From positions 1 through 41,598 of the forward strand of contig JAGBEA010000002.1 of NCBI GenBank assembly GCA_017937195.1: a stretch of 41,598 bases of DNA. The letters run 5' to 3'. This document shows, piece by piece, positions 1-41,598 of this stretch (positions are counted from its first letter, which is position 1; each line of letters starts with the position of its first letter). The DNA comes from Oscillospiraceae bacterium. GTDB lineage: Bacteria > Bacillota > Clostridia > Oscillospirales > Oscillospiraceae. The notes beneath the pieces were generated by a model. It was not told the DNA's origin. It worked only from the letters and a program-made list of their open reading frames with translations, and did no database searches. Made by a program: the position numbers and the translations under genes.

Positions 1-1473
1 CTGCACCAAAATCAGAGTATTGACTTTGCGCTGTCCAATCAGGTATGCGCCGATCACAGTTTTTCCGAATGCAGTTGTTGCTGAGAGAACACCCATATCT
101 GCGGCAAGCAGGGCCTGTGCGGCAGGTTCCTGCTCTGCGCGGAGCATTCCAGCGAAAGACACGTCAATTGGACGACCGGTATATCTCAAATCCTTGATAG
201 CGAAGGGTACTTCGTGCTGCTCCAGCAGCTCTGCCAGCGTATCCATACAGCCACGAGGGATGCCGATATAGTCATCGTCCTCATAACCGCAATCCAATAC
301 GCGGGGAGTGCCATACACCGGAAGCCGCATAGCCTGCTTGGAACGAAATTCCGGATTGGGAAACGCAGCCAGGCGCTTGATCGCATTCAATGCCATTTGA
401 GAGAAGCCGTTCTTGTCAATATAGATCAAATTCGATACCGCAAGCGTTGCCTGCAACGGAAAATCTCCGCGAGTCAGCCTCTGACGGATCCTCTTGCGCT
501 TCCAGGGCACCTGATCCTCCGTAACATCTGCCAATTCACCCATATCACCATTACGGCACAGCTTTTGTAAACATTCTTCCAGTTGTTCCGGTGTGATTTT
601 AGGCAGAGAGGACAAGAATGCCCACTGGTCCGGATACGGCACAAAATCGTCATCCACAAACAGCGAATTTCCATCCTTCTGTGCCTGCCCTTGAAACGGC
701 AGCGCGATCAGATTTCCAAAGCCGCCCTTTGGGACAATATCCTGCGACGGGAACAGCCGGTCATAGGAGGCGAAGGACAGCTCGTGTCTGTACGCCATCG
801 TCTGGGTCAGCAGGCCGGTGCCCAAGCGGCGGGCATCGGCAGCGGAAACAGGTTCTGAAAAGAAAAACCATACGTGGGCACCGTTCCCGGAGCGGGAGCG
901 CTCGACTGCCGGAGCAAGACCCATTTCTCGGCAGCAATTACAGAACGCAGTCACATCAAGCTGCCACTTTTCCTCGTCAAAATCCGCTGCCAACAACCAT
1001 GTCCTGTTGTCAGCCAGCATGGGGTAGATCGCCGCCACATCCCGGCAAAACGGATCGCGGCCAATCAAATGTGCCTTGACCACCTCGGCTGTGAGCGGCT
1101 GGAATTCACGATTGGGGCACTCCGGACACTTATGCTTCCTTTTGTTGCACAAGTCATGCGCCCATTCGTTTTTGCAGACGGGCGTGTATCCGCTTTTGCC
1201 GGTGGTCGTGCTGTGATACCGACGGGCATACACATCCTCCCGGCCCTTGAATGCAGAGAGGAAAAACTCGATTTTCTCCTGGGCAGAACTGTGCGCATGG
1301 ATCAGGCCGGTATGCGTATCTTTTATGGCACAGCAGCGCCACAGTGACTCGGAGCATACCGCCCTCTCACCGCTGTCGTCCTGACAAAGGATCTGCGGAG
1401 GTTCGCCACTCAGAGAAGGGAGAACCTCAAGGAGGGTGTATTCCTGCCCATTGATCAGTGCCTTTCGGTTCAT
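1..1473 (-). CDS. AEP-type primase fused to SF2 helicase (TOTE-like), C-terminus cut by window edge
   Basis: The frame is open from an ATG at 1473 to the left edge, 491 codons with no stop, behind an AGGGGGAA ribosome binding site. Residues 100-119 hold a four-cysteine cluster (C100, C109, C116, C119). An archaeo-eukaryotic primase core follows, with a DxD pair at D164/D166 and a GNGAH motif ending at H200. A helicase begins near residue 445, with a Walker A-like TTAFGKT at 466-472; the rest lies outside the window. Primase-helicase fusions of this kind are known from TOTE conflict systems, thought to act against foreign nucleic acid. The family call is from motifs only. It starts 24 bases after the AlbA_2 gene stop and is probably co-transcribed with it. 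Confidence 0.75.
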   Translation of the reverse strand, partial: MNRKALINGQEYTLLEVLPSLSGEPPQILCQDDSGERAVCSESLWRCCAIKDTHTGLIHAHSSAQEKIEFFLSAFKGREDVYARRYHSTTTGKSGYTPVCKNEWAHDLCNKRKHKCPECPNREFQPLTAEVVKAHLIGRDPFCRDVAAIYPMLADNRTWLLAADFDEEKWQLDVTAFCNCCREMGLAPAVERSRSGNGAHVWFFFSEPVSAADARRLGTGLLTQTMAYRHELSFASYDRLFPSQDIVPKGGFGNLIALPFQGQAQKDGNSLFVDDDFVPYPDQWAFLSSLPKITPEQLEECLQKLCRNGDMGELADVTEDQVPWKRKRIRQRLTRGDFPLQATLAVSNLIYIDKNGFSQMALNAIKRLAAFPNPEFRSKQAMRLPVYGTPRVLDCGYEDDDYIGIPRGCMDTLAELLEQHEVPFAIKDLRYTGRPIDVSFAGMLRAEQEPAAQALLAADMGVLSATTAFGKTVIGAYLIGQRKVNTLILVQ

Positions 1474-1497
1474 ACGCAGTTCCCCCTCATCAGAATT

Positions 1498-2802
1498 TTA
1501 CTTTCGTCTATACTTTGTTTTTCTGCCGTTTCCGTCCTGATAAATCAGACCTTCTGCGACCATATGCTTCAGAATTCGATTGGCAGTTGATTGGCTCACA
1601 TCAAGCAGTTGGTCCACATCACTGCGCACGATATACCCATTGGATCCAATGAAGTCCAAGATTAATTTCTCACCGCTTTTTGGTTCACCGGCTGGCGCCC
1701 CTGCTTTATTTCCGGCAACGTTCCGATTTGGAAGCGTAATTTTGAATGCATTGCTCGATACTTCGATTTTAGGCTTTACATCCGACTCGGCATACGCCTT
1801 CATGATTTTCGGCATACCGGTGCCGTAGGCCTCGATTAACTGCAGACGATAAAATACTGCGGCCAGCTTTGGATTTCGGCAAACGGAGAGTCCCAGCATT
1901 ATATCATCCAGTTCGATACCGGTAGGCAGTCCACCTACGGAGACAAACTCGATTCGGTCATGATACACGCTGACAAGCGTGCTTGCGCTAAAAGAATAAT
2001 CCCTGTGCACCAGCGAGTTCAGTAGTGCTTCACGAAGGGCTTCTTCAGGATAATCCCGCGTGTCGATCCGATATAATCCGTCGAAGGTTGCTTTCGTCTG
2101 ATTGCGCATATCCAGATAACGATACAGTTCTTCCATTTGTTGAAACAGAGAACCGCCAAATTCTCTTCTGTCCTGAAAGGTGCCTTTATCATCTCCGGCA
2201 AAAACAGCGGCCTTGATCGTGCTGGCACACTGATCAGACAGGAGCAGTGCCACATTCGAGTAGATGCCATCCGTGGAGATCATTCCGAGGCTCTGCATTT
2301 TCGCAGAATCAAATGGGATGTTCTGCTTTTTGAATTGCTTTTTGGCCGCTTCAAAGCTAAGGCTTTGTTCCAGCGCGCGCATAGATTCGAAACTGTCTCC
2401 ATCCGTTTCCTTGATCATTTTTCGAATCACGGTATCCGAAGCCGGATCAGCAGATGTACCGTTTCTGACATAGACCCCGCTGGGCTTTAAGCCCTTACTG
2501 CTCAAATAATACGGTCTGTCCGTTCCTTTTTGAATCGTCACAACAACAATATCCTTATCAGCGATACGCTGTGTGTCATAATGTACGAACATGGTAACAT
2601 CGGGCTTAATAGAATCCCGAATCATATTGTTTATCTGCAAAGTGGCCTTGTCAGCATTTTCTACGCCCACGATGCTTCCGTCGTTGCTGACACCGATATA
2701 CAGCGTGCCGCCTTTTGTATTGGCAAACGCAATGACTTCTTTGCAAATATCTCCCACGATCTCTGCTTTGAGTTCGACAACTTCGCTTTCAACAAATCGC
2801 AT
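1498..2802 (-). CDS. Schlafen/AlbA_2-type ATP-binding protein with C-terminal winged helix
   Basis: 434 aa from the ATG at 2802, chosen because AGGGGGA lies just upstream and the AlbA_2 domain begins at residue 1. The N-terminus (about 1-120) has the AlbA_2 pattern, with ESEVVELKAE, then AFANTKGGTLYIGV and NDGSIVGV. Residues about 255-325 match the divergent HATPase_c_4 region (EEALREALLNSLVHRDYS, then a GG loop). The last 60 residues look like a winged helix (DQLLDVSQSTANRILKHM). COG2865-type proteins are usually annotated as transcriptional regulators or putative DNA-binding ATPases, and related Schlafen domains occur in defence loci. The C-terminal helix-turn-helix and the repeat-built promoter suggest autoregulation, which is inference. 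Confidence 0.85.
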   Translation of the reverse strand: MRFVESEVVELKAEIVGDICKEVIAFANTKGGTLYIGVSNDGSIVGVENADKATLQINNMIRDSIKPDVTMFVHYDTQRIADKDIVVVTIQKGTDRPYYLSSKGLKPSGVYVRNGTSADPASDTVIRKMIKETDGDSFESMRALEQSLSFEAAKKQFKKQNIPFDSAKMQSLGMISTDGIYSNVALLLSDQCASTIKAAVFAGDDKGTFQDRREFGGSLFQQMEELYRYLDMRNQTKATFDGLYRIDTRDYPEEALREALLNSLVHRDYSFSASTLVSVYHDRIEFVSVGGLPTGIELDDIMLGLSVCRNPKLAAVFYRLQLIEAYGTGMPKIMKAYAESDVKPKIEVSSNAFKITLPNRNVAGNKAGAPAGEPKSGEKLILDFIGSNGYIVRSDVDQLLDVSQSTANRILKHMVAEGLIYQDGNGRKTKYRRK

Positions 2803-2823
2803 AACGTAGGTCCCCCTTTTCTT

Positions 2824-2859
2824 AATTGTCATTATAGTCATTCTTGTCATTCTTGTCAA
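2824..2859 (-). promoter_or_regulatory. Consensus promoter made of four tandem 9-bp repeats
   Basis: On the minus strand TTGACA (2859-2854) and TATAAT (2836-2831) are separated by exactly 17 bases, a perfect sigma-A promoter for the AlbA_2/primase pair. The same bases read as four head-to-tail 9-mers: TTGACAAGA, ATGACAAGA, ATGACTATA and ATGACAATT. The -35, spacer and -10 are therefore all part of one short repeat array that could be an operator. Confidence 0.8.
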
Positions 2860-3169
2860 CTTGTATTCATGTAACAAGAAAACTATGATTTTCGTCTTAG
2901 AACGAACGGGGCTGATTTCATTGTTTATGCGACGCAATTTCTGAGCTGATCTCTGTGGCAAAAACGCCCGCCACCAGAGGCTATTCCGGTCGGAAGCACT
3001 TTTAATATACAGAATTTCATCCCACACAAATCCCAAAAGACGAAAGTAGTGCCTGAAACAAACAGGGCGAAAGAGTTCCAAAGAGGAACCGCAGGAGTGC
3101 CGGAAAGCGCCAAAGAGGGCGCAAGAGTCCTCGCTGAAGGTTCAGACATAGGTTTGGGAGCAGGATGCC
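2860..3169. other. Intergenic stretch, no gene seen
   Basis: Between the AlbA_2 promoter and the tRNA-like remnant I see no ribosome binding site followed by a credible frame on either strand. Open frames here have low-complexity or tRNA-shadow translations. It may be debris from an integration event, but no named element is recognisable. Confidence 0.4.
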
Positions 3170-3237
3170 GGGAGTTCGAGTCTCCCCACTCGGACCAAAG
3201 AGTCAAAGTTTACCTCAATGGTAAACTTTGGCTCTTT
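3170..3237 (+). other. tRNA 3'-end remnant (T-arm, acceptor strand, CCA) with hairpin
   Basis: GGGAG-TTCGAGT-CTCCC (3170-3186) is a perfect T-arm. It is followed by CACTCGG, a discriminator A and CCA (3195-3197), as at the 3' end of a tRNA gene. The expected 5' acceptor strand CCGAGTG is absent from the 100 bases upstream, so the tRNA is not complete. A strong hairpin follows at once (AAAGAG and CAAAGTTTACC arms, closing about 3237), like a tRNA terminator. A tRNA 3' end without its 5' half fits an attachment site left by an integrating element. Confidence 0.45.
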
Positions 3238-3248
3238 CTGCTTGCATA

Positions 3249-3359
3249 GGAGACTCGAAGTTCTGTCGTGACTTGCCGGTGGCAAGTCACCGCGCCAGCA
3301 CGAATGTTGGCGCGCTCTATGATTTGTGCCGCCCGCGGCACAAATGCAAACGAGTCTCC
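3249..3359. repeat. Multi-hairpin palindromic element
   Basis: Outer inverted arms GGAGACTCG (3249-3257) and CGAGTCTCC (3351-3359) enclose three consecutive hairpins: GTGACTTGCC/GGCAAGTCAC (3268-3290), GCGCCAGCA/TGTTGGCGC (3292-3313) and ATTTGTGCCG/CGGCACAAAT (3322-3345). The 16-mer CGAGTCTCCCCACTCG at 3351-3366 repeats the tRNA remnant sequence at 3177-3192. It looks like a small palindromic mobile or extragenic repeat; no named family was recognised. Confidence 0.6.
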
Positions 3360-3370
3360 CCACTCGCGCC

Positions 3371-3398
3371 TTGACACTTTTTTGAACTGTGATATACT
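3371..3398 (+). promoter_or_regulatory. Promoter of the structured RNA
   Basis: TTGACA (3371-3376) and TATACT (3393-3398) with a 16-base spacer put the transcription start near 3405, where the first conserved-looking stem begins. Confidence 0.7.
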
Positions 3399-3404
3399 TC
3401 AACC

Positions 3405-3590
3405 GATGAGTCACACTGCTCATCGCTGATTGCAGAGTGTTTCATCTGAGGAAGAGGAGCTAAGTTCTACACTAAACTCTGGTGCGGTACTGCAACAGTG
3501 GGTATTGTTCCTCCTTAAAATGCCCTCAGGACAATACCGATAATGAATCATTGAGCCGCTTACTGTGATTACACCAGTAAGCGGTTTTTT
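3405..3590 (+). ncRNA. Structured non-coding RNA of about 186 nt
   Basis: The segment has its own promoter and ends in a clean intrinsic terminator (CCGCTTACTG/CAGTAAGCGG, then TTTTTT at 3585-3590). Visible stems are GATGAG/CTCATC (3405-3424), TTGCAG/CTGCAA (3430-3435 with 3490-3495) and GGTATTGT/ACAATACC (3501-3508 with 3531-3538). A possible closing pairing joins GATGA at 3405 to TCATT near 3548. No frame with a ribosome binding site spans it. Size and layout recall clostridial structured RNAs such as the raiA motif, but I cannot confirm a family. It lies directly upstream of an RNase III-like gene, which may or may not be meaningful. Confidence 0.6.
3556..3590 (+). terminator. Terminator of the structured RNA
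   Basis: Ten-base stem CCGCTTACTG/CAGTAAGCGG with a nine-base loop, followed by six T residues. Confidence 0.85.
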
Positions 3591-3612
3591 ATCGTAAGAG
3601 GTGAAATGGCTG

Positions 3613-3641
3613 TTGACCGAGTTTAAAAGCGGTGGTACAAT
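3613..3641 (+). promoter_or_regulatory. Promoter of the RNase III-like gene
   Basis: TTGACC (3613-3618), 17-base spacer, TACAAT (3636-3641). It implies a leader of about 210 nt before the ATG at 3858. The leader holds CCGACA/TGTCGG arms and a weak terminator-like GGCAT/ATGCC hairpin followed by TTTTT (about 3819-3835), so attenuation or self-cleavage control is possible. Confidence 0.6.
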
Positions 3642-3857
3642 ATCATTATAAAAGGCATCATTCTTCAAATTTGGGTCATTGTTTCTGTATGTTTGTTCCG
3701 GCTTATGCAAGTAAACCACCGCAAACACCCAAAAACAACGAATTAAATTTGATTTATGCTGTCCGACAATGGCTGCCCCAAAGAAAGAGGGGGAAGTGTT
3801 TTTTGTCGGGCATTATTATGCCTTTTTGTAACCAATTACAGAAAGGATTTTTTTATT

Positions 3858-4916
3858 ATGGAACAAAATGACCTGATCTTTATCCAAGAGCAAATCGGCT
3901 ACCCTTTCAACAATCCGGACTTGCTGCAGCAGGCATTCACCAGACGCTCGTATGCCGAGGAAAACGGTGGAGAGCACAACGAGGTGCTGGAGTTTATCGG
4001 GGATAAAGTGCTGGACTTTGTGGTGGTGAAGCTGTTGACCCAGCACTACGGATGGCTACATAGCCAAGAAAAAGACTTTGATCCTAACGAAGATTGGGAT
4101 GAGTTCGCCTGCGAAATGAGCGAGGCGGAACTGACCGCACTGAAAGCCCAGCTTGTCTGCAAGAAATCGCTGTCGGAAAAAATAGACGGACTCGGCTTTG
4201 CAGAGTATCTTATCATGGGAAATGGTGACATCCGAAAGCATGTGGAGCAAAGTGCTTCTGTAAAAGAGGACTTATTTGAGGCGATAATCGGTGCAGTTGC
4301 GATCGACTGCAGCTATGATATGGAGAAGATCGAAAGCGTGGTTGAGTTGATGCTTGATACGCAAGCGATCTTCGATGACGAGGCAGCGGAAAACTATGTT
4401 GCCACGATTCAACAATGGACGCAGAGCAACTACCATCAACTTCCCGACTACAAATACATCGACCAAAGGAAGGAGTATTTCCAAACGATAAGTAACCAGA
4501 ATCCGTATGCCCGATACCGCTGTGAGCTTCAGTTGGGGGAGAAAAAACGCGCCTACAAAGGCTGGGGAGAGTCCAAGGCAGAAGCGCGGTGGGATGCTTG
4601 CCGCAACGCATACGATGCGTTGTGGGAGGAGGGTTGGTTTTCCGCCATCTACGATGAAATCGAAAATCCCAACTACGCAGAGGCCATCAGCCAGCTGGAA
4701 ATTTTGGCACGGCGCGGCTACTTTTCGATCCCTACCTACGATTTTTCCCAGACCTATGACAAGAACGGGAATCCCGTCTGGAAGAGCACTTGCCGCATAG
4801 CAGAAGAGGAAAGATCGTTTTCGGCGAAATCATCCTCCAAGAAGGACGCGAAAAAGACCGCCGCATTCAAAATGCTGCGGTATGTTCTGGACATAGAGGA
4901 GAAAATCGGGAGATGA
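3858..4916 (+). CDS. RNase III-like endonuclease with two dsRNA-binding regions
   Basis: 352 aa from the ATG at 3858, preceded by AAAGGA; an earlier in-frame ATG has no ribosome binding site. The nuclease domain (about 10-170) carries the signature HNEVLEFIGDKVLDF (40-54) and the second acidic pair D138/E141, so the metal-binding residues E42, E45, D49, D138 and E141 appear intact. About 60 residues, rich in acidic residues, separate the two motifs. Two dsRBD-like regions follow, at about 178-258 and 272-345, the second with the classic SSKKDAKKTAAFKML helix. Housekeeping bacterial RNase III is about 230 aa with one dsRBD, so this is an unusual paralogue. The next gene overlaps its stop. Confidence 0.85.
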   Translation: MEQNDLIFIQEQIGYPFNNPDLLQQAFTRRSYAEENGGEHNEVLEFIGDKVLDFVVVKLLTQHYGWLHSQEKDFDPNEDWDEFACEMSEAELTALKAQLVCKKSLSEKIDGLGFAEYLIMGNGDIRKHVEQSASVKEDLFEAIIGAVAIDCSYDMEKIESVVELMLDTQAIFDDEAAENYVATIQQWTQSNYHQLPDYKYIDQRKEYFQTISNQNPYARYRCELQLGEKKRAYKGWGESKAEARWDACRNAYDALWEEGWFSAIYDEIENPNYAEAISQLEILARRGYFSIPTYDFSQTYDKNGNPVWKSTCRIAEEERSFSAKSSSKKDAKKTAAFKMLRYVLDIEEKIGR

Positions 4917-5086
4917 GCAAGTGGTGCTACAACTACGATTCCGGTGACTACGAATACATCGAGCGTGATGGGTACAGCGTAGATCGGGGCGAGTATGTCT
5001 ATAACTGGGACGACAGCGAATACCGCCGTGAGGAAGAGGAGCGCGAGGAAGAGGCGCGCCGCCGCGAGGAAGAAGATCGCTGGTGA
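4913..5086 (+). CDS. Small highly charged hypothetical protein
   Basis: 57 aa; its ATG overlaps the RNase III-like stop in an ATGA junction, with AGGAG about 12 bases upstream, so translational coupling is likely. The first half is rich in Tyr and Asp, with YDSGDYEYIERDGY and YVYNWDDSEY forming a loose repeat. The second half (about 36-55) is an uninterrupted Glu/Arg stretch that should form a charged helix. No family recognised. A strong terminator follows, so this is the last gene of the pair and could be a partner of the nuclease. Confidence 0.65.
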   Translation: MSKWCYNYDSGDYEYIERDGYSVDRGEYVYNWDDSEYRREEEEREEEARRREEEDRW

Positions 5087-5111
5087 TCACCGCCAACCTT
5101 TATACACACAT

Positions 5112-5141
5112 AAAATCCCCGATGTTGCATCGGGGATTTTT
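5112..5141 (+). terminator. Terminator after the RNase III-like pair
   Basis: ATCCCCGATG/CATCGGGGAT stem with a three-base loop, then TTTTT. Confidence 0.85.
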
Positions 5142-5201
5142 CTGTCCGGATTTGAGGACAGCGGGGGCGGTATGCTGACAGCAGGAAGTGAGGTGCGGCA
5201 T

Positions 5202-5576
5202 ATGGAGCATACAAACTGGCGATTCGGCGTGGTTGCCAACATAACGCAGCAGCACATCGGTGAGGACGGAAATCCGCACCGCGGCACAAAAGCCTTCACG
5301 GCAGGCACGAAGGTCTACCTTGCAGGCAAGCACTGGGACAGCCGAAGCGACTCCATCAGCGTGATCGGACGCAATCGGTTCGGCAGGATCGTGCTGCAAA
5401 GTACCCCCGTCCATTGCTTGGAGCGCGTCCGGACACAGCGGATCTGCAAGCCCCATGTGCTGGCGATCATAGACTACCTGGAAACGGCGGACGGCTGGTC
5501 TTGGTGGGCGCGCACCGCCGCAGACAGAAGTGAAACAGAGCAATTTGTGAAAGCTTGGGAAAAGCGGCTGAAATAG
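5202..5576 (+). CDS. Conserved hypothetical protein
   Basis: 124 aa from the ATG at 5202, which has GAAGTGAGGTG upstream; an in-frame ATG at 5172 would give 134 aa. It has no membrane segment or signal peptide. The middle has a compact pattern GTKAFTAGTKVYLAGKHWD, and the C-terminal half is rich in Trp (DGWSWWARTAADRSETE). Similar proteins of unknown function occur in Clostridia, from memory of the pattern only. It starts after the preceding terminator, so it probably has its own weak promoter, and it ends before a convergent hairpin. Confidence 0.7.
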   Translation: MEHTNWRFGVVANITQQHIGEDGNPHRGTKAFTAGTKVYLAGKHWDSRSDSISVIGRNRFGRIVLQSTPVHCLERVRTQRICKPHVLAIIDYLETADGWSWWARTAADRSETEQFVKAWEKRLK

Positions 5577-5589
5577 CCCCACACAACAG

Positions 5590-5619
5590 CACACCCCTCG
5601 GCAAAAGCCGAGGGGTGTG
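5590..5619. terminator. Hairpin between convergent genes
   Basis: Thirteen-base perfect stem CACACCCCTCGGC/GCCGAGGGGTGTG with an AAAA loop, placed between the stops of two convergent genes; it lacks a strong T tract. Confidence 0.65.
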
Positions 5620-5626
5620 TGTGCTT

Positions 5627-6238
5627 TCAAAAGATCTGCGTAGGGAGTTTTTGCTTTTCCTTGGGCGGAAAATTGCCATCAAAGACCTCAGCCTCGTGTT
5701 CGTCCACGAAGTAGCCGGCGGGGTCCTTGTAGGTACCGGTGATGCCGTCAAGGAAGCCCTCGTCCAACTCTTTGATGAGGAAATAGTCCGCCGTGGGGTC
5801 GTCCGCATAGCGGATGCCCCGCGTTTTGGCTACCGCAAAGCCGGAGTGACCGTAGAAGCCGATATTGCCGGTAATCGCCAGCGCACCGGCGCCCAGCTTC
5901 CGCGCCTGCCCCATGGAGTAGTCCAGCAGGTGTTTGCCGTAGCCCTTACGCTGATAATCGGGATGGATGCTGATGGGTCCAACGGTCATCATAGGGATCA
6001 CACGCCCGTCATCTGCCTTGATGGCAGAGCGGACATACATCACATGACCAATGAGCTTGCCGTCCAGTTCCATCACCAAATCCAACTCCGGCACGAAGGC
6101 AGGGTCAGTACGGAAGGTATGCAGAACATAATGCTCCAGACAGCCGGGGCGGTAGACATTCCAAAAGGCTTCCCGTGTCAGCTGCTCCACAGCGCGGTAG
6201 TCGTTGGGGGTCTCGTTGCGAATGATGATGTGTTGCAT
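5627..6238 (-). CDS. GNAT family N-acetyltransferase
   Basis: 203 aa, ATG at 6238 with AGGAGGAAC upstream. The acetyl-CoA binding motif is visible as HPDYQRKGYGKHLLDYSM (about residues 93-110), preceded by the usual beta-strand pair MMTVGPISI and followed by ALAITGNIGFYGHSGF. Layout and length fit the YhbS-like COG3153 group; the acceptor is unknown. Transcription probably starts near 6378 from the promoter at 6385-6413, leaving a long leader with a possible upstream small frame and a GGGAGGC/GCCTCCC hairpin (about 6276-6301). Confidence 0.9.
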   Translation of the reverse strand: MQHIIIRNETPNDYRAVEQLTREAFWNVYRPGCLEHYVLHTFRTDPAFVPELDLVMELDGKLIGHVMYVRSAIKADDGRVIPMMTVGPISIHPDYQRKGYGKHLLDYSMGQARKLGAGALAITGNIGFYGHSGFAVAKTRGIRYADDPTADYFLIKELDEGFLDGITGTYKDPAGYFVDEHEAEVFDGNFPPKEKQKLPTQIF

Positions 6239-6266
6239 AGTTTGTTCCTCCTGAAAATTGTTTGGA

Positions 6267-6347
6267 TCACATTTCGGGAGGCGCAGGATCGTGAGCCTCC
6301 CTTGTCAGCCCACAATCTCCAAGGTGTTGTTCAGTTTCAAACAGCAT
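6267..6347 (-). CDS. Possible 26-codon upstream ORF in the GNAT leader
   Basis: An ATG at 6347 opens a 26-codon frame ending in TGA at 6267, inside the leader of the acetyltransferase. GGAG sits almost adjacent to the ATG, which is too close for a good ribosome binding site. The last third overlaps a stable hairpin, so translation could change leader folding. Coding status is unproven. Confidence 0.25.
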   Translation of the reverse strand: MLFETEQHLGDCGLTREAHDPAPPEM

Positions 6348-6384
6348 TCTCCAATTTTTATATTCCGGCATTGCCGGTACGTCC

Positions 6385-6413
6385 ATTATACGCCCCTGCT
6401 GCGAAGAACACAA
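6385..6413 (-). promoter_or_regulatory. Promoter of the GNAT gene
   Basis: On the minus strand TTGTGT, a 17-base spacer, then a perfect TATAAT (6390-6385). Confidence 0.6.
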
Positions 6414-6442
6414 GCAAAAACGAGCCGACAAGCGTCGGCTCG
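6414..6442 (-). terminator. Terminator of the DUF3311-symporter-DUF6282 operon
   Basis: CGAGCCGAC/GTCGGCTCG stem with AAGC loop; read on the minus strand it is followed by TTTTT. Confidence 0.8.
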
Positions 6443-6452
6443 TTTCTTCTTT

Positions 6453-7340
6453 TTACAGCCCCAGCAGCTTGCGGGGGTTATCCACCATCATGGTGTGCAG
6501 CTCCTCGGCGGAGATACCCTCTGCCTTCATCAGCGAGGCAAACAGTGCCATCCCTTCGCCGGAGGACATCCGGCTGCGCTGTCCCAAATCGGTAGACATC
6601 ACCGTATGCGCCGCGCCTACACCGCGGATATACGCCGCCACATCGGCAGGCGTCAGATTGTCGATGGGCATCAGCGCGTAGCTCTGCTCGGCATACACAC
6701 CGCCCAGCGCCGTCAGCTGCAGAATATCGGCAACAGACAGCTCTGTGGTCTCGTAGGCGGGATGGGTGAGGATGATCTTCTCCACGCCCATATTCCGCGC
6801 CAACGGCACAAGGTGGAACACCTCTTCGCGGGACACGTGTCCCGTAGCGAGGATCAGATCGTTATCGGCAATGATGCGCAAAATCTCCTTGAGATTTTCC
6901 TGCACCTCAGGGGCGGTGAGGCAGATAGGAGGCACCTGCTCCACGCTCGTGCCGGTGATGAGTCCGTCCGTCCATTCGGGCGGCACATCGTACTGCTCAC
7001 CGTCGGCCTTGCGCACCGCCAAGTGCGCCGCGGCGTGGACGGTAGGCATCCAGACCATCTTCAAAAGCTGCCGCCCATTGTGCTGCATTCCCAGCGAGGC
7101 ACGCAGCGCAAAGGGGTTCAGTCCACCCAGATAGTGGTTCAGTGTTACGCTGCCCCACACGTTATCATAGCCGCGCTCGTGGGCCATTTTCACGAAGGGG
7201 ACGGTGGAAAAATAGTGGCTTTTCAGCACCGCGCCACCCATACCCTCGCCGCGCAGTGCTTCACCTGCCTCGATGGCATCGTATTTGCGGGGGATCACCT
7301 CGGGACCTGCGTGGAGGTGGAGATCAAAGCTTCCTCTCAC
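6453..7340 (-). CDS. DUF6282-type metal-dependent hydrolase (amidohydrolase fold)
   Basis: 295 aa. A GTG at 7340 overlaps the symporter stop (GTGA); this start is chosen because the protein then opens directly with GSFDLHLHAGPEV, carrying the HxH metal motif expected at the N-terminus. Further candidate metal ligands are in LATGHVSREE, ILTHPAYE and MSTDLGQ. A longer start at GTG 7364 is possible. The set is typical of a TIM-barrel amidohydrolase/phosphotriesterase relative; the substrate is unknown. Translational coupling to the sodium symporter suggests it acts on a compound the transporter brings in. Confidence 0.8.
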   Translation of the reverse strand: MRGSFDLHLHAGPEVIPRKYDAIEAGEALRGEGMGGAVLKSHYFSTVPFVKMAHERGYDNVWGSVTLNHYLGGLNPFALRASLGMQHNGRQLLKMVWMPTVHAAAHLAVRKADGEQYDVPPEWTDGLITGTSVEQVPPICLTAPEVQENLKEILRIIADNDLILATGHVSREEVFHLVPLARNMGVEKIILTHPAYETTELSVADILQLTALGGVYAEQSYALMPIDNLTPADVAAYIRGVGAAHTVMSTDLGQRSRMSSGEGMALFASLMKAEGISAEELHTMMVDNPRKLLGL

Positions 7341-8830
7341 TTGGCAGCCGCCTTTTCGTCGCACTGGCGGTTGACCTCGGCCAGATATCCGTGGAACTTC
7401 TCGATATTAGCCGCAGAGGGCTTGGGGGTCAGCTTGCTGACGATGAAGAACACCAGCAGGTTGCACACCAGACCCCAGAAACCGCTGGACAGACCCAAAG
7501 GAGTCTTGATGGCGGGGACATACTGGGTCAGCACCACCACGGTGACGCCCACGATCAGACCGGAGATAGCGCCCATCTTGGATGCACCCTTCCAGTACAG
7601 CGCACCGATCAGGGAGGGCAGGATCTGCAGGCAGCCGCCCAGCGCGATGGTGACGATGGTGGTGATGAGGGCGTTGGAGTACTGGCTGAGGACCAGCGCC
7701 GCGGCACTGATGACAACGATGAACACCTTGCCGGCAAACAGCGCCTTCTTATCGCTGACATCCGGCTTCACGCCCTTGTACAGATCCACCGTGAAGATGG
7801 AAGAGGCGGAGTGCAGCTGAGAGTCGGTGGAGGACATGGTAGCGGCCAGCGCGCCGGCCATCACCAGACCCACCAGAATGGGGGAGGCATACTGGGTCAG
7901 CATCATAGGCACCACCTGATCGGCCTTTTCCAAACCGGGCATATACACCACGCCGGAGAAGGCAATGATCATAATGGGCACATAGAAGAAGATCAGGTAG
8001 ATGGGCGTGGTGACCGACAGCCACTTCAGCGTCTTGGGGTTCTTCACGGCGAAGAAACGCTGGAAGGAGGGCGGATAGATGGAGATACCGAACAGAGAGA
8101 TAAAGGAGGTCATATAGGTAGGCCAATACTCCACGGGGATCAGCACCTTCTCGGGGAAGTCGGTTGCCATGGTCTGCATCAAAGCGGTCCAGTTCATGCT
8201 GCCGCTGGTGCGCACCAGCACAACGCCGCCGGCGATCCAGATCATCACGATCATCAAAACACCCTGAATGGTATCCGTCCATGCCACGGCCTTGAAGCCG
8301 CCCAGCAGGATGTAGCCAATGATAACAGCATACAGAATCACGCAGCCCATCAGGTAGGACACGCGGCCCTCGGAGATGGTCTGGAAAATGATGCCGCCGG
8401 CTGCGATCTGGGACTGCAGATAGGGGACGAGGAAAATGAGGCTGACGATGGCCACCAGATAGCGCAGCGTCTTGCTCTCATAGTAGTCACCCACCAGCTC
8501 GCCCTGAGTCATATAGTTGTACTTCTGACCCAGATACCAGGTGGGACGGCCGATGATGTAGATCATCAGCGGGCTGACCACGCAGGAGGTAAAGGTTGCG
8601 AAGAATTTGATGCCGGCGGAATACATCTGTCCGGCGGCGCCGATGAAGGCGAAGCTGCTGTGGAAGGTGGCCACATAGGTGAAGAAAGCCACGAACGCGC
8701 CCAGCGAGCGGTTGCCCACGAAATAGTCAGCCAGAGAGGTCTGACCCTTGGTGCGGGTGAACACACCCACGGCGATCACGACGGCGCAATAAATCGCCAC
8801 GATGATCATAATGATCTGCCAGTTAGCCAT
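7337..8830 (-). CDS. Sodium:solute symporter (SSS family)
   Basis: 497 aa with about 13 hydrophobic segments. Family signatures include the N-terminal VGNRSLGAFVAFFTY helix, GGFKAVAWTDTIQGVLM in the centre, and MAGALAATMSSTDSQLHSAS (about 325-344) with the Ser/Thr cluster associated with sodium binding. Start ATG 8830 with AAGGAGGAG. A DUF3311 protein lies 18 bases upstream, the usual partner of this symporter group, and a hydrolase overlaps downstream. The substrate is probably a small organic acid or pantothenate-like compound, but the sequence does not decide it. Confidence 0.93.
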   Translation of the reverse strand: MANWQIIMIIVAIYCAVVIAVGVFTRTKGQTSLADYFVGNRSLGAFVAFFTYVATFHSSFAFIGAAGQMYSAGIKFFATFTSCVVSPLMIYIIGRPTWYLGQKYNYMTQGELVGDYYESKTLRYLVAIVSLIFLVPYLQSQIAAGGIIFQTISEGRVSYLMGCVILYAVIIGYILLGGFKAVAWTDTIQGVLMIVMIWIAGGVVLVRTSGSMNWTALMQTMATDFPEKVLIPVEYWPTYMTSFISLFGISIYPPSFQRFFAVKNPKTLKWLSVTTPIYLIFFYVPIMIIAFSGVVYMPGLEKADQVVPMMLTQYASPILVGLVMAGALAATMSSTDSQLHSASSIFTVDLYKGVKPDVSDKKALFAGKVFIVVISAAALVLSQYSNALITTIVTIALGGCLQILPSLIGALYWKGASKMGAISGLIVGVTVVVLTQYVPAIKTPLGLSSGFWGLVCNLLVFFIVSKLTPKPSAANIEKFHGYLAEVNRQCDEKAAAK

Positions 8831-8848
8831 AGTTCGCTCCTCCTTCCT

Positions 8849-9058
8849 TTAGTCACGCATCACTTTCCAAGCCAGCAGCACACCGGCCAGAACCAGCAAA
8901 GAATAGGCGGTCCAGAAATAGAACACGCTGAAGGGCAGTCCCAGAATCACGGGGGTCAGCTTGGTGGAAGCCCATGCTCCGATGGGATAATTGACCAGCG
9001 CAAAGGCCAGCACCCACAGCGCCGTAAAGATCACACGGCGGGTCTTGCGGTTTTTCAT
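8849..9058 (-). CDS. DUF3311 small membrane protein
   Basis: 69 aa from ATG 9058 with GGAGGATTTC upstream. A basic N-terminus (KNRKTRR) is followed by two hydrophobic helices (about 9-28 and 38-64). DUF3311 proteins are commonly encoded directly before an SSS symporter, as here, and may be a small accessory subunit. First gene of a three-gene operon. Confidence 0.85.
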   Translation of the reverse strand: MKNRKTRRVIFTALWVLAFALVNYPIGAWASTKLTPVILGLPFSVFYFWTAYSLLVLAGVLLAWKVMRD

Positions 9059-9109
9059 ATGAAATCCTCCTGACAAACAATTCAACTTGCTAACGCTTTA
9101 GCTTGGTAG

Positions 9110-9138
9110 AGTGTAACATATTTACAAAATCTTGTCAA
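9110..9138 (-). promoter_or_regulatory. Promoter of the DUF3311-symporter-DUF6282 operon
   Basis: Minus strand TTGACA (9138-9133), 17-base spacer, TACACT (9115-9110). Confidence 0.7.
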
Positions 9139-9344
9139 CAGCCGGAGGAAGAATATTGTCAAAACGGGGCGGTTTCCTTCGCCGCCGGCTTCGATGCGGC
9201 AGCAGGCCGCTTTCACTGTGCATCCGCAACCGACTATAACCGTACGCCCTGCGGCGAAAAAACAAATATTCAAAAATTCGTAATGACTTTTCCTGCCAAA
9301 TGGGGTAGAATGATAGGCAATGTATGCTTGAGGAGGATTTCCCT

Positions 9345-10202
9345 TTGAAAAAGATCTATGAAGCGGTGGATCGCTTCTGCGCGCGCAACCCGCGCTTCGG
9401 TATCCCCAACCTGATGCTGTATCTGTCCATCGGCACGGTGATCGTCTATGTGCTGATGATGCTCAGCGACTATACTGCCGTCAGCTTTCTCACCTTCAAT
9501 CTGGCAAGTGTGCTGCGCGGTGAGATCTGGCGCATCATCACCTACATCTTCGTGCCGCTGTACGGCTCGCCCTTCAACCTGCTGATCGCCCTCTATTTCT
9601 ACTACTGGATCGGCTCCACGCTGGAGCGGCAGTGGGGCACCGCTAAGTTCAATCTCTACTACTTCAGCGGCGTAATTTTGACGGTGCTGGGCGTCACCAT
9701 CGCCAGCCTCGCCACGGGCAACCACTGGTTGGGTCTGGCAGGCACCCACTATGTGAACCTCTCTATGTTTCTGGCCTTCGCCGCCCTCTATCCCGATGCG
9801 CAGGTGCTGCTGTTCTTCCTCATCCCCGTGAAGATCAAGTGGTTGGCGTGGCTGGATATCGGCGTGTTCGCGCTGGGCATCATCCGGTCGATCATCTACC
9901 CCGACATCATCGGCATCGTGGTGCCGCTGGTGGCGCTTCTCAACTTTGCCGTGTTCATCTGGCCTGAGGTGCGGTATTTCGCCCAGCGCAAGCAGTATCA
10001 GCACTCCCGCCAGACGGTGCAGTTCAAAAAAGCGGTGAAGCAGCAGCAACAGCAGCGGGGCTATCACCACAAGTGCTGCGTCTGCGGCAAGACGGACGCC
10101 GACTACCCCGATCTGCAGTTCCGCTACTGCAGCAAGTGCGCAGGCTATCACTGCTACTGCGAGGAGCATATCTTCTCCCACGTGCATTTCACAGAGGACT
10201 AA
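9345..10202 (+). CDS. Rhomboid-like membrane protein with C-terminal zinc finger
   Basis: 285 aa. The TTG at 9345 is taken as start because AGGAGG lies eight bases upstream (9331-9336); the ATG at 9324 would put that site inside the gene. Six or so membrane helices span about 25-205, with the rhomboid-like RGEIWRIITYIFVP and WIGSTLERQWGTAKF motifs. The serine-protease GxSG motif is not evident: the position reads GLAGTHYVNLSMFLAFA, so it may be an inactive relative. The C-terminus (about 243-285) has a CCVCGKTDAD then CSKC and CYCEEH cysteine/histidine cluster, probably binding zinc. Confidence 0.8.
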   Translation: MKKIYEAVDRFCARNPRFGIPNLMLYLSIGTVIVYVLMMLSDYTAVSFLTFNLASVLRGEIWRIITYIFVPLYGSPFNLLIALYFYYWIGSTLERQWGTAKFNLYYFSGVILTVLGVTIASLATGNHWLGLAGTHYVNLSMFLAFAALYPDAQVLLFFLIPVKIKWLAWLDIGVFALGIIRSIIYPDIIGIVVPLVALLNFAVFIWPEVRYFAQRKQYQHSRQTVQFKKAVKQQQQQRGYHHKCCVCGKTDADYPDLQFRYCSKCAGYHCYCEEHIFSHVHFTED

Positions 10203-10241
10203 CAAAAACCGACGGAGGGTTACCCTTCCGTCGGTTGTTTT
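10203..10241. terminator. Bidirectional terminator
   Basis: CCGACGGA/TCCGTCGG stem between convergent genes, with a T-rich tract on the plus side (10235-10244) and a TTTTTGTT tract on the minus side. Confidence 0.8.
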
Positions 10242-10249
10242 TTTGTGTG

Positions 10250-11443
10250 TCACAGCATGATAGGTGAGATGCGGTAATCCCGTCCGCAGATGCTGTTTTT
10301 CAGCTGCGGATAGGCGAGGGTATAGAGGTCGTATCGGGTGGCCTCGGCGTGCAGCAGCTCCTCCGCCGCTGCGCCCAGCGCCGATACATCCGCCGCCTTG
10401 GTCAGCACGGGTGCGCCGCTGTCGCGCATCTGCCGCAGCAGCTTCCGCCCCCGCTCATTGGCGGCAAGCACGCGCAGATAGGGCGGCTCCTCCCCCGCCG
10501 CGTTCAGCTCCAGATACGCCGCAAGCAGCATCCGCCGCAAGCGTGCGTGGGTATAGCGCTTGGTCTTGGCCTCGTCCAGCAGCAGCTCCAAATCGTAGGC
10601 TTTGCGCACCGCCTGATAGAACCGATGGTGCAGCCCCTCGCTGCCGCCTGCATAACGGGCGAAATCCTCTTCGCTCATACGACGCAGATGGGACAGCACC
10701 GCGCAGCTGCAGTTCTCCATCGTAACGGGCGCGCGGCCTGCCGCTATCTCGCGCTGCATAATCATCGCCGCCTCAGCAGGCAGAAACGCCAGTGCCTCCT
10801 CCCTCTTCCCTGCCAGCAGCAGCTGGCGGATGTGGGTGGCGGAAGCGATGCCCTCACTGGGCGCGCCGTCGTGGGCAGCACCGGTGCGCGGTACGGTGAT
10901 GGGGGTCATATCGCTTTTCAGCTTGCGCAGGGCGCGGCAGTACTCCACGCCCAGATTGTTGTTGGGGGTATCCAGCAGCGCTGCCGTCTCCTCACCCAGC
11001 AGCTGCGCCGCAGCCTCACGGCGGCACACGGCAAAGGTCTTGTTGCCCTGCATCAGCTTTTGGCGTAAGATGTCCGCGTAATCCGCGCCGTCCAGTGCCT
11101 GCGCCAAGGTCATCAGCGGCGCGGCATCACCGCACTCGCTGCCGAAGGCCAGATGGGTCACCACACCCGTCCGCGCCAGTGCCGACACGCCGCCCAAGGC
11201 GAACACCTCCGCTGTGGCAGCAGACCACGGGGCAGGCAGTTCCAGCACCACATCGGCGCCGCCGCGCACCGCCATCTCGGCGCGGGCGAACTTGTCCGCC
11301 ACGGCGAACTCGCCCCGCTGGACGAAGCTGCCGCTCATAACGCAGACGATGCCGTCCATGCCCTTTTCGCGCAGCTGCTGCAGCATCCACCCGTGTCCCA
11401 AGTGGAAGGGGTTATATTCACATACGATTCCCGCCACGGGCAT
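10250..11443 (-). CDS. tmcAL: tRNA(Met) cytidine acetate ligase TmcAL
   Basis: 397 aa from ATG 11443, placed seven bases after AGGAGGT. The N-terminus has the diagnostic nucleotidyltransferase motif GIVCEYNPFHLGH (HxGH), then VMSGSFVQRGEFAV and the DVVLELP segment, all hallmarks of the YlbM/TmcAL family. Residues AFGSECG and NNNLGVEYCRAL are also typical. The enzyme uses acetate and ATP to form N4-acetylcytidine at position 34 of elongator tRNA-Met. Transcribed divergently from mtnN, with adjoining promoters. Confidence 0.93.
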   Translation of the reverse strand: MPVAGIVCEYNPFHLGHGWMLQQLREKGMDGIVCVMSGSFVQRGEFAVADKFARAEMAVRGGADVVLELPAPWSAATAEVFALGGVSALARTGVVTHLAFGSECGDAAPLMTLAQALDGADYADILRQKLMQGNKTFAVCRREAAAQLLGEETAALLDTPNNNLGVEYCRALRKLKSDMTPITVPRTGAAHDGAPSEGIASATHIRQLLLAGKREEALAFLPAEAAMIMQREIAAGRAPVTMENCSCAVLSHLRRMSEEDFARYAGGSEGLHHRFYQAVRKAYDLELLLDEAKTKRYTHARLRRMLLAAYLELNAAGEEPPYLRVLAANERGRKLLRQMRDSGAPVLTKAADVSALGAAAEELLHAEATRYDLYTLAYPQLKNSICGRDYRISPIML

Positions 11444-11475
11444 TTGTGCCACCTCCTTGGGCTGTTGGTGATGCT

Positions 11476-11504
11476 ATTTTATCACACGCTGCACCGCGCC
11501 GCAA
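11476..11504 (-). promoter_or_regulatory. Promoter of tmcAL
   Basis: Minus strand TTGCGG (11504-11499), 17-base spacer, TAAAAT (11481-11476). Its -35 lies only three bases from the -35 of the divergent mtnN promoter. Confidence 0.55.
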
Positions 11505-11507
11505 GGC

Positions 11508-11536
11508 TTGACATTTTCCCTGCGGGGTGGGACAAT
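11508..11536 (+). promoter_or_regulatory. Promoter of mtnN
   Basis: TTGACA (11508-11513), 17-base spacer, GACAAT (11531-11536); transcription would start near 11543, at the edge of the leader stem. Confidence 0.55.
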
Positions 11537-11542
11537 GGATGC

Positions 11543-11640
11543 AGAAAAAAAGAATCGGATGCTTCAGGCAAGGGCTACGGAGATACTCCGCAGGCACGAG
11601 CCACATCCGATTCTGCTATCAGTATAACTGCTTTTTAACA
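11543..11640 (+). promoter_or_regulatory. Structured leader upstream of mtnN
   Basis: An 11-bp perfect stem, AGAATCGGATG (11551-11561) with CATCCGATTCT (11604-11614), encloses 42 bases that can form a GGCT/AGCC stem around CGGAG/CTCCG. A short CAGT/ACTG hairpin before CTTTTT follows (about 11620-11636). A compact multi-stem leader ahead of a nucleosidase gene could be a riboswitch; I do not recognise a known class. Confidence 0.45.
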
Positions 11641-11666
11641 AAAGTCAATCACAAAGGAGAACCACT

Positions 11667-12338
11667 ATGAAGATCGGTCTTATTTACGCAATGACACTGG
11701 AGATCGAGAGCCTGCTGACCCAGCAGAACGCCCAGCCCCTGCAGACGGTGGCAGGTGTGCCGTTTTACCAGATCCGCGAGGGTGTGATCGCCTGCGCAGG
11801 CGGTGTGGGCAAGGTGAATGCCGCTATGGCCACACAGCTGATGATCTCCCTCTATCAGCCCGACCTGATCCTCAACGCAGGTGTGGCAGGCTGTTTTGAA
11901 CACGCCGAGATCGGCGATCTGGTGCTGGCGGAGGCCTTCATCCAGCACGATATGGACACCTCCAACATCGGTGACCCCGTGGGCTTCGTGTCCACCGTCA
12001 ACACCATCTCCTTCCCCACTGCCGAGTTCGAAAAGGCCAAGGCCGCTATGGACAAGGTGGGTATGCCCTACCGCACGGGTCTGGTGGCATCGGGCGACTG
12101 GTTCGCCGTGGATTGCGACCGTGCCCGCTGGATCCAGAAGACCTTCGATCCCCTGCTGTGCGAGATGGAGGGCTGTGCCATCGCGCAGGTGTGCCTGCGT
12201 AACGGCGTGAAGTTTATGTCCCTCAAGTCCGTGTCGGACTGCCTCTTTGAAAACGACGATTTCTACTTCAACTTCCCCACTGCTATGAAGGATCTCAACC
12301 GCGTGGTGGTGCAGTTTATGGACAATCTGGAGCTGTGA
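11667..12338 (+). CDS. mtnN: 5'-methylthioadenosine/S-adenosylhomocysteine nucleosidase
   Basis: 223 aa with AAAGGAG upstream. It opens with the family's KIGLIYAMTLEIESL and has GVGKVNAAMATQ, ILNAGVAGCF and the nucleoside-binding CEMEGCAIAQVC near residues 168-179, followed by the SDC acidic site. It cleaves adenine from MTA and SAH, serving methionine salvage and the activated methyl cycle. The closing region (SDCLFENDDFYFNF) differs from the commonest SDxAD form, so specificity may be shifted. Single gene between its own promoter and a strong terminator. Confidence 0.88.
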   Translation: MKIGLIYAMTLEIESLLTQQNAQPLQTVAGVPFYQIREGVIACAGGVGKVNAAMATQLMISLYQPDLILNAGVAGCFEHAEIGDLVLAEAFIQHDMDTSNIGDPVGFVSTVNTISFPTAEFEKAKAAMDKVGMPYRTGLVASGDWFAVDCDRARWIQKTFDPLLCEMEGCAIAQVCLRNGVKFMSLKSVSDCLFENDDFYFNFPTAMKDLNRVVVQFMDNLEL

Positions 12339-12347
12339 TGAAACGGT

Positions 12348-12381
12348 AACCACCCACCGCTGAATACAGCGGTGGGTGGTT
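12348..12381. terminator. Bidirectional terminator
   Basis: Fifteen-base stem AACCACCCACCGCTG/CAGCGGTGGGTGGTT with an AATA loop. It runs into the stop codon of the convergent small gene. Confidence 0.8.
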
Positions 12382-12535
12382 ATGATTCATCTTCCGTTTC
12401 CTGCAGGTACAGTTCCTCGCACTCCTGCTGGGCAAGAATCAGCCGTTCTTTTGCCTGCCCATAGTTTTGCCGTTCCAACTCCTCCAACGCATCGGTGACA
12501 GCGTTGAACAGCCGACAGTACATTTTTTGGTACAT
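12380..12535 (-). CDS. Small helical protein, copy 1 of the MYxKMY module
   Basis: 51 aa from ATG 12535 with AGGGGGGAAGG upstream. The sequence opens MYQKMYCRLFNAVTDALEEL and continues NYGQAKERLILAQQECEELY, predicting two amphipathic helices. It is a clear paralogue of the 61-aa protein at 14088-14273: both share MYxKMY, LFNAVTD, NYGQA, ERL and AQ.EC. No function is known to me. It is divergent from a Xre-type regulator across a double palindrome. Confidence 0.75.
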   Translation of the reverse strand: MYQKMYCRLFNAVTDALEELERQNYGQAKERLILAQQECEELYLQETEDES

Positions 12536-12560
12536 ACGCCTTCCCCCCTTTCTGCTTTCC

Positions 12561-12617
12561 ATTATACAATATTGTGGAGATACCCACAATATTGTTTTTT
12601 CATTTTCCACATATAAT
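12561..12617. promoter_or_regulatory. Double-palindrome operator between divergent promoters
   Basis: ACAATATTGTGG (12566-12577) and CCACAATATTGT (12584-12595) form a perfect inverted repeat, and each half contains its own palindrome ACAATATTGT. A minus-strand TATAAT (12566-12561) and a plus-strand TATAAT (12612-12617) flank it. This is the arrangement expected for a regulator controlling itself and its divergent neighbour. Confidence 0.75.
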
Positions 12618-12640
12618 GGACTTATCAGAAGAAAAAGGCG

Positions 12641-12841
12641 GTGAAGACCATTTTTGATTATAGTCCCTTGTGGAAAACCATGCAGGAAAAGGGCGTGTCC
12701 CAGTATCAGCTTTTGAAAAACGGCATCGACAACAAGACGCTGGATTCGCTGAAAAAGAATAAGAACATCACGATGGTCACGCTGGAAAAGCTGTGCCGCA
12801 TTGTAGGATGTTCACCCAACGATGTGGTGAAATTTGAATAA
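12641..12841 (+). CDS. Xre/Cro-type helix-turn-helix regulator
   Basis: 66 aa from a GTG at 12641; the upstream AAAAAGG is a weak ribosome binding site. The pattern LWKTMQEKGVSQYQLLKNGIDNKTLDSLKKN, split by the turn, then TMVTLEKLCRIVGCSPNDVVKF is a typical minimal Cro/C1-like DNA-binding domain of the YozG kind. It has no ligand or protease domain. It faces the small MYxKMY protein across a perfect operator, so it is likely their common repressor. Confidence 0.88.
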   Translation: MKTIFDYSPLWKTMQEKGVSQYQLLKNGIDNKTLDSLKKNKNITMVTLEKLCRIVGCSPNDVVKFE

Positions 12842-12842
12842 C

Positions 12843-12880
12843 AAAGTCATCGGGCGGTCAGCGCGGTGACTTTTGTTTTT
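12843..12880 (+). terminator. Terminator after the Xre regulator
   Basis: AAAGTCA/GTGACTTT arms followed by TTTTGTTTTT. Confidence 0.65.
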
Positions 12881-12929
12881 GTCCCCCCAATTCCCTGCAA
12901 ATTTTTGCCGAAAATGCTCCAATTTTACC

Positions 12930-12958
12930 TTGACAAACCCTTTTTGCGCTGATATACT
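12930..12958 (+). promoter_or_regulatory. Promoter of rplU-prp-rpmA
   Basis: TTGACA (12930-12935), 17-base spacer, TATACT (12953-12958). Confidence 0.8.
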
Positions 12959-12964
12959 TGTAAG

Positions 12965-13040
12965 GCCGCTTTGAATGGGTACAAAGATCCGATCCAAGGA
13001 TCGGACGCCCCCGACAGCGAGTCCGTAATAAAGGAAAGGC
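12965..13040 (+). promoter_or_regulatory. Ribosomal protein L21 leader
   Basis: The leader contains GAATGGGTACAAAG, a GATCCGATCC/GGATCGGAC hairpin (about 12989-13007) and CGCCCCCGACAGCGAG. This order matches my memory of the Firmicutes L21 leader, a presumed autoregulatory site bound by L21. It lies between a strong promoter and rplU. Confidence 0.75.
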
Positions 13041-13054
13041 AGGTGCAACAAGTA

Positions 13055-13366
13055 ATGCAGGCTATTATCGTGACCGGTGGTAAGCAGTACAACGTCTCCG
13101 AGGGCGACACTCTGTTTATCGAGAAGCTGGAAGTCAACGCCGGTGATTCCGTGGTGTTTGACCAGGTTCTGGCAATCGTCGATGGCGAGAACACCAAGTT
13201 CGGCACTCCCGTGGTGGAGGGCGCTAAGGTGGACGCTACCGTCGTGAAGAACGGCAAGGGCAAGAAGATCCGTATCTTCAAGTACACCCCCAAGAAGGGT
13301 TACCGCAAACGCCAGGGTCATCGTCAGCCCTACACCAAGGTCGAGATCAACAAGATCTCTTTCTAA
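13055..13366 (+). CDS. rplU: 50S ribosomal protein L21
   Basis: 103 aa, full length for the family. Begins [18 protein letters not shown] and ends with the conserved basic tail [20 protein letters not shown]. The ATG at 13055 has AGGTG upstream. It binds 23S rRNA near the L20 site. First gene of the rplU-prp-rpmA operon; probably autoregulated through the leader. Confidence 0.97.
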
Positions 13367-13372
13367 TGTAGT

Positions 13373-13702
13373 ATGACGACCGTTACCTTCCTCACAGAGG
13401 AAAGCCGCATCATCGGATTTGATGCAATCGGCCACAGCGGCTGGAGCGAGGCAGGCAGTGATATTGTCTGCGCTGCCATCACCAGCGCCGTCCGGTTGGT
13501 GGATGCCACCATTAACACCGTGATGGGTCTGTGCGCCTCGGTGAAAGTCAATGAAAAGGACGGCTCCATCGCCTTCCGTCTCCCCGGCGGTCTCGCCCCC
13601 ACGGCTGAGTCCACCTGTCAGAACGTAATGACCGGTCTGATGGTCTTTCTGGCGGAGCTTCATGACGAGTATCCCGAAAACATCGAAGTTATGGAGGCGT
13701 AA
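13373..13702 (+). CDS. prp: Ribosomal-processing cysteine protease Prp
   Basis: 109 aa (YsxB/DUF464). The catalytic pair is visible in GHSGWSEAGSDIVCAAITSA: His in GHSG and Cys in DIVCAA. Prp removes the N-terminal extension of L27 in Firmicutes, and the L27 encoded next has exactly that extension. The start at 13373 is six bases after the rplU stop without a clear ribosome binding site, so translation is probably coupled to rplU. Confidence 0.95.
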   Translation: MTTVTFLTEESRIIGFDAIGHSGWSEAGSDIVCAAITSAVRLVDATINTVMGLCASVKVNEKDGSIAFRLPGGLAPTAESTCQNVMTGLMVFLAELHDEYPENIEVMEA

Positions 13703-13751
13703 GCTTCCTTCCCCCTTCAAAATCATCTTACAGAAAGGATGGTACTGAAAT

Positions 13752-14033
13752 ATGCTGAACATTGGTCTGCAGTTCTTCGCCCACAAAAAAGGTATGGGCT
13801 CCACCAAGAACGGCCGTGATTCTGAGTCCAAGCGTCTGGGTCCCAAGCGCGCCGACGGTCAGTTCGTTCTGGCCGGCAATATCCTGGTGCGTCAGCGCGG
13901 CACCCACATCCACCCCGGTAAGAACGTGGGCATCGGCACCGATGACACCCTGTTCGCCAAGGCTGACGGTGTGGTGCGCTTCGAGCGTCTGGGCAAGGAT
14001 CGTAAGCAGGTTTCTGTTTACCCCGCCGAGTAA
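13752..14033 (+). CDS. rpmA: 50S ribosomal protein L27 with cleavable N-terminal extension
   Basis: 93 aa, with AGAAAGGATGG upstream. The N-terminus [14 protein letters not shown] carries the LQFFA motif cut by Prp. The body ([32 protein letters not shown]) is canonical L27, which reaches the peptidyl transferase centre after trimming. Last gene of the operon. Confidence 0.97.
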
Positions 14034-14051
14034 TCAAAACACATAATAAAG

Positions 14052-14083
14052 CTCCCCAACCCTCGCGGTTGGGGAGTTTTTTA
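14052..14083 (+). terminator. Terminator of the rplU-prp-rpmA operon
   Basis: CTCCCCAACC/GGTTGGGGAG stem with CTCGC loop, then TTTTTT. Confidence 0.9.
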
Positions 14084-14087
14084 TTGT

Positions 14088-14273
14088 TTAACCCATATCC
14101 CCTGCTTCTTCAGCGGGGTTATAGGTACCATCTTTGAAGTCCATATAGATATTCTCGCACTCTACTTGCGCCTCACACAGCCGTTCATACGCCTGCCCAT
14201 AGTTCAAATGCGCCATATCCTCCAAGCTGTCTGTCACCGCGTTGAACAAATGCAGATACATCTTTTTGTACAT
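14088..14273 (-). CDS. Small helical protein, copy 2 of the MYxKMY module
   Basis: 61 aa from ATG 14273 with AGAGGAGGAAT upstream. It opens MYKKMYLHLFNAVTDSLEDM and continues NYGQAYERLCEAQVECENIY, closely parallel to the 51-aa protein at 12380-12535, then adds a Gly/Asp/Glu tail. Two short amphipathic helices are expected. It is divergent from a ribbon-helix-helix gene across a near-palindromic intergenic region. Function unknown; the repeated pairing with a small DNA-binding protein suggests a two-part module. Confidence 0.75.
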   Translation of the reverse strand: MYKKMYLHLFNAVTDSLEDMAHLNYGQAYERLCEAQVECENIYMDFKDGTYNPAEEAGDMG

Positions 14274-14283
14274 TGTTATTCCT

Positions 14284-14370
14284 CCTCTTGTTTTTCTTTC
14301 GTATGCTATAACGTAAGCTATTATAGATGCTATAATCAGCATAGCATATCGCATACAATTAAACAAGAGG
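14284..14370. promoter_or_regulatory. Palindromic divergent promoter region
   Basis: TATGCTAT (14302-14309) and ATAGCATA (14341-14348) are an inverted pair. Outside them CCTCTTGTTT (14284-14293) and AAACAAGAGG (14361-14370) are also inverted. A minus TATAAT (14325-14320) and a plus TATAAT (14331-14336) sit near the centre with poor -35 boxes, as at regulated promoters. Confidence 0.65.
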
Positions 14371-14378
14371 TGATTGCG

Positions 14379-14558
14379 ATGGCTAATTTTATCCCCAAGC
14401 AGTACAAGAAAGAACCGATCACGATCCGCTTTACTATGGAAAAGCTGGCAAAAATTGACTAAAAAGCGGCTCAATACGATATGAGTCGGAGTGAATTTAT
14501 CAACCAGTGTGTTGATTTCGCTTTAGAGCACCTCGGCAAGGACGAGGACGAAGCATAA
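14379..14558 (+). pseudogene. Ribbon-helix-helix (CopG-like) regulator interrupted by an in-frame TAA
   Basis: An ATG at 14379 with AAGAGGTG upstream reads 27 codons (MANFIPKQYKKEPITIRF, then TMEKLAKID), meets TAA at 14460-14462, and continues in the same frame for 31 codons (KAAQYDMSRSEFINQCVDFA, then LEHLGKDEDEA) to TAA at 14556. The join KID-stop-KAAQYDMSRSEFINQC is what a whole ribbon-helix-helix domain looks like with one codon changed to a stop. The beta strand and both helices are therefore split. Either it is a nonsense pseudogene, or the second half restarts at ATG-Ser, or the stop is read through. Confidence 0.7.
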
Positions 14559-14567
14559 CGGAATATG

Positions 14568-14600
14568 AAGGTGGACGGAGGAAACTCTGTCCACCTTTTC
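14568..14600 (+). terminator. Terminator after the ribbon-helix-helix gene
   Basis: AAGGTGGAC/GTCCACCTT with an inner GAG/CTC pairing and a GAAA loop, then TTTTC. Confidence 0.8.
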
Positions 14601-15060
14601 TTTTGCGCTGGCAGGAAAAGGGGAACGACGCTCCGCTGGGATACTTTTGTCACCAGCGACAAAAGTATCAAAAACGCCGCAAGGAACCGATGGTTCCTTG
14701 ACCTCCTTTGCTCTATCGCGGCGCATCCGTAAATCGTCTAAATGTGGCATTGCCTATGCGACTTATTCGCTCAGCCGCTCCCTACTCAAAATGTAGGAGC
14801 AGGTACTTCTACCGGCTATAAATGTAAGCGGCTAAGCGAGTTAGAAGCAGGGTCAATGCAGTGAAGCACCAACGGAAAGATGCTGCGTGTGCAGTCGCGC
14901 GGCTGATAGCAAACTGTATTTGCCTGATTTCCGCTCGCGAGAGGGAATTCTTAAAACCGCAGGTTTTAAGCGGCGTTCTTTGGTGACTTTCTTTTGCTGA
15001 TGAAAGAAAGTCACCCGTCGGAGACTTCTGCGTCCGGCGGAGACAAACCCTTCACCTGTA
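14601..15060. repeat. Gene-free block of large inverted repeats
   Basis: No credible gene is present. At least five strong hairpins lie in a row: GATACTTTTGTC/GACAAAAGTATC (14640-14669), AAGGAACC/GGTTCCTT (14681-14699), a nested structure with TCGCTCAGCCGCT/AGCGGCTAAGCGA outside (14767-14839) and GCTCCCTAC/GTAGGAGC inside, CTTAAAACC/GGTTTTAAG (14950-14970), and GGTGACTTTCTTT/AAAGAAAGTCACC (14982-15015). The density resembles extragenic palindromic repeat clusters of gut Clostridia. Confidence 0.65.
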
Positions 15061-15068
15061 CCAAACCC

Positions 15069-15097
15069 TTGACGAGCCTTGTATTTTCCAGTAAAAT
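15069..15097 (+). promoter_or_regulatory. Promoter of obg
   Basis: TTGACG (15069-15074), 17-base spacer, TAAAAT (15092-15097). Confidence 0.7.
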
Positions 15098-15147
15098 GGG
15101 ACAAAATGGTTTAGTATGCCCATCACCCAATAAGGAGGTTTTCATAT

Positions 15148-16428
15148 ATGGCAAACGGATTTATCGATAAGGCCCGGATCACTGTGCGCGCCGGCAACGG
15201 CGGCAACGGCGCAGTGGCATTCCACCGGGAAAAATATGTGGCGGCAGGCGGCCCCGTAGGCGGCGATGGCGGCAACGGCGGCAGCATCATCCTGCAGGTG
15301 GACGACAATATGTCCACGCTGATGGACTTCCGCTACAAGCGCAAGTACACCGCCGAGAACGGTATGGACGGTCAGGGCGGACGCCGCACCGGTAAGGACG
15401 GTCAGTCCCTCATCATCAAAGTCCCCCGCGGCACACTGGTGCGCCACGCGGAGACCGGCGAGATCATCAAGGATATGTCGGACAGCGAGCCCTATGTGCT
15501 GTGCAAGGGCGGTCGCGGCGGCTGGGGCAACCAGCATTTCGCCACCCCCACCCGTCAGGTACCCCGCTTCGCCAAGGCAGGTCTGCCCGGGCAGAGTCTG
15601 GACGTGTTTCTGGAGCTGAAGCTGCTGGCTGATGTGGGTCTGGTGGGCTTCCCCAATGTGGGCAAGTCCACGCTTTTGAGCGTGGTCAGCAAGGCACATC
15701 CCAAGATCGCCAACTATCACTTCACCACCCTCTACCCCAATCTGGGCGTTGTGTGGGTGGAGGACGGCGTCAGCTTCGTGATGGCGGACATTCCCGGCAT
15801 CATTGAGGGCGCCAGTGAGGGTGCAGGCTTGGGTCACGACTTCCTGCGCCACATCGACCGCTGCCGCCTGCTGGTGCATCTAGTGGATGTGTCCGGCAGC
15901 GAGGGGCGCGACCCCATCACCGATTTTGACACCATCAACGCAGAGCTGCAGCAGTACAGCGAGGACTTGGCGCAGCGCCCTCAGATCGTGGTGGCCAACA
16001 AAACCGACCTGCTGGCTGACCGCGAGCCGCTGGACGCCTTCCGCGCCCACGTGGAAGCGCTTGGCTACACCTTTATGGAGATGTCCGCCGCCACCCATCA
16101 GGGCACGCGGGAGCTGGTGCAGCGCATCGCGCAGCTGCTGTCCACTCTGCCCCCCGTCACCGTGTACGAGCCGGAGTACGTGCCCCGTCCGCCGGAGATC
16201 GACACCTCCGAGCCGCTGCATATCGAGCGCGACGACGATACGTGGCTGGTGGAAGGTCCGTGGCTGCAGCGCCTGATGGCCAACATCAACTTCTCCGACT
16301 ACGAAAGCCGGATGTACTTCGACCGTATGCTGCGCCAGTCGGGTCTGTTTGACCAGCTGGAGCAGATGGGCATCGAGGACGGCCACATCGTGTCCATGTA
16401 TGATTTGGAATTTGAATATCAACACTAA
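15148..16428 (+). CDS. obg: Obg family GTPase
   Basis: 426 aa, start ATG 15148 with AAGGAGG upstream. The glycine-rich Obg fold occupies about 1-158 (FIDKARITVRAGNGGNGAVA). The GTPase domain has G1 GFPNVGKST (168-176), G3 ADIPGIIEGA and G4 NKTD. A C-terminal OCT domain is present (about 345-426, WLVEGPWLQRLM). Obg is an essential ribosome-assembly GTPase of the large subunit, and its nearness to rplU and rpmA is conserved in Firmicutes. The 460-base repeat block separates it from that operon here. Confidence 0.97.
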   Translation: MANGFIDKARITVRAGNGGNGAVAFHREKYVAAGGPVGGDGGNGGSIILQVDDNMSTLMDFRYKRKYTAENGMDGQGGRRTGKDGQSLIIKVPRGTLVRHAETGEIIKDMSDSEPYVLCKGGRGGWGNQHFATPTRQVPRFAKAGLPGQSLDVFLELKLLADVGLVGFPNVGKSTLLSVVSKAHPKIANYHFTTLYPNLGVVWVEDGVSFVMADIPGIIEGASEGAGLGHDFLRHIDRCRLLVHLVDVSGSEGRDPITDFDTINAELQQYSEDLAQRPQIVVANKTDLLADREPLDAFRAHVEALGYTFMEMSAATHQGTRELVQRIAQLLSTLPPVTVYEPEYVPRPPEIDTSEPLHIERDDDTWLVEGPWLQRLMANINFSDYESRMYFDRMLRQSGLFDQLEQMGIEDGHIVSMYDLEFEYQH

Positions 16429-16446
16429 AAAACGCATATTTTTCGC

Positions 16447-16480
16447 GCCTCCGCTCACACTATGGGCGGAGGTGTTTTTT
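16447..16480 (+). terminator. Terminator-like hairpin that also holds the next gene's ribosome binding site
   Basis: CCTCCGC (16448-16454) pairs with GCGGAGG (16466-16472), followed by TTTTTT (16475-16480) and then ATG at 16481. The 3' arm is the GGAGG ribosome binding site of the next gene, so the folded form would both end transcription and hide the site. Confidence 0.65.
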
Positions 16481-16654
16481 ATGGCCGATTCTCTGACCGA
16501 CCTTTTGAACCGCAATGCGGCAGCCTATGAATTTTTCTACTCCCTGACCCCTCAGCTGCAGCAGCTGCTGCGCCACCGCGACATCCATACACTGGACGAG
16601 CTGCACCGCGCCGCCGACGATATTATGCTGCGGCAGCGCCCGCAGGCATTCTGA
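16481..16654 (+). CDS. Small hypothetical protein
   Basis: 57 aa; GGAGGTG sits eight bases before the ATG. Mostly helical, with SLTDLLNRNAAAYEFFYSLT then LLRHRDIHTLDELHRAADD and no membrane segment. No family recognised. It lies 14 bases before a four-helix-type gene, and both probably rely on read-through of the obg hairpin or on an unseen promoter. Confidence 0.65.
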   Translation: MADSLTDLLNRNAAAYEFFYSLTPQLQQLLRHRDIHTLDELHRAADDIMLRQRPQAF

Positions 16655-16668
16655 AAGGAGAAAACATT

Positions 16669-17103
16669 ATGTCAACCACTCAAACTGTAGATATTTTGAA
16701 GGAGTGCGACAGCGGCGTGAAGATGGCGCTGGCGGCACTGGACGACGTGTGGGAGCACATCCGCGAGCCGGAGCTGCGCGCCATCCTCAACACCACCCGT
16801 GCACAGCATCAGCTGGTGGGACGTGAGGTGCAGTCGCTGCTGCAGGAGTACGGCGGCAAGGAGAAGTCCCCCAATCCGGTGGCGCGGAGTATGTCCTCTA
16901 TGATGACCGGAATGAAGCTGGGTATGGACAAGACCGACCGGGCGGCGGCAGCTGTGCTGACGGAGGGGTGCGCCATGGGCATCCAGTCGCTGCACCGCTA
17001 TCTCAACGAGTACCGCGGCGCGGAAGTCCCCGCCCGCGCGCTTTGCCGCACGCTGGTGGCTATTGAAGAGCAGCTGGCGTGCGATGTGCGGCGGTTTTTA
17101 TAA
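16669..17103 (+). CDS. Ferritin-like / DUF2383-like helical protein
   Basis: 144 aa, AAAGGAG upstream of ATG 16669. Predicted all-helical: VDILKECDSGVKMALAALDD, AILNTTRAQHQLVGREVQSL, a Met-rich SMSSMMTGMKLGMDKTD, then TEGCAMGIQSLHRYLNEY and ALCRTLVAIEEQLACDVRRF. This resembles the DUF2383 or ferritin-like four-helix pattern common in Clostridia, but the carboxylate/His iron ligands are not convincingly complete. Function unknown. Confidence 0.7.
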   Translation: MSTTQTVDILKECDSGVKMALAALDDVWEHIREPELRAILNTTRAQHQLVGREVQSLLQEYGGKEKSPNPVARSMSSMMTGMKLGMDKTDRAAAAVLTEGCAMGIQSLHRYLNEYRGAEVPARALCRTLVAIEEQLACDVRRFL

Positions 17104-17130
17104 AAGATCCCCCAAGGGGGATCTTATTTT
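17104..17130 (+). terminator. Terminator
   Basis: AAGATCCCCC/GGGGGATCTT with a two-base loop, then ATTTT. Confidence 0.8.
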
Positions 17131-17159
17131 GCGCCAGCCTGCCATTCCAGCCGACGAAC

Positions 17160-17188
17160 TTGTCGAATCTTGACAGTTGTGGTATACT
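17160..17188 (+). promoter_or_regulatory. Promoter of the acyltransferase gene
   Basis: TTGTCG (17160-17165), 17-base spacer, TATACT (17183-17188). Confidence 0.6.
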
Positions 17189-17249
17189 AAGGCGTAATTA
17201 TTCTATAATGGGATCATATGTTCCCAATCTATTGCGTGAGGAAACGCCT

Positions 17250-18461
17250 ATGAAAAGTAAGAAACAACCCTGGATCCGACTGCGGCACCGCATCATTACC
17301 GCCATTTTGATGCCCTTTCTGTCGGTCTATACCCGCTGGAAATACGGCGTGGAGATCCCCCGTTTTGACCACGGCGGACGGCAGTATCTGGTGATGATGA
17401 ACCATCAGACCGCGTGGGATCAGTTCTTTGTCAGCCTCGCTTTCCGCAAGCCTGTATACTACATCGCCAGTGAGGACCTGTTCTCCAAGGGCTTCATCTC
17501 CCGCCTGCTGGAGTGGGCGGTGGCACCCATCCCCATCCGCAAGCAGACCACCGATCTGCGTGCAATGCGCACCTGCGTGCAGGTGGCAAAGGAGGGCGGC
17601 ACCATCGCGCTGGCACCCGAGGGTAACCGCACCTTCTCAGGGCGCACCTGCTACTTCAATCCCGCCATCGTGAAGCTGGCGAAAATGCTGAAGCTGCCGC
17701 TGGCCATCTTCCGCATCGAGGGCGGCTACGGCATCCACCCCCGCTGGAGCGACGCGGTGCGCAAGGGCAAGATGCGCGCCTATGTGGGGCGTGTTATTGA
17801 GCCCGAGGACTACCTCTCCCTCTCTGCCGAGGAACTGCACCAACTGCTGGCACAGGAGCTGCACGCCGATGAGAACTGCGTGGACGGCGAATATCACCAC
17901 CCCCAGCTGGCGGAGTATCTGGAGCGGATGGTCTATGTCTGCCCCGATTGCGGCTTGAGCGAGTTTGAAAGCAGCGGCGACACGGTGACGTGCAAGCGCT
18001 GCGGTCTTAAGGTGCAGTATCTGCCCACCAAGGAGCTGCAGGGCGTGGATCGCCCGATCCCCTTCCGCTTTTTGGGCGAGTGGTACGACTATCAGGAGTC
18101 CTTCGTCAACGATCTGGACCTCTCCCCCTACACCGATGCCCCCATCCACACCGCCCGTGTGCAGTTTTCCGAGGTGATCCTCTACCACAACAAGCAAGTG
18201 CTGTTGGGCGATACGGAGCTGCGGCTCTACGGTGACCGGCTGGAGGTCGGCGAGGGCGAGTTGCCCCTTTACACCCTGCATTTTGATGACACCTCCGTGA
18301 TCACGGTGTTGGGCAAGAACAAGCTGAACATCTATCACGGCGACACGCTCTATCAGGTGAAAAGCGGCAAGCGCTTCAATGCGCTGCAATATATGAACAT
18401 CTTCTACCGCTATCAAAACTGTAAGGACAGCGCCGCGCACAGCACCTTCTTAGGTCTGTGA
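17250..18461 (+). CDS. 1-acyl-sn-glycerol-3-phosphate acyltransferase-like protein with zinc ribbon
   Basis: 403 aa from ATG 17250 with GAGGAAA upstream. The PlsC domain (about 40-210) has the catalytic NHQTAWD (H52, D57) and the acceptor motif PEGNRTFSG. Unlike the usual 200-250 aa enzyme it continues with a zinc ribbon, CPDCG and CKRCG (about 232-255), and a 150-residue beta-rich tail. The core should transfer an acyl chain to lysophosphatidate or a similar acceptor at the membrane. The role of the extension is not known to me. Confidence 0.85.
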   Translation: MKSKKQPWIRLRHRIITAILMPFLSVYTRWKYGVEIPRFDHGGRQYLVMMNHQTAWDQFFVSLAFRKPVYYIASEDLFSKGFISRLLEWAVAPIPIRKQTTDLRAMRTCVQVAKEGGTIALAPEGNRTFSGRTCYFNPAIVKLAKMLKLPLAIFRIEGGYGIHPRWSDAVRKGKMRAYVGRVIEPEDYLSLSAEELHQLLAQELHADENCVDGEYHHPQLAEYLERMVYVCPDCGLSEFESSGDTVTCKRCGLKVQYLPTKELQGVDRPIPFRFLGEWYDYQESFVNDLDLSPYTDAPIHTARVQFSEVILYHNKQVLLGDTELRLYGDRLEVGEGELPLYTLHFDDTSVITVLGKNKLNIYHGDTLYQVKSGKRFNALQYMNIFYRYQNCKDSAAHSTFLGL

Positions 18462-18489
18462 TCCATATTCCCCCACCTTTTGCGATGCA

Positions 18490-18534
18490 AAAAGGAGCTT
18501 TCCCACGGGAAAGCTCCTTTTTTATCACAATTTA
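18490..18534. terminator. Bidirectional terminator
   Basis: AAGGAGCTTTCC/GGAAAGCTCCTT stem, with TTTTTTATC on the plus side and an A-rich (minus-strand T-rich) flank on the other, between convergent genes. Confidence 0.8.
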
Positions 18535-19632
18535 CAGAAAGAACAGCTTGGCAGCCACAGTCATCACCACAAGAAAAATCGCATTGATCAAGGTAAAGAG
18601 TCCGAAATACAGCTTGCCGTGTCCGGGATAAAGCACGCGGAACTCGCTGAAGGTGATGAGGCTGGCAAGGGAGGCGATCAGCGTGCCGGCACCGCCAATG
18701 TTCACGCCCAGCAGCAGCGGATGATAGTCGGTGGTGAAGCGGGAGAACAGAATGGCCGTAGGTACGTTGGAGATCACCTGACACGAGGCGATGGACACCA
18801 GCAGCGTATCCTTTTCCAGCAGGGTGGAGAAAAAGGCGCTGACGGCATCGATGCGGGCAAGGTTGCCGGAGAAAATGAAGAAGCAGAGGAATGTGCCCAA
18901 GAGGCCGTAGTCCACATCCTTGAGGGCGTCGGGGTCTGCCAGCAGCATCACCAGCGGCACGAAGATCATACCCACAAACACCGATACCACACGGAACACG
19001 ATCAGCACCGAGATGAGGAACAGCACGATGTACAGCGCCGCGCGGCGCACATTCAGCTTCTCGGGAAACTCCTCAGCGATGTGCAGCTTCTCCGGCTTCA
19101 CCAGCAGACAGCACAGCGCCAGCAGCGAGATGGCCAGCAGAAACGGCGGCAGCATCATGGCGCAGAACTCGCCGGCGGGGATGTTGAAATAGGTGTAGAG
19201 ATAGAGATTCTGGGGATTGCCGAAGGGGGTCAGCATACCGCCCAGGTTGGCGGAGATGTTCTGCAAAATGAAGAGGTACGCCATATACCGCTCCTGCCGC
19301 GTCACACTGAGGGCGAAGTAGCCAAGGGGCAGGAAGGTAATGAGCGCCATATCGTTGGCGATCAGCATCGACCCCACAAAGGTGATCAGCACCAGCACCA
19401 GAAACAGCAGGCGCAGGCTGCCCGACAGCAGCACCAGCTTGCGCGCCATAATGGTGAAGAACTTGATGTTGCGCAGCGCGCATACCACCACCAGCGTCAA
19501 AAACAGACACGACAGCGTTTTCCAGTCAAAATAATCGGCATAACCGCTGTCGGGCGGCACAAAAAAGCAGGTGACCGCCGCCGCCAGCAGCGCCACACAG
19601 AACACCACATTTTTCTTGATGAATCGAACCAT
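18532..19632 (-). CDS. SLC13/ArsB-type anion permease
   Basis: 366 aa from ATG 19632, with GGGAGAGGG upstream. About ten hydrophobic segments. The diagnostic helix-loop is LFILQNISANLGGMLTPFGN plus PQNLYL (about 120-145), repeated at the C-terminal half as SCQVISNVPTAILFSR and GVNIGGAGTLIASLAS, the paired reentrant motifs of the ion-transporter superfamily. Likely a carboxylate or other anion carrier driven by an ion gradient; substrate undetermined. Somewhat short for SLC13 (usually 420 or more). It lies downstream of trpB2 beyond a hairpin. Confidence 0.8.
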   Translation of the reverse strand: MVRFIKKNVVFCVALLAAAVTCFFVPPDSGYADYFDWKTLSCLFLTLVVVCALRNIKFFTIMARKLVLLSGSLRLLFLVLVLITFVGSMLIANDMALITFLPLGYFALSVTRQERYMAYLFILQNISANLGGMLTPFGNPQNLYLYTYFNIPAGEFCAMMLPPFLLAISLLALCCLLVKPEKLHIAEEFPEKLNVRRAALYIVLFLISVLIVFRVVSVFVGMIFVPLVMLLADPDALKDVDYGLLGTFLCFFIFSGNLARIDAVSAFFSTLLEKDTLLVSIASCQVISNVPTAILFSRFTTDYHPLLLGVNIGGAGTLIASLASLITFSEFRVLYPGHGKLYFGLFTLINAIFLVVMTVAAKLFFL

Positions 19633-19710
19633 ACTTCCCTCTCCCATTTTTCGGCATCGGCTGACATCATACACCCAACGCAAGCCGTTTGCAAGAGGGA
19701 TTTTGCATAA

Positions 19711-19745
19711 ACCGATCCCCCGTCCGCAGCGGACGGGGGATCGGT
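19711..19745 (-). terminator. Hairpin between trpB2 and the permease gene
   Basis: Fifteen-base stem ACCGATCCCCCGTCC/GGACGGGGGATCGGT with a GCAGC loop. The minus-strand tail is only TTTATG, so termination may be partial. Confidence 0.65.
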
Positions 19746-19750
19746 TTATC

Positions 19751-21133
19751 TTATTCGTTGCCCTCAAACTTGGGGATGGAGTCAAAGCCGCGCTGCAGCT
19801 CCTCATCCGTGGGGATATAGTCGGACATATCGCCGTCGTTGAACTTACCGTAGGCCACCATATCGAAGTAGCCGGTGCCGGTAAGGCCAAACACGATGGT
19901 CTTTTCCTCGCCGGTCTCGCGGCAGCGGAGGGCCTCGTCCATGGCGACGCGGATGGCGTGGCTGGACTCGGGGGCGGGCAGGATACCCTCGCACTTGGCA
20001 AACTCCTGCGCCGCGGCAAACACGCTGGTCTGCTCCACAGTGCGGGCCTCGATGAGACCGTCGTGGTACAGCTGGGAGACGATGGCGCTCATGCCGTGGT
20101 AGCGCAGACCGCCGGAGTGGCTGGCGGCGGGGATGAAGCCGTTGCCTAGCGTATACATCTTCTGCAGCGGGCAGATAGCGCCGGTATCGCAGTAGTCATA
20201 GCGGTACACGCCGCGGGTCAGGCTGGGGCAGGAGGCAGGCTCCACGGCAATCAGCTTATAGTCCGCCTCACCCCGCAGCATCTCGCCTGCGAAGGGAGCG
20301 AACAGACCGCCCACATTGGAGCCGCCGCCGGCGCAGCCGATGATGATATCGGGCTTGATGTCGTACTTGCGCAGCGCCGTCTGGGTCTCCAGACCGATGA
20401 TGGTCTGGTGCAGCAGCACCTGCGAGAGGACGCTGCCCAGCACATAGCGGTAACCCTCACGGGAGGTGGCAGCCTCCACCGCCTCGCTGATGGCGCAGCC
20501 GAGGGAGCCGGAGGTGCCGGGGAACTGCTCGAGGATCTTGCGTCCCACAGCGGTGGTGTCGGAGGGAGAGGGTGTCACATTGGCGCCGTAGGTGCGCATC
20601 ACCTCGCGGCGGAAGGGCTTTTGCTCATAGGAGCACTTGACCATATACACATGGCAGTCCAGTCCCAGATAGGCGCACGCCATAGACAGCGCCGTACCCC
20701 ACTGACCTGCGCCGGTCTCGGTGGTAACGCCTTTGAGTCCCTGATTCTTGGCGTAGTACGCCTGCGCGATGGCGCTGTTCAGCTTGTGGGAGCCGGAGGT
20801 GTTGTTGCCCTCAAACTTATAGTAGATCTTGGCAGGGGTCTGCAGCTTCTCCTCCAGACAGTAGGCACGCACCAGAGGCGAGGGGCGGTACATCTTATAG
20901 AAGTTGCGGATCTCCTCGGGAATGGGGAACCACGCGGTGGTGTCGTCCATCTCCTGCTGCACCAGCTCGGAGCAGAACACCTGCCCCAGCTTCTCTGCCG
21001 TGATGGGCTCCATGGTCTCGCCGTCCAGCAGCGGCGCAGGCTTATTGGTCATATCAGCGCGAACATTGTACCACGCACGGGGCATCTCGTCCTCGCTCAG
21101 ATAAATTTTATAAGGGATCTTCTTCTCTTCCAT
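19751..21133 (-). CDS. trpB: Tryptophan synthase beta chain-like protein, TrpB2 type
   Basis: 460 aa, start ATG 21133 with AAAGGAG upstream. It carries the PLP lysine in NNTSGSHKLNSA, then TTETGAGQWGTALS and the phosphate-binding GCAGGGSNVGG. The length, the N-terminal extension and RPSPLVRAYCLEE mark the long TrpB2 form rather than classic TrpB1. It condenses indole with serine to give tryptophan. No trpA or other trp gene is beside it, which fits an indole-salvage role. It is preceded by a tryptophan T-box. Confidence 0.92.
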   Translation of the reverse strand: MEEKKIPYKIYLSEDEMPRAWYNVRADMTNKPAPLLDGETMEPITAEKLGQVFCSELVQQEMDDTTAWFPIPEEIRNFYKMYRPSPLVRAYCLEEKLQTPAKIYYKFEGNNTSGSHKLNSAIAQAYYAKNQGLKGVTTETGAGQWGTALSMACAYLGLDCHVYMVKCSYEQKPFRREVMRTYGANVTPSPSDTTAVGRKILEQFPGTSGSLGCAISEAVEAATSREGYRYVLGSVLSQVLLHQTIIGLETQTALRKYDIKPDIIIGCAGGGSNVGGLFAPFAGEMLRGEADYKLIAVEPASCPSLTRGVYRYDYCDTGAICPLQKMYTLGNGFIPAASHSGGLRYHGMSAIVSQLYHDGLIEARTVEQTSVFAAAQEFAKCEGILPAPESSHAIRVAMDEALRCRETGEEKTIVFGLTGTGYFDMVAYGKFNDGDMSDYIPTDEELQRGFDSIPKFEGNE

Positions 21134-21225
21134 GGTCGTTTCTCCTTTACATTTTTTCGCATTTGCCCGTTTTTCTCCTCAAAAACGCCATCGAAAGTCC
21201 AGATGTGTCATAAAACTGCCTCCTT

Positions 21226-21500
21226 GCAAATGCAAAAACTCCTGCCCCATGCTGCCATGGGACAGGAGTAAAAAAACTTCTGCGGTACCACCCAAATTGA
21301 CGCCAAAGCGCCCACTTTGCACGCACAACTATGCGCTCCGCCACGGTAACGGCTGCGGCTGCCGTCGATCACTACTGGGGAGATCTCCCGTTCGCATCGC
21401 CCTCGTAAGGCCATTCGCCCTGTCCTCCCCCACTGCGATCACACCATCCGCAGCTCTCTTTGCGCTTTGGGCAGGGTTACTTCTCTTACTCAACGGTTTA
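21226..21500 (-). promoter_or_regulatory. T-box leader with a tryptophan specifier
   Basis: On the minus strand the leader shows a base stem GTAAG/CTTAC, an upper stem CCCTG/CAGGG, and between them the specifier loop CGAATGGC containing the Trp codon TGG (21413-21411). The AGAGA-like AAAGAGAGC, the conserved T-box GGGTGGTACCGCAG (about 21292-21279) and a terminator with ACTCCTG/CAGGAGT arms and TTTTT (about 21275-21234) follow in order. Uncharged tRNA-Trp should favour the antiterminator and trpB2 expression. Confidence 0.92.
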
Positions 21501-21514
21501 TTGCTATTGTCTGC

Positions 21515-21543
21515 ACTTTAGCACCATCGGCGCCATTTGTCAA
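21515..21543 (-). promoter_or_regulatory. Promoter of the T-box/trpB2 transcript
   Basis: Minus strand TTGACA (21543-21538), 17-base spacer, TAAAGT (21520-21515). Confidence 0.7.
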
Positions 21544-21552
21544 TGACTTTCC

Positions 21553-22371
21553 TCAAATCAGCCGCAGTTTTTCATCCACCAGCACGCCATCCACCTCGAT
21601 GGTCAGCAGTCCTCCCGGCAGTTGTTTTGCCTCGATCAGTTTGCCGCTTACACGGGCGGACAATGTGTATGCGCCCTCCATCACGCCCTCGCGCTGGGCG
21701 TAGAGCTTTCCGTTGACCACCAGCTCTGTCAAGCCGTAGCTGCGGCGCACCTCGATAGTATCACCGCCGTGCTGCGTGGAGAGCAGCACACGGAATTTCC
21801 GCTCCTCCTGCGGCATACCCAGCGAAGGAGTGTTGGGCTGCACAACGATGGAGGCATCGCGGAACTCCACATCCTCCACAGCGCGGGGCGCGGGTGCAGA
21901 CGGTTCTTCCTGCTCCGCCATGGCCTGCTTGCCGCTGGAGATGCCGAGGATCATACTTGCCACCAGCCAGATATGGAACAGAATATCCACAAGGAAGTTG
22001 ATCATCTCGCCGCTGAGGGCATCGTACACCACCAACCCCGTATCGACCAGCAGCATTACCAGCGCTACGACCAGCCAGCCGCGATGCTTCTTGGAGAAGA
22101 TCCAGCTGAGCAGGATGGGCAGCAGTACCAGCACCGCTCCGCCCAGACAGATCAGCAGATAGACGATATTGCCGCTCAGTTCGTACAGCTCCCGACCGAT
22201 CAGCGCCAAAAGATAGGCGCCATAGTCGGAGAACACGAAATAGGTGTAGCTGCCCACGGAGGCCATCACCATATTCACCGCGCCGAAGATCAGCACCAGC
22301 AGCAGATTGGATCTGGCGGACTGATAGCGGCGCATGGCCGGTGACGCGCCCGCCATATTTCTCTTTCCCAT
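21553..22371 (-). CDS. Membrane protein of unknown function
   Basis: 272 aa from ATG 22371 with AAGGAGAGGG upstream. Four hydrophobic helices (about 20-45, 55-85, 95-112, 118-140) are followed by a linker rich in Ala, Pro and Glu and a beta-rich C-terminal domain (about 190-272) with GGDTIEVRRSYGLTELVVNG. The pattern suggests a membrane anchor with a cytosolic beta domain. It starts 27 bases after the radical SAM gene and is probably co-transcribed. No family recognised. Confidence 0.75.
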   Translation of the reverse strand: MGKRNMAGASPAMRRYQSARSNLLLVLIFGAVNMVMASVGSYTYFVFSDYGAYLLALIGRELYELSGNIVYLLICLGGAVLVLLPILLSWIFSKKHRGWLVVALVMLLVDTGLVVYDALSGEMINFLVDILFHIWLVASMILGISSGKQAMAEQEEPSAPAPRAVEDVEFRDASIVVQPNTPSLGMPQEERKFRVLLSTQHGGDTIEVRRSYGLTELVVNGKLYAQREGVMEGAYTLSARVSGKLIEAKQLPGGLLTIEVDGVLVDEKLRLI

Positions 22372-22398
22372 ACTTTCCCTCTCCTTGTTTCTCTCTAA

Positions 22399-23265
22399 TT
22401 ACAGCGCCCGCATGGACTCGCTGCGCAGACCGTAGCCCTCCAGTCCCTGCGCTACCCGATGGAGCAGCGCCTCGCGGTCGGCGTTCAGCGTGCCTTTCAA
22501 TGTCAGATAGTTGGAGGCGTGGTTCATGCGGAACACGCTGCCCTCGCTGTCGATATGCTGCAGGAAAATGGCCGTTTCGCGCAGCACATCCACCGCGTCC
22601 AGCACCTGAAAGCTCCCCTCGCTGACCCATTTGGCAAGGGGCGTGCCCCGTTCCACCATCAGTGTCAAAAGACCGATATACTCAGGATTGATAGCGCTCA
22701 GTGCCTGCGCTGTGCCGATGGCGTGGTCACGCAGCAATTCCTTGCTGCCAAGACCCGAGATGGCGGTAACAGACAGCGCAAATCCGCAGCGGCGCGCCTT
22801 CTGTCCTGCCTCCACAATGGCGGCCACGGTGTGACCCTTGGTCATCTTCTCCAGCACCGCGTCGCACCCCGACTCAAGACCCATATACAGCATGGTCAAG
22901 CCCTTGCTGCGCAGCAATCGCAGATCCTCCTCGCTTTTGGCGTGGATGCTGCCGGGGGAGGCGTAGCTGGTAACCCGCTCGCACTCGGGGAACAGTCCGT
23001 AGATCAGGTCGAGAATACTGACCAGATCCGCGGTGCGGCGCATCAGCGCATCGCCGTCGGCGAGGAACACACGCTGCACGTGGCGATACACCTGCCGCGC
23101 CATACGGAAATCCTCGTAGATCTCATCCAGCGGACGCATTCCAAAGTGCTTGTCATCATACATATCGCAGAAGGCGCAGCGGTTGTGGCTGCAACCGTAG
23201 GTCACCTGCACGATGAGGCTGTACGCCTCACTGGGCGGACGATATACCTTTCCTTTATAGCGCAT
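22399..23265 (-). CDS. Radical SAM protein
   Basis: 288 aa, ATG 23265 with AAAGGAGC upstream. The cluster ligands are C25, C30 and C33 (YGCSHNRCAFCDMY), a CX4CX2C spacing instead of the usual CX3CX2C; this spacing recurs in a COG1032-type radical SAM group, from memory. Further SAM-fold signs are FLADGDALMR, and LYMGLESGCDAVL. No SPASM or extra cluster domain is visible. The reaction is unknown. Promoter TATAAT at 23297-23292 lies 27 bases upstream. Confidence 0.9.
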   Translation of the reverse strand: MRYKGKVYRPPSEAYSLIVQVTYGCSHNRCAFCDMYDDKHFGMRPLDEIYEDFRMARQVYRHVQRVFLADGDALMRRTADLVSILDLIYGLFPECERVTSYASPGSIHAKSEEDLRLLRSKGLTMLYMGLESGCDAVLEKMTKGHTVAAIVEAGQKARRCGFALSVTAISGLGSKELLRDHAIGTAQALSAINPEYIGLLTLMVERGTPLAKWVSEGSFQVLDAVDVLRETAIFLQHIDSEGSVFRMNHASNYLTLKGTLNADREALLHRVAQGLEGYGLRSESMRAL

Positions 23266-23380
23266 AGCGTTGCTCCTTTACGTTTTTCACCATTATAGCC
23301 TATTTCGCCGCCCTTGAAAAGAGCATATTCCCAAATGATGGGGCATAGGATAATCCATCAATCAACGAAGGTGGAGCAGT

Positions 23381-24019
23381 ATGGACAATACATTCAGACC
23401 TATCCATTTTAACCGCGCCAAGCTGTGCGGGCAGGTGGTCACCGACCCCACCCTATCCCACGCCAACCACGGCGAGGAATTCTGCCGCTTCTTTGTGTCG
23501 GTGCAGCGGCTGTCGCAGCAGCAGGATCTGCTGCCCGTCGTGATCGCGCGACGTAAGCTGGAGGATACCCCCATTCAAGTGGGGGACACGGTGACGGTGA
23601 CGGGGCAGCTGCGCTCGTACAACAATAAAAGCGGCGTGGGGGCACGGCTGGTGATCGATGTGTTCGCCCGCCAGCTGCTGCGGGGCGAGGGGCAGAGCCT
23701 CAATCTCATTCAACTGTCGGGCACCATCTGCAAAGTGCCCACGCTGCGGCGCACACCGCTGGGACGGGAGATCTGCGATGTGATCCTGGCGGTAAACCGC
23801 CGCTACGGTCGGGCGGATTATCTGCCGTGCATCTCGTGGGGTGCCATCGCCCATGAGACCGCCGCGCTGGCGGTGGGCAGTCCTTTGACGCTGGAGGGAC
23901 GGCTGCAGAGCCGTACATACAACAAGGCGCTGGCAGACGGCTGCGAAGAACGCATCGCCTATGAGGTGTCGGTGATGCGGCCTGCCGATCCCGCCGAGTT
24001 TTTCCTCGCCACGCTATAG
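23381..24019 (+). CDS. Single-stranded DNA-binding-like protein with two OB folds
   Basis: 212 aa, ATG 23381 with GAAGGTGGAG upstream. Two OB-type halves are seen: about 13-95 (AKLCGQVVTDPTLSHA, FFVSVQRLS, GDTVTVTGQLRSYNN) and about 108-205 (IQLSGTICKVPTLRRTPLG, DVILAVNRRYGRADYLPCISW, LTLEGRLQSRTY). The halves resemble each other and the SSB fold, suggesting an internal duplication. It lacks the acidic SSB tail that recruits partners. Occurs as a hypothetical or SSB-like protein in Clostridia; exact role unknown. Confidence 0.8.
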   Translation: MDNTFRPIHFNRAKLCGQVVTDPTLSHANHGEEFCRFFVSVQRLSQQQDLLPVVIARRKLEDTPIQVGDTVTVTGQLRSYNNKSGVGARLVIDVFARQLLRGEGQSLNLIQLSGTICKVPTLRRTPLGREICDVILAVNRRYGRADYLPCISWGAIAHETAALAVGSPLTLEGRLQSRTYNKALADGCEERIAYEVSVMRPADPAEFFLATL

Positions 24020-24024
24020 GGTAA

Positions 24025-24048
24025 GGGTACGCGCAGGCGTACCCTTTT
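24025..24048 (+). terminator. Terminator after the SSB-like gene
   Basis: GGGTACGC/GCGTACCC with a four-base loop, then TTTT. Confidence 0.75.
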
Positions 24049-24051
24049 CCA

Positions 24052-24081
24052 TTGACGCAGCGGCGCTTGGCGGTTTATAAT
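24052..24081 (+). promoter_or_regulatory. Promoter of the GH1-GH13-transporter operon
   Basis: TTGACG (24052-24057), 18-base spacer, perfect TATAAT (24076-24081). Confidence 0.7.
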
Positions 24082-24115
24082 AAACAATAAGAAAAATGGC
24101 GAAAGGAGCGGAAAT

Positions 24116-25414
24116 ATGCACGCATTTCGTTTCCCCGAGGATTTCCGGCTGGGTGTAGCCTCCGCCGCTACCCAGATCGAGGGCGGCGACACCAACAACA
24201 GCTGGTACGACTGGTGCTGCGCAGGACACATCAAGGATGGCAGCACTACCCTCAACGCCAACGACCACTATCACCGCTGGCAGGAAGATCTGGACTTGAT
24301 GGTGTCTATGGGCATCCGCCACTGCCGCTTCGGCGTGGAATGGAGCCGCATCGAGCCCGAGGAGGGACGCTTCGACGAAGCCGCCCTCGCCCACTACCGC
24401 ACCGAGATCGAGGCTATGGTGGAGGCAGGTGTCCGTCCGCTGCTGACGCTGCACCATTTCACCAATCCCCGCTGGTTTGAGGCGATGGGTGCCTTTGAGA
24501 ATCCGCGCTGCGTGGAGCTGTATCTCCGCTTCGCTGAAAAGGTAGTGCGTGCCGTAGGCGACTTGGTGGGCGAGTACATCACCATCAACGAGCCCAATGT
24601 CTACACCCTCAACGGTTATTTCGGCGGCGGCTGGCCGCCCGGCAAAAACTCGCTGGGCGCGTACCGCACGGTGCTGACCCATATGACCGCCTGCCACATC
24701 GCAGGCTATCAGATGCTCCACCGCGTGCGGCGCGAGATGGGCTATGACGATACCCGCGTCAGCTTTGCCAACCACCTGCGCGTGTTTCAGCCCTACAACA
24801 AGCTCGTACCGCTGCACCGCTTCTTTGCGTGGTTTGCCGAAAAGGCGTTTCAGGGCGGCATCAGCCGCGCTATGTGCCTTGGCGAGCAGGTCTTTCCCCT
24901 CAAGGCGCATCCTATGATCCAAAAAGGCAGATGGTGCGATTTCCACGCCATCAACTACTACTCCCGCTCCACTATTTCAGGTCTGAAAGACGGTGTTTCC
25001 CCCAATGTGCCCGTCAACGATCTGGGCTGGGAGATCTACCCCGACGGCATTGCGGAAGTGTGCCGCAAGCTGCATGACATCACGCCGCTGGACATCTACA
25101 TCACCGAAAACGGCACCTGCGACAACACCGATACCTTCCGCAGCCGCTACATCTATGAGCATCTCAAGGCGCTCAGTGAAAGCGATCTGCCCATCAAGCG
25201 GTACTATCACTGGTGCTTCTGCGACAACTTTGAGTGGCTGGAGGGTGAGAGCGCGCGGTTCGGTCTTGTCCACATCGACTACTCGACCCAGCAGCGCACC
25301 GTTAAAGAGAGCGGCAAATTCTACAGCGAGATGATCGCCCAACACGGCGTCAGTGAGGAGCTGTATGAACAATACTGCCGCCAGGACTATCACACCGCGG
25401 AGGAAAAACTATGA
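24116..25414 (+). CDS. Glycoside hydrolase family 1 beta-glucosidase
   Basis: 432 aa, ATG 24116 with AAAGGAGCG. The GH1 N-terminal FRLGVASAATQIEGG is present, with the acid/base glutamate in TINEPN (E159) and the nucleophile in ITENG (E331); WCFCDNFEWLEG near the end binds the sugar ring. No signal peptide, so it should act inside the cell on imported beta-glucosides, possibly phosphorylated or not. Its stop overlaps the GH13 start, and a GPH transporter ends the set. Slightly shorter than the typical 450-480 aa. Confidence 0.93.
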   Translation: MHAFRFPEDFRLGVASAATQIEGGDTNNSWYDWCCAGHIKDGSTTLNANDHYHRWQEDLDLMVSMGIRHCRFGVEWSRIEPEEGRFDEAALAHYRTEIEAMVEAGVRPLLTLHHFTNPRWFEAMGAFENPRCVELYLRFAEKVVRAVGDLVGEYITINEPNVYTLNGYFGGGWPPGKNSLGAYRTVLTHMTACHIAGYQMLHRVRREMGYDDTRVSFANHLRVFQPYNKLVPLHRFFAWFAEKAFQGGISRAMCLGEQVFPLKAHPMIQKGRWCDFHAINYYSRSTISGLKDGVSPNVPVNDLGWEIYPDGIAEVCRKLHDITPLDIYITENGTCDNTDTFRSRYIYEHLKALSESDLPIKRYYHWCFCDNFEWLEGESARFGLVHIDYSTQQRTVKESGKFYSEMIAQHGVSEELYEQYCRQDYHTAEEKL

Positions 25415-27033
25415 GAAATATGCAAAAAGAATGGTGGAAGGAAGCGGTGGTCTACCAGATCTACCCCCGCAGCTTCTGCGACACCAACGGTGACGGCATC
25501 GGCGACATCCCCGGCATCATCTCCAAGCTGGACGAGCTGCAGGACTTAGGCGTGACACTGCTGTGGCTCAGCCCCGTGTACCCCTCTCCCAACGAGGACA
25601 ACGGCTACGACATCAGTGACTACTGCGGCATCCACCCCGACTTTGGCACTATGGAGGATATGGATCGCCTGATCGCCGAGGCGAAGAAGCGTGGGATGGG
25701 CATCATTATGGATCTGGTGATCAACCACACCTCCACCGCCCACCCGTGGTTTCAGGCCAGCCGAAACCCTGAAAGTCCCTACCGCAACTATTACTACTGG
25801 CGCAAGGGCGGCAAGAACGGGAAGCTCCCCAACAACTGGACGGGCTTTTTCGGCGAGAACTGCTGGGAATATGACGAGCGCAGCGGCGAATATTATCTGC
25901 ATCTGTTTGCCCGCCACCAGCCCGATCTGAACTACTACGAGCCCCGTGTGCTGGAGGAGATCAAGAAGATCCTGCGCTTCTGGCTGGATCGCGGCATTGC
26001 AGGCTTCCGCTGCGATGTGATCAACATTTTGTGGAAGGATTCGCTGGAGTCCTCCCCCAAGAAACTGATCCTCACGGGCTTGGAACACTATCATTCTTTG
26101 GACGGAACGCACAATATATTGCGTGAATTACGCACTATCTTGGACGAATACAACGCTTACAGCGTAGGCGAAACGGTTTTTGTGGACACCAAGATGGCCT
26201 GCGACCTTTGCGCCCCCGAGCGGCGTGAGCTGCACACCGTGTTCGGCTTTGAGCACATGGAGTGCGACCAGAAAATCGTCAAGTGGTTCAAAACGCCCCA
26301 TCGCTGGGGCAAATTTATGACCACGCTGGCACGCTGGCAGGAGGAGGTTCCGTGGAACACCATCTACTTTGAAAACCACGACCAGCCCCGCTCCATCCCC
26401 CGCTTCGGCTCCAAGCGCTACCGCGTGGAGTCGGGTAAGCTGCTCTCCACGCTGCTGCTGACCCTCAAGGGCACGCCCTTCCTCTATCAGGGGCAGGAGA
26501 TCGGTATGGATGACTTTGACTTCACCTCTATGGATGAGGTGCGGGATGTGGAGTCGGTGAATGTCCACGCGCTGCTCAAGCGATTGCGCTTCCCTGCCAA
26601 GCTGCGCTGGAAGATGATCCGCGCCACCAGCCGCGACAACGCCCGCACGCCGATGCAGTGGGATCGCACGCTGAACGCAGGCTTCACTACCGGCACGCCG
26701 TGGCTGGGCATCAATGCCAACTATAAGACGATTAATGTGGCCGCCCAGAAGAATGATCCCCAATCCCTGCGCAGCTGGTACAAGCAGCTCATTGCGTGGC
26801 GCAAGGACAATCCCACGCTGTTGTGGGGCGAGTTCAAGCTGCTGCAGGCGACGGACACCCTCTGCGCCTACCAGCGCATCGGCGAGGGCGAAACGCTGAC
26901 CGTTGTGCTGAACTGCTGTGACGCGGTGCAGACCGCGGACTACGCAGGGGAGCTTGTCCTTTCCTCTTACGAGCGCGACAGCTTTGACGGCACGCTGCAG
27001 CCTTGGGAGGCTGTGGTGCTGAAGGGAGAATAA
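25411..27033 (+). CDS. Glycoside hydrolase family 13 alpha-glucosidase, oligo-1,6-glucosidase type
   Basis: 540 aa, ATG 25411 overlapping the GH1 stop, with GGAGG upstream. Conserved GH13 regions: DLVINHTS (101-108), QPDLNY (170-175), GFRCDVIN with nucleophile D202, VGETVF with acid/base E254, and ENHDQPR with D324. Val after the nucleophile and the QPDLN region point to subfamily 31 enzymes favouring alpha-1,6 links, from family knowledge. Intracellular. Three bases before the transporter gene. Confidence 0.93.
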   Translation: MRNMQKEWWKEAVVYQIYPRSFCDTNGDGIGDIPGIISKLDELQDLGVTLLWLSPVYPSPNEDNGYDISDYCGIHPDFGTMEDMDRLIAEAKKRGMGIIMDLVINHTSTAHPWFQASRNPESPYRNYYYWRKGGKNGKLPNNWTGFFGENCWEYDERSGEYYLHLFARHQPDLNYYEPRVLEEIKKILRFWLDRGIAGFRCDVINILWKDSLESSPKKLILTGLEHYHSLDGTHNILRELRTILDEYNAYSVGETVFVDTKMACDLCAPERRELHTVFGFEHMECDQKIVKWFKTPHRWGKFMTTLARWQEEVPWNTIYFENHDQPRSIPRFGSKRYRVESGKLLSTLLLTLKGTPFLYQGQEIGMDDFDFTSMDEVRDVESVNVHALLKRLRFPAKLRWKMIRATSRDNARTPMQWDRTLNAGFTTGTPWLGINANYKTINVAAQKNDPQSLRSWYKQLIAWRKDNPTLLWGEFKLLQATDTLCAYQRIGEGETLTVVLNCCDAVQTADYAGELVLSSYERDSFDGTLQPWEAVVLKGE

Positions 27034-27036
27034 GCG

Positions 27037-28392
27037 ATGAAACGAAACAAATACTGCTTCGGTCTTGGCACGGTGGGTCGTGATATGTTCTACACGCTGG
27101 AGTCTATGTATCTGCTGCACTATCTCACCGAGGTGCGCCATCTCAGCAACGCAATGCTGGCGGCGGTAGGCGGTCTTTTAACGGTGCTGCGGATCCTCGA
27201 TGCCTTCAATGATCCCGTCACGGGCATCCTCATCGACAACACCCGCAGTCGCTGGGGCAAGTTCAAGCCGTGGATCGTCAGCGGCGGCTTCGTAGCCTGC
27301 GTGTGCCTGCTGCTGATGTTCGCAGACCTGCCCGTCAGCGGCACGCCCTATGTGATCCTCTTTGGCATCTGCTATGTGCTGTGGGACATCAGCTACGGCG
27401 TTAACGACATCGCCTACTGGTCGCTGCTGCCCGCTTTGAGCACCGATCAAGCCCAGCGTGAGAAGATGGGCGCCTTCGCCCGTATCTGCGCCAATATCGG
27501 TATGTACATCGTGGTGGTGGGTCTCCTGCCCATCACCAACGCCCTTGGCAGTGCGGTAGGCGATCTGCAGAAGGGCTGGTTCATTTTTGCCGTCGTGGTG
27601 TGCCTTTTGATGCTGGGCTTCCAGCTCTTCACCCTCTTTGGCGTGCGGGAGAACCGCAGCCACTATAAGGACGAGGAGCGCACCACCCTGCGCGACTTCG
27701 TGCAGGTGATTTTCGGCAACGACCAGCTGCTGTGGACAACCATCAGTATGATCCTCTTTATGGTGGGCTACTGCACCACCACCAGCTTCGGCACCTACTT
27801 CTTCACCTATGCCTACGGCGACGCCAATATGTACTCCGTTTTCGCAGGCGTGCTGGGTGTCAGCCAGCTGACGGCGCTGCTGCTGTTCCCCAAGGCTGCC
27901 GCCAAGTTCAGCCGCAAGAAGCTCTACTCCATCGCCACGGTGCTGGTGGTGGCAGGCTATGTGGTATTCTTCTTCGCGCCTATGCATATGCTGCCCATCG
28001 GCGTGGCAGGCGTGCTGCTGTTCATCGGTCAGGCGTTCATCCAGACACTGATGCTGATGTTCCTTGCCGACACCATCGAGTACGGTCAGTGGAAGATGGG
28101 CCGGCGCAACGAGTCTATCACCTTCTCTGTCCAGCCCCTTATCAATAAGCTGGGCAGCGCCATCGCAACGGGGGTGGTGACGCTGACGCTGATCGTGTCG
28201 GGCATCAATCAGGCCGCCGACGCCACGCAGGTGACGGCGCAGGGTCTCCTGATTATGAAATTTGCCATGATGGTCTTTCCCCTCATCGCCATCGTGGTGG
28301 GCTATTTCGTGTATCTGAAGAAATATAAGATCGATGCGGCGCTGTACAGCCGCATTATCACCGAATTGACGGAGCGAGGCGATCTGAAATGA
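27037..28392 (+). CDS. GPH (MelB-type) sugar:cation symporter
   Basis: 451 aa with about twelve membrane helices. The family signature DAFNDPVTGILIDNTRSR then WGKFKPWI (about 49-71) is clear, including the Asp residues that bind the cation in MelB. It begins three bases after the alpha-glucosidase stop and likely brings in the glucosides both hydrolases cut. Its stop overlaps the next small gene. Confidence 0.93.
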   Translation: MKRNKYCFGLGTVGRDMFYTLESMYLLHYLTEVRHLSNAMLAAVGGLLTVLRILDAFNDPVTGILIDNTRSRWGKFKPWIVSGGFVACVCLLLMFADLPVSGTPYVILFGICYVLWDISYGVNDIAYWSLLPALSTDQAQREKMGAFARICANIGMYIVVVGLLPITNALGSAVGDLQKGWFIFAVVVCLLMLGFQLFTLFGVRENRSHYKDEERTTLRDFVQVIFGNDQLLWTTISMILFMVGYCTTTSFGTYFFTYAYGDANMYSVFAGVLGVSQLTALLLFPKAAAKFSRKKLYSIATVLVVAGYVVFFFAPMHMLPIGVAGVLLFIGQAFIQTLMLMFLADTIEYGQWKMGRRNESITFSVQPLINKLGSAIATGVVTLTLIVSGINQAADATQVTAQGLLIMKFAMMVFPLIAIVVGYFVYLKKYKIDAALYSRIITELTERGDLK

Positions 28393-28562
28393 GCGGAAAA
28401 TGCGAAAGCTGCAACTATTTCGTCTACGATGAGCTGTACGATGACTATGTGTGTGATATGGACTTGGACGAGGACGAGATGATGCGTTTCCTCTCCAGCC
28501 ATACCGACGATTGCCCCTACTGGCGCCCCGGTGACGAGTACATCACCGCCAGAAAGCAATAA
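28389..28562 (+). CDS. Small cysteine-containing protein (DUF6472-like)
   Basis: 57 aa, ATG overlaps the transporter stop (ATGA). Four cysteines in the pattern CESC, VCDMD and DDCPYW, with a strongly acidic body (DELYDDY, DEDEMM), suggest a small metal-binding protein. It resembles a widespread small clostridial family I know as DUF6472; its function is unknown. Probably incidental to the sugar operon. Confidence 0.75.
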   Translation: MSGKCESCNYFVYDELYDDYVCDMDLDEDEMMRFLSSHTDDCPYWRPGDEYITARKQ

Positions 28563-28569
28563 CTTCCTT

Positions 28570-28607
28570 CGCAGGAGGGCTTCTTACGAGGCTCTCCTGC
28601 GTTTTTT
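28570..28607 (+). terminator. Terminator of the GH1-GH13-transporter operon
   Basis: CGCAGGAG/CTCCTGCG stem with a 16-base interior that can pair further, then TTTTTT. Confidence 0.85.
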
Positions 28608-28608
28608 A

Positions 28609-28637
28609 TTGCAATCGCACCATATATGCGATATAAT
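28609..28637 (+). promoter_or_regulatory. Promoter of the N-acetylhexosamine operon
   Basis: TTGCAA (28609-28614), 17-base spacer, perfect TATAAT (28632-28637). No further terminator is seen until 34246. Confidence 0.75.
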
Positions 28638-28729
28638 AAAGTGTCAAATTGGGTGGAGATGGACGATTTTGCGCTCCACCGTGAAGATTACATACACCGC
28701 GCCCCACGGCGCGCGAATAGGAGGAACTT

Positions 28730-29638
28730 ATGAAACAGCCTACCCTTGTCATTATGGCAGCAGGTATGGGCAGCCGCTTCGGCGGTCCCAAGCAGGTGAC
28801 CCCCGTGGACGAGCAGGGTCATATCATCATCGATTTTTCTCTCTTTGACGCCTATCGCGCAGGCTTCCGCCGCGTGGCGTTTATCGTCAATCCCAAGATG
28901 GAGGAGGCTTTCCGTGAGCGGCTGGGCGACCACATCGAGAAGTATTTCGATGTCACCTACATCCACCAGACGCTGGACCGCCTGCCTGAGGGCTACACCG
29001 TACCTGAAAACCGCGTAAAGCCTTGGGGCACGGGTCACGCCATCGCCTGCTGCAAGGGCTTCGTGGACGGTCCCTTCGCCGTCATCAATGCCGACGATTT
29101 CTACGGTCCCACCGCCTTTTCCACCGTGTATGACTATCTGGTCTCCAACACCGACGAGTCCGCCTACGCCATGGTGGGCTATCGCCTGCGCAACACCGTC
29201 ACCGAGCACGGCAGCGTGGCGCGCGGCGTGTGCGAGGTGGAAAACGGCAAGCTGACCGCCATTACCGAGCGCACCAAGATCTTCAAAAAAGGCAACGACG
29301 CTACCTTTACCGAGGACGGCGAGACCTTCACCGACATCAGCGGCGATACGCTGGTGTCCATGAATCTGTGGGGCTTCAGCCAAAAGATGCTCCATGAGCT
29401 GTGGGCGCGCTTCCCCGCATTTCTGGACAAAAACCTGCCCATTAACAGCGAAAAGTGCGAGTATTTCCTGCCCTTCGTGGTAGATGAGCAGATCAGCGAA
29501 GGCACTGCCTGCGTCAACGTACTGCCCTGCGAGGAGACGTGGTACGGCGTGACCTACCGCGAGGATCTGGAATCCGTCTGCGCCGCCATCGCCCGCATGA
29601 AGGCAGAGGGCATCTACGAAGAGGAGCTGTGGGTATGA
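28730..29638 (+). CDS. Sugar-phosphate nucleotidyltransferase
   Basis: 302 aa, ATG 28730 with AGGAGGAAC. The NTP-binding loop is MAAGMGSRFGGPKQ (about 9-22), and the metal-binding VINADDFYG follows near residue 122; LPFVVDEQ is also typical. It probably forms a UDP- or similar nucleotide sugar from the 1-phosphate made by the next enzyme, the sugar kinase. Note that the Bifidobacterium lacto-N-biose cluster uses a different, longer uridylyltransferase at this step. Stop and next start overlap (ATGA). Confidence 0.88.
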   Translation: MKQPTLVIMAAGMGSRFGGPKQVTPVDEQGHIIIDFSLFDAYRAGFRRVAFIVNPKMEEAFRERLGDHIEKYFDVTYIHQTLDRLPEGYTVPENRVKPWGTGHAIACCKGFVDGPFAVINADDFYGPTAFSTVYDYLVSNTDESAYAMVGYRLRNTVTEHGSVARGVCEVENGKLTAITERTKIFKKGNDATFTEDGETFTDISGDTLVSMNLWGFSQKMLHELWARFPAFLDKNLPINSEKCEYFLPFVVDEQISEGTACVNVLPCEETWYGVTYREDLESVCAAIARMKAEGIYEEELWV

Positions 29639-30714
29639 ATCAACTGACCAATCAGGCGCTGCTGGAGACGCTGCGTCAGTTCCGTCTGGGCGACGCGGTG
29701 CTGTGCTGCGAGCCGTACGGCGGCGGACACATCAACTCCACCCAGCTGGTCACTGACCGCAACGGCCGCCGCTATATCCTGCAAAAAATCAGCGACCGCG
29801 CCTTCAAGGATGTGCCTGCGCTGATGGAAAACATTGCGCTGGTCACCGACTATCTGCGCCAGCGCAGCGGTGATGACCGCCACGTGCTGACCCTTGTCCC
29901 CGCGGTGGACGGTGCCAGCTATGTCCACAATCAGTACGGCTACTGGCGCATCTACAACTTCATTGAGGACTCCATCTGCCTGCAGATGCCTGAGACCGAT
30001 CAGGACTTCTACGAGAGTGCTGTTGCCTTTGGTCAGTTCCAGCAGTCGCTGCGGGACTTCCCCGTGAAGAAGCTCCACGAGATCATCCCCAATTTCCACA
30101 ACACCCCCGACCGCTACCGTCTGTTCCACGAGGTTTTGGCAAAGGATCCCATGGGCCGCGCCAAGGACGTGCAGCGTGAGATTGACTTCATTTTAGCGCG
30201 CGAAGCGGAGATGGGCACGGCGCAGCGGATGCTGGAGGCGGGCGAGCTGCCCCAGCGCGTCACCCACAACGACACCAAGCTCAACAATGTGCTGCTGGAC
30301 GCCAAGACCCGTAAGGCGCTGTGTGTCATCGACCTTGACACGGTGATGCCCGGTCTGAGCATCTTCGATTTCGGCGATTCCATCCGTTTCGGCGCCTCCA
30401 CCGGCGCGGAGGACGAGGTGGATCTTGACAAGGTCACTATGAGCCTTGACCGTTTTCGCACCTACACACGCGGCTTCCTCTCCTCCTGCCAAGGTCTCAC
30501 CGAGACGGAGCTTGGGATGCTGCCTATGGGCGCCAAGACTATGACATTGGAGTGCGGTATGCGTTTCCTCACCGACTATATTGACGGCGACCATTATTTC
30601 GCCATCCACCGCGATGGACAGAATCTGGATCGCTGCCGCACGCAGCTGAAGCTGGTGGGCGATATGGAATCCAAGTGGAGCGAAATGCATACGATCGTGA
30701 CGGAGGAAAAATAA
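29635..30714 (+). CDS. nahK: N-acetylhexosamine 1-kinase-like phosphotransferase
   Basis: 359 aa of the aminoglycoside phosphotransferase fold. It has a nucleotide-loop start GGGHINSTQLV, the catalytic HNDTKLNNVL (H211, D213) and the DIDTVMPG-like IDLDTVMPG metal motif. NahK phosphorylates GlcNAc or GalNAc at the anomeric hydroxyl. The setting between a nucleotidyltransferase and galE, with nagB and nagA downstream, supports that call over an antibiotic kinase. Stop overlaps the galE start. Confidence 0.88.
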   Translation: MNQLTNQALLETLRQFRLGDAVLCCEPYGGGHINSTQLVTDRNGRRYILQKISDRAFKDVPALMENIALVTDYLRQRSGDDRHVLTLVPAVDGASYVHNQYGYWRIYNFIEDSICLQMPETDQDFYESAVAFGQFQQSLRDFPVKKLHEIIPNFHNTPDRYRLFHEVLAKDPMGRAKDVQREIDFILAREAEMGTAQRMLEAGELPQRVTHNDTKLNNVLLDAKTRKALCVIDLDTVMPGLSIFDFGDSIRFGASTGAEDEVDLDKVTMSLDRFRTYTRGFLSSCQGLTETELGMLPMGAKTMTLECGMRFLTDYIDGDHYFAIHRDGQNLDRCRTQLKLVGDMESKWSEMHTIVTEEK

Positions 30715-31733
30715 TGAAAGTACTGGTCACGGGCGGCACGGGCTATATCGGCAGCCACACCTGCGTGGAGCTGATCGAAGCAGGTCACACCCCCATCGTA
30801 CTGGATAATCTCTATAATTCCAGCGCCGAGGCGCTGCACCGCGTGGCACAGATCACGGGGCAGGAGGTTCCCTTCTACGAGGGCGATGTCCGCGATGAGG
30901 CGCTGCTGCGGCAGATCTTCGATGCCCACCGCGACATCGGTTGCGTGATCCATTTCGCAGGGCTGAAGGCGGTGGGCGAGAGCGTGCAAAAGCCTTTGGA
31001 CTACTATGAGAACAATCTCAGCTCCACCATGGCGCTGTGCCGCGTTATGGGGCAGTACGGCGTGAAGAAAATCATCTTCTCCTCCTCTGCCACCGTGTAC
31101 TCCGCCGACAACGAGATCCCCTACCGCGAGGACTCCAGAATCGGCGGCTGCACCAGCCCCTACGGCTGGAGCAAGTTTATGTGCGAGCAGATTTTGCGTG
31201 ACATCGCCAACGCCGATCCCCAGTGGTCTGTGGTGCTGCTGCGCTACTTCAACCCCGTAGGCGCCCACCCCAGCGGTCTCATCGGCGAGGATCCCCGCGG
31301 CATCCCCAACAATCTGATGCCCTTCATCTCCCAGACCGCCATCGGCAAGCGGGAGGTGCTGAGCATCTTCGGCAACGACTATCCCACCCCTGACGGCACC
31401 GGCGTGCGGGACTATATCCACGTGGTGGATCTGGCACGCGGTCATGTGGCGGCGGTGGACTATCTCACCGCCCACACCGGCGAGGCGGTATTCAATCTGG
31501 GCACCGGAACTCCCTGCAGTGTGCTGGAGATGGTGCACGCCTTCGAAAAGGCCAACGGCGTGACCGTGCCCTATATCTTTGCGCCGCGCCGCAGTGGCGA
31601 CCTGCCCGCCTACTATGCCGATCCCGCTAAGAGCTGCGAGACGCTGGGCTGGAAGGCGGAACTGAACGTGATTGACATGTGTCGGGATACCTGGCACTGG
31701 CAAAGTAAGAATCCCAACGGATATGATGCATAA
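30714..31733 (+). CDS. galE: UDP-glucose (or UDP-N-acetylglucosamine) 4-epimerase
   Basis: 339 aa. The start at 30714 overlaps the kinase stop (TAATG), with GGAGG upstream. NAD-binding GGTGYIGSH (7-15), catalytic SSSATVYS and Y150-x3-K154 (SPYGWSK) are all present. Interconverts the gluco and galacto forms of UDP-sugars. Within this operon it would let UDP-GalNAc or UDP-Gal be turned into the gluco form. Confidence 0.95.
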   Translation: MKVLVTGGTGYIGSHTCVELIEAGHTPIVLDNLYNSSAEALHRVAQITGQEVPFYEGDVRDEALLRQIFDAHRDIGCVIHFAGLKAVGESVQKPLDYYENNLSSTMALCRVMGQYGVKKIIFSSSATVYSADNEIPYREDSRIGGCTSPYGWSKFMCEQILRDIANADPQWSVVLLRYFNPVGAHPSGLIGEDPRGIPNNLMPFISQTAIGKREVLSIFGNDYPTPDGTGVRDYIHVVDLARGHVAAVDYLTAHTGEAVFNLGTGTPCSVLEMVHAFEKANGVTVPYIFAPRRSGDLPAYYADPAKSCETLGWKAELNVIDMCRDTWHWQSKNPNGYDA

Positions 31734-31745
31734 GGAGGAACATTT

Positions 31746-32486
31746 ATGCTGAAAGTCAACATCATCAAAGCAAAGGATCCTGCCGAGGCCGGCAAGCTGG
31801 CTGCTGACATCTTTCAGGAAGTGATGACCAACAATCCCAACTGCGTGCTGGGTCTGGCCACCGGCTCTACCCCCCTGCCTCTGTACCGCGAGCTGATCGC
31901 GCGTGAGAAGGCAGGCGTGCTGAACTTCTCCACCGTACGCAGCGCCAATCTGGATGAGTACAAGGGTCTGGCACCCGACCATCCCCAGAGCTACCGCTAC
32001 TTTATGCAGGACAATCTCTTTGACCACATCTCCATTGATCCTGCCAACACCATCGTGCCCGACGGTCTGGCCACCGATGCTGAGGCTATGTGCGCAGAGT
32101 ACGAAAAGAAGATCGAAGCTATGGGCGGCGTGGATATCCAGCTGCTGGGCATCGGTCACGACGGTCACATCGGCTTTAACGAGCCCTGCGATCACTTCCC
32201 CGTCGCCACCCACGAGGTGGAGCTGGAGGAGATCACCCGTCAGGCCAACAAGCGCTTCTTCGACTCCATCGACGATGTGCCCACCGCCGCCTACACCATG
32301 GGCATCGGCACCGTGATGGCGGCGCGCAAGGTGCTGCTGATGGCCACCGGCAAGGACAAGGCGGAGATCGTCTACAAGTCCTTCTTCGGCCCCGTCACCC
32401 CCCAGGTGCCCGCCTCCATCCTGCAGTTCCACAGCGATGTCACCGTCATCGTGGACGAGGCTGCCGCCTCCCTGCTGCCCCTGTAA
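31746..32486 (+). CDS. nagB: Glucosamine-6-phosphate deaminase
   Basis: 246 aa, AAGGAGG upstream. Substrate-binding LGLATGSTPLPLYREL (about 35-50), the active-site NLDEYKGL and LGIGHDGHIGFNEPCD are intact. Converts glucosamine-6-phosphate to fructose-6-phosphate plus ammonia, the entry to glycolysis. It lies 12 bases after galE. Confidence 0.97.
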   Translation: MLKVNIIKAKDPAEAGKLAADIFQEVMTNNPNCVLGLATGSTPLPLYRELIAREKAGVLNFSTVRSANLDEYKGLAPDHPQSYRYFMQDNLFDHISIDPANTIVPDGLATDAEAMCAEYEKKIEAMGGVDIQLLGIGHDGHIGFNEPCDHFPVATHEVELEEITRQANKRFFDSIDDVPTAAYTMGIGTVMAARKVLLMATGKDKAEIVYKSFFGPVTPQVPASILQFHSDVTVIVDEAAASLLPL

Positions 32487-32489
32487 GCG

Positions 32490-33083
32490 GTGAAACGCTA
32501 TACCATCGTCCCCGTCACCGGCGCGCCGGACTGGGCGAGTATCCCCGCTCTGGCTGTGGATGAGGTGCTGTGGCTGCCGGATGTAGGTGTAAAGATGACG
32601 CAGCAGCTGTGCTACGATGATCGGTATCTCTATATCCGCCAGCGCTCGTGGGAGCAGCACATCCGTGCAGAGCTCCACGGTGAGCTGCAGCAGGTCAGTG
32701 AGGACAGCTGTATGGAGTTTTTCTTCGCTCCCTTGGGCGACGAACGGTACTTCAATGTGGAGATCAATCCCAACGGCTGTATGCGCCTTGGCTACCACGG
32801 CACGGATATGACCATCCTGCTGACCCCCAAGGATATGGACGATTTCGCCGTCACACCTGCGCGCACGGAGGACGGATGGATGCTCACCTACCGCATCCCC
32901 CTCTCCTTTATCCGCATCTTCTTCCCCAATTTCCGTGCGGAGAAGGGTGCAGCCTTCCGCGGCAACTTCTATAAGTGCGGCGATAAGACGGTCACGCCCC
33001 ACTATCTGGCGTGGAACCCCATCGGTACACCTGCGCCAGCGTTTCACCGTCCGCAGGATTTCGGCGAGCTGCTCTTCGGCTGA
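32490..33083 (+). CDS. CBM9-like carbohydrate-binding domain protein
   Basis: 197 aa from a GTG at 32490, three bases after the nagB stop and without its own ribosome binding site, so coupled translation is likely. The body is a beta sandwich pattern with YDDRYLYIRQRSWE, EFFFAPLGDERYFNVEINPNG and YRIPLSFI, typical of the CBM9-like / DOMON domain. No signal peptide or catalytic domain is fused, unusual for a carbohydrate-binding domain. It may bind sugar ligands inside the cell, which is inference. Confidence 0.75.
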   Translation: MKRYTIVPVTGAPDWASIPALAVDEVLWLPDVGVKMTQQLCYDDRYLYIRQRSWEQHIRAELHGELQQVSEDSCMEFFFAPLGDERYFNVEINPNGCMRLGYHGTDMTILLTPKDMDDFAVTPARTEDGWMLTYRIPLSFIRIFFPNFRAEKGAAFRGNFYKCGDKTVTPHYLAWNPIGTPAPAFHRPQDFGELLFG

Positions 33084-33111
33084 TCCGCCATTTTTAACAG
33101 AGGTGAAAACA

Positions 33112-34236
33112 ATGCTTTTTAAGAATGCTAACATCTTCCGCGGTGACGGATTCGTCCACGGCAGCTTCTATGTGGAAAACGGCCGCTTCGGCGACATTCT
33201 GACCACTGTCCCCGATGCCGACGGCGTGGATCTGGGCGGCAAGTATGTGATCCCCGGTCTGGTGGATGTCCATAACCACGGCAACTCCAATGCCGACTTC
33301 TCCGATGGCGACTATGAAGGTCTTGTCCGTATGGCGCGGTATCTGGCCCAAAACGGTGTCACCTCCTTCGCCCCTGCGTCTATGACGCTGCCCTACGAGG
33401 TGCTGGAAAAGGCCTTTGCCACCGCCAAGCGTCTCCACGATGAGCAGCCTGAGGGCTGCGCCCGACTGATGGGCATCCAGATGGAGGGTCCCTTCTTCTC
33501 TGAGAAGAAAAAAGGGGCGCAGAACGGTGCCTACCTGCGTCTGCCGGACTATGACGCCTTCGAAAAGCTGTACAACGGCTGCGGCGGCTTGGTGCGCATT
33601 GTGGATCTTGCACCGGAACTGGAGGGCGCGGTGGAGTTTGTGGAAAAGGCAGCAAAGCTTTGCACCGTTTCCGTTGCCCATACCACCGCCAACTATGATG
33701 AGGCCAAGGCAGCCTTCGATCACGGCGCCACCCATCTGACCCACCTCTACAACGGTATGCCCACCTTCCACCACCGCGATCCCGGCACCATCGGCGCCGC
33801 TGTGGACAGCGACAATGTCACCGCCGAGCTGATCTGCGACGGTCTGCACACTCATCCCAGTGCGGTGCGCATGGCATTCCGTCTGTTCCCGGGTCGACTG
33901 TGCCTGATCTCCGATGCGCTGCGCTGCTGCGGTATGCCGGACGGCGAGTACGATCTGGGTGGTCAGCAGGTGTATCTGCAAAACAACATTGCAAAGCTGG
34001 AGAACGGCACCATCGCAGGCTCTGCCTCCAACCTTTTTATGTGCCTTGAAAAGGCCATCTCCTTCGGCATCAAGCGCGAGGACGCTATCCTCGCTGCCAC
34101 CTACATCCCCGCCCGTCAGTTGGGACGCGAGAAGGAGATCGGCTCCATCGCCGCAGGCAAGCTGGCAGACTTCGTGGTCTGCGACGAAGCACTGCACCGC
34201 GAGACGGTGTATATGGGCGGCGTGCAGCTGAACTGA
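33112..34236 (+). CDS. nagA: N-acetylglucosamine-6-phosphate deacetylase
   Basis: 374 aa, ATG 33112 with AGAGGTG. Metal and catalytic motifs in order: VDVHNHGNSNADFSDG, GIQMEGPFF, VAHTTANYDEA, THLTHLYNGM, CDGLHTHP and the catalytic Asp in ISDALRCCGMPDG. It removes acetate from GlcNAc-6-P, supplying glucosamine-6-P to NagB. Last gene of the six-gene operon. Confidence 0.95.
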   Translation: MLFKNANIFRGDGFVHGSFYVENGRFGDILTTVPDADGVDLGGKYVIPGLVDVHNHGNSNADFSDGDYEGLVRMARYLAQNGVTSFAPASMTLPYEVLEKAFATAKRLHDEQPEGCARLMGIQMEGPFFSEKKKGAQNGAYLRLPDYDAFEKLYNGCGGLVRIVDLAPELEGAVEFVEKAAKLCTVSVAHTTANYDEAKAAFDHGATHLTHLYNGMPTFHHRDPGTIGAAVDSDNVTAELICDGLHTHPSAVRMAFRLFPGRLCLISDALRCCGMPDGEYDLGGQQVYLQNNIAKLENGTIAGSASNLFMCLEKAISFGIKREDAILAATYIPARQLGREKEIGSIAAGKLADFVVCDEALHRETVYMGGVQLN

Positions 34237-34245
34237 ACACATCAA

Positions 34246-34273
34246 AACACCCGGCTACAGCCGGGTGTTTTTT
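34246..34273 (+). terminator. Terminator of the N-acetylhexosamine operon
   Basis: AACACCCGGCT/AGCCGGGTGTT stem with a two-base loop, then TTTT. Confidence 0.85.
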
Positions 34274-34345
34274 CGTCTTTTGTGAAATCCTACAGCGTCA
34301 CTGCCTCAAAAACGAAAAATTTGTACATCTATTTCCCATATTCTC

Positions 34346-34374
34346 TTCACATTGTCGAAAATTGGTGATATAAT
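34346..34374 (+). promoter_or_regulatory. Promoter of the deacetylase-bactofilin genes
   Basis: TTCACA (34346-34351), 17-base spacer, perfect TATAAT (34369-34374). Confidence 0.65.
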
Positions 34375-34403
34375 GGTAGCAAATTTTGAGGAAGTGGTGA
34401 AAA

Positions 34404-35309
34404 ATGAAGGGTTATATCGGCAGTGTCCGCTTTTTCAAAAATCTGATATTGCTGTTTGTGATCATTTTCATCACGGTGCCCACGGTGTTTGCCTTCCGTT
34501 ATCGCGGCAAGTTCAAGGCGCTGGAGGCAGAAACAGCCGCACAGATGCAGCAGCTGAACGATAAAATCACCGCGCTGGAGGCGGAGTTGGCTGCCCCCAC
34601 CGTTGATCCGGACGGTCCTGCGTACCAGTCGCTGTACCCAGATTTCTACGCACCGCAGGCGTTGGATGCCAAGGTCCACACCGACAACACCATCTACCTG
34701 ACCTTTGATGACGGCCCTTCCTATCGCACACCGGAGGTGCTGCAGATCCTGCGTGAGGAGAATGTGAAGGCCACCTTCTTTGTCATCGGCCAAAGCGATG
34801 AGGCGTCCCAGCAGTGGATGCGCGACATCGTGGCCGACGGGCACACCATTGCTATGCACACCTACTCCCACGATTATGATGATATCTACGCCTCGGTGGA
34901 GGATTATCTGGCGGATATGTATGAGATCTTTACCCTCATCAAGGATGCCACCGGTGTAACGCCCACCGCTTTTCGCTTCCCCGGAGGCAGCATCAACGGC
35001 TATAACTACGAGGTCAGTCAGGACATTATCTCCGAGATGCTGCGCCGCGGTTTCGTCCCCTACGACTGGAATATCTCCAGCGGTGACGCCGCCAGCAGTG
35101 ACCTGACTCCCGCCGGCACCATCGTGTCCAATGTGGTAGGCGGCGCCAGCGGTGTCAGCCGCGGCATCGTGCTGATGCACGACGCAGCTCCCAAGTATAC
35201 CACAGTGGAGGCGCTGCGCCCTATGATCCAAAATCTGCGGGATATGGGCTTCCAGTTTGATTGCATCCACCCCGATACTGCCCCCATTCTGTACAGTTAC
35301 AGTTATTAA
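34404..35309 (+). CDS. Polysaccharide deacetylase, membrane anchored
   Basis: 301 aa. An N-terminal hydrophobic helix (about 11-30) anchors it facing outward, then a short coiled coil (about 36-63) leads to a NodB domain with LTFDDGPSYRTPE, HTYSHDYDD and RFPGGS; VLMHDAAP closes the site. Such enzymes deacetylate peptidoglycan GlcNAc or MurNAc or other wall glycans. It is followed 31 bases later by a bactofilin, so a linked cell-envelope role is plausible. Confidence 0.92.
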   Translation: MKGYIGSVRFFKNLILLFVIIFITVPTVFAFRYRGKFKALEAETAAQMQQLNDKITALEAELAAPTVDPDGPAYQSLYPDFYAPQALDAKVHTDNTIYLTFDDGPSYRTPEVLQILREENVKATFFVIGQSDEASQQWMRDIVADGHTIAMHTYSHDYDDIYASVEDYLADMYEIFTLIKDATGVTPTAFRFPGGSINGYNYEVSQDIISEMLRRGFVPYDWNISSGDAASSDLTPAGTIVSNVVGGASGVSRGIVLMHDAAPKYTTVEALRPMIQNLRDMGFQFDCIHPDTAPILYSYSY

Positions 35310-35340
35310 TCTGATATAAATTACATAGGAGGAGAATCAC

Positions 35341-35925
35341 ATGAGCGCAAAAGATAATCTGAACGAGGCTATGTACAGTATGTTCGGTGTTGGCAAGGCT
35401 CCCGCCGAGGAGACCCCCGCCGAGTCCGCACCCCAGACCACCTATACTGCTCCTGCCGCTCCCCGTCAGGATGCCAGCGTTACCTATCTGGCTCCCGGCA
35501 CCGTGATGGAAGGCACGCTGAAGTGCAAGGGCGATGTCCACATTGCCGGCGACTTCAAGGGTGACATTCAGGCCGGTGGCAAGGTGACCATGCGTTCCAG
35601 CATGGAGGGCAATATTGCCGCTGCCAACCTGCAGCTGTCCGGCTGCAAGCTGACCGGCGATGTGGCTGTTACCGGTCTTGTGATGCTGGATCCTCAGGCA
35701 TCCGTGGATGGCAAGATCTCCGCAGGCGAGCTGATCTGCGCCGGTCACATCAAGGGTGATCTGGTGGTCAAGGGCAACGTCTCTTTGAAGGCCAACACCA
35801 CTGTGGAGGGCAACATCACCGCCTCCACCATGACCATGGAGCAGGGCGCCATCATCAACGGCAGCCTGACCATGAAGCCCGCTGCCAAGGCTGAGCCCGC
35901 CAAGCCCGAGCAGAACAAGAAGTAA
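35341..35925 (+). CDS. Bactofilin (polymer-forming cytoskeletal protein)
   Basis: 194 aa, AGGAGGAG before ATG 35341. A disordered, Pro/Ala-rich N-terminus (about 1-50) precedes the beta-helical DUF583 core: GTVMEGTLKCKGDVHIAG, DFKGDIQAGGKVTM, and repeated short strands to about residue 175. A Lys/Glu-rich disordered tail ends it. Bactofilins polymerise without nucleotides and often localise wall enzymes, which agrees with the neighbouring deacetylase. Confidence 0.93.
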   Translation: MSAKDNLNEAMYSMFGVGKAPAEETPAESAPQTTYTAPAAPRQDASVTYLAPGTVMEGTLKCKGDVHIAGDFKGDIQAGGKVTMRSSMEGNIAAANLQLSGCKLTGDVAVTGLVMLDPQASVDGKISAGELICAGHIKGDLVVKGNVSLKANTTVEGNITASTMTMEQGAIINGSLTMKPAAKAEPAKPEQNKK

Positions 35926-35936
35926 TCAGAATAAAT

Positions 35937-35973
35937 AAAAAACCTGCGTTTCCTTGTGAAACGCAGGTTTTTT
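35937..35973 (+). terminator. Terminator after the bactofilin gene
   Basis: AACCTGCGTTTC/GAAACGCAGGTT stem with a five-base loop, then TTTTTTG. Confidence 0.88.
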
Positions 35974-36095
35974 GTTGCCGCGATAGCGTATGCCGTTGTC
36001 GATCCGTCTCATTTTTTAATTTCCCCACAAACTTCCCGGTAAATAAGTGCCAAAGTGGGCAAATTACAGTATGATATAGAGGAAAACACCTGCGC

Positions 36096-36209
36096 GTGCA
36101 GAATCATACTGACTTTTTGGAGGTATCCCATGAGCAAAAGCGCAAGGAGTGTATGGAGATGAGCAAGATCCCCCACCCTGCCGAGTTTGACCGCTATTTC
36201 AATCTGTAA
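36096..36209 (+). CDS. Possible microprotein between promoter-like site and terminator
   Basis: A frame beginning at GTG 36096 gives 37 aa ending EFDRYFNL; a shorter start at ATG 36153 gives 18 aa (MEMSKIPHPAEFDRYFNL). A TATGAT -10-like box lies at 36070-36075 and an intrinsic terminator follows at 36221. A ten-codon frame (ATG 36130, strong GGAGG) ends in TGA overlapping an ATGA in the main frame, hinting at coupled translation. Alternatively this is the relic of a lost gene. Confidence 0.3.
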   Translation: MQNHTDFLEVSHEQKRKECMEMSKIPHPAEFDRYFNL

Positions 36210-36213
36210 GCCG

Positions 36214-36252
36214 ATAAAAAAAGCTGACCGCCGTGTGCGGTCAGCTTTTTTA
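36214..36252. terminator. Bidirectional terminator
   Basis: AAGCTGACCGC/GCGGTCAGCTT stem with CGTGT loop and T/A tracts on both sides; it reaches the stop codon of the convergent thioredoxin-like gene. Confidence 0.88.
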
Positions 36253-36813
36253 TCCCTTGGAGATCATATCGATGCCCTGCTGCAGCAAATTGGCAGAAAT
36301 AGCACCCTGCGCCTGCGCCACAGCATAGCCCTCAGCATCGATGAAATAGGTGGTGGGCAGCGAGTAGGCGCCGTAGGTCATAGACGCCGCGCCGTCCAAG
36401 TCGTACACCACCGGAAAGGTGTAGCCGTTGCTTCGGATAAAATCCTTGGCACTGTCCACCGTCTCTCTGCCGCCGGTGGCGTTGACCATCAAAAACTGCA
36501 CCTCGTCACCTAACTCCAGATACTTTTGGTGAAAGTCGGGCATCTCCATCTGGCACGGACCGCACCAGCTTGCCCAGAAATTCAGCACGATGGGTTTTCC
36601 AAAGTAGTCCGATAGGCTTACTTTGTTTCCCTCGCCGTCATATACGGTGAAGTCAGGTGCCTCCACGCGACTCTCCTGTCCCGCGGTATCGTCCTGAACA
36701 GGAAGGCGGTTATCCTCTGCCTGCGGGCTGAGACGGTCATACAGCACATACGCACCACCTAACAGCAGCACAAATGCCAGCACAAGTACACCCAGCAGTT
36801 TCTTGTTCTTCAT
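36250..36813 (-). CDS. TlpA/ResA-like membrane-anchored thiol-disulfide oxidoreductase
   Basis: 187 aa, AAGGAGGTAC before ATG 36813. A signal-anchor helix (about 5-25) is followed by a thioredoxin fold with WASWCGPC (C84, C87) and the cis-proline region YSLPTTYFID. It acts outside the membrane and is probably reduced by the CcdA encoded just upstream. The substrate could be an apocytochrome or another secreted thiol protein. Confidence 0.9.
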   Translation of the reverse strand: MKNKKLLGVLVLAFVLLLGGAYVLYDRLSPQAEDNRLPVQDDTAGQESRVEAPDFTVYDGEGNKVSLSDYFGKPIVLNFWASWCGPCQMEMPDFHQKYLELGDEVQFLMVNATGGRETVDSAKDFIRSNGYTFPVVYDLDGAASMTYGAYSLPTTYFIDAEGYAVAQAQGAISANLLQQGIDMISKG

Positions 36814-36822
36814 AGTACCTCC

Positions 36823-37482
36823 TTAACCGAGTACACCCAGCAGCCGCTCCAATGTACCGGTCGCCATCGCAATACCGATGACCACCAGCAAGCAGCCGCT
36901 GACAATGTTGATGGCGCGGTAGTTTTTCTTGATCCAGTTGAAGGCGGATTTCAGATAGTCGATCAACACCGCACTGAGCACAAAGGGAATGCCCAGCCCC
37001 AGCGAATAGGCCAGCAGCATCAGCATACCCTCCGCTATGTGCCCCTGCTGCGAGGCCAGCATCAGCGCCGAGCCGAGGAATGCACCCACGCAGGGCGTCC
37101 AGCTGACAGAAAAGACGATGCCGAACAGCAGCGCCGAGAGGAATCCCATCTCCCGCCGCTCTATCGACCGTCCGCCGCCAAACAGATTGAAGCGGAACAC
37201 GCCCAAAAAGTTCAGGCCGAAGAAGATAACCACTGCGCCCGAAATAATGTTCACCGCCATGCGGTACTCACGCAGGAAGCTGCCAACCGTTCCTGCCAGC
37301 GCGCCCAGCGCCACGAACACCAGCGTGAAGCCCAGCACAAAGCCCAGTGCGCCGCGCAGTGTCCTGCCGCTGCTGCGTTCACCGCCGCCGGCGAAATAAG
37401 AAATGTAAATGGGCAGCATCGGCAGCAGACACGGGGAAATAAAGGTGATGATACCCTCCAGAAATGAGATCACATACTGCAT
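36823..37482 (-). CDS. ccdA: CcdA-like thiol-disulfide electron carrier
   Basis: 219 aa, ATG 37482 with AAGGAGTCC. Six membrane helices and the two conserved cysteine sites ISPCLLPMLP (C18) and SWTPCVGAFL (about 131) identify the DsbD transmembrane family. It moves electrons from cytosolic thioredoxin to the TlpA-like protein encoded nine bases downstream. Confidence 0.93.
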   Translation of the reverse strand: MQYVISFLEGIITFISPCLLPMLPIYISYFAGGGERSSGRTLRGALGFVLGFTLVFVALGALAGTVGSFLREYRMAVNIISGAVVIFFGLNFLGVFRFNLFGGGRSIERREMGFLSALLFGIVFSVSWTPCVGAFLGSALMLASQQGHIAEGMLMLLAYSLGLGIPFVLSAVLIDYLKSAFNWIKKNYRAINIVSGCLLVVIGIAMATGTLERLLGVLG

Positions 37483-37498
37483 AGCGGACTCCTTATTC

Positions 37499-38245
37499 TC
37501 AGCTTCTTGCCATACCGTCCACGCTCAGCACCACGCCGGTGATGTAGGACGCCTCATCCGATGCGAGGAAGGCAAAAGCGTTGGCGATGTCCTCGGGGCG
37601 CCCCATACGGCGCAGAGGAATACGCTGCACCATAGGCTCGATCACCTCACGGGGCACAGCCTTCATCATATCCGTCTCGGTGATACCCGGTGCCACCGCG
37701 TTGACACGGATGCCCTTGGGCCCCAGCTCGCGGGCGAGGGACACGGTCAGACCGTTGACAGCGAACTTGGACGCAGGATACGCAAAGCCGCTGGGCTGAC
37801 CGGAAATGCTGACCATCGAGGAGGTGCTGAGGATCACGCCCGCTCCCCGCGCCACCATGCACTCCGATGCGGCACGAGTGGCTGTAAAAACACCCTTCAC
37901 ATTCAGGTTCATCACTTTGTCAAAAGTTTCCTCTGTATAGTCAGTAAAAGGCGTGCTCTCGGAAACACCCGCGTTGTTCACCAGAATATCCACACAGCCA
38001 TAGCGCTCCGTAGCCTTGCGGAACTCCTCACGGACGGACTCAAGACTGCTCAAGTCGGGGCTGATGCCTGCCACAGTGGCGTGGGGGTACTTCTCCTGCA
38101 GCGCCGAAACCGCCTTGTCAGCGGATGCCTGCGTGCTGGCGGTCAAAATGACGGTAGCGCCCTCAGCCAAAAACTTATCTGCGGTGGCGTAGCCGATGCC
38201 GCGGCTGCCGCCGGTGATGATGGCAACTTTGTCCTTCAGTTTCAT
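37499..38245 (-). CDS. Short-chain dehydrogenase/reductase (FabG-like)
   Basis: 248 aa, ATG 38245 with AAGGAGGTAC. NAD(P)-binding GGSRGIG (12-18), NNAG (about 89-92), and the catalytic Ser, then YPASK (Tyr, Lys) are present; the C-terminus ends SYITGVVLSVDGM as in FabG-type reductases. The substrate is unknown. First of a three-gene operon with ccdA and tlpA, which is not an obvious pairing. An inverted repeat CGTGAT/ATCACG (38308-38322) lies upstream. Confidence 0.88.
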   Translation of the reverse strand: MKLKDKVAIITGGSRGIGYATADKFLAEGATVILTASTQASADKAVSALQEKYPHATVAGISPDLSSLESVREEFRKATERYGCVDILVNNAGVSESTPFTDYTEETFDKVMNLNVKGVFTATRAASECMVARGAGVILSTSSMVSISGQPSGFAYPASKFAVNGLTVSLARELGPKGIRVNAVAPGITETDMMKAVPREVIEPMVQRIPLRRMGRPEDIANAFAFLASDEASYITGVVLSVDGMARS

Positions 38246-38307
38246 TGTCAGTACCTCCTTGTGTTTTTTGTTCTGGCTGTAGTCTACCCCATTTCCCTTG
38301 ATATTTC

Positions 38308-38359
38308 CGTGATAAAATCACGAAAACCTCCGCTTGGGTCACGAAACCCAAACGGAGGT
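38308..38359 (-). promoter_or_regulatory. Palindromes upstream of the SDR operon
   Basis: CGTGAT and ATCACG (38308-38322) form a tight operator-like inverted repeat. Next to it ACCTCCG-TTGGGT (38326-38339) pairs with ACCCAA-CGGAGGT (38346-38359), a terminator-like hairpin read from the aminotransferase side. The bases TCACGAAA occur twice (38318-38325 and 38339-38346). Confidence 0.45.
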
Positions 38360-38479
38360 CCTATTTTTCTGCATCAGCTCTTCGCTTAACCGGAGGATCT
38401 CCGGTGCCACGCGCTGCCGCTCCTTTTTGTTTTGTTGTTTTGGATTTTTTCAAGAAATATTTGCGTTTTATTAATTTGA

Positions 38480-38520
38480 ATAAAAAACCCGCCCGAAATC
38501 GGTGTGACTTCAGGCGGGGA
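38480..38520 (-). terminator. Terminator of the SCP2-aminotransferase operon
   Basis: Read on the minus strand, CCCGCC and GGCGGG arms with a TTTTTTA tail just after the aminotransferase stop. Confidence 0.75.
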
Positions 38521-38537
38521 GATATTTCGTTCCACCC

Positions 38538-39812
38538 TCAGCGGATCAAGCCCAGATCCTCGTGGCGCGCCGCCACTACGGAAAACGCATCGTTGGCGAT
38601 GTCCACCGCAAGGGCGATATCCTCGCGGGTTAATGCGGCGTTGATGAAATGGTTGTGGTGGCTGGTGATGAAGAGACCGCGGCTGACGCACTCCGCCACC
38701 CACTCCTGATGGAGCATCAGGCTATCGTCGTTGGCGATGCGCAGATAGAACAGCGCCGGCTCGCCGGACACCCGCAAATCAAAGCCGTGGGTCTTACCGG
38801 CAGCCACCAAGCCGTCGGTCAGTTCCGTGCCCAGCTGGCGGAACAGCTTGGGCGTGTCCAGCTTCTTCATCTTCTCCACGGTGGCAAGGCACGCAGCAAA
38901 GGGCACCGCGCTCATCCAGTACGAGCCGGTGTAGCTCAGGCTGGACGCGGCGGAGCGGAGGCTCTCCGCGCCGCAGGCTGCGGACATATTATAGCCGTTG
39001 GCCAGCGCCTTGCAGAAGCAGATGATGTCCGCCTTGAAGCCGTAGTAGTGGTCGCTGCCCTGCAGATCCAGACGGAAGCCTGCCCGCACATCGTCGATGA
39101 TCAGCACGATGCCGCGCTTGGTGCAGAATTCCCGTACAGCCGCCCAGTATTCGGGGGTGGCGCAGCGGTTGTCGAAGAAATTGGTGTGGTCGTAGGGCTG
39201 TGCAATCAGCGCCGCCACATCGCCTTTGGCCTCGTCCCACGCCTTTTCCAACGCCGCAAGATCAAACCAAGGCACCACGATGTTGTTGGCCACCTCCTCC
39301 GGCAGGATGCCGGGGTAGTCCGCCTTCATTGCCCAAGGCTGATTGCCGTGGTAATAGCCGCGCAGGAAGATGGTCTTCTTTCTGCCCGTAGCGGCGCGGG
39401 CGGTCAGGTTGGCGAAGGTAGTGGCATCAGTGCCGTTTTTCATAAAGAACGCCCAATCAGCGCAGGCCACGGTGTCCACCAGCATCTCCGCGCACTCCAC
39501 CATTTTGTAGGAGGGGGCGGTGGTGCAGTTGCCCGCCTTCAGCTGCTCCAGTGCGGCGCGATCCACATCCGGATCGTTGTAGCCCAGCACATTGGGGCCA
39601 TAAGCGCACATCAGATCCAGATAGCGGTTGCCGTCCATATCCCAGAAATAGGTGCCCTCCGCCTTAGAGGAGATCAGCGGCCACTTTTCCAGGGGCAGGA
39701 ACAGACCCTCACTGGGACCCAGATGGCCGTACACGCCGGAGGGGATCACATTCAGCGCCCGGTCAAACCAAGCGCGGCTCTTCTGGTGGGAATATTCCGG
39801 ATACTTGCTCAT
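38538..39812 (-). CDS. Class III PLP-dependent aminotransferase (glutamate-1-semialdehyde aminomutase-like)
   Basis: 424 aa, start ATG 39812 with AAGGAGGG; the upstream extension in the same frame has no ribosome binding site. Fold type I class III marks: GTYFWDMDGNRYLDLMCAYG, MKNGTDATTFANLTAR, IIDDVRAGFRL (cofactor Asp) and the probable Schiff-base lysine in CFCKALANGYN. It resembles GSA aminomutase, but no heme genes are near. It lies 14 bases after an SCP2-like gene, so the pair probably acts on one substrate, which cannot be named. Confidence 0.85.
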   Translation of the reverse strand: MSKYPEYSHQKSRAWFDRALNVIPSGVYGHLGPSEGLFLPLEKWPLISSKAEGTYFWDMDGNRYLDLMCAYGPNVLGYNDPDVDRAALEQLKAGNCTTAPSYKMVECAEMLVDTVACADWAFFMKNGTDATTFANLTARAATGRKKTIFLRGYYHGNQPWAMKADYPGILPEEVANNIVVPWFDLAALEKAWDEAKGDVAALIAQPYDHTNFFDNRCATPEYWAAVREFCTKRGIVLIIDDVRAGFRLDLQGSDHYYGFKADIICFCKALANGYNMSAACGAESLRSAASSLSYTGSYWMSAVPFAACLATVEKMKKLDTPKLFRQLGTELTDGLVAAGKTHGFDLRVSGEPALFYLRIANDDSLMLHQEWVAECVSRGLFITSHHNHFINAALTREDIALAVDIANDAFSVVAARHEDLGLIR

Positions 39813-39826
39813 ATTGCGTTCCCTCC

Positions 39827-40591
39827 TTAACCCAGATATACGGACACGCGGTCCAGAATGCGGTTCACATTGTCCAGCATCGAGATCATACCGCGCAGGT
39901 AGATGGTCCCCTTGCACATCTCGTTGATGGTGGACACCTTGCCGGCAAACAAGCCTGCTGCCAGATCCAGATCCGCGAACTCCATAATGGCTCGCGGATT
40001 TTCACAGCGCTGCTTGATGGTGGTGAAATGCTTGTCCTTCACCCGCAGCGTGATGTAGGCGGTGTCCTTGATGCCCAGCGAAATATCGCCGTCCACCGTG
40101 TAATCGGCGGAGATGCGGGAAATGGGATCGTGGTTTGCCAGTGCAGAGATGGCGCCTGCGATGGTGTAGAGAGTCAGCGTGGTGCTCTTTTCAAAGAACG
40201 CCCGCTCCTGCATCGCCTCCTCGCTGGGGCGCAGGATCTCGTTCAGCCGATCCGTCAGCTTAGTGAAAGGTCCCAGCAGGAAGGTCAGCACCTGCATCGG
40301 ATTCTTGGTGGGCATACCGGGCTTGGAATGCTCAATCAGATTGTTGAACGCCTCGGCGGAGGAGAAGGACATTTTGCAGCTGCAGCCCTCCTCGCCCTCG
40401 GTCATACGGCAGCCCTCACGGGTGAAATGGAAGGTGCAGCACGGGCCGTCCTTCACGCTGAAGCAGAGGGAAACCGGCTTTTTCAGCCCTGCAAGGATCG
40501 CCTGCGCCTCGCCATCCAACTGACATAGATTTTCCAATGTACCTAAAACGCCGTACATATTCACATACGCCATTGCTTTTGTATCTGTCAT
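39827..40591 (-). CDS. SCP2 sterol-binding-like hypothetical protein
   Basis: 254 aa from ATG 40591 with GGAGGTATT. The N-terminal half carries VSLCFSVKDGPCCTFHFTREGCRM then an acidic CSCKMSFSSAEAFNNLIEHS, recalling the SCP2 lipid-binding fold (strands then a lid helix). The second half adds about 120 residues of unknown fold with TLTLYTIAGAISALA and KGTIYLRGMISMLDNVNRIL. No transmembrane segment is certain. First gene of the pair with the class III aminotransferase. Confidence 0.6.
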   Translation of the reverse strand: MTDTKAMAYVNMYGVLGTLENLCQLDGEAQAILAGLKKPVSLCFSVKDGPCCTFHFTREGCRMTEGEEGCSCKMSFSSAEAFNNLIEHSKPGMPTKNPMQVLTFLLGPFTKLTDRLNEILRPSEEAMQERAFFEKSTTLTLYTIAGAISALANHDPISRISADYTVDGDISLGIKDTAYITLRVKDKHFTTIKQRCENPRAIMEFADLDLAAGLFAGKVSTINEMCKGTIYLRGMISMLDNVNRILDRVSVYLG

Positions 40592-40933
40592 GGCAATACC
40601 TCCATTCGATATGTTCCAGTATACCACATTTTTCCCGTTTGGCTATAAAATCTTTTCCCCACCCCCGCGCACAAAACCAACCCCTTGGTCATCGACAGCG
40701 ATGACCAAGGGGTTGGCGAAATAGGTTGTATTACTCCCACTCATTTTTAGGATTCTTCTTTGGCTTATTTATGCCCAAAATATTATCTCAAACGGCAATT
40801 TTGAGCCTGTTTTTCCACTCATTATTTCATTTATCAAAAATTTTGTTGCAGAAAATGTTGCAAAATCGCCTGCGGAATAATGCCGAGTGGTTGCGATGTT
40901 ATTATAAATAAAACCGCAGTTTATATGCCCGCA
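40592..40933. other. Gene-free AT-rich gap with a perfect 18-bp hairpin
   Basis: The arms at 40677-40694 and 40699-40716 are perfectly complementary (CCAACCCCTTGGTCATCG and its complement, ACAG loop). The T tract on either side is weak, so it may end transcripts from the right or be a repeat element. The AT-rich bases 40726-40915 hold an open frame with low-complexity hydrophobic translation and no ribosome binding site, which I do not count as a gene. Confidence 0.5.
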
Positions 40934-41389
40934 TTACCTGTTTGATAAATCCTCATTTACACTTTGCTGTTTTTCTTTTAGCATTTTATTAAGCTTTGCC
41001 GTATTCCTTTTGATAATGGAATAAATGATCGCCCAAATAACGGTATATCCTACAACAAAAATTGCCGTGAATACTACAATCGGTAGTGCACCAAAGTCAA
41101 TCCAATCGTTGAGAAGATAGGTGACGAGGTAGCTGATATATAAAATGCCACCGTGAATCAAAATAGCAACCATCAAAGGCAATCGTTCAATTTGATAAAT
41201 AGCATTCATACCACCTGCAATAAAGGCAAGCGCAGTGATTGAAAAGATACCAATGCAAACCTGATTTACAGATAGCGTTTCAACAGCGTTAGTCTTCTGC
41301 AATATTAGATATACAATAGCCAAAACAATCGGACCAATACCGGAAGCAATCAATCCACGACGCAAAAATTCTAACACAAATTTTTTCAT
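40934..41389 (-). CDS. DUF3021 family membrane protein
   Basis: 151 aa, ATG 41389 with AAGGAG. Four hydrophobic helices (about 12-31, 43-62, 70-92, 103-127) and a Lys/Gln-rich C-terminal tail match DUF3021. In Firmicutes this protein is typically encoded directly after a LytTR regulator, as here (ATGA overlap), and is thought to be its membrane-bound partner or antagonist. The genes are AT-richer than the core region to the left. Confidence 0.85.
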   Translation of the reverse strand: MKKFVLEFLRRGLIASGIGPIVLAIVYLILQKTNAVETLSVNQVCIGIFSITALAFIAGGMNAIYQIERLPLMVAILIHGGILYISYLVTYLLNDWIDFGALPIVVFTAIFVVGYTVIWAIIYSIIKRNTAKLNKMLKEKQQSVNEDLSNR

Positions 41390-41598
41390 ACTCCTTCGTA
41401 CCTCCTTTTGATTTCCGCAAAACAACGTCGGGAAACATATTCCCGATAACCGCACCGAAACACGGCATCCACACCGCCGCTGAACACCGCATCAAATCGT
41501 GCAATACAGTGTTCATTGGCAAGGGTAGATTTGTTAATGCGGATGAAATAAGAGGGCAAAATATCCTCCAAATCACGAAGCCTGTCTTTGAGCGAATA
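41386..41598 (-). CDS. LytTR-type DNA-binding protein, N-terminus cut by window edge
   Basis: The last 71 codons of a gene entering from the right edge. The visible part, LKDRLRDLEDILPSYFIRIN then KSTLANEHCIARFDAVFSGG and CGYREYVSRRCFAEIKRR, is the C-terminal half of a LytTR domain (strand RINKS, and the closing YVSRR/K helix). No receiver domain can be seen. Stop overlaps the DUF3021 start, a known two-gene regulatory pairing. Confidence 0.88.
   Translation of the reverse strand, partial: YSLKDRLRDLEDILPSYFIRINKSTLANEHCIARFDAVFSGGVDAVFRCGYREYVSRRCFAEIKRRYEGV

Follow-up and report, generated by a model that had tools for sequence, protein, structure and literature searches.

In some riboswitches, the expression platform competes with the closing stem of the aptamer, and metabolite riboswitches usually serve several gene families. 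In type III toxin-antitoxin (ToxIN-like) systems, an RNA element, a terminator-like hairpin, and an endoribonuclease gene follow one another in that order. Genes of RNase III can be under self-control: the enzyme of Escherichia coli cleaves its own 5′ UTR and destabilizes its mRNA (PMC8708148), and Streptomyces absB figures in the title of a reference cited in PMC3328962. According to PMC8708148, the substrates of Rnt1p are hairpins with an AGNN tetraloop that is read by the dsRNA-binding domain (dsRBD), and loop conservation is far lower among the targets of bacterial RNase III. None of the matches listed in our literature search (most subscription journals lie outside its coverage) deals with a bacterial RNase III of the phage type preceded by a leader such as the one described here.

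In this work, we found an accessory RNase III gene preceded by a structured leader RNA in the window, i.e., the whole stretch of 41,598 nucleotides from an Oscillospiraceae bacterium contig (JAGBEA010000002.1) that was analyzed. The structure of this leader is conserved, the strands of two of its helices (P1 and P5) overlap, and the leader is linked to the nuclease. A promoter, the structured leader, the predicted two-dsRBD RNase III, and, in some copies, an acidic microprotein may form a self-contained accessory unit. The features of the region are:

3371-3595: separate unit upstream of the leader, with a promoter-like site, a fold, and a GC hairpin
3371-3398: promoter-like site of a 186-nt RNA, TTGACA-N16-TATACT (promoter scan)
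3613..3641, + strand: promoter-like site of the leader/RNase III unit, TTGACC-N17-TACAAT (promoter scan)
3650..3857, + strand: conserved structured leader RNA of about 208 nt, consisting of a junction and a Shine-Dalgarno-sequestering hairpin
3650..3658, + strand: 5′ strand of P1, AAAAGGCAT, which closes the junction
3665..3752, + strand: long imperfect hairpin with the invariant internal segments CATTGT and ACAA.GAA
3707..3710, + strand: GNRA tetraloop GCAA, in the window within UAU-GCAA-GUA
3761..3811, + strand: second junction hairpin (TGTCCGACA ... TGTCGGGCA)
3818..3826, + strand: 3′ strand of P1, ATGCCTTTT, with 6 nt in common with the 5′ strand of P5
3821..3846, + strand: P5 hairpin CCTTTTTGTAA/TTACAGAAAGG over the Shine-Dalgarno region, followed by ATTTTTTT; terminator-like in the scan
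3858..4916, + strand: accessory RNase III of 352 aa, with one catalytic domain and two dsRNA-binding stretches
4913..5086, + strand: acidic Tyr/Asp/Glu/Arg-rich microprotein of 57 aa, overlapping the RNase III stop codon (ATGA)
5112..5145, + strand: hairpin AAAATCCCCGATG..CATCGGGGATTTTT, at which the unit may end (found by eye; absent from the terminator-scan list)

As in E. coli rnc-era, an RNase III gene has a structured 5′ UTR; here this 5′ UTR is conserved together with the gene, as expected of an RNase III-autoregulated leader. Cleavage of the rnc 5′ UTR is a precedent for autogenous control at this locus. The present unit differs from rnc-era in its accessory two-dsRBD enzyme, its conserved junction RNA, the overlapping Shine-Dalgarno hairpin, and the presence of a separate RNase III in the genome. 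As in riboswitches, a single strand serves both an OFF hairpin and the P1 stem of a folded domain, such that this domain overlaps the expression platform. Unlike riboswitches, this leader is found with only one nuclease family and has no known ligand or Rfam match. The order of RNA, terminator-like hairpin (with a T-run after P5 in 12/21 leaders), and nuclease gene resembles that of type III toxin-antitoxin systems, but the leader has no tandem repeats, the nuclease is an RNase III rather than a ToxN-type enzyme, and the hairpin lies over the Shine-Dalgarno region. A conserved tetraloop as a possible RNase III recognition element also recalls the Rnt1p hairpins, although the tetraloop here is GNRA within YAU...GUR instead of AGNN.

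The preliminary description had recognized an RNase III with intact acidic residues and a duplicated RNA-binding tail, and both traits held up. The residues E42, E45, D49, D138, and E141, which we take to be catalytic from knowledge of the motif, are the same in the housekeeping copy and across 12 members, the window copy among them. Pfam assigns Ribonuclease_3 and two dsrm stretches to the nuclease, and its C-terminal region was aligned in 12/12 members; judging from these sequence profiles, the enzyme probably has two dsRBDs. The acidic residues are common to this nuclease and the housekeeping RNase III (NCBIfam equivalog TIGR02191), whereas the accessory enzyme has two dsrm stretches rather than a single dsRBD and scores 142.6 bits against that model, below the cut-off of 166.25. 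A separate RNase III, 33% identical, is encoded on another contig of the same genome. Only remote RNase III matches were found for the nuclease in the phage and plasmid collections, and PADLOC gave no match at E 0.1; membership in a known defense family was rejected, with no PADLOC match for either the nuclease or the microprotein. The window nuclease and three viral relatives match phrog_28637, a phage family of unknown function (E 5e-16 to 2e-25), a likeness that covers the nuclease protein profile only and neither the leader nor the microprotein.

A separate promoter and a long leader before the nuclease had also been proposed, and this is the arrangement that we found. The promoter-like site at 3613-3641 precedes the leader of about 208 nt, the expected transcription start is at about 3648-3650, and TTGA...TAtAAT-like boxes can be seen by eye at the matching place in most rows of the leader alignment. 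Promoter-like sites in the region are not above chance in number (3 vs. 2.2 ± 1.8 in shuffles), so the calls for this site and for the one further upstream are based on position and near-consensus only. In the window, P1 (AAAAGGCAU / AUGCCUUUU) closes the junction, which is made up of two hairpins. The longer of these is capped by a GNRA tetraloop, and its YAU-GNRA-GUG context was matched as a pattern in 18/21 leaders; the window leader has GUA in place of GUG, the motif is missing from the leaders of G160 and v070, and the later-found viral loci L095 and L098 have a GCGA loop. The tetraloops observed across leaders are GCAA, GAAA, GGAA, GUAA, and GCGA. The nucleotides conserved beyond pairing are those of the GNRA loop and of CAUUGU/ACAAAGAA. 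No match at the gathering score was found in the window with Rfam release 15 (4227 models), and the leader had no match up to E 5; among the loci of 12 relatives, Rfam identified three tRNAs and one L10 leader, none of them on the leader described here. Seven sub-threshold matches in 3200-5200, none on the leader, were judged to be due to chance, the best being ylbH (26 bits vs. a gathering score of 50; E 0.006). A repeat search of the leader found no repeat family with two copies.

The leader had been named as an alternative RNA partner of the nuclease, and it turned out to be the conserved element. The RNA model places it directly upstream of the gene in 17/17 close chromosomal copies fetched (window, G073, G319, G160, G267, G082 twice, G239, G122, Rosb, Clos, G578, G639, G519, G671, G818, and G943; G319/G073 and G122/G239 are near-duplicate pairs). 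Among 295 genomes of the order, the leader is present in seven (eight sense copies), exactly the seven with a nuclease match below 1e-90, and the three with a remoter nuclease have no leader match. These seven leaders, or near duplicates of them, were already in the RNA model, so this test informs on absence elsewhere; nine candidates were scored per genome under strict filters. In the genus, where up to 88 candidates were scored per genome, the leader occurs in 2/32 genomes, the same two as the nuclease, and an RNA-model match in G311 at E 0.79 was treated as noise. New members of the class found by protein have the leader in 3/3 cases. Four remoter nucleases (G127, G198, G278, and G504) have no leader at E 1 and stand outside the leader counts, and no second leader was found in the window's own genome. 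A known RNA family that is widespread without the nuclease would, according to the preliminary description, speak against a partnership; for the leader, we found neither an Rfam match nor a nuclease-free copy among the 295 order genomes, at the limited number of candidates scored per genome.

The distribution of the nuclease among bacteria is patchy. It was found in 10/295 order genomes at E 1e-20 (seven below 1e-90 and three remoter, at 4.5e-38, 7.5e-29, and 4.4e-23), 5/350 family genomes at E 1e-30 (including a remote one), and 5/391 class genomes at E 1e-45, and the phylum sample contained only the window's own copy (1/398 genomes at E 1e-45); the order, genus, family, class, and phylum samples overlap. 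Two more members come from MAGs, namely, Roseburia sp. RGIG7456 (buffalo colon) and Clostridia bacterium RGIG150 (cattle cecum).

Upstream of the start codon, 14 copies can be aligned. The structure has 45 pairs in five helices; across 12 leaders, 94% of the cells keep the pairing, and 19/45 pairs show two-sided changes (45 cells). This combination of pairing and two-sided changes was reached by 0/500 shuffles, and only 34-46% of the cells were paired when partners were slid by 1-3 columns; for further pair types in these 12 leaders, the measure was reached by 54/500 shuffles, which is not beyond chance. RNAalifold without a supplied structure gave 41 pairs in 13 leaders, 18 of them with two-sided changes. 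Held-out sequences matter here because the structure model was drawn from the same alignments. Three leaders that were found by protein and held out (G671, G818, and G943) were matched at E 7e-29, 4e-17, and 1e-24. When four held-out rows were compared with the twelve sense rows of the alignment, these three leaders kept 42, 43, and 41 of the 45 pairs and showed two-sided changes at 1, 10, and 5, respectively, and the viral L065 leader kept 40/45 with 15 such changes, the held-out rows having been fitted to the RNA model, which favors pairing. Antisense matches of the model, in which the near-palindromic hairpin is read backwards, were not counted as members; they are still present in the alignment, of which we used only the four held-out and twelve sense rows. 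Folded singly, the whole window leader has a z of -4.3, the G239 leader -6.1, and the viral leaders -3.5 to -4.8, while the first 150 nt of the window leader reach -2.1, with 6/200 shuffles as good.

The 3′ strand of P1 is able to form P5 with the Shine-Dalgarno region instead, and with a strand in common P1 and P5 are mutually exclusive. When the best helices were chosen independently, the P1 and P5 strands overlapped by at least 3 nt in 18/21 leaders, the exceptions being G639, G519, and v070. These 21-leader tables omit the near duplicates G319 (of G073) and G122 (of G239), L072 and L073 (same as L065), L071 (like L070), and the truncated L069; L095 and L098 were found afterward. The best overlapping helices were unmatched by 300 end shuffles in 12/15 chromosomal and 1/6 viral leaders, and their score was reached by at least one of the 300 shuffles in 8/21 leaders (chromosomal: G160, 9; G639, 29; G519, 105; viral: v066, 48; v067, 19; v068, 1; v070, 41; v074, 1). 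The overlap is weak against shuffles for G160, G639, G519, v066, v067, and v070, which counts against reading the leader as an autogenous switch, as does the finding that P5 outweighs P1 in most chromosomal leaders. The mean pair probability of P5 is at least 0.7 in 11/15 chromosomal leaders, and its position 7 shows compensation among 15 leaders (UA 4, AU 3, GC 3, UG 1, GU 1, and unpaired 3; the v065 row of this pair table is in poor register). At least five T directly follow P5 in 12/21 leaders, compared with 8/131 control genes with a ribosome-binding site, which were taken from the same loci and include the nuclease genes. The other 9/21 leaders have no such T-run, so termination cannot be universal.

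Relatives of the nuclease are encoded at ten viral-contig loci, to which L095 and L098 were added later. On the viral leaders, the RNA model gave a match at E 1.5e-6 for L065 (L072 and L073 alike), weak scores for L066 (0.0024), L074 (0.17), and L069 (0.77), and no match at E 1 for L067, L068, L070, and L071. From their folds, GNRA motif, P1/P5 pairing, and position, we judged these to be diverged leaders with the same architecture.

Upstream of the leader, the RNA of 186 nt (3405-3595) appears to be free-standing. It had been described as having its own promoter, several stems, and a terminator. We found the promoter-like site, a fold of -63.3 kcal/mol compared with -46.6 in shuffles (z -4.7; better than 200/200 shuffles), and, by eye, a GC hairpin with T6 at about 3555-3590 that is absent from the terminator-scan list, while the counts of promoter-like sites and of terminator-like sites in the region (the latter 3 vs. 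1.8 ± 1.3 in shuffles) are at the level of chance. In the genus, this RNA occurs in its own genome only (1/32, with none in the 31 others); there was no blastn match in the plasmid or phage collections, no exact 23-mer in the viral contigs (an exact 23-mer search only), and no nhmmer match across 22 related loci. The suggestion that either this RNA or the leader may be a substrate or partner of the nuclease is well supported for the leader in so far as that RNA is conserved and linked, and we dropped it for the 186-nt RNA, for which no homolog was found in the collections searched. That the latter is a substrate or guide of the nuclease is hardly credible: it adjoins the nuclease unit with a promoter-like site and a stable fold, yet it has no relatives in the collections searched, whereas the nuclease and the leader are conserved.

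We consider it moderately probable that the leader is a cis-acting ON/OFF switch for which the nuclease itself is the likeliest signal, i.e., that this RNase III is under autogenous control. In the ON state, the 5′ end of the mRNA would pair with AUGCCUU, and P1 would close the junction and keep the shared strand off the ribosome-binding site. In the OFF state, the same CCUUU segment would pair with the Shine-Dalgarno region to form P5 and hide it, and in many members P5 and the U-run would make a terminator-like hairpin. The likeliest mover of the switch would be binding or cutting of the long GNRA-capped hairpin by the nuclease, upon which the 5′ half of P1 would be lost, P5 would form, and further synthesis would stop. 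If other dsRNA occupied the enzyme, the leader would stay whole and synthesis would resume; the leader would thus gauge free RNase III. We infer the cleavage, the feedback, and a biological role in dsRNA- or phage-related control. The odds of autogenous control are slightly lowered by the RNA model missing most viral leaders and by the few candidates scored across the order.

The conservation of the GNRA loop and CAUUGU/ACAAAGAA would equally suit a ligand or another protein and counts against autogenous control. A riboswitch-type sensor, in which a signal other than the nuclease (a small molecule, an ion, or a ribosomal or phage protein) stabilizes the junction and turns the gene ON, would account for these invariant loop nucleotides, the aptamer-like junction, the directly overlapping expression platform, and the T-run after P5 in 12/21 leaders. 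Such a sensor is unlikely, though it keeps some weight, given that among 295 order genomes the leader was found only before this nuclease, in contrast to the range of gene families usual for metabolite riboswitches. P5 with its U-run just before the ATG can also be read as the end of a trans-acting RNA of ~200 nt, which would be the main product and serve the nuclease as a decoy, an antitoxin, or a guide. The ratio of RNA to enzyme would then depend on read-through, in the manner of a type III toxin-antitoxin system; the pairing of RNA and nuclease in genomes and the prophage-like cargo position in viral contigs are consistent with this. We regard a role in trans as less likely still: the position of P5 over the Shine-Dalgarno region argues for control in cis, 9/21 leaders have no T-run, and the leader has no repeats. 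Structured 5′ ends can protect an mRNA, and the leader might act as a passive stabilizer or translation enhancer without switching. This is very improbable in view of P5, which hides the ribosome-binding site with compensating changes, and of the P5/P1 strand sharing in unrelated sequences.

Beyond autogenous control, we put forward tentatively, and with low confidence, a hitherto undescribed module, made of RNA and protein and shared by prophages and Clostridia-type bacteria. In it, the GNRA-capped junction RNA would regulate a two-dsRBD RNase III and also be its dedicated RNA partner (as a decoy, an antitoxin, or a gauge of dsRNA), the acidic microprotein would tune the enzyme, and phage or antisense dsRNA that draws the nuclease off its leader would unleash synthesis. 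If true, the module would be an RNA-sensing defense or prophage-control circuit. The present analysis adds a structured RNA with strong covariation, no match in Rfam 15, and tight linkage to one nuclease. The RNase III, its putative RNA switch, and the small acidic protein make a tractable system in which all three can be tested together, and they raise the question of why a second dsRNA-cutting enzyme with RNA control of its own is found in prophage-like elements and some bacteria.

The coupled 57-aa Tyr/Asp/Glu-Arg gene of the preliminary description is a real coding gene that overlaps the nuclease gene at ATGA and is under purifying selection. Over 40 codons of seven sequences, pairwise counting without a tree gave 311 synonymous and 72 non-synonymous single-base codon differences, which corresponds to an N/S of 0.23 against a neutral 5.19 and an omega-like value of 0.04. 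No significant match to the microprotein was found in Pfam, PHROGs, NCBIfam, or PADLOC, and it was not found in the phage or plasmid collections. The frame is intact in 7/17 copies (window, G082a, G239, G122, Clos, G639, and G818), lacks a standard start in G671, and is a remnant in Rosb; G073 and G267 have a different small acidic frame, and G319 has a truncated one. In 5/17 copies (G160, G082b, G578, G519, and G943), the microprotein was not found at E 0.1, and G504 carries a copy that is 77% identical. The microprotein is a real and conserved, but optional, companion of the nuclease.

The patchy distribution of the unit and its place in prophage-like viral contigs suggest that it is mobile. 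In L066, L075, L076, and L079, the nuclease is preceded by a pair of adjacent recombinase-like ORFs, and Pfam found serine recombinase domains in 5/5 such ORFs scanned; in L079, two small ORFs are located between them and the nuclease. L066 also has a Pfam holin (25.4 bits vs. a cut-off of 24.9). The contigs of L067 and L068 stop at the stop codon of the nuclease, which would fit the end of a prophage. Among the chromosomal loci scanned, 4/16 have tRNA genes about 130-340 bases before the unit (L003, L004, L025, and L035, the last two being near duplicates). Before the unit in the window, we saw by eye what resembles the 3′ end of a partial tRNA-Pro at about 3150-3195 (ARAGORN finds no tRNA), and an intact tRNA-Pro(tgg) is located at the matching place in L004. 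The genes that come next in the viral contigs include one of the SymE type in L066 and, two genes on, one of the GmrSD type in L079.

The window carries an apparently free-standing structured RNA at 3371-3595, which the preliminary description had proposed, along with the leader, as a possible substrate or guide-like partner of the accessory RNase III. Rfam gave no match to this RNA at the gathering score. Searches of 31 other genomes of the genus, plasmids, phages, viral contigs (by exact 23-mer), and 22 related loci revealed no relative. A partial tRNA-Pro-like 3′ end lies at 3150-3195 and is followed by a hairpin. The sequence CGAGTCTCCCCACTCG occurs twice in the window (3177-3192 and 3351-3366), with the second copy placed after the partial tRNA-Pro-like end and hairpin. 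This arrangement of tRNA-like end, hairpin, and repeat looks like an integration scar. A search of the organism's own genome found no further locus with this stretch. Other features of the window are as follows.

1501-2811, minus strand: Schlafen/AlbA_2 protein with RecG-C-type ATPase-like and winged-helix regions, adjoining the partial tRNA
5172-5576: 134-aa ORF downstream of the microprotein, without a match in Pfam, NCBIfam, or PADLOC
21255-21502, minus strand: T-box leader (Rfam, 100 bits)

Among the compared genomes, G082 has two leader-nuclease copies on contig 20 (L028 and L029), separated by approximately 14 kb. One is adjoined by cas3/cas8c genes, and within a few kb of the other is a reverse transcriptase with RT_VI as its top PADLOC score. 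In the viral-contig locus L079, a GmrSD-type gene (11071-12837; PADLOC HEC-05 match, E 5e-148) is located two genes downstream of the viral nuclease.

In the chromosomal loci L025 and L027, the microprotein position 3′ of the RNase III is occupied by a different, Met/Asp-rich kind of small acidic protein. In G504 (locus L045), a remote RNase III (3856-5268), which has its own N-terminal acidic extension of approximately 130 aa, is preceded at a distance of approximately 2 kb by a microprotein copy (1743-1919; 77% identical).
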